Assembly: GCA_947561715.1 (NCBI GenBank)
Contig: OX387204.1
Span: forward strand, 16,001,001-16,065,000
Length of the DNA: 64,000 nucleotides
Direction: 5' to 3'
Origin: Ascidia mentula
Lineage: Eukaryota > Chordata > Ascidiacea > Phlebobranchia > Ascidiidae
Shown here: one piece after another, positions 1-64,000 of the stretch
Layout: the number at the start of each line of letters is the position of its first letter
How positions within the stretch are numbered: the stretch's first letter is position 1
The notes under the pieces: generated by a model
What the model saw: the letters and a program-made list of their open reading frames with translations, nothing else
Databases searched by the model: none
Told to the model about the DNA's origin: nothing
Translations under genes and position numbers: made by a program

Positions 1-1215
1 TTTGAGGGCGATAATATATTGGTGGCACAGATCGGACTTTATTTCCCCGACGCTTTTCTTGCATGCGCTCATTGTAGTACTGATGATGAACCCAGTTAGT
101 GTTCGAAACGTTTACTAATGATTAACAGCATTTTAGCTTTGGCTTTCATTTTCAAAGTTATCAACTCCATATATTTTGCACCCAAGTATATTTGAGCATA
201 CATACATTTGAACAAGAACTTAGGATGCTTGTTATAACATGTGCATAGAAACAAGTTCGTTTTATATTTTGAAATTGACTGTGAACTATCCACGTGTCAC
301 GAAAAAGAGTTGTTGCTGGAAGGTGGATTTGTGCAATAAAACGTTTTCATTCTTGAATGAACAGTTGGCATCTGTGCGAGCACAATGGTTATCATGACGG
401 AAACTTGGGACAGCAGGAACAATAGTGAAAGAATAAAAACCACAAATGTTATATATCTTGAAAAAAAACACGGAAAATGTACGTTTGTACAACGAAACGA
501 CTGTTTTAAATAAACTTATTTGTATACGTTTTGGAGTTTACAGAAACTTTTGTGGTGATTTTTCTTAGCTTTGCGTGCTTCAAAGACAGATGTGGGAATT
601 TTGTCTAACTGTAGATAGAAAGTTACTGCGGGCATCGGTCAAATCAGTTTACTATTACGGTTCGTTCCTCATCCTACATGTACAAAAACTACGTCGAGTG
701 AAAACAGTGTGGGAGTGCTGAAATCAACGCTTAGCTATGTGGTGACGAGTGAAGTCTGATCCAACTTGTAGGATGAATACGCTTCATACTACGTCAAGAC
801 GAGGTTAACGAAAAACTTCTTTGTTTCCATATTTGACCACATCACACGGTTATCTGTATGCCAGGTGTGCGTAATAACTTCGCCTTTTTGTTGCTTGCAT
901 ATTACGTCAAAGGGATCAAATTGAGACATTAGGTTAACATCAGTTGGCTCAGTGTTACCACGGGAAACGCAATGCGTCAGTGAACACTGTGGGTGAGTGA
1001 ATCCCACACTGGAATTAAATTCACTGGCAGTTGTGCATTTTTTTTCTCTGGTCTACGATATAGTTGATAAATTCCAGAGTGTCCATTATAGTAAGCAGCA
1101 TTTGCTGTCAAGTACTGCCGATGAAAGTTGTTGCATGACATAAATTGTCTGTAAGAATTTGGATGTTTTAGGGTTTATTGAACTTCTATTTTATGGTTTT
1201 ACTTTCCGCAGAATT

Positions 1216-1530
1216 CCTAATATCGGAGTCATTAACTTTCAGCCCTGTCATGACAGTCTGTAGAAAGGTTATGCCACTCGTTGCAAACTACCAGTCAGCT
1301 TTTGAACTATACGTTGATTTAAGATTCTGTTAGGGTAACTGAAGTTAACAAACTAATTTCAAACCTGGTTGAGTGCAATCGTATTCTCCAATTGTGTGTT
1401 TTTGGTACAAGTCCGAAAACACCGGGAAGATTTGTTAAAAGCCCGTTGATTAAGCGAAAAATTAATATTTTGTACGTGTTATAAAAACATTCTGCCTTTT
1501 AACTAGAGTTTCCCTACTGTGTATATTGTT
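1216..1530 (+). repeat. Dispersed non-coding repeat, copy 1
   Basis: This stretch resembles about 7810-7990 in several blocks. Both have a poly-T 'ttggtac-agtcc-aaaacac' motif, then 'tttgttaaa-cccgttgat-aagcg', then 'gttataaaaacattct-cct'. The copy here is longer and has an extra segment at about 1320-1385. No terminal repeats or coding capacity are visible, so the family is unknown. The match was found by eye. Confidence 0.55.
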
Positions 1531-2239
1531 TCATATACGCACTTTTGCAAGCGTTGCCTATAAAGTTGTGAGGAAAATATATTATGTCATGCCGCTCAAA
1601 TATATTACGTCATGCCGCCTGCGTCTGTTGCATTTGTGAGGCCTTTGACGTGGCTGACTGCAATGCAAAAATATGAAGTTTGCGTTTGATGTGCGCCACA
1701 CCAACCGAATACCTACGTCAGAATGTGTTTAGTGGTATGTAAATGTGCATATGCTGCAATTTTAGAGAAATTAACGACTGCGTTGTGACCTCCATGCATT
1801 TAGATAGGCTGACCATGCCCAATGACACATCTTTTCAGAAGTTGTTAAAAATTTGAACAGACTTACAGAAACGGGAAGATATTTGTTCATTTGGGTGCAA
1901 GGACCCCACATAAGGTTATGACTGCGATTGACAATTAGTAAAAATCTCAAACCTGAAGTTGTTGGTATCTTTTATGGCCGTTTGCCCAACTGTAAAAAGT
2001 CGTGTCATTTGCAGCCACTTCAAAACTACATGCACTTTTAGTGTAGTGTGAAATGTTTCGAAATACCTTGGTTTGCAACCACGAGCGATAATGGGAATTA
2101 ACGATTGCTTCTTAGTTTCGATTTGCGCAAATACGAAAATTTTCCATAGCTTGAAAGGCCCCACATAAGGCAACACCATGTGTTTGGCAACACGAACCTC
2201 ACCCGGTTTGGCCTTACAGTGAAGTTTTGTGAGCTGTTT

Positions 2240-2264
2240 TATTTTGTTTTTTTATTTTGAACAG
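2240..2264 (+). promoter_or_regulatory. Candidate spliced-leader acceptor before the 2273 start
   Basis: A T-rich tract ends in 'gaacag' at 2264, eight bases before the ATG at 2273. No upstream coding exon in phase is visible. In ascidians a large share of genes receive a spliced leader at such outron acceptors. Ordinary cis-splicing from a 5' UTR exon is equally possible. Confidence 0.35.
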
Positions 2265-2272
2265 AAGACAAA

Positions 2273-3130
2273 ATGTCAAACACGCTGATTCTTGGCGCTC
2301 TTGCTGCAATAGGTGTGGTGACATTATACAAAATTTTATTTCAAGAACGCACAGCTAATGACGCTCACAGCAGCCATCAATCTGGTGCAAAGCAATCAGA
2401 ACCACCACCAGGTAAAACTAGAAATTTGCCAATAATTATTATCATATCTATCTTTAAGATTTGCGTAAGTGAAATACTGCTGTTTTGATGGTATATATAA
2501 AAGTTTAATTTTTGGGAGAACAGTTTCTTTGCCATAAATTTACAATGGCTTTACCATTTTATTTTCAATTCACCAAAATGTAAGTACTTAAACATTAGGA
2601 CACTGCTGCATATCTCATACCTCAAAAAAAGGCTCTTAAAATATGGCAATTTTTGGTGAGCCAAGTCAGGCTTTATTATTTAATATTTTAAAATTGTCTA
2701 TGGATAGACTCGTATCAGGGGAGAGCAATATGCAAAAAAAAGAAAGAAACTTCCATTACAACAAGTTATTACTTCAATGAAACAATTGGCTTTATTGAAA
2801 CATGGCAATGACAACGGAGTTTTTTTTTACTTATTACAGTTATCAAACATTTGTTTTAATCGAACAGCACCATTTGAACGTAAATACGGAATTATCCAAT
2901 TGTCTCTCAAATTAACGTGTTTCAAATGCACGTTTTTACTGGAGAAGTTGTTAGTACAATGCAAAATAAATTGTCTATGTAAGGATTGAGTTTAGCTATA
3001 AGATTTGCATTTCTTGACAGATGGATGGTACCACGTTCTAACCCACCAACAAAGTTACACGTCAGACAAAGCTTTAGGCGACAGGTATTGTAAAGTTGAC
3101 CCAAACAAGGAAAGTGACAAGTATAAGTGA
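2273..3130 (+). CDS. Small membrane-anchored protein, two exons, function unknown
   Basis: Exons 2273-2411 and 3021-3130 join in phase 1 to give 82 residues. Residues 4-22 (starting TLILGALAAIGVVTLYK) form one hydrophobic segment, followed by a polar, Ser/Gln-rich stretch and a C-terminal half with GWYHVL and ending in DKYK. Basic residues follow the hydrophobic segment, so the positive-inside rule predicts an N-terminal anchor with the body in the cytosol. The donor is G|gtaaaa and the acceptor ttcttgacag. The anchor exon, its phase-1 end and its upstream DNA resemble those of the CULT gene at 12558, so the two probably share a duplicated 5' module. I recognise no domain in the second exon. 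An extra exon in the 609-base intron cannot be excluded. Confidence 0.55.
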
Positions 3131-4605
3131 ATATTTTCATGCAAGTTCAAGTCCACAAGTGAATCAACTTGATCTGAATTAAGCGATCCTATATTTTTCT
3201 GAAAAATTTATTGAAAATTATTTTGATTACATTGACCACAAACAATAAGTTTGTGAAATAGTTTGCCAGCTGCCTCCGCGCAGGTTACGAGTATTATTTA
3301 CTTGGATATTAAACCAGTCCAAATTTGTATATTCTTTTAAAAATATACGCTTACTAAATGTGTTTCAAAATGACTTTGTATGTTGTTCTGAGGTATACGA
3401 TCACAACACCAGAAGATGTATCACAAACTTATTATTACCTCGTGTTAAAACCAAACGAGGCCAACAAACGCTGAAGTATGCTTTATGGTGTAGAATAACA
3501 TCCCCGAAAATATAAAATGTTTCAGTTTTACTGGTTTTAAACATGCTGTTATGAAACACATGCTCTCCACGCTAACCCACGTGTTTAAATGTCAACATCC
3601 CTGAGGTATTTTCATGGTATGCGGCACGTTTTGATTCATTATTTATTCAACACTACTCCTGCTGGTGGCACATTTCCCTAATTATCGTTTGCTTCTGTTT
3701 TCTTTGCGACGCTGTATTCATGCAATCACGTGTTTTCTTTCTGCTTATCACAACGATTAGGATTTAAATAACATTTTTTCCCAATTGTTACTTTCACGTA
3801 TCTTACAATTTGAATATTTATTAATAAAATTGGTTACATCAGTTTTTGTTACTTCCAAGGGCCAACCTCTCGATAATCACTTTTGGTTCTAAGCTGGCAC
3901 ATCCCGTTAATATAATGTGTAATCTGTTTTTTTCGCTATTTTCGATTGCTTTTCGCGGGAGAATGTTATGTTATGTTAACGATTGTCTTCTTGTTTTCAC
4001 AATACAGTAGTAACTTTCATTTGGTCATGTTTACGTCACCAAATCTCCAAAGCTCATTTGTGGTATGTTGAAATTATTGCAAGTGAGGAAATTGTTGATC
4101 ATTATTTCTTGATTACGTTAATGGAAGTGGTGTTGTATTTGAAACATATCACGTGTGTATAATTCCTGGAAAAACTTCTTTTTAAATATTGGTTGTTGTG
4201 TTTTTTGTCCAGAAATTTCCCTTTTTCCCAACACAAATTCACAGCCGTTGAATTGTCAAAGAGTTAAACACCAAGTGCGTTGTTTGTCGCATATATCCTT
4301 ACATGTGATGTAAATTCTCCAACTTTACGACCCAACAGACACTCAGGTTAATCGCTAACATTAACAGTCTCATGACGCAGAAGTTTGTTCGGCTTACATG
4401 CACACTCTGGCAATGAATAACGGAAACAAACAACTGACATTTTTAAACAAGTCAGGAAACACATCATGACCTAGGTAGCTTGAAGGAGCATCCAGTTTGT
4501 ATTTCAGATTAACATTATTGCAAAGTTTGTTGTTTTATTTTTTAGTTGTTTGCGTGGACAACCTAAAGGAATTATAGAACCAGTTTGCTAGAAATCTATA
4601 AAACA
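3131..4605. other. Intergenic, nothing recognised
   Basis: AT-rich DNA between two small plus-strand genes. I see no supportable exon, RNA gene or element end. Confidence 0.5.
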
Positions 4606-5273
4606 ATGCCGGTACTTTTAATTGTGGGTGCCGTAGTTGGAGCTGTTATTGCTGCAATTGGTGCTTCAGGAGGTGGACTTTTTGTTTTCAAAAAATGTTC
4701 AACTAACAGGGACATAGGAGAACCAACCCAGGATATCGGTATTCCATCTATTTCTAAACTCATTGCCACATTGACATTTAATATTCATTTTATGTTTTAG
4801 GGGAAAACACAAGAGATACAGATGAGCAGCATCGGCCAATTAAAAACATTTTCACAGATAATGGAAGGCAATATAGGTCAAATATGTTGAGATATCGTCA
4901 GATGTCAGCATCATTAAACAGTGAAGGTTGTGTTTAGTGTTTGTTGTCTTAAATTTGTACAGTTTTAAACATGTGCAATACTTATTTGGAACATGTTTAG
5001 CAACCACAACATTCAATGTATTCTGCTGCTAGTAAATTACATTTGTTTGTTTGAACAGCAATCTTGCCTTTTAGGCGTATAATGAAGTATCAACAGCCGT
5101 CAAAACGCCGACCATCTGAGCGGTGTTGAAATATGCTTCAGTTGTACTTACAATAACAAAATATCCTTATTTTAGAGCAAAACGACTTCCAAAAGAACAA
5201 CACTGATTGCAACATTAAGGAATCAACGATTTACGATGATTTTTGCAACGGGAATTCCAACAAATATATGTAA
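4606..5273 (+). CDS. Small membrane-anchored protein, three exons, function unknown
   Basis: Exons 4606-4738, 4801-4926 and 5176-5273 join through two phase-1 introns (62 and 249 bases) into 118 residues. Residues 2-28 are hydrophobic and Gly/Ala-rich (PVLLIVGAVVGAVIAAIGAS is the start), followed by FKKC, so an N-terminal anchor with a cytosolic tail is predicted. The tail is polar, with RYRQMS in exon 2 and STIYDDF in exon 3. YDDF fits the YxxPhi sorting-signal pattern, which is only a short-motif match. All introns are phase 1, as at 2273 and in the first part of the CULT gene. No enzymatic or binding domain is recognised. It could be a paralogue of the 2273 gene; both end in a Lys-Tyr rich tail. 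Confidence 0.6.
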
Positions 5274-6257
5274 AATTTAGTGTGATGAAGTAACAATGAT
5301 CATCTTGTCATCTATAATGTCCCTTTAGAGCGTGAATATACGTGATCTTTGTTCCACCTTCATTTGAATTCATACAATCTATGTTGTAATATCCACCTTC
5401 TTAGAACTTTTTAATTACCTTAGAAAAAAAGTTTCTAACACTACATCGCCTCTAGTGGGTAGTTACAGGTAATTATTTTTCAACTGCTAATGGCTACCAG
5501 GCGTTGAATGTGCTGACTAAGTATAATGCACAACACCGTGTGCGGTTGTGTGTATGTTATTTTCAGTCCACAACACGATCCTTCACATTGATGCGAAGAA
5601 TCTAAAATATCCAACCGTCAGTGTGTTTTTATGTATTTGGAGGCACAAACTGTGCTCGTAATCTTTGCATGTAATGATGAAATCAATCCACATATGCAGT
5701 TACAAATTGCTTTAACATCGTGAATGTGTTGAGTTGAGGATACTTCAAATACAAAGGAATTAAATACAGGAGATCGATTTTAAACCTACTATTTTTAACA
5801 CTACGAAGGAATATTTAAAATAGAAACTGTATGCCCCTACCTAGGGACATGTAATTATTGCTGTTGCTGCAAGAAAAGTATTTTTTTTATAAATAAAATC
5901 AATGGAAATGCAGAAATGTAACCAAACATTGTATGGCTCACACGTGTAGTCCTGTTTCTGTACGAGAATATGCAACAGTGGACATTGGTCTTCATGTAAA
6001 TCTATGCAACAAAATTGACCTTATGGTCGTTGCCCTATGATACTAATGAGTGGGAACAGTAGGTCTACAAACGTAACCGTGTTTTATCTGCTTCCCAATG
6101 CAAAAGCTTCGTTAGAGTAATCCTCAATATTTATCGGTATATTTGCACACCAAAGCAAACAGTTAGATGGTTAAAAGGTTTTAGGTCATTTTTAAATTAA
6201 CTTTCTTTTTACATTTGTTCTTCAACATTATTTACAAAAATGTACAGGTCAAAAATA
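5274..6257. other. Intergenic between convergent genes
   Basis: This is the shared 3' space of the plus gene ending at 5273 and the minus gene ending at 6258. It holds AT-rich sequence and A/T homopolymers. No gene or repeat family was recognised. Confidence 0.5.
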
Positions 6258-7478
6258 TCATTTAGTTCCGCTGAACTTGGTAAGATCACCAGCACTAATG
6301 TTCATTTCCGAGTTGTTGAATGTGGCGTCTGTAAAGTAGTTGTTGATTGTGTTTCCTTGAGATGGCCTGAAGGTACCTTTCCCCTGCTGGGCGTCTGTAA
6401 ATTGAACATTGGTATATATGGGAGCTGCTTTTAAAATGATCTAACAAATTTAATCCTTAATAAAATATCTTTTTATCAGTGTGGCATTTATACTGCATTA
6501 TAAATGAAGTTACCTTAAACACAAATTTATAAGTTAGTCTGTCCAAAACAGTGCACCAGCAAATATGATACTTTCATATCATATCCGATAAAACTGTCAT
6601 ATCATACTGTTATTTTAATTTGATACAGTAAACTTAGTGAGCTACTTGGAGCTGTAAAATGAGGAGTTTTATGGAACGGAAATTCGTTTTGGATAATGAT
6701 ATTTACGTATACATGTATGTTCGTGGTAAATCTTTCATTCGCTCTGTAGTTATTTTTAGATTTTAATTATTAACTTGTTCTTGTTCTCACCTTTATTTGG
6801 CTCTCGGTTTCCACTGTGTTGATCATCCAAACTTTCGTTGTGGCACATCGGACACCGCTGGTACAAAGCAATCTGCCATAAAACATTCAAATCGTGGTCA
6901 TATCATAGCCATCTCGTGTGTAATGACATTTACATGTTCTGGAGTGCGTTGATGCCGACAGGAACTGGGTTTAAACTTCTCGTAAACTAGATTGGGTGTT
7001 GTACTGAACAAGGGAAACCCACCCGGGCTGATGGGGTGAGATTGTGTGGCACCAACAGGCAAAGCAAGTCCACTTCTGTGAAGATTTGTTGGCGGTGCCG
7101 TTGCAACAATGCGTATTTTCGGTTTTCCCACCGGGCCAGGGTACAACTGGTTACCTTCCGAAGCAAGGTTTACAATTATTAACATGTTTTCACTATTTTT
7201 GAAACCAGTAGCTGTCTAGAAAACTCAAATAGAGTGAGCTGAGGATCAGAGTGAGCATAGCGTATCAATTAAGGCTAATGTCATCGCCAGTTTCTGTCTT
7301 ATTCAGGGAAAATCTATGAAGAATAGAACAATAAACAACTTTGAAGAACATGACAATGACATATGGTGTGGCGTAACCAAAGCACTGGCGATTTCCACAG
7401 CTTATTTGACAATTGCTAACTACAATTCAACTAAATGCATTAAACCTTACCTGGATTTCTCGGTGTCGTTGAATACAT
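6258..7478 (-). CDS. Small zinc-ribbon-like protein, four exons (paralogue of 9328 gene)
   Basis: Exons in transcript order are 7451-7478, 6934-7211, 6791-6872 and 6258-6394, joined in phases 1, 0, 1, giving 174 residues. The middle is Pro/Gly-rich. Next comes Cys-Arg-His, and after the phase-0 junction IALYQRCPMC, aligning with IGVDSRCPFC in the plus-strand gene at 9328. The last exon (GTFRPSQGNTINNYF, then ATFNNSEMNISAGD) aligns with the last exon of that gene (NTFRPASGNVVHNYF). This shared exon and the identical junction phases show paralogy. The first zinc half-site is degenerate here, with CRH in place of CxxC. The short first exon (MYSTTPRNP) is the weakest part, since its frame stays open upstream and the start could be earlier. 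Role unknown. Confidence 0.6.
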
Positions 7479-7511
7479 AGATGGGTGAGGCACAAAGGAC
7501 TTGCGCGAATA

Positions 7512-8330
7512 ACGAGGGTCGAACGACATTTCTTTCGTTTAAACCGTGTTCTGTGGTCAATCACACTTGCTATATTTGAAACAATTTTGACCAAATGCTG
7601 CAACTTCTTTCTGAAAAATACGTTTTTTGAATCTCACAAACTGAAAATCAGTTGCCATCCACAAATCACCGCAATCTTTGAAACGGAGTTTTCTGTTTAC
7701 AAGACAGTTCCTCTTTCTTTGATGGGAAACAGACGTGCCCCGTCTGTTGAAAGGTTAACGACTGTCTACCATTTACTTACGTTTGTTTGCAAAGCAGTTC
7801 CATGTCATGGTTAGAATTCACCTTGCCAGAATCATAAACTTTCTGTCATGTAATGGCAGTGACTAGAAAGGGTATTTCACTCAGTTTTTTGGTACTAGTC
7901 CAAAAACATTTGTTAAAACCCGTTGATCAAGCGTGTTATAAAAACATTCTTCCTGTTTAGAATGTTTTGCCACTGCTAGTGTTTTTTTCCATACGAGCAG
8001 GGTCGAACGGCTTTTCTTTTGTTTTAAAGTAAAAACCGTGTTTCAATGAACCTGCCTCGAGAAACAATTTTGGCCAAATGCTATGCCTTCTTATTACATA
8101 TACCACTTATATATATTTGTGTGTGTATATATACAAAAACATATATATACGTTTTGTAAGCCTCACAAACTGAAAAGTCAGTTGATCACAGTACTTCGCC
8201 TAAATCTTTGAAACGGGGTTTTCGTGTTTGCAACACAGTTCCTCTATTTTTAATGGGAAACGAAGTGTCCGGTTTATTCAAATGTTAACGACCGTCTGCC
8301 ATTTACTTAGGTTTGTTTGCTGAGTAGTTT
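7512..8330. repeat. Tandem duplication of about 300-340 bases in non-coding DNA
   Basis: Copy 1 is about 7512-7805 and copy 2 about 7992-8330. Both begin with 'gggtcgaacg', continue through 'gaaacaattttg-ccaaatgct', 'ctcacaaactgaaaa-tcagttg', 'ctttgaaacgg-gtttt', 'acagttcctct', 'atgggaaac' and end with 'taacgac-gtctgccatttactta'. Copy 2 is interrupted by an AT microsatellite at 8106-8150. The DNA between the copies (7810-7990) matches the dispersed repeat at 1216-1530. The block lies in the space between the divergent zinc-ribbon genes. Confidence 0.75.
8106..8150. repeat. TA/TG microsatellite
   Basis: Alternating TA and TG dinucleotides lie inside the second copy of the tandem duplication. 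A very similar tract is found at 14347-14380. Confidence 0.8.
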
Positions 8331-9327
8331 ATCTTCAACTACGTGTTTTTATATTCAATCAACATCTTTTGTTTGGATCTATGATTTGCAAGAATGTTTT
8401 GTTTAAGCTCCCCTGTGCCATTAATATCTATTAACACAATGTAAATTACATCTGCCATTTATTTAAATATATAAAAAAAATAACAAATAGGCCTACGAAC
8501 ATGCCGGTATACCTCCATAAAACTACTTGTGGGTTCCACTAATTTATAACACGCAAGGAAGCGGAATGCATCAACCAATTTGCGAACACTGCACGGTTCG
8601 ACAGAACTGCTTTTTGTACGACACAGCTGAGTCGTAATTGTGTGCGTAACTCCCCCTTTCCGAGCTTGAGTGGAAATTTATGGTCGAACGACCAACAATG
8701 TCTAAATCGAACAAGGACCAACATAGTTCCTCATGTACTTACACTCAAACAGTTTCTGTTCCTTGTGAAAGCAAGACTGGGAGGTAAGTGAATTTTTATT
8801 GAAGGTTACGGTAGACTTGGTGTTATGGAAAAGAGAGTATAGCCAAGCAAAGTTTATTTAGTTTTATTGGGACATTGGCAAAAACGAACTGAGCTGCAGT
8901 AAACCATTGTGTACGGGTCGTGATGCTGTGGCGCATAAATTACTCTTTGTGCTGTTTATTAACTTGACGATTGGTTGCGTAAATGTTGTTTCTGCGTACA
9001 TCATGTATGTATCCTTCTTTTCCTGAATTTAATGAAGTACATTCTAATGAATATCTTGTTCATTAATGTGGTCCTGTGGTAAAATTGTGTAAAATATTCA
9101 CAATGCTTGTTGTAAATATAATTCACTGAACATCATATTTTACCACATATGGTTATAAAAGAGACAGAAAGTTTAATATGATATCAGTATATGCTTAGGC
9201 CGTAAATCTTCACCTAACGCACAACCAGACCTGCATAACCACATTACACCATGGTATAATAGTGCACAACTTTAGCCAAGCGATATGTTAACAAGGTCGT
9301 GGTGTATTTGAAGTTGGGTCAAATCAA
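8331..9327. other. Intergenic, 5' side of the 9328 gene
   Basis: No supportable exon. With 7479-8330 it forms the spacer between two divergent paralogues and should contain both promoters, but no clear TATA box or other element could be assigned. Confidence 0.45.
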
Positions 9328-11228
9328 ATGGATCGAAATTCGGGCATGGAAACTATGGCAAACTCATTTTCGTCATTGGCTGAGGCGATGGAATTCATGA
9401 TACGAACTAAAATGTCCCAATCACACGGTGGTAAGTAACTTATCGTCACATTTAAATCACTTGCATCAAAATTCTGTATTTTTGTAGCCTCTAAAACGCG
9501 CGAGGGGAATCCACATTCTACAAATCAATCACCACCTCACCAATCTAATAACCACGCCAATGGAACAGAACACACTTCAGATACATGTCCAGTTTGTAAA
9601 AGAAAGGTCAGATGAAGAATTGTTTTTTATTTCTCCAATTGAAATTTCGTTGCAAATGGATGGCATTTGTTGGCATATAAAAGATTAGCTTTCAATCATT
9701 GTTTAAGTCAGTGGTTTCCAACCTTTTTGTGGTCACGAATTCCTTGAAACCACCTCAATAACCCTTTTAGGGTCCTCGAACCCCAGGTTGGGAATCACAG
9801 CTTTAAGTAGTCATTTTGTAAAGTGGTTATCCTAAGGTGACTGACCCTTAACAAGAATGTAAATCTGCTCAAGACAATCACTTGATCAGTCTTTTGTGTT
9901 GCCACTGTTTTTTTTTCCCTTACACTGCTTCCTTCACATTAGATACTGATTTCACTTTAGATTGGGATACATGGTCGATGCCAGTCCTGCAGCGGTGTAT
10001 CGGACAGCAATAATCAAGGTAGTAGATGTTTATACCCTCGGAGGGTTTTTAAAAAAACTTATTTAGGCTTGCTACGTTATTGAGTCATAAGCGTAGGTTT
10101 GATAAATCATGGAACTGTTCAAACCGTAAAACATTTTACATTTCTTACACGTATTACGGCATCTATGCCACGCCATATATACTGTATAACTATTGCAATA
10201 CCACTTTGAGTAGCTGGGTGATACGCATTAGTTGAAGGTTCAAGAAATCAAGAATCATGTGAGCAAGCTATGAAAAACACATTTGCGTCTGTGGCAAAGG
10301 CGGCCGGGTCAATGATGCTCCAGAAAATTTTAGAAGCACCAGCGAGCGGCGGCAATCGTAAGAACACGAACTTACACTAAAAAAACCTCTACATTAAATA
10401 TTTGCACTTAGCCTCTGACAGAAAGGAGGGCAATCCACATTTTGCACAACAAGTACCACATCACCAATCTGATGGCCAGAACAGTGGTACAAGCGAGTTC
10501 TCCCATGCATGTTCCGTTTGTCAACGACAGTTTCAAGAACAGGCAAGAATTGCGTTCATTATTTGTCCAACTACAATATACCTGTTTCATGTCCGAGTGA
10601 TTTTGTACAACTTACACAAGAACAAGACAGTTATAACACCGCATTGATTTCAACAATACCTGACAAAACATTAAGCTGGGTGATAAAAACACTAATCATA
10701 AATGTTACTGGGCAAGATAAAAATGTTTGGTGCAAGACCCTTACTTTGCTCAGGATACTGCTTTTTAGATTGGAGTGGACAGTCGGTGTCCGTTCTGTGG
10801 CCGCAGACTGGACGGGAATATTCAGGAAAGTCGAAACCCATCCCCAGGTCGGTTTGGGAAGTTTAAATATTTGTATGAAGCTTTCCTGGTGTATGTACTT
10901 GCCTTTGTTTCTATTGATTTCAATAATGGACAAAGTGGAGCGTCTTTAGTTTTTTGGTGAATGAGCAGAAAGTTAACGCCATTAAAAGTAGAAGTAAGAT
11001 ATATACACAATGTATGGATCGCTTCTGGCGAACTTGCTGAAAGATTTTCAGTTTTGTCGCAGACTGACTTTTTTACTCTAAATCCGTTGAAAATTGTTTA
11101 CAGGTGAGCAACAGCAAAACACTTTCAGACCTGCCTCTGGCAACGTAGTCCACAACTACTTCATAAGGAACACTTTAAACAATTCGGACATACGAAATGT
11201 GGCTGGTGACGACAGCAAGTCCAACTGA
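9328..11228 (+). CDS. Protein with two zinc ribbons from an internal exon-trio duplication
   Basis: Seven exons (9328-9430, 9488-9606, 9961-10018, 10232-10357, 10412-10542, 10769-10847, 11104-11228) give 246 residues with every phase closing. Exons 1-3 and 4-6 are two copies of one module: a helical segment (AEAMEFM / KAAGSMM), a polar linker (EGNPHSTNQSPPHQS / EGNPHFAQQVPHHQS) and a split ribbon. Ribbon 1 is CPVC at 68-71 with CQSC at 81-84; ribbon 2 is CSVC at 169-172 with CPFC at 186-189. The last exon carries the FRP-GN-NYF...NNS..N motif shared with the minus paralogue at 6258. The intron after exon 5 uses a GC donor (CAG|gcaaga). Treble-clef or ribbon zinc binding is inferred from Cys spacing only. 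Partner and pathway are unknown. Confidence 0.7.
9709..9800. mobile_element. Short hAT-type non-autonomous element
   Basis: A 92-base element begins CAGTGGTTTCCAACC and ends GGTTGGGAATCACAG, which are imperfect inverted repeats of hAT type. It is flanked by 8-base copies gtttaagt and ctttaagt, one mismatch, as expected of a hAT target duplication. It lies in the intron between exons 2 and 3 of the zinc-ribbon gene. It has no coding capacity. Confidence 0.75.
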
Positions 11229-12557
11229 ACTATTGCCGAGTCATATACAGCAACGTATATGTTAGAAACATGGATACATATGTAATATTATCTGTTTAGT
11301 TTAGACCCTGTGAAAGTTACTTGGTGGCAACATTGTATATTTGTATCGTTAAGAGCAATATCACGAACATAGTATGTTTACTGCCACCGCACCCAAGGAA
11401 TTGAAGTTACTTTCTCCCGACATGTAGGACCGAGATGACAGTGTGTCATATAATGTACAATATTGATTTCATACTACTGTATTAGAACTGAGAAGTAGAC
11501 AAGGCAGTGAAATGTGTATAAATATTTGAAGAAACTTTAAAATCTTTTTTGTTTTAAACGAGAAATATTTTGATTTTGCTTTCCACCAGAAGGGTTTTTT
11601 CCACGAATGTGTGTTGCCGTCTACATACAAGGAAATTGTCTGAAACACAGAAAACAATATTAAATCATGCACGGACTGGAATTATATTTTTCGTGCAACT
11701 AATAATGTAATATTTTCCAATTACGACATGTTTCTTGCCTTTGTGTATGATCTTCGTTCGTAATAAATGGTTAACGAACAATTGTCGTGGCTGTGAACAT
11801 AACAAGGGGGTCGTTATTTAAAACTCTTTGCAAAACATTTAAAATTTTCCAACTGTCTTGGACAAAAAATACTGTTTGCTTTCGTCAAGAGTGAAATAAC
11901 GAGCACGAGAGATTGTTGCCACAGTACAATGACTTCGCCCAGCTGTGCCTGTTCACGCTTCATGGTCGCCACGCTTCACGGTCCCTAGTGCTTCCCAGAA
12001 CAGGGCACAATTTTGGTTCCTTCTAGCCAGGACAGCTCAGTTGAATACTGTTTTCGATGCGGTGCAAGATCAAAATCCTACCAGACTACCCTATAACTTG
12101 GTACTGGCAGTAAATGATCAGTTTCTATAATGCTGCGATGCATGAGGTTAAACCGTTAGTTAAGTTGAGCAGATCTTCAGTAATCGTTACATTGCCTTAC
12201 ATGTACTGAAATGTTTGGTTAACGGCAATTCATAGCTAGGACTTTATCTTAGCAAAATTCGCCCATATGCTATTCACAATGCAGCTTTGTATGTTTAAAC
12301 CCATGTTACTTTAAATATCGTTTGAGATTTTCCATTGCTTCGTTAACAAGGCACAGAAATATCGTCATGGGTTTATCAGGAGTAAAGAGCACATTAGCAT
12401 TGCTATAAGTAGATTGGTGTGCAACCACAAATTTAAGTTCGTATTCAACCAATTCCTAAAAGTAGGATGTATTTTGTTTTGCCAACACAAACTTAGCCTT
12501 GTTTGTCCTACTGTTTAACAGAGTTGTGTTATCTTATTTGTTCAAAAAGGAGACAAA
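11229..12557. other. Intergenic between zinc-ribbon and CULT genes
   Basis: No exon could be supported. The last 80 bases before 12558 resemble the DNA just before the gene at 2273, including the final gacaaaATG, and probably include the CULT gene leader. Confidence 0.5.
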
Positions 12558-15500
12558 ATGTCGGCCGGGATTTTTGTTAGCGCTATTGTTGGAGTAGGTC
12601 TGGTGTATACAATCTATCAATATGAAAAACAAAAGAAAGCTAATTGCATCCGCAATTCCATCAACCCGCATATTACTCCAAGGAAAAGGGTTCCAGCAAT
12701 AACAACACCAAAAGCAACTTCAACCCATACGTCGGCCACCACACGATTAAAGGAAATATCTAACAAAGGTGAAAACCATAAATATGTATAATATAAAAGG
12801 AAAATGCGTATGCGAAAACAAATGGTTTTCTAGAAAGTGGTGACAAAGTTAAAGGGTTTAGAAAGTATAAACTAAAAAGCTTTGTGATCGGATTGCGGGG
12901 CAGCATGTCACATTTAATAACATGACTATAGTTTCAAGAGTCGTAAATTATTTTACAAACATTTTTCATTTACTAACAATCTAAAAAATGGCTAACAGTA
13001 TATTGTACTATATTTGGTTGCTCAATACTTTCGACAATTTTCTACTTTATTTTATAGGCGGATTTATCGGTGCCCATGTACTTTAACCTTATTATCTTTG
13101 TTTTTTTCCACAGACAGGAATTCAAAGCGTAACAATAAGCAGCAAAGTTCGATGACATTGAGGCGGCGTCGCAAATCTACACGAACAGGTACGAACAAAA
13201 TGTCAAATCAATACAAATTACATGTAGAAATTTGGAAAACATAATTTTTTCGCTTTTTTTATAAATGTTTGTGATATAACCTGATTTTCCCCGTTTCACC
13301 GAAAATACTACTGTCTTTATTTAAAAATAATTTAGCCAATGGAAAATTTTACATTTACAGAAGACCGGGCAATCAAGAAACCAAGGCACCAACAAATTAA
13401 TAAACAAAGAGGTAAATAACAAAGACAAATACGAGGGGTTGGCGCGGAGCCTGTCACATTCATTAACAAGACTACTTTCAAGTGTAGTAAATTACTTTAA
13501 AAATACTGTTCATTTTAAAGAAACTTTTCTAAAAATGGATAAAAAGATTATATTGAACTATGTTAGGTTTTCAATATTTTCGTCGAAACATTTCTACCGC
13601 TTTATTTTTCCGGCTCGATAACCTTTAAAGATTGAAAGTGCCCATATATGTAATTTTACCTCAATGTATTTCTTTTTTTTCTACAGACAGGAATTCAAAG
13701 CGTAACAATAAGCAGCAAAGTTCGATGACATTGAGACGGCGTCGCAAATCTACACGAACAGGTGCGAACAAAATGACAAATCAGTACAAATCACATGCAG
13801 AAAAACAGAAAAACATGACTTTGTTGCTTTATTGCAAATGTATGTGACATAATCTGATTTTCCCCGTTTCACTGAAAATACTACTGTCTTTTTTTGAACA
13901 TAATTAAGGCAATTGAAAATTTTACATTTACAGAAGACCGGGCAATTAAAAAACCAAGACGCCAACAAATAACTGAACAAACAGGTAAACAACAAGAACG
14001 TATACCAGGGGTTTTGAGATGGTTACATATGAATGATTAGCGCGGAGCATTCAATAACATGACTACTTTGCCCATGTAATTTTACCTCAATGCATTTCTA
14101 TGGTTTTTTTCTACAGACAGGAATTTAAAGCGTAACAATGAGCAGCAAAGTTCGATGACATTGAGACGGCGTCGCACATCCACACGAACAGGTGCGAACA
14201 AAATGACAAATCCTACAAATCACATGCAGAAAAACAGAAAAATATGAATTTGTAGCCCGATGCTTTTGAAACATTGCCAATAATTCTAATTCCAATCTAA
14301 GTAAAACTAGCTTTATTTGTTTTAAAACTTACCGATATTATAAAATATGATATATATATATTTGTGTCTATATATGTATAAAAAATGAAGACAGATCATT
14401 TTCCCATCACCGAAAATACGACTGTCTTCATTGGAACATAATTAAAGCAATGGAAAATTTTACATTTACAGAAGACCGTGCAACTAAACAACAAAGACGT
14501 CGACAAATTAATACACAAACCGGTAAATAACAAGGACAAATACCAATGGTTTTGCGACGACTATTGTGCAGTTATGTTTACCGATTGTTTATTTGCAGAA
14601 AAGACTGTTAAATGCGGCAAATGTCAGTCGACAGTGACACAGCTTAAGGACGTAGAAGACAACGAAGGTGTAAACGTCACTTCCATCCGTCGGATTCCAA
14701 TTTATAAAGAGAAGGCGAATTTACTTCAAACATTTAAAGCTTCATCAAATCAAAATTGCGAGGTTTTTACAACATCGCGGGCATACTGTAGTGTGGGGAC
14801 TGAGGTATAAACTGCCATGTGTACATAAAATCCAATAATAGAGGTTAAATTTCTACATTTTTGTTGCACTTAAACCAAAACAATTTCCAAGTATAGGAGA
14901 AATGGCCTTTATAGTGGGCCAGTTAAAGCGTTTTTCCAGCAATTGTTTTTTATTTCAATGTGTTTGACAAGCGATGACATCTTATACACTCAAAACCGTC
15001 CCCAAACACGCCTAAATACGGCTTTGCCACTGTCGCCTGCATTAATGGAAATACATATTTGTGGTTTCAAAGTCACCGTACAGAAAACATATGATTAAAT
15101 GTTGTATATTAAGAATTTGAATCATTATTTTGACAGAATTGGGAATCGACCTGGTTTAAGGGCTATACCTGCAGAAAAGTTTGTTGTAAGGAATGCAGTT
15201 TTGAACTTGGATGGCACTACACACCAAGCAGCTGCCAAACCAACAAGTCGTTTTACGCAATTATAATGGACAATGTAGTGGGTAAGCAGAAGTTGCTACA
15301 TTTGAATTATTGTAATTAATAAACGTTTATGGACTCATGGCAATTTCTGTAATTATATAATATTTCAAGTAAGTTTTTGGGAAGTAGAGTTTCCTGAGTT
15401 AGCAATGTCAAGATAATAACGTGTGAGCTTATACAAATATGACGTGACGCAATGTGCAAGCGTAACTCTTGACATGTGGAGTTATGTCAAAGCTAACGTA

Positions 15501-16838
15501 TGTTGACAGGTAACTTAATGTTCTGTGGAAACTGCAACTACTACGTGGCATGTCCTTCTAATGGCACCGATTCCAAATTGTCTTACACAAAACGGTGCAA
15601 CAAACGCGCAACTTTAAACGAAGATTGCGAGCATCAAATGGATTTGCAAGAAATACATCCTGATGAAGAACCGTTGACCGTCACATTGGTGAAAGATGCT
15701 AATGTGAAAGTGGATGACGCAGTAAGTTTAATATTCCTGGTAATACGTATACTACCAGCTCAATCGTTACAGTTAAAAGTTTCTCACAAGATAGGGGTAA
15801 GGATCGGACCCGTGGCTATGGGTTGTTGCTAAGTCGTTGTTAGAGGGTCCTTGGCAACTTACTGTGCTAATTGTAAAATTTGCAAATATCAGCGTAAATA
15901 GATTTTTCTTAAAACCCTTAAGGACTACTGTGACCTTATCGAAAATGGCCCGCCAGGATAACAGATTTGGCATCAAGCCTAGTGATTAGTCTTAGTGATT
16001 AGTCTTTCCAACATCACAACGGAACCATTTTTGCAACAGAACTGCGCATGAGAAGGCAAAGTGACAAAGTTGTGTTTGTTTACGTAATCACTTGCTCGTT
16101 TTAACATCCCAATGCATGGAAAATTTTTTTGGATCAGACAATACGACGTTTTCATTATTTCGCCAGATCTTTATGACAATTTTACCATGACCCCCTTAAT
16201 TTTCATGTAGAGAACCATGGACAGAGTGTCACTGAAGGGTTACGCACAGAGCAAAATACATTGTTGGCACTGCCAATCTCACCTGGGATGGAAACATTTT
16301 CCACAAAATGATCCGAATGCTCAAACTCTCTACACTCTGATCATCTATAGAGGAAACCTTGGTAAGTTTACAAAGTATTGGACGACTAATTGCCCTAAAA
16401 CAGTGTTTCCCAACCGGTGGTACGCGAGCACCTTTCCGTAATCGGCGGATATACTTTGGATTAAAAAAAAACGTAAATGATCACCAAATCCTCATTCCCA
16501 GGTTGCTTTGTCACATTCGACTAGGCGGTACGCGACAAAAGGTTGGAAATCACTACCCTAAAATATATAGCATAGAAATCGTACTTTCACAAAACTTTTT
16601 TTTTCTGATATATTTTCAAACAAAAGCTTCTTGCTTACAGATCAGGCATTCGTCTATGAAAACGAAGAGACCTTGAAAACAATGTCTTTTGTTTGCTGGA
16701 GAGGTTTCAGAACAAAGGAAAGTAGGTAAACGGGGTTTTGTATGTATAGAGATATCTTAATCGTGGATTTGTAGGAATATTACCTTGGATTGGGAAAATT
16801 CTCTCCATCCAACGCGCACGAAGATCATTATTAGGTAA
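12558..16838 (+). CDS. Membrane-anchored protein with two tandem CULT domains
   Basis: Thirteen exons close in frame to 483 residues: 12558-12768, 13114-13188, 13361-13411, 13687-13761, 13934-13984, 14117-14191, 14472-14522, 14599-14804, 15137-15281, 15510-15721, 16211-16361, 16641-16725, 16775-16838. Residues 3-21 are an N-terminal membrane segment followed by EKQKK, predicting a cytosolic body. Residues 71-196 are three copies of a basic 42-residue linker. Residues 197-313 and 314-434 are CULT domains, the cereblon ligand-binding fold, each with two zinc CxxC sites (CGKC/CKEC; CGNC/CWHC) and the block TWFKGYTCRKVCCKECSFEL or KGYAQSKIHCWHCQSHLGW, matching cereblon WFPGYAW...C..C...GW. Each domain is split at the same place, so the exon pair was duplicated. 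Of the cereblon Trp cage, domain 1 keeps positions equivalent to W380 and W400, domain 2 only W400. Ligand unknown. The last exon junction is the least certain. Confidence 0.85.
13114..14522 (+). repeat. Triplicated two-exon unit encoding a basic linker
   Basis: Exon A (75 bases, containing LRRRRKSTRT) occurs at 13114, 13687 and 14117. Exon B (51 bases, EDRA-K-RQQI) occurs at 13361, 13934 and 14472. Intron sequence is copied too: 'gattttccccgtttca' precedes B1 and B2, and a relative precedes B3. All junctions are phase 1, so any number of units can be included or skipped without a frameshift. Near-identity of A1 and A2 indicates recent duplication. The Arg run could be a membrane-proximal or nucleic-acid-binding patch; this is not shown. 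Confidence 0.9.
14347..14380. repeat. TA-rich microsatellite
   Basis: A tract of TA repeats with an internal 'ttgtgtc' lies in the intron before the third B exon and resembles the one at 8106-8150. Confidence 0.75.
16401..16555. mobile_element. hAT-type non-autonomous element with perfect 8-base target duplication
   Basis: The element is 155 bases, beginning CAGTGTTTCCCAACC and ending GGTTGGAAATCACTA. Exact copies of ccctaaaa flank it at 16393-16400 and 16556-16563. A second pair of subterminal inverted blocks (GGTGGTACGCG and GGCGGTACGCG in direct orientation) is present. It lies in the intron after the exon completing the second CULT domain. It has no coding capacity. Confidence 0.88.
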
Positions 16839-19800
16839 AAAATACTTTACTTACGTAGAGATGCCAATGGTATAGTTTATTTCTATGAAGCAGCATGCTT
16901 ACAATCGCATGTCATATTTACAAAAAAAAACATTGGATAGAAATCACATAGTGGAAACTGTAAAAAATCACCAATGTTTAGACACGCCAATCGATACGGT
17001 TGAAGCTGCAGGCGTCCGACAAGTAAACTTGAGTTTTGATGGTTGCAAATTTCACGCTCCCACCTTCTACACTGCTGGAGGGAATATTAAAGTCATTGCA
17101 GGTCTTGCGGCTTAAAAACCGATCTTGGCATTTAACCGGACCTTTTGCCTAACACCCTTGTGTATATAATTTTCGTTTTATGTTCGAGTATTGAGTTTTT
17201 CTAATTTAATGTAGTTATTCTTGTATCTGCCTATTCTCTGATGTTTTTTTCCATTTTTAACGCACGGTAATGTTAGTTATTTCTTTCATGGCACCTTGCG
17301 TAAGGCCTAACGTGCATAAGTGCGTTTATTGGTTAATTGTTTATTACATTTTTGTTGTGCTGTACTAATGTTGTTGAGATGTTGTAATACCTTGGGTTTC
17401 AACGCATTACCTTTTTGCATATGTTCATTTCGTGCATAAATTTTACGAGGCCCTACGCTGGTCTTCAAAGTAGAGATTTAAACTAAACGGCAGAGACAAT
17501 TAACCTCAACACAAGTGAGGGCTATTCTTTTGTTTGAACACCATCCAAATGTATGGAGTATTATATATGTGTGGAATGCCTTTATTGGACATGCGAAATG
17601 TTGAGATAAGTTGTAGCCCTAATAGCTATGGCTTTTTGTAATCTTAAAAAAAATGTAATGTTTCTAATGCGTTGTAATAATTTGATTCGGTGCAATATGA
17701 TGTGTAGATGTCAACACACTGTAACGTGTAAACATGGAAACACAGCGAGTGCAAGGCCTGAAAAACTAAAACATCCAGCATTTAAAATTGTTCTTCTTTA
17801 CGTGAAGGCAATTAAAAGTTTTGCCGGCATTCGTATGCTCCTTGAAGCGTTTAGGCATAAAATTTGAGCATAGAAATCTTCTGATTCAATGCATGACAAT
17901 ACCTCATACATAATTTCCAACATCCATAATTTTCCGGGCAAAATTATCTGCAATCATTTCCAATTTTATTGAAATGTTTTGGGTCAGTTAAAGAGTTTTT
18001 TGTCGCATGTCCAGAAATATGTTTGGTTATGGCATCTCAACTACTTGTTCATCTGCTTAATTGTTTTTCTTTTGCGCAAAAATAAACATGATTTGACTTA
18101 TTACACTACAAACAGAACGTCAAACAACATTGTGAACGGTTGCAGCGTTGCGTCAGTTCTCTAGCTCAAAACGGCACGACATTAAACTCAAAACGTTTTG
18201 AAAATGAAAACTTCATGAATAACGGATACAAAAAGTCTTGTGGTTATCGAGAGTTAGTGTAGGAGCTTCGGTCTTTCAACATCGAGTAAATGAAGAATTT
18301 CCAGGGAGTAGCAGAGACCTTCAGCACGAAAATGTACTCAACACCAAGTAGATGAAGAAGCACAGAACAAACGTTACATGTGGCGAAGATTACTGGTTAA
18401 AAATTGTCTCCGACACACAAACAGCTGTAGTTTTATGGGAAATCGCTGTTAGACATACGTTAGTTTTTACTGAGGTTAATTGTTTGGCTATTATAAGAGC
18501 TGTTTCCGTATCGACATAAAATTGCCAAACCGCATGGAAATACTGGCTGGTTGGTTGATATAAAGAAAAAATACATAAAGTTTGCCAGGAAAGAAAAGTC
18601 CAGCATTTTCATATGCACTCGTTGTTAAAATCTTGTGTCTCCAAATACGAATTCGCACTTAAAGTGCATATGACACGGCCATGGCAACTTTGCGTAAAAT
18701 TAAATGTATCTACAACAAACATATATCCAAAGTTTTTCGGTTCTACGTCAACTAAAAAATGTAGAAAACTTCACAAAAGTAGCGGCGACCAAAAAACGTA
18801 AACCTTTTTCGCTCGTGTCGAAAAAATGCATTTTTTGGATAGGAGAAGGCGCCTTCAAACATAGGGGCCCCAAAAGTCAGGACAAGATTTTACATCACAC
18901 AAAAATATATCACTGTGACTAAGTAAAGCAGCAACGACATTACTCTGTACTTCGATAAGGCGGGAATGGTGCGTTTCATTGCTCAGTGACATTACATGAC
19001 GTCATTTTGGGTGTGATATTATAACTTTAACCTTACTTTTGTTCTGACTTTAATTTGATGATTCCAACATTTCTAGTTACGAACTATATTGCGAAAAATA
19101 CATTAGTGGTTGATTGCGGCGAATTAAAAAAATCATTTATGACGCGAACTCAAAAAGTGGTACTATGATAGAATAACAGTGTTGTGTTGCATAATCAGCT
19201 AATTTGGTCGGCCTTTCTTGGCAGTCTTTGCCAGCCTCAAAATTCGATTAATCTACTTCTATCTTTTGCTGTGTGTGGACAAAACGACAATGCTAAACTG
19301 AAGGTTTGTCTCTGTCGTGTTTTCAAAAGTTCATGTATCACGATAGCGATCATAAATGCAGTAACAACAAGAACAGTAACTGTTTTATTGTTACACAACT
19401 AAATAAGACATAATAGGTCGAAACAACGGCCATCTGTCAGCAGCTTAAATTAACATCAAAATCCGTTTGTTGCACTTGTTCACTTGTTGATTCCTGTTTA
19501 ATGCAAAACTATACTAAGCCTATTTTACAATGTTTTCCATTCCTACTCATAAGGCTTGCTGCCAGCACTCGCACGACCAAAGCGCCTTCCATGACGTCAC
19601 GTAACAATAATCTCGCTTTCGCACGATTTCGTTCGCAGCAGTAAAAATGCGAATTTGATCAGTTATATCTCAGAAACCAGTCGCCATATCAAGCTCTTTT
19701 TTCGTAAAAAATATTTTAAAGTTATGAAAATCTCTTATTTTAATCATTAACATGTTTTATTTTTCCGTGTCACATGCAATTTAAGTAATACTTGTATTAT

Positions 19801-22800
19801 TGCTGGTTGATGCGCATTTGTTTGTAATCACACCTCAAAAGGAAATGTATACATTATGTGTACATGGCAAAAATAATTTATTCTTGAAAGTTATTTCAAG
19901 TCTCTTGCAAATTAGTGTTTTCCTGGAAACTGTAAGGCAAGTGAACGTATACGTCGATAACCCACTGGCTCGACAAAAACAAGCCATTTTGACAACACGG
20001 CGACGCAATATGATGCTCTGTGGCTACTTGGCCTTGTAATTTGACGACCTTTTACGCCATAATACGATGTTTCGCGACCATAATTGCTGTTTGCGGGGAG
20101 CAGATCGACGCCAAGTCAATGGCTGATACGGATGTCGCTTTGTGACATCTTCGTTAAATACCATCAACGTAATCGGATTCCTTTGGCAAATTACACTGAA
20201 TGTAATCACCTGGCCAGGATGGGAAAGTTGTTAGGTTAAGTGATTTATGGGAAAATAAAACATTACAAAGAACCCTTACATTGTGTGACCTACAATGTCG
20301 CTGATTGTAGGCTACAGTCCCAGACTAAACACGCATCGTTGTCATTTCAAATTCAACGCGACAATTGTGAGCAGGTCTGGTGGCATTTGACGAGTGTGCG
20401 GCGTCACCCATATAACGGGCAACTGCGTGGTAAGATGCAAAGCAGTGTAAGAGTGTTATATTGCGTCAATTGGGATTTGGTGTTGTTTGATGTTTCAAAT
20501 CAAAATCACGAGATATGGCACAACGCATTGCATTGTCTAACGTAGTGAGGATAATATTTTGGTTTTGGGTGTGTGGTATAATGAAGGTGCAACATATTAA
20601 ATTAATCGTGCTCTAAGGAAAATTTTGTGCGATTCGTGATGTTGCATTTTTCCTGTGTGTTCGTTACCAGAGTTTGTGAAAAACTGATAACGAAGAGATT
20701 TGTATAAATTTATTTTCTTACTCGCATTGACAATAGTGTGGATGATAGTTTTAGTAAACCTAAATCACTGTAACTGATGTAAAAGAAAATAACACTTTAA
20801 GCCGTTTTTGTCGACTAATAACAAGTTCAAATCAGTTTGAAAAGTGTTAAAGTCAAAAAACAGATGAATGCCGCACATTCTGGGCATAAAGTTGTATCAG
20901 TTTTTGGCAGCTTACAGGAAATTCTAAGACAGTATTTGTCAGATTTGGCACCTGTTGATACAAAGTATGGAGCCACATCCTGTTGAGGGGACTGGCGATT
21001 TAACGCTGATGCAACGTCGGTTATTGATGACCCTTTTCGACAAACGTGAGGGTCGAGCGGAAAAATCGAAGAACGATTTGTCACGATTTTTTACAAGGGT
21101 GGGTTTAAAACGTGTTTAAACGCTCAACTCAAAAAGTTTTTCAAGGGGTTTCAACTCGAGAAAGCTTTGACAAAATATGTGCAATGTGTCAAATTGTTAA
21201 CTTAACCCTAAAACAAAAATTTGCGCCAAGAAGCTGGTTTTGATATGAGGGTTTTTACATCAAACCCCAATGCTTGGGAGTTTACCAATATAGCCTACGT
21301 TTGCTATTTCCTACGTGGGATTACCAAAATCTCTACTTCCGTTTAGGCGCATTGTTGGTTAGTACCATAAATCACCGAGACCTATACAACCTCGTCAAAT
21401 GACGTGTTGTTAAACCCATGTATTGCCTGCGCTTTCTGTTACGTTTGTAAGAGAACCAATTGTGGCGCATATAGGTCTGATGATAAAAAGCATGACATTA
21501 AAAAACTCATGGTTGATAATAAAAAGCATGAGGTTTTTGAGCATCATTTAGTCAGAGGTCGTTGTAACGCTCACTAATTGTTGTAATGACATCACACCGG
21601 CCCGAACCCATCGAAACAACGTGCAACACAACAAGAATGTCCCTAACAACTGCTGTCACTATGACCGTTTCCGTCCAGCGGGAAACGTGATCGAGCTTCC
21701 GCGAACCACTGATGGACGAGAGTGTCATTCACAAAAATTAGCATGGTCGTTAAAAAATAGTATGAATTATCTTGTTGAGAAGAATGTCGACAAATTGGCG
21801 TATGGCGGGTGAGAGAGCCACATTGGTTTAGCTTTTGATTTAGGCTAAACCATATATGCGTGAGGACGATATAACTCCTACAGTTAAAGTTTCAAAACCG
21901 TGGCTAGGTAATGTGTTTGATAAGTCATTTATGCAGTAAGTTTTAATTTGTTATTGTGGAAATCCATTTTATTATTAGACCAAAACACTTTTGCATTTAA
22001 ATTTTTCTGGAGTTTTTTACCGGTACGTGTCAGAATACGAAGCATGCATGCGCAAATTATAACAAAAATGTCCAAAGGGCCAAGCAAAGTCGCCTGATAG
22101 TCACAGCAGCTGCACTGATGTGTATATTTGGTTCCTGCGCATTCTGACTGAAAAAATTTGAACAGCAAAAACGGGATTCGTTTTATCTTGTTAGTTTAGA
22201 AAAAACATTTACAAAAATAGAAAATGCTGTAAATACATATAAACATCGTGATTTACAAATTTCCTGCTTTTACTGCGTATTACGTACACAATACTTGAAA
22301 AAAATATGTTTTGCAACAATCTTCACAAAAGTTGTCGTATCATTTGTTCTCTTATTTTCATTTCATTTGTACAAGTGTTTGTGTGGAGGATTGCATAATA
22401 AACATTAACACCAAAGAAAGGAGAGTAACACTAAAATCCAGCATATTCCCTCCTAGTTTGCGTATGAACGATAAAACTACACGAAAATGTCATCTTCGAC
22501 GATGTCTTGGTTACGAAACACATTTCAAGGAATCCAAAGCCAAACATCAGCGTTATTGAATCCTGTGGTACATGTAATAAGATAAGGATCCCAACCGCAG
22601 GCGCCGATCAAGCAATAAATTGGAAAACAGAGATGTCATGTGTCATTTTGTCTCAGCTACGATAACGCCTTTTCTCCTTCACTAAAAAAAAAATCACAAT
22701 TTCAAGAAAAAAGAGTAAAAATTATATTATCAGCCGCGAATATATGTCCACGTGTCAGTGGTAAAAAAACAACATGATACCTAACTTAAACGTTGTTTCT

Positions 22801-25800
22801 ATTTAAAGTAGGGTGACAAACATCAAAATGACAGACGTGGTTGCTTTGTCATAACAGCATAAGCTGTTGACAGGGTGTCACACCTGAAGGTGATTCACCT
22901 AATTTAAACGGATGTAACCATGCAGACGTCACACCCCGTGGCAAATTATCCGGTTATAGAGTCGTTTGTTTACAATATACAGTCTGAATATACACAAAAG
23001 CGCAGAAATCGTGGCGAATGTTTCCTTTGTTGTAAACCTCAACGAAAAATATTCACAATTCTATACCGATGAGACAATCAATTCTAAATGAGAGTGCCTT
23101 TCAACCTGTGGGACCTGAATGAGACAGTATTGGTAAGCAAGATACAAATAAGAGTGGACTAATTGGGTACAACTATCCCCAATTCGATAACCACGAGGCA
23201 ATAAAGTCTTTCCGCATATTACGAAACCGCAGAAGGGCAAGTAGGTTCAAACCTCCACAAGTTATCGAATCCTATTTTGACAAGATTACGCACTGGAAAG
23301 CCGAGCAAATGCACGCACTTAACTTGAAACAAAGTTATCTCTGCACGCGAGTTTATGCGCACGTAAAACGAGCTACTGCGCCGTGGCCTTCAATTTGACG
23401 ACATGTCCCGTCCTAATGCGCAGTTTGTGGTCTTAATTACCGATCGATCTTGACGCAATTTCCAATGACAACAGGAAACAGACGACTCAGCAATATGTTT
23501 AACTCGCCGTTGCGTGGGCGATATTCCTTATACTCCTTTGAAGTGGTTTGGAAATGGTATCGTGATTTGTCAGCCAGCAGATAGGCAAGATTTTTTACGT
23601 CGCAAAATGTAGAAGCAAAATTGGTTTGTAAAACAGTAGTGATGTAAGTCATTTGAGGCGTGACTAAAAAGAGAAAATGAAGTGAGCAACACATCAGCCT
23701 AATAGGCTTCTAAGTAGGAATGTAACGTTTATAATGTCAGTTTAGGCAGAGCAATAATGTGAGTCATAAAGCCATCTTGACCACAAAGCCCGCAAGTGTC
23801 CCAAGAGGAAATATGTGGTTTTGTGTCATTTCTACAGATATGATGACTTCGCAACGCGTTGGGTAGGCATTTCCAATCGAACAACGAGATGTAATACGTA
23901 GGAAGAACTTGGGAAGTGCGTTCGTTGATACGCGAAACACGAAGATTGTTTGTGAAATGACAAGTTTAGTTTACTCCAAAGTTATTACCGTGGAAGGCGT
24001 CATAAATATTTAAGTTTAGTTGAGTAATCGAATACCTATACCTCCATGCGCATATTCATAATAAAGTACATAACACTCTAAAACAATCAACCAAGCGCAA
24101 CAAAAGTATTTACAATTTGAGTTAAACGAATGCGAACGTATTATGGTTGATACTATATAAGGTCTACACTAATGGGTGGCATTAAAATACTGAATAACAC
24201 GAGGTCACAAGAGTAAATCGAGTATGTCATCAATAATGGCATGAAATCAAGCGTAACAACAATGTATGCAGCTTATACACAATTCATATTATTGGCTCCA
24301 CATTGCTTAACAATGTCCTCACTACTTCGAACGTTTCCTTTACTTAACAGGTCTCCTAAATGTCCGGCAATAAATTTTGGTGCAAACCGACACCCGGCAA
24401 TGTTTGTTGTAAATAAGAGCTTTGATTTGGTAAGCCTAACTTTTACCTCTGGAAAGTAAATATAGTTAATGGAGGAAATTATAGCAAGCGAAATTGTGGC
24501 AATCGTTCCGCTTTTTAGCCTGTGTGCGCAGTAACGCAAAAAGTACGTGGAAATAACGATAGTGGGTGCACATCAGCAAGTATAGCAGACGATTTTCGGC
24601 GAAGGGTGTCAATTGTGACGATTTGGTTGATAAGACAAATGACAAGCAGCATTAAAATTGTGTCCTGGTAATAACGACAGAAATATGTTTTCCTATGTGA
24701 AAAAAAAACATTTTTGTTTAGTAAATTAAATGCGTAATCAGAATAAAGCTTTTGAATTTTCGGTTATTTTTACGGGAACTCGATTTTAATGTGGACTACT
24801 GAACTTCTACATACACCTTTATCGTTTTATCGGGCCCTCATGTTCACCGAGGTGACCGTTTTAATAGATAAAGGATATGCACGGAGAGCTCGTTATTGTT
24901 AAAATACCCATATTATATTGTGCGCAACGTCCAGCATGCAACTTTAGTTCCTGCAAACAAACTGGAACGTGATAGGGTGCGGGGAAGCAAGTCGTGTCTG
25001 TAAGTGAGAGCTGTGGTTATCATTGCATGTGAGCAGTTGTAACGTTTCGGGGTGAGCGGGTGCACGTGGATATCGCGGTTATCAGGAGTACAAAACGAAA
25101 GTTCTCATAGGAGACTAATGTATGTAGTAGTTGTCAAAGTTTTAGTCAAATGTGACATGGCATCAATTCGTGTCTGCAGATGGTGTTCACAAAGGGCATT
25201 GTATACGGTGTAAGTAAACGTAGAAAAATCACGTTTAGCCTGCTTGGCTAAACTGTGGCAACAGGCATGAATGTCCTCATCATTTTGGTACCTTCCTTAT
25301 AATGTTTGCAAGGTATATAAGGCAGAAGGACGTTTTTTTTTGTCTGTGCAAAGTTATTTGCAAAGAGTTTTTTATTATACGCTGCAAAAATACTTGATAT
25401 GCCAATTTGTATATTCGGCATTCTGCGCCTATTAAGCAAATGTGACAGCTCACATTGATTCGTGAAAGTGAGCCGTGTCGCAGGATCACATGCGTGCAGC
25501 AATAAATGCAAATCATCTTTAAGATTGTGGGAATAAGCTCGGCTTAGCGACTCCATGTAAAAACACTCGTGCAACGTAAATTGGTGACTGGCTTTCTTGA
25601 AGCGTGACAAGGAAAAAAACAAAATAGCTACATAGTTTTAGTGTGACCATAATGGGTTTGGGTCGTGCAAAACCAGCAATTGGACACGTTAAAATTTTTC
25701 AAGTGATTTTGCTGTGAGTTGATGGATAGGTTAACGCGGTCTATAGGAACAGCTTTAATTATTTAGCCTGTGATAGCGACATTATCTCGTGACAAGCAGG

Positions 25801-27252
25801 GTTCAACCTGCGACACAACCTTTGCAACATCTGCCTAATCTATAGGCCGGTTCAGGGAAAAGCTAATAGAAGTAGATTCTAATGACAGTTCCTCTGGCAC
25901 TTGGGTTAACGTAGGTTTTATTAAAGCCGAAATTTCGACAGCCTACGTATATGACCCTGAGAAAGCCTCACTTCATAGTGAGTGAAACGACCTTCTGATA
26001 AGATCTTGTACTAAAAGTGCATCTATATTTTCTATATACCTGACAGTGGCATTACAGTGGTTTGGTAAATTAAACTTTTCATTGCGAAGTGCATTGGGGT
26101 TCAAAAACCAATCGAAATGTCACAAAGAGCAAATAAGTTTAATTACAAGGTTTTTATGTCATTCAAATTCTAAGAATGTACTGCAGGTCAGACGCAGACA
26201 CTAATATGATCGGGTTAAATCCCCTTACTACAACACTAACACGTAAATTTCGCAAACACGACATCATCACCTGATGCGTCGTTAAAACAAACCAATTGCT
26301 TACGCTTGATGCAAGGATGTCAATAGGGCAGTGGTCGAATCATCGCGTTGTTGAAAACAAGTATGCCCCTGAGTGGCAGGTTGTACATGTTACGCACAGA
26401 CCATATTTATGAGCAGTTAGCAGAAAGAAGGGTCGAATCGGTGACCACACCATGATGGCGACTGCAGTGATATGGCAAACAGAGGAATGTTAATTTTTCA
26501 CAATGCAAATGAGTGCGGTGGATCATTGATTGTTACGCTGTTAAGAGATTGTTGGAGATAGAAAATAATTTTTATCCGCCACGCTTTCATGTGTGGAGTT
26601 TATAAGATTAATCCTTGATAGGTTTCCTTTGGCTATAGGACACAGAAAGTGCTACAATTGGTCAGAATATTTTACACAAAGCTACTTTAAAGTCATACAA
26701 GAAGTTATTTTTGTTTGGCGTTTTGTGGCAGTGAGAGGCAACCGTGTTTTAAAATGGTGTTTTTTTTAATGAAACTATTTGATCAGGCAACACCCTAAGG
26801 TACAGAGTCGATTAAACAAAGAGATTTGTATTAAAATATGACTACATTATTGTGAAACAACCGTAGGCACAGCTTTGCTTCAAGTGTATCAGAAAGATTT
26901 ATCAACAAACATTGTTATCTGTAGGACTTCGTTGCATCTAAAGTTGACCGATTTCTTTGCTATTTTAGTACTTTTTAAAAATAAAGTTTGTTCTTTGAAA
27001 ACCGGGTTGGAAATTAATGAACAAATAAAAAATAAACTCTATTTCTAAGTCTAGAAAGTCCAAAGTGCATCGAAACAAATGTTTCGGAATCATCACAGTG
27101 TTCTGTGTGTGTGAAAACCTCAGCTGCGATAATGTAAAGCCGGGGAACACAGTAACGGAAATAATAAAGTGATTCAAACCCGCATAACCGCGCTTTGTTT
27201 CTGTATTATAGATTCTAGGAATATTTTTGACTGTAGGGTGACAGACAAATCA
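16839..27252. other. Gene-poor 10.4 kb stretch, no gene supported
   Basis: No set of exons here closes in frame with splice signals. A 76-codon frame at 16885-17115 lies just after the CULT stop and is probably 3' UTR. Longer interrupted frames occur at 22920-23398 (plus) and at 24273-24539 and 25248-25622 (minus). They have protein-like composition but match no family I know. A short direct repeat (tgataaaaagcatga, twice) sits at about 21480-21530. A diverged element or a gene with very small exons cannot be excluded. Confidence 0.45.
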
Positions 27253-28332
27253 ATGGACAACAACACCGGGGTCCCTGTTGGCCAATTGCATCGTCATGAT
27301 CTTTGGGTTGCTGACGTCGTTCTGGTCGCGGTTGCCACGCTGACGTCATGCTACGTCATCGCGGCATTAGTCACACACGGCGCGCGGAAGCTCGAGGGCG
27401 GAAGGGGAAAAGGTGGCGGACGACCGTTACGCGAAAAGCGCCTGGCAACATTTACTAAAGTTCTGAGTGGCATCATTGCTCTTATGTCAGTCGCACACGG
27501 CTGTATAAAATTTTGGAACCTTGCACTGCAGCACAACGCCGCACACTCGGTGACTGCTGACGAATGGTCGAGAAACCTCTGTCATGTTCTACCTCGTGCG
27601 TCAGAGTTCATCGTATCAATAGCCACCGGGTTGTGCTATTTGTTTTTATGGGCCCGACAGAGTGTTTTTTACCTCAACCCGTCTCTGGCAGCACTCAATA
27701 ACACCCGTGTGAAATTCTTCAGCTATTCAGTGTTGATATTCTGGTTAGCATACTACATACCGGTGGCGTCAGTTCAATCCGTATTGGTCAAACACGAATA
27801 CGCAGCACCAGGCGGATGCATAGTGGAGCGCCAATCGCTTGCGGTGTTCAAAATTGTCCTTATATCTTGGGTTGTTGTATCTTGTCTAATGCAACTGGTG
27901 TTGTTGTGGCTTTTCGTAAATCCTATCCTGAACCGGACTTCTATTCGTGGTCACCGAGGAACGAAGAGCGCAGGACCCAGTCGCTCCTATATGCGCATCT
28001 ACAGGCGCGTGAGGAGGGCATTTATTCTTACAGGCATCTGTCTGTTGTCAGATGTTATCGCAACAGTCGTGACTGTGACCTTGTTCAGCAGAAGCACCAA
28101 CAACATTACCGCACTGTACAGCCTAAATCTCTCAATTAACCTCCTGGCTACAGTCGGCTGTTTTGATAATTGGAGAGAAATGCTTGCCCCTTGGTGTCGC
28201 AGCGGAGTTAAATCGTCTACACGGCAAGTGCAGACCACAAGCATTACGCCCACCATACCAAGTACTGCGGGCCAGAACAGAAACCCACTGATTGCGAACG
28301 ATATCAGCATTGTTTCTTCTCGCGAAATGTAA
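27253..28332 (+). CDS. Orphan seven-transmembrane receptor-like protein, single coding exon
   Basis: 359 residues with no intron in the coding part. Seven hydrophobic segments lie at about 18-41, 66-90, 114-137, 155-178, 197-223, 254-279 and 284-304. The N-terminus is short with an N-glycosylation site (NNT). C110 at the top of segment 3 and C189 in the following extracellular loop match the conserved disulfide of rhodopsin-like receptors. The cytoplasmic end of segment 3 reads WARQSVFY, not DRY, and segment 7 lacks NPxxY, so assignment to a named class is not possible. A basic third loop (RRVRRAF) and a Ser/Thr-rich tail fit a G-protein-coupled receptor. The start is the first ATG in frame. 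A T-rich acceptor about 45 bases upstream suggests a 5' UTR exon or a trans-spliced leader. Confidence 0.8.
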   Translation: MDNNTGVPVGQLHRHDLWVADVVLVAVATLTSCYVIAALVTHGARKLEGGRGKGGGRPLREKRLATFTKVLSGIIALMSVAHGCIKFWNLALQHNAAHSVTADEWSRNLCHVLPRASEFIVSIATGLCYLFLWARQSVFYLNPSLAALNNTRVKFFSYSVLIFWLAYYIPVASVQSVLVKHEYAAPGGCIVERQSLAVFKIVLISWVVVSCLMQLVLLWLFVNPILNRTSIRGHRGTKSAGPSRSYMRIYRRVRRAFILTGICLLSDVIATVVTVTLFSRSTNNITALYSLNLSINLLATVGCFDNWREMLAPWCRSGVKSSTRQVQTTSITPTIPSTAGQNRNPLIANDISIVSSREM

Positions 28333-29658
28333 TGCGTTTGATTCAAAAGGCAATAGCACACTTTACATTCGCCATAGTACAGACATAAATTATTCTGTAA
28401 ATTAGTAAAATTTTTGTAATATTGTTTCGTATTGTACAGTGCCTATGACCATCATGTACAAATGCTGTAGTTGGATTAGGTGGTATTGGTAGTAATAACA
28501 CAAAAATGTTTTAATTCCACTGCGCAATGCGTAAAATATTTGTAAATGCATCTGACAACGTGTATATTTACAATATAGGTTATATGCATACATACGAGTT
28601 TTCTTCTGCAACCAAAGATACTTTCACAAGTTCGTGGGCGTTATTTTCGATCCCTATCTTGATTTTTTGAGTCTTTATCCAATAAACCAATGTTCCTGTA
28701 ACAAGAAATTGTAATCATACAGAAAAAAGTGCATCGGTTTTCCAGATAGTATGTTAGGAACAAAATAGTACAATTAAATAAGAAAGCTTGGACTTTGAGT
28801 AAAATCATCTCAACTTATAATTATCATCTACTACCAGTATACATAAAAAGTGAAAACAAAACTTTTTGAGTGTTGGCTTTGAAAAGCGAGTAGCCTATAT
28901 GTAGTTTTTCTTCAATTTAAAAATAACGTTTAGTGAAATGATTACAACCAGATGAAAATCTTTAAATCATATAGCTACACAGACAATATGAAAAACCTGT
29001 AGTGGTGCCATGCAGTGTGGTAGCCTTAATGTCAAATGACGATTCCGCTTTATGTTAAAGTCTAATTGCACTTCCTTTCGCAAACAGTGATGAGGAAATG
29101 AATAACCTTCATACCAATAAACAAACAATGCAAATACAAAGCTTTGCTGGTGCTTATGTTTCAAAAACCCGCGAAACCATACCGCATGATCGGAATGCAC
29201 ATTTCTTTTATTTGGGGTTTAATAATACGCAAATATATGCTAGCAATTTGTTTAGTTATTACGTTTATTAGTTATTTACGCCAAACAAGCTATTAAATTT
29301 ATTGATTGTGCGTTTGGAAACGTTAATTCATTTTCAAAACGGTTTGATGACCACCAGAGGACGGCCTCTTTTTTTCTCTTTTCGCCGTGTTGTGTGTTGA
29401 CAATAAAAGCACGCAGTACGCTTTGAGCACCGAGCGCGTCGAGCGACGTGCGCGCGAGAAGTGTTTGTTTTGGTTAGTGCTTTCTATTTCAGTTTTGGGA
29501 TTAATAAATTATTTACCCATACAGTTTTGCTGCATTAGGAACAATATATCTTGTCTTATAAAGGCGCCTGTCAGCAACTTTAAAACTTGTTACTTCACAT
29601 TTTCCGAAGGATAAAATTTACACAAGTGCGGAAGTACACATTCGATTTATATCATTAC
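28333..29658. other. Intergenic: 3' UTR of the receptor and promoter of the M6 gene
   Basis: AT-rich down to about 29380, then a short GC- and CpG-rich stretch (about 29395-29460) after an 'aataaaag' TATA-like box at about 29401-29408. No coding exon before 29659 could be supported. Confidence 0.4.
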
Positions 29659-32183
29659 ATGATGGGTGAGTTGAGTATTCGAATTTACAGCATGATTTAA
29701 CGATTTTGTATAAAATTTTTCATATAGTTGCAATATAATTTGAGAAGCAGGTTTTACTTATGTAATTGTGTGTATTCTTATCATGATGAAGATTATATAT
29801 AAACCAAATTGAATGCTATTTTCTTAATGTTTTCTTGTTTTTCAGGGTGCTTCAGCAGATGTGTGCGGTGTCTAAGTCTTGTTCCATGGGCATCACTTAT
29901 TGCCACAGTCATGTGTTGGGCTGGAACAGCTGTGTTTTGTGGCACTGGACACGAAGCAATTACGTACACATTTGACATCTTGGAAAATGCTAGTATTCCC
30001 GGTTTCGATTGGAACATTACCTCATTCGATGAAATGTGAGTTAATTTTCTGTTTTGATCAGAATGTGTCAGTGAACCACAGTGTGGTTCTTAAATGCAGA
30101 TGACTGTTACATGTTATTGTTATCAAAAACTGTTTTTATTAGGTTGCTACCTGTAAAGTATGCTACTTATGGAATTGCTGCCTGCATGTTTGGTCTCACT
30201 CTGCTAATCTTTATCTTTGGATTACTTGCTACTAAAGCAGTGAAAAGTGATTATGAAGAAGGGTGCATTACATCCGGATGTGGAATATGCATTGGTGTCT
30301 TTGTAAGTGATTTTTCAATGCTTTTTAAAAATATACATTTGCAGTAATTACTAAAATACTAATGTTTTTGCTTCAACATAAAAAACAACATCATTTTGAT
30401 TTGTAGGCCACATTCGTATCTTATCTGATAACAGTTGGATGGATTCTTCTCTGTTGTGGAGCAGCAATACCCATATATGTGTTTATCATCATATGGAATC
30501 AGTGTGATGCCAATGCTGGTGGTGCATCAACATGCATTGATTTTGTGCAACTGGGTAATTTAATGATTGATTTGTTATCCTTCGCAATGTGACATGCTCA
30601 GCTGTTCATATATGGTTTATTTTGAAAATCATGAGAAAAACAATATTGGGTAGGGTAGATTTTCTAACTGTAATCTGTTTGTAGGTGTTATGCCACCAAG
30701 TGGAAGTGACAGCACCTATGGTCGCTTGTGCGGTGGCGATTTGACAGCACTATGTGATGATCAAAATGTTAGTAACATGATGATGTTGTACTAATTTATT
30801 AAATGGCAATATTACAATTTTAGTCTCTTATTATATTTTTTTTGTTTTAGCTGAACCTGACTTATCAACTGTATGTCATTGCCTTCGTTGGAGCTGCAGT
30901 CACCTTGTTGAGCATGGTAAGGTTTGGTTTTGTAACTTATAGTATTGCTATATCATATAAAAAAAAACTATCTATGACCCATATCTGCAACTGCCAGTGT
31001 GTTGATAATTCTTGTGATAATTCACTTTGTGCACATGTTTACAAATCATTGGGTTTTCTGTCCACTGTTGTGTGAATTGGGTGGGTATTAAGTGTATTTC
31101 AAAGGGGCTAGGTTTGAGAAAATATTAACCAGACAATTTTCTAGTTTATGATATGTTTGTTTAACAGTTGCCAAAGTTGACTTTAATGTTCTTTTGTTGA
31201 TACTGCCCAGTGCCTACTGACCTGTTTGCAGTGGGCTTGGCTGACCTTTCTGCTTAGTGCTGCCAAATTGTCTGTAATTGACAAAAGCTACGTATTTAGT
31301 TTGTTTGCGTTACTCAGTCATCACCAAGGAAATAAGGTTGGGTTTATATGTCTTTGGTTGCCCATTTATGTTGAGATGCCAACAGTGGCAATGCGTACCT
31401 CCGTCACCTTGTGACATACCTTCATTATGTCCCCAGGGTGTTACGCTGCATCATCTACCTTTTTGTCGCATATAAATAGACAAAGAACTCAGCCCTTCTG
31501 TGGCCCAATGGTATTGCGCCATGTACGCTGCTAGCTGCTGACGCAGATTTATAATGAGCTAAATTGATTTGCTGTGCATTCAAAATACAGCTCATCATGC
31601 TTCTTATTTTATGCAATGCATATCATGTTGATAGTTAAGTGCACCCAAGGATTTAATTTAAGTTTCTGCTACCTGAGGTTATTCTACATTAAATTGAAGT
31701 CCTTTCAGGGCTTGATTAGAATCTGTGTGCTGCCAGCTTAAAATAATGAGCCCTTACATTTCCCTAAGGCTTAGCTGTCCATAGGTCTCTGTCAGGCTTG
31801 CAAATGGCTTGTTTTTGTCCAGCCTGTACATTACCAGACTAGCTATGATTTTGCAGTCCATGTGATTCTTAACATGCATTGTGAACAATAGTTGATGTGG
31901 CCTTTGACAAAGATAAATGTGTTTTGGGTAATCTAATGAAAATGACCTAATCCCATTATAGCCCAAAATATTTCTTTGAAAACGTTGCTGATTTAAAAGA
32001 AATAATGCTGAATTTTGAATTTTCCAGAAACAATTCCTGATGTGTTTGTCGGCCAACTATGCCTACATAAAAATGGTACGAAAGTTGGCTGTGTATGAGG
32101 ACGTGAAGTACCGAGAGGAAATGGAATTGAACGATATAATTAACACCGCAAGATCAAACGAACGACTCACCTACAAATACTAG
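29659..32183 (+). CDS. M6: Neuronal membrane glycoprotein M6 / proteolipid protein family
   Basis: Seven exons (29659-29665, 29846-30035, 30143-30302, 30407-30554, 30685-30767, 30851-30916, 32028-32183) close in phase to 269 residues. Exon 1 codes only Met-Met and one base. The start MMGCFSRCVRC and VPWASLIATVM match vertebrate M6/PLP (GCF-C-KC, PYASLIAT). Four membrane spans follow, at about residues 14-37, 71-95, 120-145 and 199-230. The large second extracellular loop has four Cys (CDANAGGASTC, LCGG, LCDD), as in the two PLP loop disulfides, plus an NLT glycosylation site. N-terminal Cys residues are likely palmitoylated by analogy. The family shapes neuronal or glial membrane and filopodia. 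Length is close to the usual of about 278. Confidence 0.93.
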
Positions 32184-35100
32184 ATAGAGATCACCAGTCC
32201 AGGGTGTGTTACTAAGTTCTCATTTCATTTTGTTACCAGTTGCCATGATGTTTGACTTCTTATTATTTCTTTACACGTAAAAGGCTCGTTTTGTGTGATG
32301 TAAATGTGTTTGTATGTTGTACATAGTCGTTTGCGTGAAGCTATTACGGTCAGTGTTGGCGCGTTATGTCAAAGCTGCGCTACAATATTGAATCGCGTTG
32401 AGTTTATTAAACGTACATTTGCGTTTTCATATCATGCGGTATGTGACTGCGTTGCGTCTCGAACAACATTACGTGTTTTTTTAATTTATTTCCAGCTTTG
32501 CTTTCTACGTTTTGGTTTTACCGCCGCAAATGTTACTTTTTTCACTCACACCCCTCGGTTTTGTAGTTTTTTTTCCTTTTGGTGCTAAGGCGTTACATTA
32601 TGGTACTTAGGTACGCTATACGTACTACAACACGATTTATTTCATATATCTTTATTTTCCGTTTGTTCGAACTGAATGTGGTATAAATAGGGATGTCTGT
32701 CAAAGGCAAAATTCCTCTTTATTTTATTTAAACCTCACCGCACTCCTCTCACCGAACATGGATCTGTCCATCACCATAAAAAGCGATTCCGAACACACAC
32801 TTTTTACTGTCGCATGACCCACCACCACTGTGATGTCATAGTGCGTATGTGGTGAGGGCAGTTGTATATGAAAGTGACGTAACGTTGAAATCTCGTGCTG
32901 CTATAAATGGTAGCTTGATTATTCATTGTTTTCAAATCCCCGTTGTAATTAGATCAGCTCACTACCAGCACTCGTGTAGCCCAGCGCGGGAATTAAAGGC
33001 CTTTTGCGTAACGCCAAAGGTTTTGTATTACAGTAGAAAGTACCAAATGGCACCCGCGACTACTGGTTATGTTGTGTTGCGCTAATCACATTCAACACGT
33101 ATTGAAGGGCGTTTAATTCATTCGAAGGTGCTAAGTGGGACCTACATATCGCGTTGACAATAATTAACTCAAAGTTGGGCTTTTATTTGCTTGGATCATT
33201 TCGTCCAACTAAACCGCAACAAGCCCAGAGGAAAACCCTACGCCCATCGCTAATATTGCGCCACAGCGCTGGGCTCGCACAAAAGACAGTTATTCCAGCT
33301 CACCACGCCCGACAGGCGCGCCTCAAAGGTTATGCTGTATGAGTTTTGAATTGCACACCCTTTAACGGTCAGTCGTCTACCCTTTGACTGAAGGTCGTGA
33401 AAACAGCTTTTTGACGCGTATTAACCGCTTCGCATGTGTTTTCCGAGTGGTTCAGACTACTTGAGAACTGTGTGTTGCTGTGATGTCACAAGCACTTAAA
33501 AGTTGCGTTGTTTCGCTTGCCGGCGCCACGTAAAATTACTACAAGCATTTGGTCTATGCGTCGCACTATAAAACATCGTAAACGCCAATTATCTACATTT
33601 GAAAATGTTAGATGCAAATTTTTGTCGGGGAATCAAAATACGAGGCACTGATGTCACGCTCTGTTGAAATCGATTACGCCACGGTGATCACTATTCGCAT
33701 TTTAAGTGTGTCGACTAACCAATACACGTAATTCTTGTAAGTGGTCATTCTGCGTTTCCGGATCAACGTCCAAACCACAAGATCTAGCTTAACGCCATCA
33801 ATGTTAGTAATCCGATTGTAGTCAGTTAATATTGGGAGCGGCATTGTCCACCGCACATGTCCTGCTGTGGCCGCCTGACCCCCGCTGTGACGCACCAGAT
33901 CGATATGTGTCAACTGCAACTAGAGTCGATTCGCCAACTGTACTTACCCGAAAAGCGGCTTAGACGCAATTGAAAGACATAAATCGACCTTTGTGATGTC
34001 ACGTAGCACGTGTCGGGTTTAATAATGTGATCGTTATGACGTATGACATATTGCGCGTTCCTATTGGCCGTGTGTGTTATGATTTGGTTGGCCGTTGGCT
34101 TTGTTGTGTTTTGTTCAGTTTTCTTCAATTTCGAAACTATTGTTGCATTCGAAGGTGTTGTTCGTTGTTGCGATAGCAATCGTATTAATTTGAATCTTGG
34201 GTTTTAAGCAACATTGAACTTCCTTTGCTTTGTAAAGTACACACGTTTGCCATAAAGCTGCTTATTGCCCAATCTGACGCCATCAATTTAACACCTGTGT
34301 GCTTAACTCGAGAAAGTCCCGTTCCGGCCGGTGGTTCGCAGAAAACAATCGAGCTTTGGCGACCAGCGGTTTCTAAAAACTGATTTGTTTTTAGACAAAC
34401 CGGTTTTGACTGACCCCAAGGCATTGGGAGTTGTTTTGTTTTTGTAAAATAATTTCAAAAATCGTGAGAATCTGCTCAAAGGTTAAACCTACATCGAAGC
34501 AAGGTTTGCTGATGTTGGCATGTGTGTTTTGACTTGGATTGTTTATCCTATAATGTAGATAATTTGGGCAAAATGTTACTTTTAACAACCCCTAATCAAT
34601 GATTGAACGACACAACATCGCAACACAGCCAGGGCCATTTTACGAATTGTATAATACAAAGCCATAGTAATGTGGTCTGTATAATGTCCATACGTTCCTA
34701 CACGTACGTAATTACCTGATCCAACGCCATTCACCCGCCCCAGGCTATTCGCACGCGCGTCAAAACACGATCGAACGCTATTAAATCGATGTGTTGCCTG
34801 CGTTTTGCTTGTGACGTCACAGTGGTCTCTAGGGCGTCATTTCTAGTCGGAAATGTTTTTTGTAGGTGCGGCTGGACGATGTGCTTTTGTTCGTCGCGTT
34901 TTATGGTTTAAAGCTATGGCATTGAGGTGCATTTGGGTTTGACAACACTCCCTTGAAACAGTTTGTTGTATTTTTGTGGTAAACCTGCACCATAAGCGAA
35001 AATATTCCTCTCGATCACTTTCTAAAGTTCGCTCACGCGTGCGTTTCCACCGAACAGCGAAGTCCTTCTCAAACTCTCATGTAGTACTTCACGCATTGCC

Positions 35101-37221
35101 CTTATGACGCAACAATCATCAGTGTTCTGTGTTGGCAACGCGCCTTGACACACTTGTAGAGCTTGTTCAACAGTAGTGTCACCCAATTGTTTTTTCGCAA
35201 CACAGCGCCTGCTTCCAGGAAAGCAGTGTTTACACCAAATTTTTTTATTTCGTTTTCGGCTTTGGTGTATGTTCTTGCATCTGCACGTTTACTGACTCGT
35301 TAAAGTTAATGGGTTGACTCAACGTTTCAAATTACCTGGATCCAATATTTGCCTTTCCGCAAAACCTTTTTGTTTGACAAGTTGTAAGCTGGGTCAACGA
35401 TAAACATTGGCGCTTTTTACGTGGGAGAACGTACTGACCTTTATGGCTGTGACCATCGCGGAAGTTTTTATGTCAAGACTTGGGTCAGCGAAAAGTTTTG
35501 AACGAGTAATATGGGAAAATGTTCAGCAGTGATTTTTACAACTGAGTGTCTGTGTGTTCTTCCCACGTGACCCATACCCCCACAAGCATACGTTTCAAAT
35601 GACTCCGATAGGTTTCGAAGCTTCAAATGCAACCGAATGTTTTATCATCAGTGCCATAAAAATGTTTGGGTTACTGGCACCTGCTTGTGTTGATATGGAA
35701 CGAATTTGTTTTGGATGTGTTTTTTGTATTGGAAACGAACGTCATGATTCATATATGCCTTTTTTTCTCCACCTGTCTTGATGTAAGCGATGTCGTCTTT
35801 TTTCACGTGTAAATAACTTCCATACTGCGTGTTTGTGTGCGAGTTTTTCTTGATTGAGCAAAAAATACAGTTACACCTCTGTTCATATGCTTGCCTTAAA
35901 ACACCTTTCGCGACAGTTTATTCAACCACATTGGAGTAATTTTATAAGTCAGGGTTTCTCAAACTCTGTGTCTTGATGTAGGATCAGGTGTTGCCACTCC
36001 AATCATTACTAGGGAACCTATAGTGAGTATATAGCGTTGATTGAATAATGCTGGAATTGGAACAGAAATTTGGTGCGCCGCAAACCAATGTAGACGATCA
36101 CAGTGTGCCGAGACTCCAAAAAAAGTTTGAATACCACTGATTTGAGTGACACCAAACCACGTATTAATATAATGAAAAGCACAACATGTTTGGTGAAAAA
36201 TTTAACACGGGACTTATTATGCTTGTGAATAAAAGAGAAGTGATAGAGAAGAAGTGATGCTTCATGAAAAACGCTAAGTTTTTGTGTATCGGGTCAGAAC
36301 AGCAGGATGCTTGTAGCACGAATTCGAAACCACATACGTTATATGTGTACGTGCACAGGCGAGAAAAGTTATGAGCAAATATGACTTTGCCCTCATTAAT
36401 TGTTCCTCAAACAAGCGTATGACAGGTGCTTAAACTAAATAATGCGAAAGTGGTTTTATTTATGGGTGACACTGCACATTTGCAATCCGAACCATTTCCA
36501 ACCAACGTGGCTTGTAACCAGACCGCTATTTCTGGCTTCACATGCTTTTTAAAGTTCTCTGAGTGTTGGTTAAACATTTATATGACGGAATGTCAACTGG
36601 CCAAAGTTTTTCCGACGTCAAAGCATTAGCTAAATATTTGCCAACCTTCCATACGCCATGTTAGTTAAAATTGAAACTTTGTTACGAGACCAACGCTTTG
36701 TAACTAAGCAATAAAACTCAAAGTAATAAAAATGTATCTGAAAATTTGAAACAAAATAGGTGTAAACATATGTATGCGAACTACTGGTTTTGTCAACTCA
36801 ATTGAACTCTCCAAAACTTCAATGTGTATGATTTTTATATTTTCAATGTAGGTCTATACGAGTGCACGATAAACATGAGGTCGTTCATCATCCAGTTCTT
36901 TTACAAGCCTTTCCCTCGTCTGCTAGCTTTTTGTACCTTCGAATAACAAAATGATTTGTGAGTTATCCCAAGACGATTTTGCTCAAACTTTAAACCATGA
37001 TTGTTTCCTTTATCACCAAACTATTAGCGAAGAACAAAAGCGTTGATATTTTAATTATTAAGCAAAGAAATCAAGAGTGAAACTGAAGGGAGGAGTTTAC
37101 TTTAAAACCGCAGACATCAGGCGTTTCCATTTTACGTGACAAAGTTTAAATTTCAGACACGCCACAAGGATGACAAACTTTCTTCAGTTAAACCCGGTAA
37201 ATATGTAAACCCTGTACTTAC
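32184..37221. other. Gene-poor spacer; 3' UTRs of convergent M6 and esterase genes
   Basis: No exon set could be supported. TATA-like boxes occur at about 32682 (tataaatag) and 32902, without a convincing gene behind them. The first is followed by a 19-codon frame beginning MDLSITIKSDS. A hAT-type relic lies at 35950-36139. The terminal coding exon of the downstream esterase probably lies just below 37222. Confidence 0.45.
35950..36139. mobile_element. Diverged hAT-type non-autonomous element
   Basis: It starts CAGGGTTTCTCAAACTCTG and ends AAAGTTTGAATACCACTG, an imperfect inverted pair of the form common in hAT elements. Flanks ttataagt and atttgagt agree at five of eight positions, so the target duplication is only weakly supported. 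Confidence 0.55.
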
Positions 37222-42367
<5,146 letters not shown>

Positions 42368-42753
42368 TCAACCTCTAGCTTGCTCAAACACAAGTAAGTA
42401 TCATAATGACCAGCAGAAAGTTGGCAACATTGCACTGCCACTGTTTATATCGAGCGCCGCAGGCGGTTCGCGCGACTTTGCAGCTTTAATTGTTGTTGCG
42501 CTTCAGTAAGTTTGTATACAACCCAACAGAAAAGCATTAATGAAGTGATGTTTATGTTACCATGGAATGTGTTCTATACTTACCCTACTTGGTATCCACG
42601 CGAAACTTACGCTGTACTGTCGTTGTGTATAACTTTTATCACCAAAGTTATTCGTGCTTGGCCCAACTTTATTGAAAAACACGCTTCTCATTTTATAAGC
42701 GGGCAACGCCGTACTGAGATTGTCCACAAAACAAAACACAAATAAATACTATT

Positions 42754-45700
42754 TTATTCCGCCTGTCGGCACGCTTTGCCTTCGTCAGCCAACTTCTTGT
42801 ATCTAAAAAGAAGAAAGTTTCGCCGCGAGAAGAGACACATACGAAAAAGTCCCTTACTTTTGAAACTCAGCCTTCCATGTTTTGTAATCGGACAGCCAGG
42901 ATACGTATTCCTCTTTCCAGGCGAGGTATTCTTCCAAATCAGCGCACTGCTCTGGTGGATTCTGAATACATGGACGGCGTGTTTAATTTAGTTGTGGTTT
43001 TCAAATTGCATATTTGGTTTGACAAGTCAGAAGGTTGTCCAGGGAAACTGGGACAGGAGAACCTTTGCAGTTGGAAACAATAATACTGATCAAGTTACAG
43101 GAGTTCATACAATACAGATTTGATGATTTTTACAGTAGCTTTCAAAAAATAAATCAATTCTTGCAGAGTATTTTTAAAAACATAAGTCACGCAAAACTGT
43201 ACAAAAAATTATTTCGGAGCGTGAATTCATACCGTAGGTGGAACAGGTGTTGATGTTGCGTCATCGCACGAAAGGTCGTTGATGACGTAAGGCACAACGT
43301 TCTTCCACAGGTCACGTGCACGACGGTAATAGTTTTGTTGCATGGAATAGGAGCTTCCAATAACGAGGGTGTCCATTGTCGTTGGATCGTAAACATTCCA
43401 GTGCACGTTGGATTCCGGTAAGGTAATATTTCTGAATAGTTCAGGTTTTTGTCTTGACAAGTACAGATTTATGCAGTTTTCATCTTTATTCTACACAGCC
43501 TCCCACATTAACCGGTTTTCGGAAAAGTAAAAAAAAACTACTCGCTACAGCTCGTTTGTGAAAAACCATGAACAGTAAATGATGATGGCTTTGTTTTTAC
43601 AAAGCAACCTTTAAAGCCGTTAGCAATCGATCAAAACTAACGGTACCGAAAAATCAATGTATCCTTACCCCATGCGTAGAAAGCCTTCAAGCGCTCCAAT
43701 CAGCATTTTGCTGACGTCATCACCATCCTGTGATAGAATGGAGGAGACACTGAAAAAACGTCCTGGAAGACCTTTTTCAAGTAAGTTGATCCGCAAACGC
43801 TGCGGTTTCATTTGAAGAAAATAATTCAGACCGGGTTGATCCAAACGCAAGAAATAGCTGCAAGAATCTCTCATTTCATTAATATTTTTATTTATTAATC
43901 ACATAAAATAAATTGCACTCATAGATACTACGCACATGACCAGTAAACATGAAACATAAAGTGGTGTGGATACAAATAAAACCACAAGAGTTACCGGGTC
44001 TCTAATGGTTTTCTGATGTATTTATGTTGCCGAAATAAGATGGCGAATGTTAATATTATGCTGAGCTACACACACCGAGCCGAGTATTTATCTGCTAATG
44101 ACAATGCCGTTGGAAAACATTTTGTTGTGATAATATTGTCAAGGTTTTTGCATTGACAAAAATTCGGCCATTTGTTGTGAGTTTGTTGACCACAAACCAA
44201 TAGTAAATGGTCAGAAACGGTTTGTTTTGAATCTCGAACAAATAATCAATGAGATTTTCTGTATCACCTTGTATTGTTACAGGCTATAACTTACGTGGTA
44301 ACATTTAGTTGTCTTAGCTTGTCCGCAAATGTGATGGAAGGAACAACAATATTCCAGTCTTTCAACATATTGAGCAGACTTAGGGCTGTGGACGTTTTTG
44401 GATCTGACTCGTCGTAATTTCTATACCCACATGCAAAAAAGTGTGTTTTGTGTCTTATACTTTTTTAACAAAGCAAAATTATATCTTAATTTTTAACTTC
44501 AGATGACCACAGACCAACTATCCAACATTTCAACACAAGTAAAATGTTATCAAACTTCAGAAAAACCCTTTTAAATAATTACTTGTAGTTAAACTCCATC
44601 AGTGTAGACATCAATTCAAACTTTGACTGACTCAGATGTTGGTCTTTCAATATTAGAGCCGCGGCGTTTGTTATCGTTACGTTGAAATTTGCCAATCCAA
44701 TGTATTTTAAACTTTCCAGCTCATCAAGGCCAAACACTACCTTGTATCTGAAATAATCCAAAATCAAATTTAAAGTTATTTTTACTGGGCCAACATATTA
44801 TCTTGCCTATGAAAAACAGAACATGATATTTTTGATTTTATAAATACAAACATTGTGAACACAACAATAGTTTCTGGTGGGAAGTTCTATCTAAAACTCA
44901 CTGATCAACATTAGGTGCCCAGGAGGAAAACTCTTCTGGGAGCCCAGGGAGGAAATTCTCCCCGTAATTGAAGTGGATGATGTCCTCCAGAATCTTCCTG
45001 CTTTGTATTTCTGTGGTGATTCTCACAATTTCCTCCGCACTTTTCGATCGCAAACAACTAAGTTCGTCAGAAGAGTTTTTGCAAAATGTCAAATCTAAAA
45101 TACAACAAAACTGTTTGAAGTGAATTATGTTGTTGTAAGTCAGTTAAAGAGTGAAGATACTCATCATACACCGCCTTAATCTGCAAGAGGAATTATTTAT
45201 CCTAAGCATTAGGTAAATTTGTTTTTAAGCATTGGGTATATTTGTTTAATCTTGACAATCCAATAACCGCACGCCAGTATTCTTACCTAACACTCTTTGA
45301 TAATTTTCCCTCTGCTTTTTTACATCGGCATGTTTGGTTTGTGCAGCTCCCAGAATAATCGCACGTCGAAAAAGACTTGCGTTGTTTAATGGAGACATAA
45401 TCTGCAGGAAAACAGTGCAAAACTTAGTGCATATGATACAGCGGACTTTCAATCTACACATATCTGCTCCATGCATATAACATAGGTCTGTCCTGGAGGT
45501 AATTTCTCGGTTAAATTTTGCTGTTGGAATGTTGATCTATAGAATAACTGGATTTGTCCGGATGAGCTTTTTGCCTTTTTTAATTTTTATCGTGTATTCT
45601 TTTTAGCGTCATACCACTAGTTTTCTACAAGGCACATGGATCATTGATCACAATAATCACCAGATTTTTTTATGACACGGGGATTCGAATCACACCTGGA

Positions 45701-48180
45701 TTCGAATGGGCGAGAATACCGGTCAGGTTTTCCACTTGGTACATGGATCGGTCTGCCTGTTTTATTAAATCTTACCTGGGCACTAACACAGCTCCCTCCA
45801 GCGGAATAACCGACGATTGTGATCGCATTAGGGTTTCCATGAAACAATGCAACGTGTTCTTTTACCCATTGTAAAGCAAGGCGCTGGTCGTAAAGTCCGA
45901 AATTGCCTGGAACAGAACAAGTTTATCTTCAAAAACGTAGTGCATTTTTAGTTCAGCTTTATTGGGGCTTAATTTATACAGTTTTCTCAAAAAAATATAT
46001 TCGCCCCAACAGTGTCTACATGCAAAATCAACACAAAATGGAATCACAAAATAACAATAAAAATGCCCATAGGTTTGTTCGTCGCAGCCGTTGGCAAAAC
46101 TAAACAATTTTCATCGCTCATAGTGACCAAATCTCAAACAAGAGTTGAAAGCAAAGAGTTTAACCAACCTTTCACAATGTCGTTGCCGGATGACAGAAAT
46201 CCGAAGAAACCCAAACGATAGTTTGCAGTCACAACAACCACGTTTGCATCCAGAGCCAGCGATCGAGCGTCGTAAGTCGTGCCTTTGTATCACAAGTAAT
46301 AATATCTCGTAACCAAAAGCGATGAAACGTTTATTTCCTGGCTAAAATCTATCAGTCTAGATATATAAGACAAACGTATTTTGCTCGTAACCAGAAGCAT
46401 CTTTATTTCTAATTTCTATGCTTGTGGATTTCAGAGGTGAAAAAGATTTCTACTTACTCGATCCGTATAGAAGGTTGCCTCCATGAAAATATACAACGAC
46501 TGGAAAGCTCTGCGTTGTGTTGGCTTGAGAAGGTGAATAAATGTTAAGAGTCAGGCAATCCTCGCTGAATTCACTTTTTGAAATGTCTGTAAAAAAAGAC
46601 CCAGTGTTCAAAAGACTTCGACTGACGACATCATCGGTCGGCAATATATAAGGTTTGCTTTGACCTCCTCTACTACATATAGTACTACGCGTATAGCTAC
46701 TGTATATGGAGAGATAACAGTCGTGATTAACAGGCGTCCAGGTTCTTTGCAATTGTGAAAGGCAAAAAATACTGCAAGGAAAAAGGTCATGAATGACCAC
46801 AGGAATTAGCCTGTGCAGGTCTGTGTTGAATGACGGATTTGTCTTTGTACGTATCAGTATATCCCGAAAACTCAGAAACTAAGTTGATCGTCTGTTACTC
46901 TTTTTTTGAGTTCCGGGAAAAAGAAATATTGCGTTACGTTATGTTTTTTTTAATATATTATATCCTAGTTTCAAAAAAAAATATCAATCCACTTTAACCG
47001 AGGCCCCACAAGAGGGGGGTGGAGCCGGTGCTGGATTTTCTATACATCTCCAGAAAAAGGGGTCCTCGTGCCGGTTTGTCTCTTTAAGGGCTTTGATTTT
47101 ACCCATGCAGGTTATGTCCATATATACTATATGAAGAAAACATAGAACATACCTCCAGTTTCTTGCATACATCGGTAGCCAGGAACAGTAGCGTCCCTAA
47201 TTCCAGTCCATCCAGTATGTGACTTGGGTTTGCGGAACCTCAGGGCCCCGACAGGCGGTTGGGCGTACGGGACGCCGTAAAATACGTTGACGCCGGCCTG
47301 TTGGATGCCACGAAGGTTTCCCATTTCCACAGTCGTGTTCGGGAATCCGAGAAGACGATACAGCGGCGTGTAGTCGGAATTAAGTAAAAGTTTGTAAACG
47401 AGATCACTGTCAGGTGCTGTCGAGTTAAAATGAAACCTTTAAGACTTGTTAATATTGCCGGACCGTTCCGTCTTACTTTCAGCTACAATTGGTGGACTTT
47501 TGGATCATGTTTACCGGGATTAATTGTGATTTTGTGTTTAGCAAACTCATTCAAAATAGTTAGTATCGTCGTTAGGTTAGCTAATTACATGCTACAGAAA
47601 ACATTTCAAATTTTCTGCTGATAAACGCAATTAACCAAAATGGAATTCTTGTCTTGTACATTTTAAGCAACCTTTGAGCAATGGTGCTTACCAGATGTCG
47701 GTGGTTGTTCTGTAACGCATAATTTGCATGCGAGAGGGCACTTTTCACGCTCGAATGGTTTCAAGTGAGAGCAGTCAGGAACAGACGCGACGAGATCCTT
47801 GCAATAAACTTCGTCCTTGCATTGCTCTGCCAGTACAACGTCTGAAAATAAAGTCACTTTTATAGCCTTTGCTCCAAGACCTATAAGGTGTCATCAGTGC
47901 AGTTGCATTTTTTTTGCTCTAATTGATTATTATGACTCTTTTGCACACATCATTATTATTAATATGATTAACTGTTAACAGCCTACACATATGAAAAAAA
48001 ATCACTAAAAAGTTTTTGACATGCAGTTTACGGCGTATTGTCATAGGCCAACTACATTCTTGATAAAAAAAACATAGCTGCGCGGTTTAAATACAGCGGA
48101 GATCACTACAAACAACGAGTGTCTTACTTACATGAAATCGCAACGACGATCAAAAATGCGGTGAAGGCAATTCTCAACAT
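42754..48180 (-). CDS. Secreted ShK-carboxylesterase fusion, catalytic His apparently lost
   Basis: Fourteen exons: 48132-48180, 47692-47841, 47153-47416, 46458-46586, 46169-46282, 45776-45906, 45287-45401, 44902-45094, 44583-44747, 44295-44420, 43669-43857, 43233-43431, 42858-42961, 42754-42802. All phases close to 658 residues. Residues 1-21 are a signal peptide. Residues 24-58 have six Cys in ShK/ShKT spacing, ending [11 protein letters not shown]. The esterase domain has [41 protein letters not shown] (Ser270) and the acid in FGLDELES. Where the sister gene has KLVHEDVVAYLFG, this reads [13 protein letters not shown], with no His, so a non-catalytic or altered enzyme is inferred. Catalytically dead cholinesterase-like proteins that act in adhesion or binding are a known theme. 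The C-terminus ends [14 protein letters not shown] and has no membrane anchor. Confidence 0.88.
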
Positions 48181-49283
48181 TCTGTAAAATTCTGTTGATT
48201 GTGCGGTCCAGTATTAACAACTACAACATATTACCACGAACTCTGCATTTGCGTTTAACCGGTTATGTAGGTGAGCTGCGGTTTGGACCCTTGCCGTTAC
48301 TCGACGCTTCACATAGCCTACGGTGCTGTGCACCTTAACCGCCGATAATCTTCATACCTAAGCCCTAATAATAAACCCTTACTGTAATGTCTACACGCAT
48401 TATGGTAAGCGTGACTTGATTTGCTGGCTGATATTGTTGTGTATACGAGCAACTACGAAAACTGATTCAAAACCGTGTTTCTGAAGTCCTCTTGGCTGAC
48501 CCAATCATAATGTAAGCGGAAAATGTTAGCTGTGCTAGATTCGTCAAAACCACGTGGGAATTTTTTTCAAATCGTCGCTCTGACATTAGTCGACAGAAGC
48601 AAAAAAAGTTTCTTGAAACCATTTACCCAGGGGATATACTCTGACTCCGCGAATAATAAGCTGTTCCTTTTCAGTGTGTGTACAGGAATAACATTTCTCC
48701 AAGCATAATAAGCAACCAAAATATATTTACAAATACAAAACAAGTATAAATTCAGACAATAATCTCCACAAGCAAAAACTTTCAATCAAATATACAAAGC
48801 CAATTAAATAATTTTGAATCAATGTAGCTGGAAAATTTTTTGTCATGTTTGTTTGTCCGGACATAACATTGCACTGGAGTTACGGGCAAGTATGGAAACT
48901 ACATTCTAGGGCTACGTCATGCAGCAATGCAAAATTTCTAAACGGACTACGAATGAGGCTAGTTAAGGCTTATATCCTCCCATAGTATAACATTGGTTCA
49001 CGCAAGTTGGTCTGTAATATCAGGTAAAATAAATGGAGCAGTGTGGTTTGAAGAAGGTGGGTGTAAGACAAATTTTGTACACATTACTGATGAGAAAAAG
49101 AGCACAGAAGCAAGCAATTTTAGTATGTTTGATGTTTGCAATATAAAAGCTAAAGGATGAGTTTTAAAAATGTATGCAAAAGCAGAATGACAAAAACTGG
49201 ATATCACACTGCTGTGTACAATGGCTTGCTAAATTGTCATGTGTACAAGCAAGCAAGTAGTTCACTAACTAACAATTTTAATT
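48181..49283. other. Intergenic, promoter side of the ShK-esterase
   Basis: No exon or element recognised. The upstream region of the ShK-esterase start should lie at 48181-48500. The other end is the 3' UTR of the SH2 gene. Confidence 0.45.
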
Positions 49284-51461
49284 TTATCTGTACCCCTGAA
49301 ACGCTGCATTTAAAGGAAGTTCGGGGCAGATGATATTCAGGTTTAACCCATCAATTTCATTAATTTTTAAATCATCTACTAACTGCACAACATTGTTGTA
49401 AGGACCAAGTGCCGAAATCTCCTTTGATTCGGATTGAAGTTTGAGTCTTGCTTTGTACAAACGTTCCTTGCAGGCTTGACTTGGGTCTCCCTATACAGTT
49501 AGTTGTTGGTCAAAAGTACAGAACAAAATTATTTAGTCAAGCAACAAATGTTTCAAATTTGTATACTTGGCAGTAAACATTGGTCTATTGCAGGGGTTGG
49601 GAACCTTTTTTGGCCAAAGGAGCCATGAATGCTACTTATTTTTAATTGTATTTCTGCGAGAGTTATATAATATTTTTTAACACTTGGTAAACAAGTTCAA
49701 GCGACTGAAATAAACTTAGATTTATCTGCGAGCCATCATTTAAAGAGCTACGTCTGGCTCGCGAGCGCCATATTGGGCACCAACACAGGCACTTTACTGA
49801 ATATGAACATTTTTTAGTAAGGGTACCTTAAAATGATAATGGTAGACTTCATTTTCTTCCTTTCCTTTTATTGCCAAAGCAAATCCTCCTAAACCACATC
49901 AAAATTAGATAGATACTTTACAATTGGTCGATTCAACATTTACTGTTGGGACTGTTTGTTTTAGATTCAGCAAGTTTGTAACTTTACAAAGCAAAAATTA
50001 CCCTCGCTTTGAAGAGATTCGCTGAATCTCACTAGATAGGTTTCACATTGTTGTTTAGCCAAAACTGTCTGCGCCTCGTCGCTGGTCATGAAACCCGCAA
50101 ACCAACTGCAAAAAAACAATGTTTACAAATGAAAATGTTACCTTTGTGGGTGTGCAACATTTTTATTACCTAATAAATGATCTTCCTCTCTTTATTCCAC
50201 CCTTTTTCATCAGATTTTCAATCTATACCAACATAAATAACATTTTCTTTTTAATCTGTAGCTAAAAGACTTATTATTTTTGTTTTCAAACAATGTAGGT
50301 TTTACAAGAAAAACTGCACTAAGATATTGATATTAATTGCAGTCAGTAAATATGTTTGTTCGAAAACATGCACTTTGTTTTAATCTTTAATCAGCTTTTA
50401 ACCTGCTGCAAGCAATAACAGCTGTCACCATTGGGAATTGATTTAAAACTTCCAAACCACCTTGTAACTGCAATAAAACCGCTTACTGACAGAAACCCTG
50501 TAAACAAAAGGAACACCTTAACAAAATAGTTAGTTTCCAAGTTAAAAAAATTTAAAAGTTAAAATGTAACAAACAGATACAAATAATCTTCAAGCTTACA
50601 TATAACAATACACATTACATTATTTTTTGCATTATATACCATCCATGATGTTTCTGTTGTTTGGCCCGACTAGAAATCGAGACAGCAATTTCCAAAGATG
50701 TTCGAATTTGGGCATGGATCCATATTTTTCTCTTAGTTTTTTATGCAAACTTTCCAACTCCTTACGTTCCTTCTCAAAAAAATACAAATTAAGTAGCAAT
50801 ATATGTTTTTAATCTATATTTTTATGTGAACTAACAATGCCTCTATGTTTTTAGATATTGGTGTTATCAATCACAAGATAACTACAGATTCACAAGATAA
50901 CCACACATTACATTTAAACTATTCATGTAATTGTATGACAGTGGTTTTTGAATTAAGCTTTGATTCCAATTCACCACTTTTTGCCTACCCCAATTTTCGC
51001 TTGTTCATGGTGCAGTGATGCCCATAATTTCTTATCTTCTTCACAAAGAAATTGATGTGTGACCCCATATTCATATTCTTAAAGCATATTGCGTGGTTAC
51101 ACAAATGGCTTTACCAATAGCTCACAAATTCATTGTAGTAATAAGAAAAATTTTAGGCTTTGAAATTGTCATTGCCAAAACCTCAACAACAACTGCAAAT
51201 CATAGCATAGTTAAACGTAATCACACTATTCACACATTCACCACAAATATGTACCAACAAGTTGTGTGATCATTCTACACTTAGGGGCTAATAAATTTAA
51301 TATTGAACTTGAAAGAACACTTTAAAAATAATTACATTAAGGTGTTGAACAACTACTTCTATATTTCTACACTACTGTGACTACATACCCCTTACATCCA
51401 GCTCATGAGGTTGTGTATTTTGTATGGCCGTTGACGGAGTCCGTGCAGATTGAACTTCCAT
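49284..51461 (-). CDS. Small SH2 protein with EF-hand-like linker
   Basis: Seven exons (51396-51461, 50640-50772, 50403-50497, 50170-50222, 50002-50105, 49827-49888, 49284-49490) close in frame to 239 residues. Residues 23-66 are charged and helical (ELESLHKKLREKYG, then HLWKLLSRFLVGP). Residues 67-90 read GFLSVSGFIAVTRWFGSFKS, resembling the EF-hand-like segment before the SH2 of Cbl. Residues about 117-195 are an SH2 domain: WFAGFMTSDEAQ, then TYLVRFSES with R142 as the phosphotyrosine Arg, then GGFALAI and YHYHF. The LVRFSES form is closest to STAT and Cbl-type SH2 domains. No kinase, RING, SH3 or STAT DNA-binding domain is encoded. It probably acts as a phosphotyrosine adaptor in the cytosol. 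The 623-base first intron might hide another exon. Confidence 0.8.
49591..49788. mobile_element. hAT-type relic in an intron of the SH2 gene
   Basis: The left end CAGGGGTTGGGAACCTTTTT, followed by GGCCAAAGGAGCC, is the typical start of a hAT family. The right end, GGCTCGCGAGCGCC to CACCAACACAG, is a diverged inverted partner. No target duplication could be matched. It is non-coding and lies between the last two coding exons of the gene. Confidence 0.6.
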
Positions 51462-52153
51462 AGTTTCTGCTATCAGAAAACAGCAACAAAGCGTTGCGCA
51501 CAAAGCTGACAAACTGCTGCAAAACGGAACTAAAAAAACGCTTTCGACGACCGAATCGAAACTGCAAACATGACGCGCGGTAGTAGGTTGTACGTAAATC
51601 CTCCGTCTGCTTTACAAATAGAGGAACTAAATGTATTTGTTGACACAGCTCGTTTTGCAAAGGAAAGGGAAATTCCCATATGGGAACTTCATCGTTTGTC
51701 AGACTGCGGTGCGAATCACGTGCCTTCCTTTCTTCTTATAACCCATTGTACCAAAAGAGAAATTTGCCTCCTAAAAGTAGACTATATTGTTTTAACGCCA
51801 TTGTTTCCACTGATTGGAAATATGCAATTTCAGCATTGCTTTAAAAGCTAAGGAAAGAAAGACTATCCACTACTAGCGAGCAACTGTTTTATTCCGACCA
51901 AAGCATTAATGCAATCATACACATCTGCATAGATAATACCTGCACTTGCAACTTAACGAATGTTTCTACGACAAAAAGGTACCTGCAGTCGGTTTGTGGT
52001 AAACAATATATATATTCGTTTCATACAATTCTGCAAGTGTAAATAATGTTTACAAAGCACATGATTCTTTTACTATAATACACAATACAGCTAGTTGTGA
52101 CAATAGGAGGGTGGTGGTATTGCTTGAAGAACACGGACAATTTTGATAAATAA
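51462..52153. other. Intergenic: 5' of the SH2 gene, 3' of PGLS
   Basis: A 93-codon plus-strand frame at 51570-51851 starts MTRGSRLYVNPPS, but it shows no splice donor or recognised domain and is not called. A polypyrimidine-AG occurs just before the SH2 start on the minus strand. Confidence 0.4.
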
Positions 52154-54197
52154 TCACAACTTGCTGGCTGCCCCTTCATCCATGATCCAATGGAGGGAGC
52201 CGGATTCTGGTTGGACCCTAGCCGCTGGAAGTAGTTGGGAAGGATCAGATACAGGAGCAAACACAGCCTGGACAAATTAAGATTTTTATTACTGAACAAG
52301 AAACAAATATGTTCTTAGCTGTATAGCTTTAAACATAATTGCAAACTAAGGTTCATTGTAATGACTAACGATTGTGTAATGGTACAAATACCAAATGCAT
52401 CAACAATGAATTATCAATAATGAATTTTGGTCATGGGTAATTTTAACTGTTGCAGAAAGGTAAGACACAAACAAAATTCATCATCAAAATATCCGATACC
52501 ATTTTGTGTGCATCATTTAATTTATTTGTTTTTGGCACTGACCTTTAAATTATTTAAAGTTTCACCCTTAACAGAAATAAGCTAGCCACTATAGTGTGTT
52601 AAAGTTTCACCTTTTAAACACTATAATGTCAAGGTTGTACATCACCTGCCCAGATTACATTCTTTTAAATTTAGTTAAAACATAAAATTAGTTACAAATT
52701 TGAACAAGAAAGCCAAAACTAGTATGCTATACATAGAGCATATGTTTTGAACAACTCTGTGCTCATCATAAGTGCTAACTGTAATCAAGCAGTTGCATCC
52801 AGGTGCGCAAAGAGGTGGGTGTCTGCTCTATGTCTAGCATACTAGCTTTGGCTTTATTGTCCAAATTACTTAATTAACACAAACCTTTATTGTATCAGCT
52901 TTGCCGCTGCCTGCCGAAATAAAAGCTACATTTCGAGCTTTATTTATCACTGGGTACGTCATCGTTACACGACACGGTGGTGGTTTGGGTGAATCAGATA
53001 TTGAAGCAATCCACTTTTGTGTCTCCTTTAAAAACAGTCAAGAGGTAATCCATAAGCAGCAGAGTAACTTTTGTTCTGTAAAATCTCCCAATATAGTAAA
53101 ACTAACACCCACATACCTGATGCAAGCTGCTTAGAGTTTGTTCGTAATTATGTACTCGGTCACCGAAAAAATTACAAAATGTTACTTTTTTTTATGAAAT
53201 ATAGCTTCAAACTATGACTACAATCTTTGCACAAATTGTAAAGATGCGGGTGTAGCTCATAAAAAATACACACTTGCAATAATTCGTGTCCTGGAAACAG
53301 AGAACATGTGTGACCATCTGGGCCCATTCCCAGTAGCAAGAGATCAAACTGTGGCCAGTCGCCAGTAAAAGTCTTTTTCAGTTTCAGTTCATAATCTGTT
53401 GCACATTCATCCACTGACAGGTCAGGATTGATTGGGACCCATGAGTCTTGAAACCCAACTTTGTCAATTAACTTAGCCTGGAAAAATAACACATTACTGT
53501 TTTAAATAATGTGAGATGAACACAATAATGTGAGATGACAGTTTTTTGTATTGCAAATGATTTGTTTCCAGTGCTGGTTGGCACAACAAAAAACAACCCC
53601 TTTTTTCAAAAAGGAAAGGACTAAAATGTTTGTAACTAAATATAAATGTCCTAAAATGTAAAAAGTATGCTAAAAATATTTGTTACTATGCTCTTGCTGT
53701 TGTATAATGAACACTTAGCTTGTTGTTTATATTTTATCTGCCAGTCACAGGATGCATAAGCTTTACATATTGATTGCCCGACAATCTAACGTTCCCACCT
53801 GAGTAATTACTGTAAACAGGATGATTCAGGAAGTATTGAACCACACAAATAAAATGCCTACTTTTTACCTTGAATTGGCCGTATGTGCTGTCTGTGTTCG
53901 AATAAGACACCAGTCTCTCATCACAAAAAAACACTTTCCACTTACTCCAATCCACATCAGAGTTTCCCGCCAAATTCGATGCCAATATGTTGATGATACT
54001 CCCACCAGATACACCTACAGAAACAAAAAACAAATGTGTGCATGATTTACATCTGAACATTACAATCTTTTTACATTGGAATTACCCAAAGTAAATATCC
54101 CCCTTTCTTTGATTGCAGCTTTGGCAGTGTCGACCACAAACTTCGCAGAAAACCTTGAAACCTCTTCAACAGATGCAAGGATATGTTTATGCACCAT
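52154..54197 (-). CDS. PGLS: 6-phosphogluconolactonase
   Basis: Five exons (54086-54197, 53869-54014, 53274-53477, 52885-53025, 52154-52267) give 238 residues; the human enzyme has 258. It hydrolyses 6-phosphogluconolactone to 6-phosphogluconate, the second step of the oxidative pentose phosphate pathway, in the cytosol. Family signatures are [11 protein letters not shown] near residue 38, [47 protein letters not shown] near residues 130-151, [19 protein letters not shown], and the C-terminal [11 protein letters not shown] matching human LCWFLDEAAA. The lactonase domain is complete and not fused to glucose-6-phosphate dehydrogenase. The start is the first ATG in exon 1 and gives the usual family beginning. 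Its neighbours, SH2 gene and NUP37, are unrelated and on the same strand. Confidence 0.96.
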
Positions 54198-54646
54198 TTT
54201 ACAGCTTAAGTTACACTCCTATACTTTAAATTGTTCTCAAATTTAAAAGAATATTTTTGTTTGCACCTGTTTAAAAAGAAAATGATTTTGGCATTGTTGT
54301 GGGAAAAACACAAGAAAACAATAATACAAAATGTTGTTTTCCATTGGCAAAAGCACAAACAGTTCAGGAATACAAATTTCAAAATAATGACTGAATGCAC
54401 ATGGAGCAGGTTTTAGCAAAACATATTCAACAAAAGAACTCAAGTTTTTCATTTTGGTTTTACATTATTGTAGAAAAGAAAATGTAATCATCATCAAACC
54501 ATCAGACTTTACATTATTCACGTTCTGCAAACTGAAGATGGTTTTAATTTATTTTGTACAATAACGTAATATTCACTTTCTGACAGTTAGCAAACTGAAA
54601 CTCATACGCAGTTACACAATTCATTTTATGGGAGTTGAGTTGAAGT

Positions 54647-57015
54647 TCATGCCATGCTGAGCGAACCCAAATCAACAAATTCTACACATTTATTTCCAGC
54701 TACTGCAAACAAGGGAAGTTTGCTGTGCCAACTGACACCAGATCCAACTTGTTTCACTTCGTGGTACATTATCTATAACAAAACATTATTTCATGCATCT
54801 GACATGTAACATTGACAGCATTCACTTTCACCCTTTTACGGACAAATTTAGGCAATGAGATGTCGAGGATTTTTTTTACTTTATCAGCATTTAAAAATAA
54901 TTTTGAAAAATCAAGCTTTTTATCAAGCTGTAAATGCCACCAGACATGGAATAGTAGAAAAGCCCTTCTGACACTATTTCATGTGCAAATACCGACTTTC
55001 CAGCAGCTTTCGGCAATAAGGGTGGTATTAGTTTAACAAAAAATAGTTTCAAAAGAGCCCTTTGTGCTAGTTTTTGCCATTTATTATTACAAATAAGAGT
55101 TGTCCTGTTGAACTGGTCTGATGCTACCACGCCATTTATGCCTTTGTTGGAAATGAAAAGTTTTGCTTTAAAACCTAACACAACAAAATGTTTTGTCATA
55201 CACGATCAAAGAAAACTTAACCAACCTCTCTTTGACCAAGACACTGAACTTTAACAGTATGTTTCGGTCGACCTTGTGTAAGGAAAACATCTTCACTGTG
55301 TCTCGACCATCTGAACTTAGTAGCACCACCAGAATGACATTGCTTGCTTTCCTCTGGCAAACTTTGAATGACAGAAGTTCACAAATTTTATTTCTTGTTT
55401 AATATAATACAAAATTCTGCATTACAGAAAACTACACATTGAAGAATGACCATATAAAAGTAAACTACTTGCAACATTATTGTTTTTAAATTTATTTGAA
55501 TTGAATTTTGGGTTATGTTTAATAATTTACTGTATTTATACTTTGATAAAACATCAGTGAAATCAACCCACCCATATTTTGACAAATCCCAGACCACCCA
55601 TTCATTCCCAACACAAGCCCCAACTTTCTGGGTGTTGGCTTGGCACCAGTCGGCCGAAACCAGGGTCCCTTTATTACATTCCAGGACAGTAATTGGCCGA
55701 ATGCTAAACTCAACTTCTGTGTTTTGACACTCGTAGAATCGAATTTTTCCACAGAGTTCCGCCACCATAAGCTTTTCTTTGTAAATAAAATAGCATTCAA
55801 TCTACTTTTTATCACCAAAATGGTGAGAATATTTTATATATACTACGCAAGTTTACCGCTAATACTCTCAAACCAGTATTTGTATGCAACATTGACTACG
55901 TTTGAAACGGTTGTGGATAGTTTGCTTTGTCCATGAACCCACTTAAGTAAACTTGTTGGAATAGACAACAATTTTGCAAGTCACTCTGGCTCCTCATTAA
56001 AATTTTCTGGAGGCAGCAAAAGTTTTCTGATACCTTGGTCCAAAACATGCCATGTTACATCAACTCCAGCATATTGTAGTGTAAGTACAGTTATGATATC
56101 TCCCTTGTCAGCATCCCACAATCTGCAAGTGTGATCATCACTGCACGACACAAGAAGATCTTCATTTGCACCAGGATTAAATGCGATTGCATTTACCCCT
56201 TTCTGATGTCCAGTCAAAGTCTGAAATAAACAAATCCCACACTTTCATTGTTTTCTCTCCTACCACTCTTGTATTGATACTAAAATTAATTTCATAAGTG
56301 AAATGTTAATAATACAGCACATTTTATCATTATTTCACTTGAAAGTCTCACATGAAATAAACTAAAAAAATCAAAAAAACAATTTTTGTCAAAAAATCAA
56401 AGCCAGGCTGATCCAGCAGTAATTCTGAAATTCTGAAATATAGTGTGAATTTAGTGTGATTCTGAAAATATACAGTATTCGCTACGCCTGCATCTGCGGT
56501 TTTGGTAAGATCCCAATTTTTCAATTTTAGTAGTCACATGAAATAAATCTTTGTTGCTATTATTATTATGACAAATTTCAAAATCATTTCAAAAAGTACT
56601 TTCCCATAACCTACTAGTGTATTTGTGTCCTCCTTGAAATCAGTAGAAAGCACACAAACTTTTCCATTGTCAGTTCCAAAAGCAAGCTTTGCAACCCGGG
56701 GAAGGTATTTCATATTGCTCAAAGCAGACCATGATATACACGAAATTCCTGCATTAAACGCATGTCATTTTTTTTCTTTAGAACAACATATACCTTACCA
56801 TTATAACTTAGAGTAAATGAATGAACATCAGATTCCTGTGAAATCAACTTTTGGTGCTCATCTTCAACTTCTATTGAAAATTCTATTGATTTTATCTGAA
56901 GAATTGTGGCAGTGGAGTACGCTAGCAGGTTTGAAGCAGCTTCATATGGGCAAAATGCAATAGAACGAACTGCAGAGTTTGTTGAAATGCTGCACCTAAC
57001 TACTTCCAAAGACAT
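54647..57015 (-). CDS. NUP37: Nucleoporin Nup37
   Basis: Six exons (56799-57015, 56615-56748, 56034-56220, 55531-55776, 55226-55353, 54647-54772) close in frame to 345 residues; human NUP37 has 326. It is a WD-repeat subunit of the Nup107-160 (Y) complex of the nuclear pore. Matches along the length include SIAFCPYEAASNLLAYS near the start, GISCISWS, LTGHQKGVNAIAFNPG with SCSDDHTCRLWD (human SVSDDHTCRIWN), AELCGKIRFYE, SADWCQANTQKVGACVGNEW (human SAHWCLKNTFKVGAVAGNDW), TKFRWSRHSEDVF and VGSGVSWHSKLPLF. The start at 57015 was chosen because it aligns with the human N-terminus. Confidence 0.95.
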
Positions 57016-58405
57016 TTTCCGCAAAATACACCAAATCCTCGAAAAGAATTCAGATAGTAAGAATTAATTGACACATGAGCATATAGCACAGCTTTACATG
57101 TTTTTCTACGCAGAAAAATACTTTGTACGTGCGCAAACAAATAACTAAAAGAAATGTGTTCAAATTGACCAAAAAATATTTCTATGGCCCTCTACTTAGG
57201 GTAAGTCCCTTTCTGGTAACGCAACATAGAAGCAACGATTAAATCAATGATTTTGGATCAAATCGTCACAATCAAAGTATTTGTTTATGAAATTTCTCCA
57301 ATTAAGGTTATGTTTTTCACGAATTCTAGATGTTAATAAAACACACAAATTTCGCATTATTTGACTAATTAAAAGATTTGAGTCTGTGTAACGTTATATT
57401 TACACATCAGACCATAAAAGTAATGGAAAATAAAACACAGGTCTTCTGTGACGTAACTATCACGTGAGGAACAGTGTAGTTGTGATTGGACGTGATGTTT
57501 CATGTTGCTGCGTTTTCGAAGCCATTTGTGCTTGAGGGATAAATGCTGACTTACAGAAAGTTGCTTCTGCTGTGTAAAGTTGTAAATTACCAAAAATTCT
57601 GAAATATCCATTGTGTGTAAAACCGGAAATGAAGATAAAGAAACATTTTGGGGTGAGTCGAGATTTAGTTTGTCCTGTGTTCTGGTTAATTTTTCTACTG
57701 TGCAGTATATGCTACTGTTTTAAAAGGCGATACTTATTAATTGATCACTGTATTTACATGGGCATTTGGCATGCAATTATTATATGAAACTAGACTGTTG
57801 CTGTTTGTTATAGTCACTCAATCCGGTTAAGCCCCTTTGTCTTCTCAAGTAGTTGCAAATATGGACACGCTTATGGTTATAAAGGAATAACTAAGCAAGA
57901 ATAGAGTAACGCAAATAATTTATTGCACAAATTCATTTAAGGACCAAAGAAACCACAGCAAGAAGAAAAAATAACAAAAAAAATGCACAACCTTATAAAC
58001 ATTGTTAAAATATTTATAATCCATGTTAATGAGTGCACCAGTCAGTGTCTGAACTTACATGCACTGTGCCGAACGTATGACTGTGATTGTTGTGATGTTT
58101 TCAAGCCACATCACTTGTAGTCGGCTTGTATTTTTTTGAAACAAAAGAAAAACTTTATCGACTAAAAGTTTTAGTGAAATGTCGATGCAAAAAAAACACA
58201 CACTTGAACCGCACTATAAATCTTAATTGTACTAAATTTTTTGTGGAGAGCTGCATCAAATCTCGAGTAAAACACGATCCGAGTGAAACGATTTGTCCAA
58301 GCATTCAGTGTATAAAAAGTAAAGCGTCCCGCGGAAGTCCGTCGTCTTGGCGCAGCGCTGTGTAGGTACAATGACTATATGCCTTTTTACACAACCTCAA
58401 ACGTT
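57016..58405. other. Intergenic: 5' of NUP37, 3' of the CCP-VWA gene
   Basis: Two opposed ATG-to-donor stretches occur: minus strand 57555-57611 (MDISEFLVIYNFTQQKQLS then gtaagt) and plus strand about 57630-57653 (MKIKKHFG then gtgagt). Neither could be joined to a second exon, so no gene is called. A reverse AATAAA at about 57918 suits the CCP-VWA transcript. Confidence 0.4.
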
Positions 58406-61400
58406 TTAAACTGGTACGAGCGTCACGCCGTGTGGATGGGCGTGATTTCTGTGCAGGCAGGTTCTCTGTCGGCAAAGACGTTTTTTCATGAGCTCAAGAA
58501 CTTGGTCAGTCCACAACGACACGCAGCGACCACGTTTAAGTTTGGCGTACGAGCCTCCCCCGGCGATATAGTTCAACACAGTTTCGATGTCACCCTCTTT
58601 GTCGTCGTACCCCACTGCCATTATCTGCAAAACACAACAATATTAGGATGTGTGACTGGCATGGCAACCGTGACAGAGTGTACTGGCTGCGTTTGTCACG
58701 AACGGTTTGCAGCTGTTTGTCATGAAAGACCGGTTACATGAAGTTTGTCCTTGCCACAAGTAGCAGGATTGATGGTTACACCATTGAAAAGCGGCACTGT
58801 ATAATTTATTCCTTTAGCTGATATGCTAAATGATTTTTTTTAATGTTTGCAGTTGTTTGCAAAAGTCTGAGTGAAATAACCGACCTCATAATGATCACTG
58901 AGCTCATCGGCTGCCGCTTTAATGAGGTTGTTTTGCTCGGAATTGGCTGATTTTCTTGTGGTGAAAACCAGCACTGAGGCCAGCTGGTCGTCCGATCCAC
59001 CAACACGTGGTGCAAGATTGTAAAAGTAATCTGGGACATTCTGTAGCGCCAAATGTAGTGCAGAATCTAAAAAGTTGGTGCATGCTATATTAAAGTTTGC
59101 GACTTGTTGTTGCCATGGAAATTAGTCAGCACATTAAATTATTTCATTCTTCGTAAATCCTGTTGAAAAGATTTCTATTCTCGATTCGCATAATGTCCTA
59201 GGTGAGAGACGATGCCTTGGTTGATTCAGGCAACAATAACCCCGCATAATCTTGCACAAGCAAGGCTATTTCTAATGGAGCATTGTGGAGAGTTGCACCT
59301 AATGTACTCTTTGCATTCGTTTATTTATGCTGTATATATCTACCACACCTAAAGGACAGTGTGTAAAAATAATGCCTGCGTTAATCTGCTCCCAAGTGCA
59401 GAAAAAGTTGCGGAATATTTCTCAGTGGAAACTTTGTTTAAATGCTTTCCCACCTCCTCTGACGTCACGGAAGTTCATGTGAGTAATTTGATGCACGAGA
59501 TGCTCGTGATCGCTCGTGAAGTTGATGAAATGAGAATGTTGCAGTCCATCGCTGAAGGGCAGAACCGCAACCCGTAAAGATTCGTCGCCAAGCACCAGAT
59601 TGCTGTAAGTAAATCACGAAGTTGTTATCTTGTCCGAAACTTTCTTCATATCTTATTGATTGGATCGCTGTAGTTTGCAATCTGACATAGCTATTACTTT
59701 GATGCGAAACACAAAGATTTTAAAGAAGGGACTGTTGTTTATTTGTTGTAATATTTTCCTCTACAAGGGTCTGTGGGTCATACACGCGACCTAAAAGTTT
59801 GTTTTTACCTTAGCAGGTCAATAACGATTGATACAAATCCGTTCCAATCCTTCATGTCCATTTCTTCTGACGCTTCAATCAGCACCAACATATTGCCAGG
59901 AACCATTGGTGGACAAATCGCTACAAAAAGTAAGATGTTTAGTAAGATGTGACAAAAAAGTAAGGTTTTTGGTTGCAAACAAGATTTTTGTTGCGTAAGA
60001 CCTCAAAAATAACCACCGAAGGGTTGAATGATTGTAACAAGGTATTCGAAACCAGTTTTATTCAACTAAATTTAAGCATTTTGTGTTATCGCTCGCTTTT
60101 TGGAACACAAAGAATTGCTAACAACGACATTAGATAAAGAGCAATTTTAGTTTTCAATGGAATTGGCTTAGAAAACATGCCTTGATGAATGTTATTCAAT
60201 GGCTTGCTACATTCCAAAAACAATACTTACGTTCACAACAGGCCGGATGTGAGTCATATTTCCCAGTGGGCATGCACTTGTTCTTGCAATAAGTTTCAGG
60301 CATTAGTTCGTAGTTTTCTTCGCATGTAAAGGAACACTCCGACCCAATGTTTGTTCCGTTCGTGCAGTTCACAGTTCCGTGCGGAAGCTTTTGTACTTGG
60401 CACATCACCACTGTACACAAACATTATGATTGTAAAGATGAGATTTTGAAGAAGGCGTATATTGCAGTTGGTTAAGTCGCCAAGGACGTTGGCATTTGCA
60501 AAACATAACTTCTGGAAATAGAGTGTGCTCAAATACCTTGTTAACTTGTCATCTGTTTTATCCAACAAAATTAAAACTAGCTGGGTTTGTCTGAACCGTG
60601 ATGGATATATCACTTTTCAACTGTTGTAATTGCTCTACTTACGTTCACAAGTTGGTGTCTCGTGAGTCCACGCCACAAATTGATCCTCTCCGTTCATCTC
60701 CGTGACACACTCCAAACTTTCATACCCCACCAAGCGGTAATTTGGTTCGCAAGCGAAAGTACAAGTCGTACCCTGGTTGTAGATTGAGTTTGTACATTGC
60801 ACGCTGCCGTGTTGCAAATTCTCAAGCGCATCGCAAACCACTGCAACAATAATATGTTGTTGATATTTTCAAAGAATGTTGCACGGTTGTGCTTAGTGAC
60901 AATGTCACCAGATCTAAAAAAATAAATATACTGCCCCATAATACATGAGGCAGTCTATTATCTATACAGAGGGCATTACATTATCAGAATCACAAATAAA
61001 TTCCCAAGGGAACCTGTATCGAAGCTTGTTATTGAAACATGTAAAGATAACTCACATTCGTGGTCGCAAACTGGAAACTCTTCGCTCCACCTAGCGGCAC
61101 CACTTTCATCTACATTGCACCGCACGGTGTCAGCCCCCCTGAGAAAGTAGCCTTCATAATTGCACTCGAACGTGCAGACTTCATTCGGTCCTTCGCCGAC
61201 GCAACCAACTGTACCGTGTTCCAGTGTGACCGCACGAGGGCGACATTGAGCTATAAAGCAAAAGTCTCGGTTATTCTTGTGGTAATCAACGTGGCCATGT
61301 AAAAAAAGGGTGTAATTTATAAGTTTCCGTTGAGAAGATTGAGACTCACAAAAACGCACAGCTGCTTCCCGATTTAATATTTCGTGACTAAGCAATTTTG

Positions 61401-64000
61401 TAAGCCTGATTTTGCACCGATCAAACAAGTTAACGGCATGCAACTCTTTATCAGCCACTTCGTACGAACAAGGTGTAACTTATTAAGTAGGTGTCTGTTC
61501 AATAATGCGTGGGTGTTCGTATCAGGCAACCTCGGTTAATTTGCAAACGTTCTAACGTGATGCTACGGGTGTTTGTAACCGCACATCATAGGCAGCAGGT
61601 GACCAAACCTTGTCAGATCAGCTATATTTTAATCCGCTGCGCCTAGGGCAACGCCCTTAAATAAGCGTAGGCGGTAAGTCATCAAGTGTCATGTGAAAAG
61701 TAGTGATAGGTACGCACACATATCTGTGGTTACATTTATGTGGTCGTTTAGACATTGTTGGCAATTTATTCGAGGTTGAAGCTCGATAAGAAAAAAATTC
61801 AAGCTACGCGTAAAGAAACTCACGTTGGCATGTAAATTCCATTTCGCTCCAGTAATAACTGCCCTCGACACCCCTGCAAGTGGTAACCATAAGCCCGGTG
61901 GGGATTCGTCCTTCGTCGCAGGTGTAAGAACACACAGTTCCACGTTCGTAGCTCCTTGCTTCTTCCTGGTCGCATGTGACTGTACTGTGGCTTACTTTAG
62001 GCAAGTTGCCTTGTGTGCACATTCCAAAAAGCGGCGAGTCTGCGCGTAACAATGTTGGGTTAAAGTGGAATTTTGTTGCCACCTACAGTATTTTTAGTGC
62101 TGTATTTGCAATTTGGGTAGAAATATATATAGTAAAGTAGGAATAATTTTGCTGTTGCCATTGTATTTGTTATCATTGTCTTCCCATCAAAAAATGGGTT
62201 TTTGTGTTCCGAAGAGTTTGGCAATATTAATATAACTCAACGACGAACTCCTCTCAATTTTGATTCCAATTCTATTTGAAATACGTCACATTTACACACA
62301 TTAGTGGAAATTCCACTCGGTAATCACTATTTCCGCACGTAAATCACGTTTCAAAGTGGTTGTCTGTTATTTGACGTCACAACGTCCACGCTGCGACGTA
62401 ATAAATTCTATTGTGACGTATTTTGGCATGGGTGGCAATACACAAGCGACCAGAGAAGATTCACACGATTTTGGCTGTGTTTTTCATGATGCGACCATAA
62501 CTGAGTTTAGTCTCCTTACCATCTGGTCTGTTGGGATCGACTTCAACCACAGTTTTGCGACAAACCGGCTGCCCGTCGCTCCACCGAGCTCCCCGTTTCT
62601 CCTGTTTACAAATCGCCATACGGGACCCGAATAACTCGAAACCTTCGTTGCAAAAGAACCTGGAAGGAAAGTTCTGTCGTAAATATGTGATCAGGAATTA
62701 TTATTCAGTTTGCGGATGCTCAAATTTTATACAGCTAAGATTTACGCAAAGTTTTTTAGCGGAAACATTGTGGCGAGTTCATATCGTATACGGTAAGCCT
62801 CGTTTTGATCAGCTATGCATGGGAAGCCTTTTCAAAATTAAATCTGAAAATCCTACGTGAATGTGATTGATTAATTTCAATGTTTTGCATTCCTAATTTT
62901 TTTGCAATTTTTTCACGCGAAATTATCGTGGAGTCGAACAGTTCCCGGAATTTCACAAGTCATCTTGCGCGCAATCCAAAGTCTCTGACTCTGACTTGCG
63001 TCCAATTCTCGTTGGTTGTTCTTTCCGCTGACGCAAGTTACCCATGTGGTTAAGTCACGAAAAGGAAACTCGCATGTATTACACTTCGGGGTACAGTGGC
63101 CAACGAATCTGGAGTTCATTATGACTTTATGATGAACCTCATCGTCATTGCGCAGATTGATACACGTTATGGCACAACCCTTGCCGTAAGAGCTGCGGCT
63201 CGTTGCGAGTTGTCACGTAGTTAAATGACGTTGGCCGACATTCAAACATTGATGAGCGCTCGGAGTCGCTTTCTTTGTTATTTTGTTGAAGGTTAAGTCA
63301 GCGTAACGAAACGTGATTTTTGGCTGTTTAGATAATACGCGATTCTCGTTAATAAAAAATGTTTTTTTTTATGACGTAATTGATGACGTCAGTAAGCTCA
63401 TCCGATTTTCTCTTGATTTATTTCTATCGTTTTCGTGTTTTTATGCTTGAGATTTTTCTTTAACTAGTACGAAAACGAACCTGCAGACACTTCCGACGTT
63501 GTTGTTTCTCGTGCACCAAAATCTACCGTCAACAGGAGCTGTGACCTCGGGGTTGCACGCCACCTTGCGGCAAGTCGGGGTAGGAGATGACCATTGTTTG
63601 TTTTTACCTGTTTAAATTAAAAACATTCGTCAATGTTGAGCAACGCTACGGGTTTAAATTTTTGCTGCTGCCCCGCAAAAGGTATTTGACAAAAACTACT
63701 GGTAACTTGCTTCAATATTTTAGGCGGTGAAATAGGTTATTATTTGTTTAAACGGTGGATAACCCTATACATTTTCTACTCTCGTGCTTTGTCATCGCAG
63801 CAAACAAAATTGACCTTCGCCGCGGAAAACGTATTGTAGCAATACTGGCAGCTCTAAACCCTATCCATCATAGTTAGGTTTTGATCTCATAAACAACCAC
63901 AGCCTTTAACCAGATTCCGGAACTAAAGAAAAATTGCGCGAAATCATACAGCGGGAGATAGCTGGAACTCACTGCAAGCGGTTTGTCGTCAAACCTTACG
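58406..64000 (-). CDS. Complement-like CCP (sushi) and VWA protein, 5' end outside the window
   Basis: Eleven exons in window: 63481-63607, 62520-62659, 61824-62039, 61056-61250, 60643-60840, 60231-60410, 59809-59920, 59454-59602, 58885-59066, 58406-58624, plus the last base of an upstream exon at 64000. They encode the tail of one CCP, five whole CCP modules (for example LQHGSVQCTN, CTFACEPNYRLVG, TPTCE) and a C-terminal VWA domain (NMLVLIEASEEMD, RVAVLPFSDG, ASVLVFTTRKS, IMAVGYDDKEGD). CCP plus VWA is the order of complement factor B/C2, but the frame ends after the VWA and a short basic tail, with no serine protease. The metal site DxSxS is replaced by EASEE, so metal-dependent binding is doubtful. 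It is presumably secreted, although the signal peptide is not in view. A role in innate recognition is inferred. Confidence 0.88.

Follow-up and report, generated by a model that had tools for sequence, protein, structure and literature searches.

The gene and its exons

The window, i.e., the whole stretch of 64,000 nucleotides of Ascidia mentula DNA that was analysed, contains a predicted gene on the forward strand at positions 12558-16838. Its model is a prediction from the DNA letters alone. It was rebuilt independently and reproduced the 13 exons of an earlier note on this DNA: all are open and joined via 12 GT-AG introns into a single frame of 483 amino acids plus stop (Table 1). The predicted 5' end of the gene is provisional because a good-looking splice acceptor lies upstream of the ATG, which follows its AG after 36 bases; it could be a spliced-leader site or the end of a 5'UTR intron or of a coding intron.

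The repetitive basic linker that the earlier note had described proved to be built from three exon-pair repeats, each composed of a unit A and a unit B. The unit-A exons are conserved above their flanks (p 2e-3 to 2e-5); the conservation of the unit-B exons is no higher than that of the flanks. Each CULT domain is interrupted by a phase-0 intron and flanked by phase-1 introns.

Table 1. Predicted features of the tandem-CULT gene (positions within the window)
Feature	Position	Strand	Remarks
3' splice acceptor candidate (AG)	12520..12521	+	ctactgtttaacag; good-looking; read directly, role inferred
Exon 1	12558..12768	+	begins with the start codon; contains the hydrophobic segment (aa 3-20) and a basic flank; from gene model and hydropathy
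Predicted membrane segment, aa 3-20	12564..12617	+	AGIFVSAIVGVGLVYTIY; 3 Lys among the next 10 residues
Exon 2	13114..13188	+	linker repeat unit A, copy 1; includes RRRRK
Exon 3	13361..13411	+	linker repeat unit B, copy 1
Exon 4	13687..13761	+	unit A, copy 2; conserved above flanking introns
Exon 5	13934..13984	+	unit B, copy 2
Exon 6	14117..14191	+	unit A, copy 3 (RRRRT)
Exon 7	14472..14522	+	unit B, copy 3
Exon 8	14599..14804	+	CULT1 first half; zinc pair C202/C205; length and phases match second gene
Exon 9	15137..15281	+	second half of CULT1, STWFKGYTCRKVCCKECSFELGWHY; zinc pair C282/C285; W, C, W at the cage positions
Exon 10	15510..15721	+	CULT2 first half; zinc pair C319/C322; length 212 as in second gene
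Exon 11	16211..16361	+	second half of CULT2, RVSLKGYAQSKIHCWHCQSHLGWKHF; zinc pair C402/C405; S, Q, W at the cage positions
Exon 12	16641..16725	+	tail after CULT2; weak counterpart in second gene
Exon 13	16775..16838	+	C-terminus, TAA stop

Assignment of the domains

Two CULT domains in tandem, each with both zinc CxxC pairs and the GY..CxxC..GW block, had been proposed from the letters, and the proposal holds. CULT is the domain with which cereblon binds thalidomide. A CULT profile (HMM) was made from 120 public proteins (the best 120 of 240 hits), none of them from this genome. It matches CULT1 with 40.3 bits (E 3e-10) and CULT2 with 30.6 bits (E 3e-7; E-values for 20,000 sequences); the top scores of shuffled domains were 9.3 bits for CULT1 (n = 1000) and 10.8 bits for CULT2 (n = 1000; 973 reported). 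Only two of the 2175 six-frame segments of the window fell below E 1, i.e., exon 9 (8e-9) and exon 11 (3e-5). All eight zinc cysteines are kept, with conserved spacing. A Lon-like domain is missing, as had been claimed: no LON match was found within the 483 residues.

Of the other beta-tent families, Yippee was the one compared directly. The Pfam umbrella family Yippee-Mis18 (PF03226), which has the zinc pattern in common with the window protein, gives 28.8 bits for the latter as a whole, against a cut-off of 26.6, and the match divides into two stretches if E values up to 1 are allowed; the single domains reach 18.1 and 20.9 bits and stay under the cut-off. Human YPEL5 reaches 18.3 bits with the CULT profile, below the values of both window domains. 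In the PDB, CULT1 alone finds a bacterial cereblon, isoform 4 of Magnetospirillum (4V2Y), as its best match (E 4.5e-7). CULT2 alone is marginal, with cereblon (E 0.039) second to ryanodine receptor 3 (E 0.023); the latter is taken to be a chance match, being absent at E 1 when the CULT2 profile is used. With profiles from the domains of both tandem genes (see below), cereblon comes out on top for CULT1 (5.5e-9) and CULT2 (0.0019), and Yippee is the weaker match (YPEL5, 0.5 in both). By profile, both regions thus appear nearer to CULT than to Yippee, weakly so in the case of CULT2.

Relatives in the same genome and elsewhere

The genome contains a second tandem-CULT gene with identical intron phases and exon lengths of 206/148/212/151/91, as compared to 206/145/212/151/85 in the window gene; exon 13 has no convincing counterpart at its locus (L016). 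There are, in addition, a gene for a single CULT behind what looks like a signal peptide (C67) and a cereblon gene of the LON + CULT type (on C1). C69 has three fragments that resemble exon 11 and are nearly identical to one another (L017-L019); we regard them as relics in a repeated segment, not as genes. That the genome is ascidian is borne out by its mitochondrial code and by a gene similar to one of Phallusia.

In the tree, the CULT2 domains of the two tandem genes pair with a support of 100/100 and the CULT1 domains with 92/62, and a sister placement of the window's own two domains is rejected (AU p 3.9e-6). By this tree, the tandem arose before the two genes split. CULT2 is the better conserved half, with 50% identity between the genes versus 39% for CULT1. 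The tandem and the secreted type group at 95/89, yet a grouping with cereblon is still not rejected (AU p 0.17), and long branches (4.8 for the CULT2 pair, 2.0 for window CULT1) make the deep placement unsure.

Secreted single-CULT animal proteins form group II in the classification of Lupas et al. 2015 (PMC4287342); the members used here were the product of the C67 gene and P0018 of Phallusia. They have one CULT, a full tryptophan cage, an apparent plain signal peptide and no basic repeat linker. The window protein resembles them in its two CxxC pairs and is nearest to them in the tree, but differs by its two CULTs and its long linker; its N-terminus is hydrophobic and then rich in Lys. The intron position, compared by eye, is common to the window gene and the C67 gene and differs in cereblon. 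In both genes a phase-1 intron is followed by one of phase 0, with the W380 block behind them; since only one secreted gene was compared, this layout is not known to define the secreted family. With cereblon, the CRL4 substrate receptor, the window protein has the CULT sequence and the zinc ligands in common, but it lacks LON, carries two CULTs and has an incomplete cage. Bacterial CULT proteins, unlike the window protein, are single domains with a full cage, and a second CULT was seen near the CULT gene in none of 80 bacterial loci (94 were found; flanks of at most 1.5 kb).

Other tandems did not turn up. With the window tandem as query, none of 128 candidate proteins matched at E 0.01; the tandem of the second gene matched one of 50, namely P0001, a metagenome protein with a single CULT. 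The database includes animal proteins, one of Phallusia, but the absence of tandem matches is weak, because candidates must share 5-letter words. Phage records yielded no CULT with the Magnetospirillum protein as query, and no tandem CULT appears in the titles and abstract openings of the papers listed by the literature searches.

The tryptophan cage

The residues W380/W386/W400/F402 of human cereblon align with W/C/W/Y in window CULT1 and with S/Q/W/H in window CULT2. The three-tryptophan cage is, therefore, incomplete in both: CULT1 has two of three, W386 being replaced by Cys, and CULT2 has one. The hairpin asparagine (N351) is kept in neither domain; CULT1 has lost the NP motif, and CULT2 has no Asn there. 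CULT1 of the second gene, in contrast, displays all three cage tryptophans (W/W/W/Y) and the NP motif, while its CULT2 lacks the same two as window CULT2. In the best 120 of 240 public CULT hits, W380, W386 and N351 are found in 120/120 and W400 in 119/120, but this list was gathered by words that include the cage and hairpin motifs. According to Lupas et al. (PMC4287342), residues of this kind become less conserved toward the peripheral CULT groups. The cereblon double mutant Y384A/W386A is used as a non-binder of thalidomide-type drugs (PMC11203266, PMC9217950); the relevant parts of these papers concern the double mutant and do not cover W386 alone.

The earlier note had suggested a receptor for small ligands or degron-like ends, or a tether for them. 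For the window copy this idea is unsupported, with the cage incomplete in both domains and N351 lost; it would fit better to CULT1 of the second gene. Since the latter has an intact cage and the same two tryptophans are gone in its CULT2, a cage-bearing CULT1 combined with a cage-less CULT2 is probably ancestral, and window CULT1 drifted further.

N-terminus and topology

The predicted membrane segment has a Wimley-White mean of 0.25 (octanol) or 0.20 (interface), and on the Kyte-Doolittle scale no other 19-mer of the protein surpasses residues 1-19 (1.98). Outer-membrane signal-anchors of organelles are described as having a hydrophobicity <0.4 and three or more basic residues after the membrane segment (PMC4010795). 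The window protein has both, the octanol and interface means alike being <0.4. Of the anchor proposed in the earlier note, the hydrophobic segment is confirmed, whereas the anchoring itself is a prediction. A match of the segment to COX14 (Pfam E 0.043, under cut-off) was discarded as mere composition.

No Lys or Arg precedes the hydrophobic segment, and the charge amounts to +4 over aa 24-40 and +33 over the 126-residue repeat part. By the positive-inside rule, positive charge directly after a membrane segment favours a cytosolic C-terminus. The N-terminus is, accordingly, predicted to fit a cytosol-facing signal-anchor, with a lumenal topology as the alternative. The latter would mean that the N-terminus serves as a signal peptide or as an anchor of type II, that the CULT pair is lumenal or extracellular, and that furin-type cleavage at each of the three RRRR motifs releases it, i.e., an extension of the secreted animal CULT proteins. 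We consider this somewhat unlikely. Of course, the signal-peptide type is the nearest relative by tree and intron position, and exon 1 ends in phase 1, as does the exon for the signal peptide in the C67 gene (by eye). There are also four NxS/T sequons (N222, N301, N331, N464), RX[KR]R motifs at 87, 129 and 171, and ten Cys beyond the zinc pairs. At the position of N301, the second gene and the C67 protein have a sequon, too; so does P0001, and this sequon, therefore, may be structural. The other three, however, lack a counterpart at the corresponding positions of the second gene, a cleavage site was not seen by eye, and the charge distribution points the other way.

Less likely readings: decay, or two genes read as one

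A reading of the window gene as a duplicate in decay, with CULT1 under relaxed constraint and no distinct role, appears quite improbable. Apart from the loss of W386 and N351, the speed of CULT1 speaks for it: unique changes in the window gene versus the second gene are 18 vs 5 (p 0.011) if the outgroup is the secreted CULT of this genome and 14 vs 4 (p 0.03) if it is P0001. The difference is, however, not significant with Magnetospirillum (14:7, p 0.19) or human (13:6, p 0.17) as outgroup, and CULT2 is not accelerated (8 vs 6). All exons are open, all eight zinc ligands are retained, linker unit A is conserved, and pN is well under pS between the tandem genes (0.37 vs 0.70; 190 aligned codons), although a pairwise value cannot assign the branch.

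That an anchor/linker gene and a CULT gene were read as one is very improbable: elsewhere in the genome, nothing matches the anchor/linker part below E 0.1, and the second gene yielded no anchor exon, but introns 1-7 are all phase 1, exon 8 begins in the matching phase, and the intron between exons 7 and 8 has just 76 bases. As to the second gene, 14.4 kb of its upstream sequence revealed no anchor exon when scanned more strictly, and anchoring is thus not established as common to both genes. An apparent candidate (L016 4003, MVRPDSS...) was rejected; it exits in phase 0 (by eye), where phase 1 is required, and lies antisense to a transposase-like remnant, which we take to be pogo-like.

What the protein might do

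Tentatively, and with little less than an even chance, we see here an ascidian gene for a membrane-tethered, two-headed CULT/beta-tent protein that faces the cytosol and has a remodelled CULT1 and a cage-less CULT2. The CULT pair predates the gene duplication. By that time, parsimony suggests, CULT2 had already lost two of the three cage tryptophans and retained the zinc ligands; afterwards, CULT1 of the window gene lost W386 and the hairpin Asn. Exon 1 would provide an uncleaved signal-anchor, most likely in the outer mitochondrial or ER membrane, with the remainder of the protein in the cytosol, and the repeat-built linker of about 175 residues may space the CULT pair from the membrane. CULT2, lacking the cage, might partner CULT1 in a protein-binding or structural role, and CULT1 might be a remodelled pocket that probably no longer serves cyclic imides or uridine-type ligands. 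Because the LON part is absent, the protein may act as a tether or adaptor, not as a CRL4 substrate receptor. The sequons and the extra Cys count against this picture; they would suit a lumenal protein.

A bolder version is unlikely: an asymmetric ascidian pair of one pocket and one blank on a cytosol-facing membrane, where the cage-less CULT2 has acquired a new, conserved binding function and the intact CULT1 of the second gene reads cyclic-imide or similar marks independently of a ubiquitin ligase. The membranes considered for this version were the outer mitochondrial, the ER or, via the repeated RRRRK linker, the inner nuclear one.

This gene bears on what CULT domains do outside cereblon. 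The layout suggests that CULT can act in animals as a shufflable module bounded by phase-1 introns. A single genome here holds four CULT genes: cereblon, a secreted one, a tandem with the cage in CULT1 and a tandem with an incomplete one. They represent a natural series of mutants, in which the fold can be studied without its drug-binding cage but with its zinc ligands.

Gene model and identity of the domains

Rebuilding the gene from the raw sequence yielded 13 exons at 12558-16838, all 12 introns being GT-AG, in a single frame of 483 residues; the coordinates and exon count of the earlier note are thus correct. Hydrophobicity, taken over stretches of 19 residues, peaks at residues 1-19. The linker, encoded by exons 2-7, is built from a 75-nt plus 51-nt exon pair in three copies, head-to-tail, and the similarity runs beyond the exons into the introns. 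When copies are compared with each other, the exons of unit A (74/75, 70/75, 71/75) are more alike than their flanks (54/64, 41/64, 44/64; p 0.002, 2e-5, 5e-5). The exons of unit B (43/51, 38/51, 40/51) are not more alike than theirs (116/135, 99/135, 95/135; p 0.70, 0.51, 0.18 in the three comparisons).

By sequence, the two tandem domains are CULT domains, as had been proposed. On a profile of 120 public proteins, from which sequences of this genome were excluded, CULT1 scores 40.3 bits and CULT2 30.6 bits. Shuffled sequences reached at most 9.3 bits for CULT1 (1000/1000 reported) and 10.8 bits for CULT2 (973/1000 reported), and among 2175 segments from a six-frame translation of the window, exons 9 and 11 alone had E<1. 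Among solved structures, CULT1 alone matched Magnetospirillum cereblon (E 4.5e-7). CULT2 alone remained marginal, with RyR3 (0.023) ahead of cereblon (0.039); a CULT2 profile of both tandem genes had cereblon on top (E 0.0019), and RyR3 was absent at E 1. Yippee-like 5 was a weaker structural match than cereblon, for CULT1 alone and for the two-gene domain profiles, and human YPEL5 scored 18.3 bits on the CULT profile. Pfam covers CULT only by the umbrella family PF03226, where the whole protein scores 28.8 bits (cut-off 26.6) and the single domains, at 18.1 and 20.9 bits, stay below the cut-off.

Relatives and other features

The relatives are compiled in the table together with other features of window and genome; the genome searches score the best candidates only, so that this roster of CULT relatives may be incomplete.

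Features of the window and of the Ascidia mentula genome (C, contig; L, locus fetched from it)
Feature	Location	Remarks
CULT1	exons 8-9	window gene
CULT2	exons 10-11	window gene
Second tandem-CULT gene	L016 4928-6849 (C69:15322427-15324348)	
Possible last exon of second gene	~L016 7201-7371	three sequons if donor CAAA|gtacgt is used (by eye)
Single-CULT gene	C67 (L020)	apparent signal peptide
Cereblon	C1	LON and CULT exons
Yippee-like exon	same genome	
Exon-11 relic, three copies	L017, L018, L019 (C69 15.13, 15.20, 15.23 Mb)	adjoin EGF-like reading (by eye)
Open frame, 399 codons	27133-28332 (+)	several hydrophobic stretches, GPCR-like by eye; 360-aa part: nothing in Pfam at E 0.1
Carboxylesterase-type exon	41597-46878 (-)	PF00135, E 1.2e-18 for frame 41597-41962
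Carboxylesterase-related frame	46450-46878 (-)	by eye only
6-phosphogluconolactonase/glucosamine isomerase-type exon	53734-54081 (-)	PF01182, E 1.8e-12
Sushi-like exon	60976-61479 (-)	PF00084, E 0.0023, just short of cut-off
COX1	C79:4437-5774 (L131)	16 AGA/AGG codons sensible as glycine

The relics lie in a segment at least 8.6 kb long that occurs in three copies of 97-99.6% identity; the relic of L017 comprises 96 bases, 92.7% identical to the second gene. Pieces of this segment are also found upstream of the second gene.

Of the 21 AGA/AGG codons in the whole translated COX1 stretch, 5 precede the gene itself; TGA does not act as a stop. Several of the 16 in the gene fall at conserved glycine sites. 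Reading AGR as glycine, together with the TGA read-through, indicates the ascidian mitochondrial code.

History of the tandem

The exons of the second gene (206/148/212/151/91) resemble those of the window gene in length (206/145/212/151/85), and the phases are identical. In the genome search, nothing else matched the anchor or linker exons under E 0.1, the next hit being at 0.7. Between the genes, the CULT1s are 39% and the CULT2s 50% identical, CULT1 versus CULT2 19-25%. In the tree the CULT2s pair at 100/100 and the CULT1s at 92/62, and a sister placement of the window gene's own two domains is rejected (AU p 3.9e-6). Because the domains pair across the genes, the tandem was formed first and the gene duplicated later.

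Between the two genes, pN is 0.37 and pS 0.70 for the 190 codons compared in exons 8, 10 and 11, synonymous sites being near saturation and exon 9, which differs in length, being omitted. With two outgroups the window CULT1 changed faster than its counterpart in the second gene (18:5, p 0.011; 14:4, p 0.03); with two others the excess is not significant (14:7, 13:6). CULT2 rates do not differ with any of the four.

Each CULT has phase-1 introns at its bounds and a phase-0 intron inside. The secreted-type gene on C67 likewise has phase-1 then phase-0 introns, whereas cereblon has an intron after WFPG (both by eye). The C67 protein groups with its Phallusia mammillata counterpart at 100/98, and the four tandem domains and the secreted proteins form one side of a branch (95/89). 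A grouping of the tandem with cereblon was not rejected (AU p 0.17), and the deep placing is unsure because the CULT2 pair and the window CULT1 sit on long branches. Descent from a secreted type is likely.

Anchor and topology

On the Wimley-White scales, the hydrophobic segment averages 0.25 (octanol) and 0.20 (interface), and three Lys are found in the ten residues behind it. PMC4010795 gives a hydrophobicity under 0.4 and three or more basic residues for organellar outer-membrane signal-anchors; segment and Lys flank agree with both. This, and the net charge of +33 over the 126 residues of the repeat linker, argues against a lumenal protein. A lumenal topology is nevertheless allowed: there are four sequons, one at a site that is also a sequon in the other tandem gene and in the C67 protein, and ten Cys besides the zinc pairs, and the ancestry is likely of the secreted type. 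On balance, we lean towards a cytosolic window protein.

Ligand pocket

At the positions of human W380/W386/W400/F402, the window protein has W/C/W/Y in CULT1 and S/Q/W/H in CULT2; the second gene has W/W/W/Y and I/Q/W/H, respectively. W380, W386 and the hairpin Asn occur in 120/120 public CULT proteins and W400 in 119/120, an invariance that is overstated, because these are the best half of 240 matches, found by words containing these motifs. A trypanosome CULT protein retains two of the three tryptophans, with Phe at the third, according to PMC11032742. The cereblon double mutant Y384A/W386A serves as non-binding control in PMC11203266 and PMC9217950. In view of this precedent and the altered cage, we do not accept the earlier proposal of a receptor for the window copy. 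The CULT1 of the second gene has the complete tryptophan cage and the NP motif. This domain may be a receptor, and the second gene probably lends itself better to ligand tests.

Novelty of the tandem

Of 94 bacterial loci found, 80 were examined with flanks of up to 1.5 kb, and a second CULT was seen in 0/80; the best 120 of 240 public proteins (up to 252 aa) likewise include none with two. Protein searches with tandem queries found no tandem relative, nor did the literature searched contain a tandem CULT among the matches listed. In Lupas et al. (PMC4287342), no tandem is among the architectures of section 7, and the text lacks the phrase 'two CULT'. Tandem CULTs may lie unremarked in databases, e.g., among other ascidian genomes. 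Going by the loci, proteins and literature covered, the tandem CULT is a new architecture within a known domain family.
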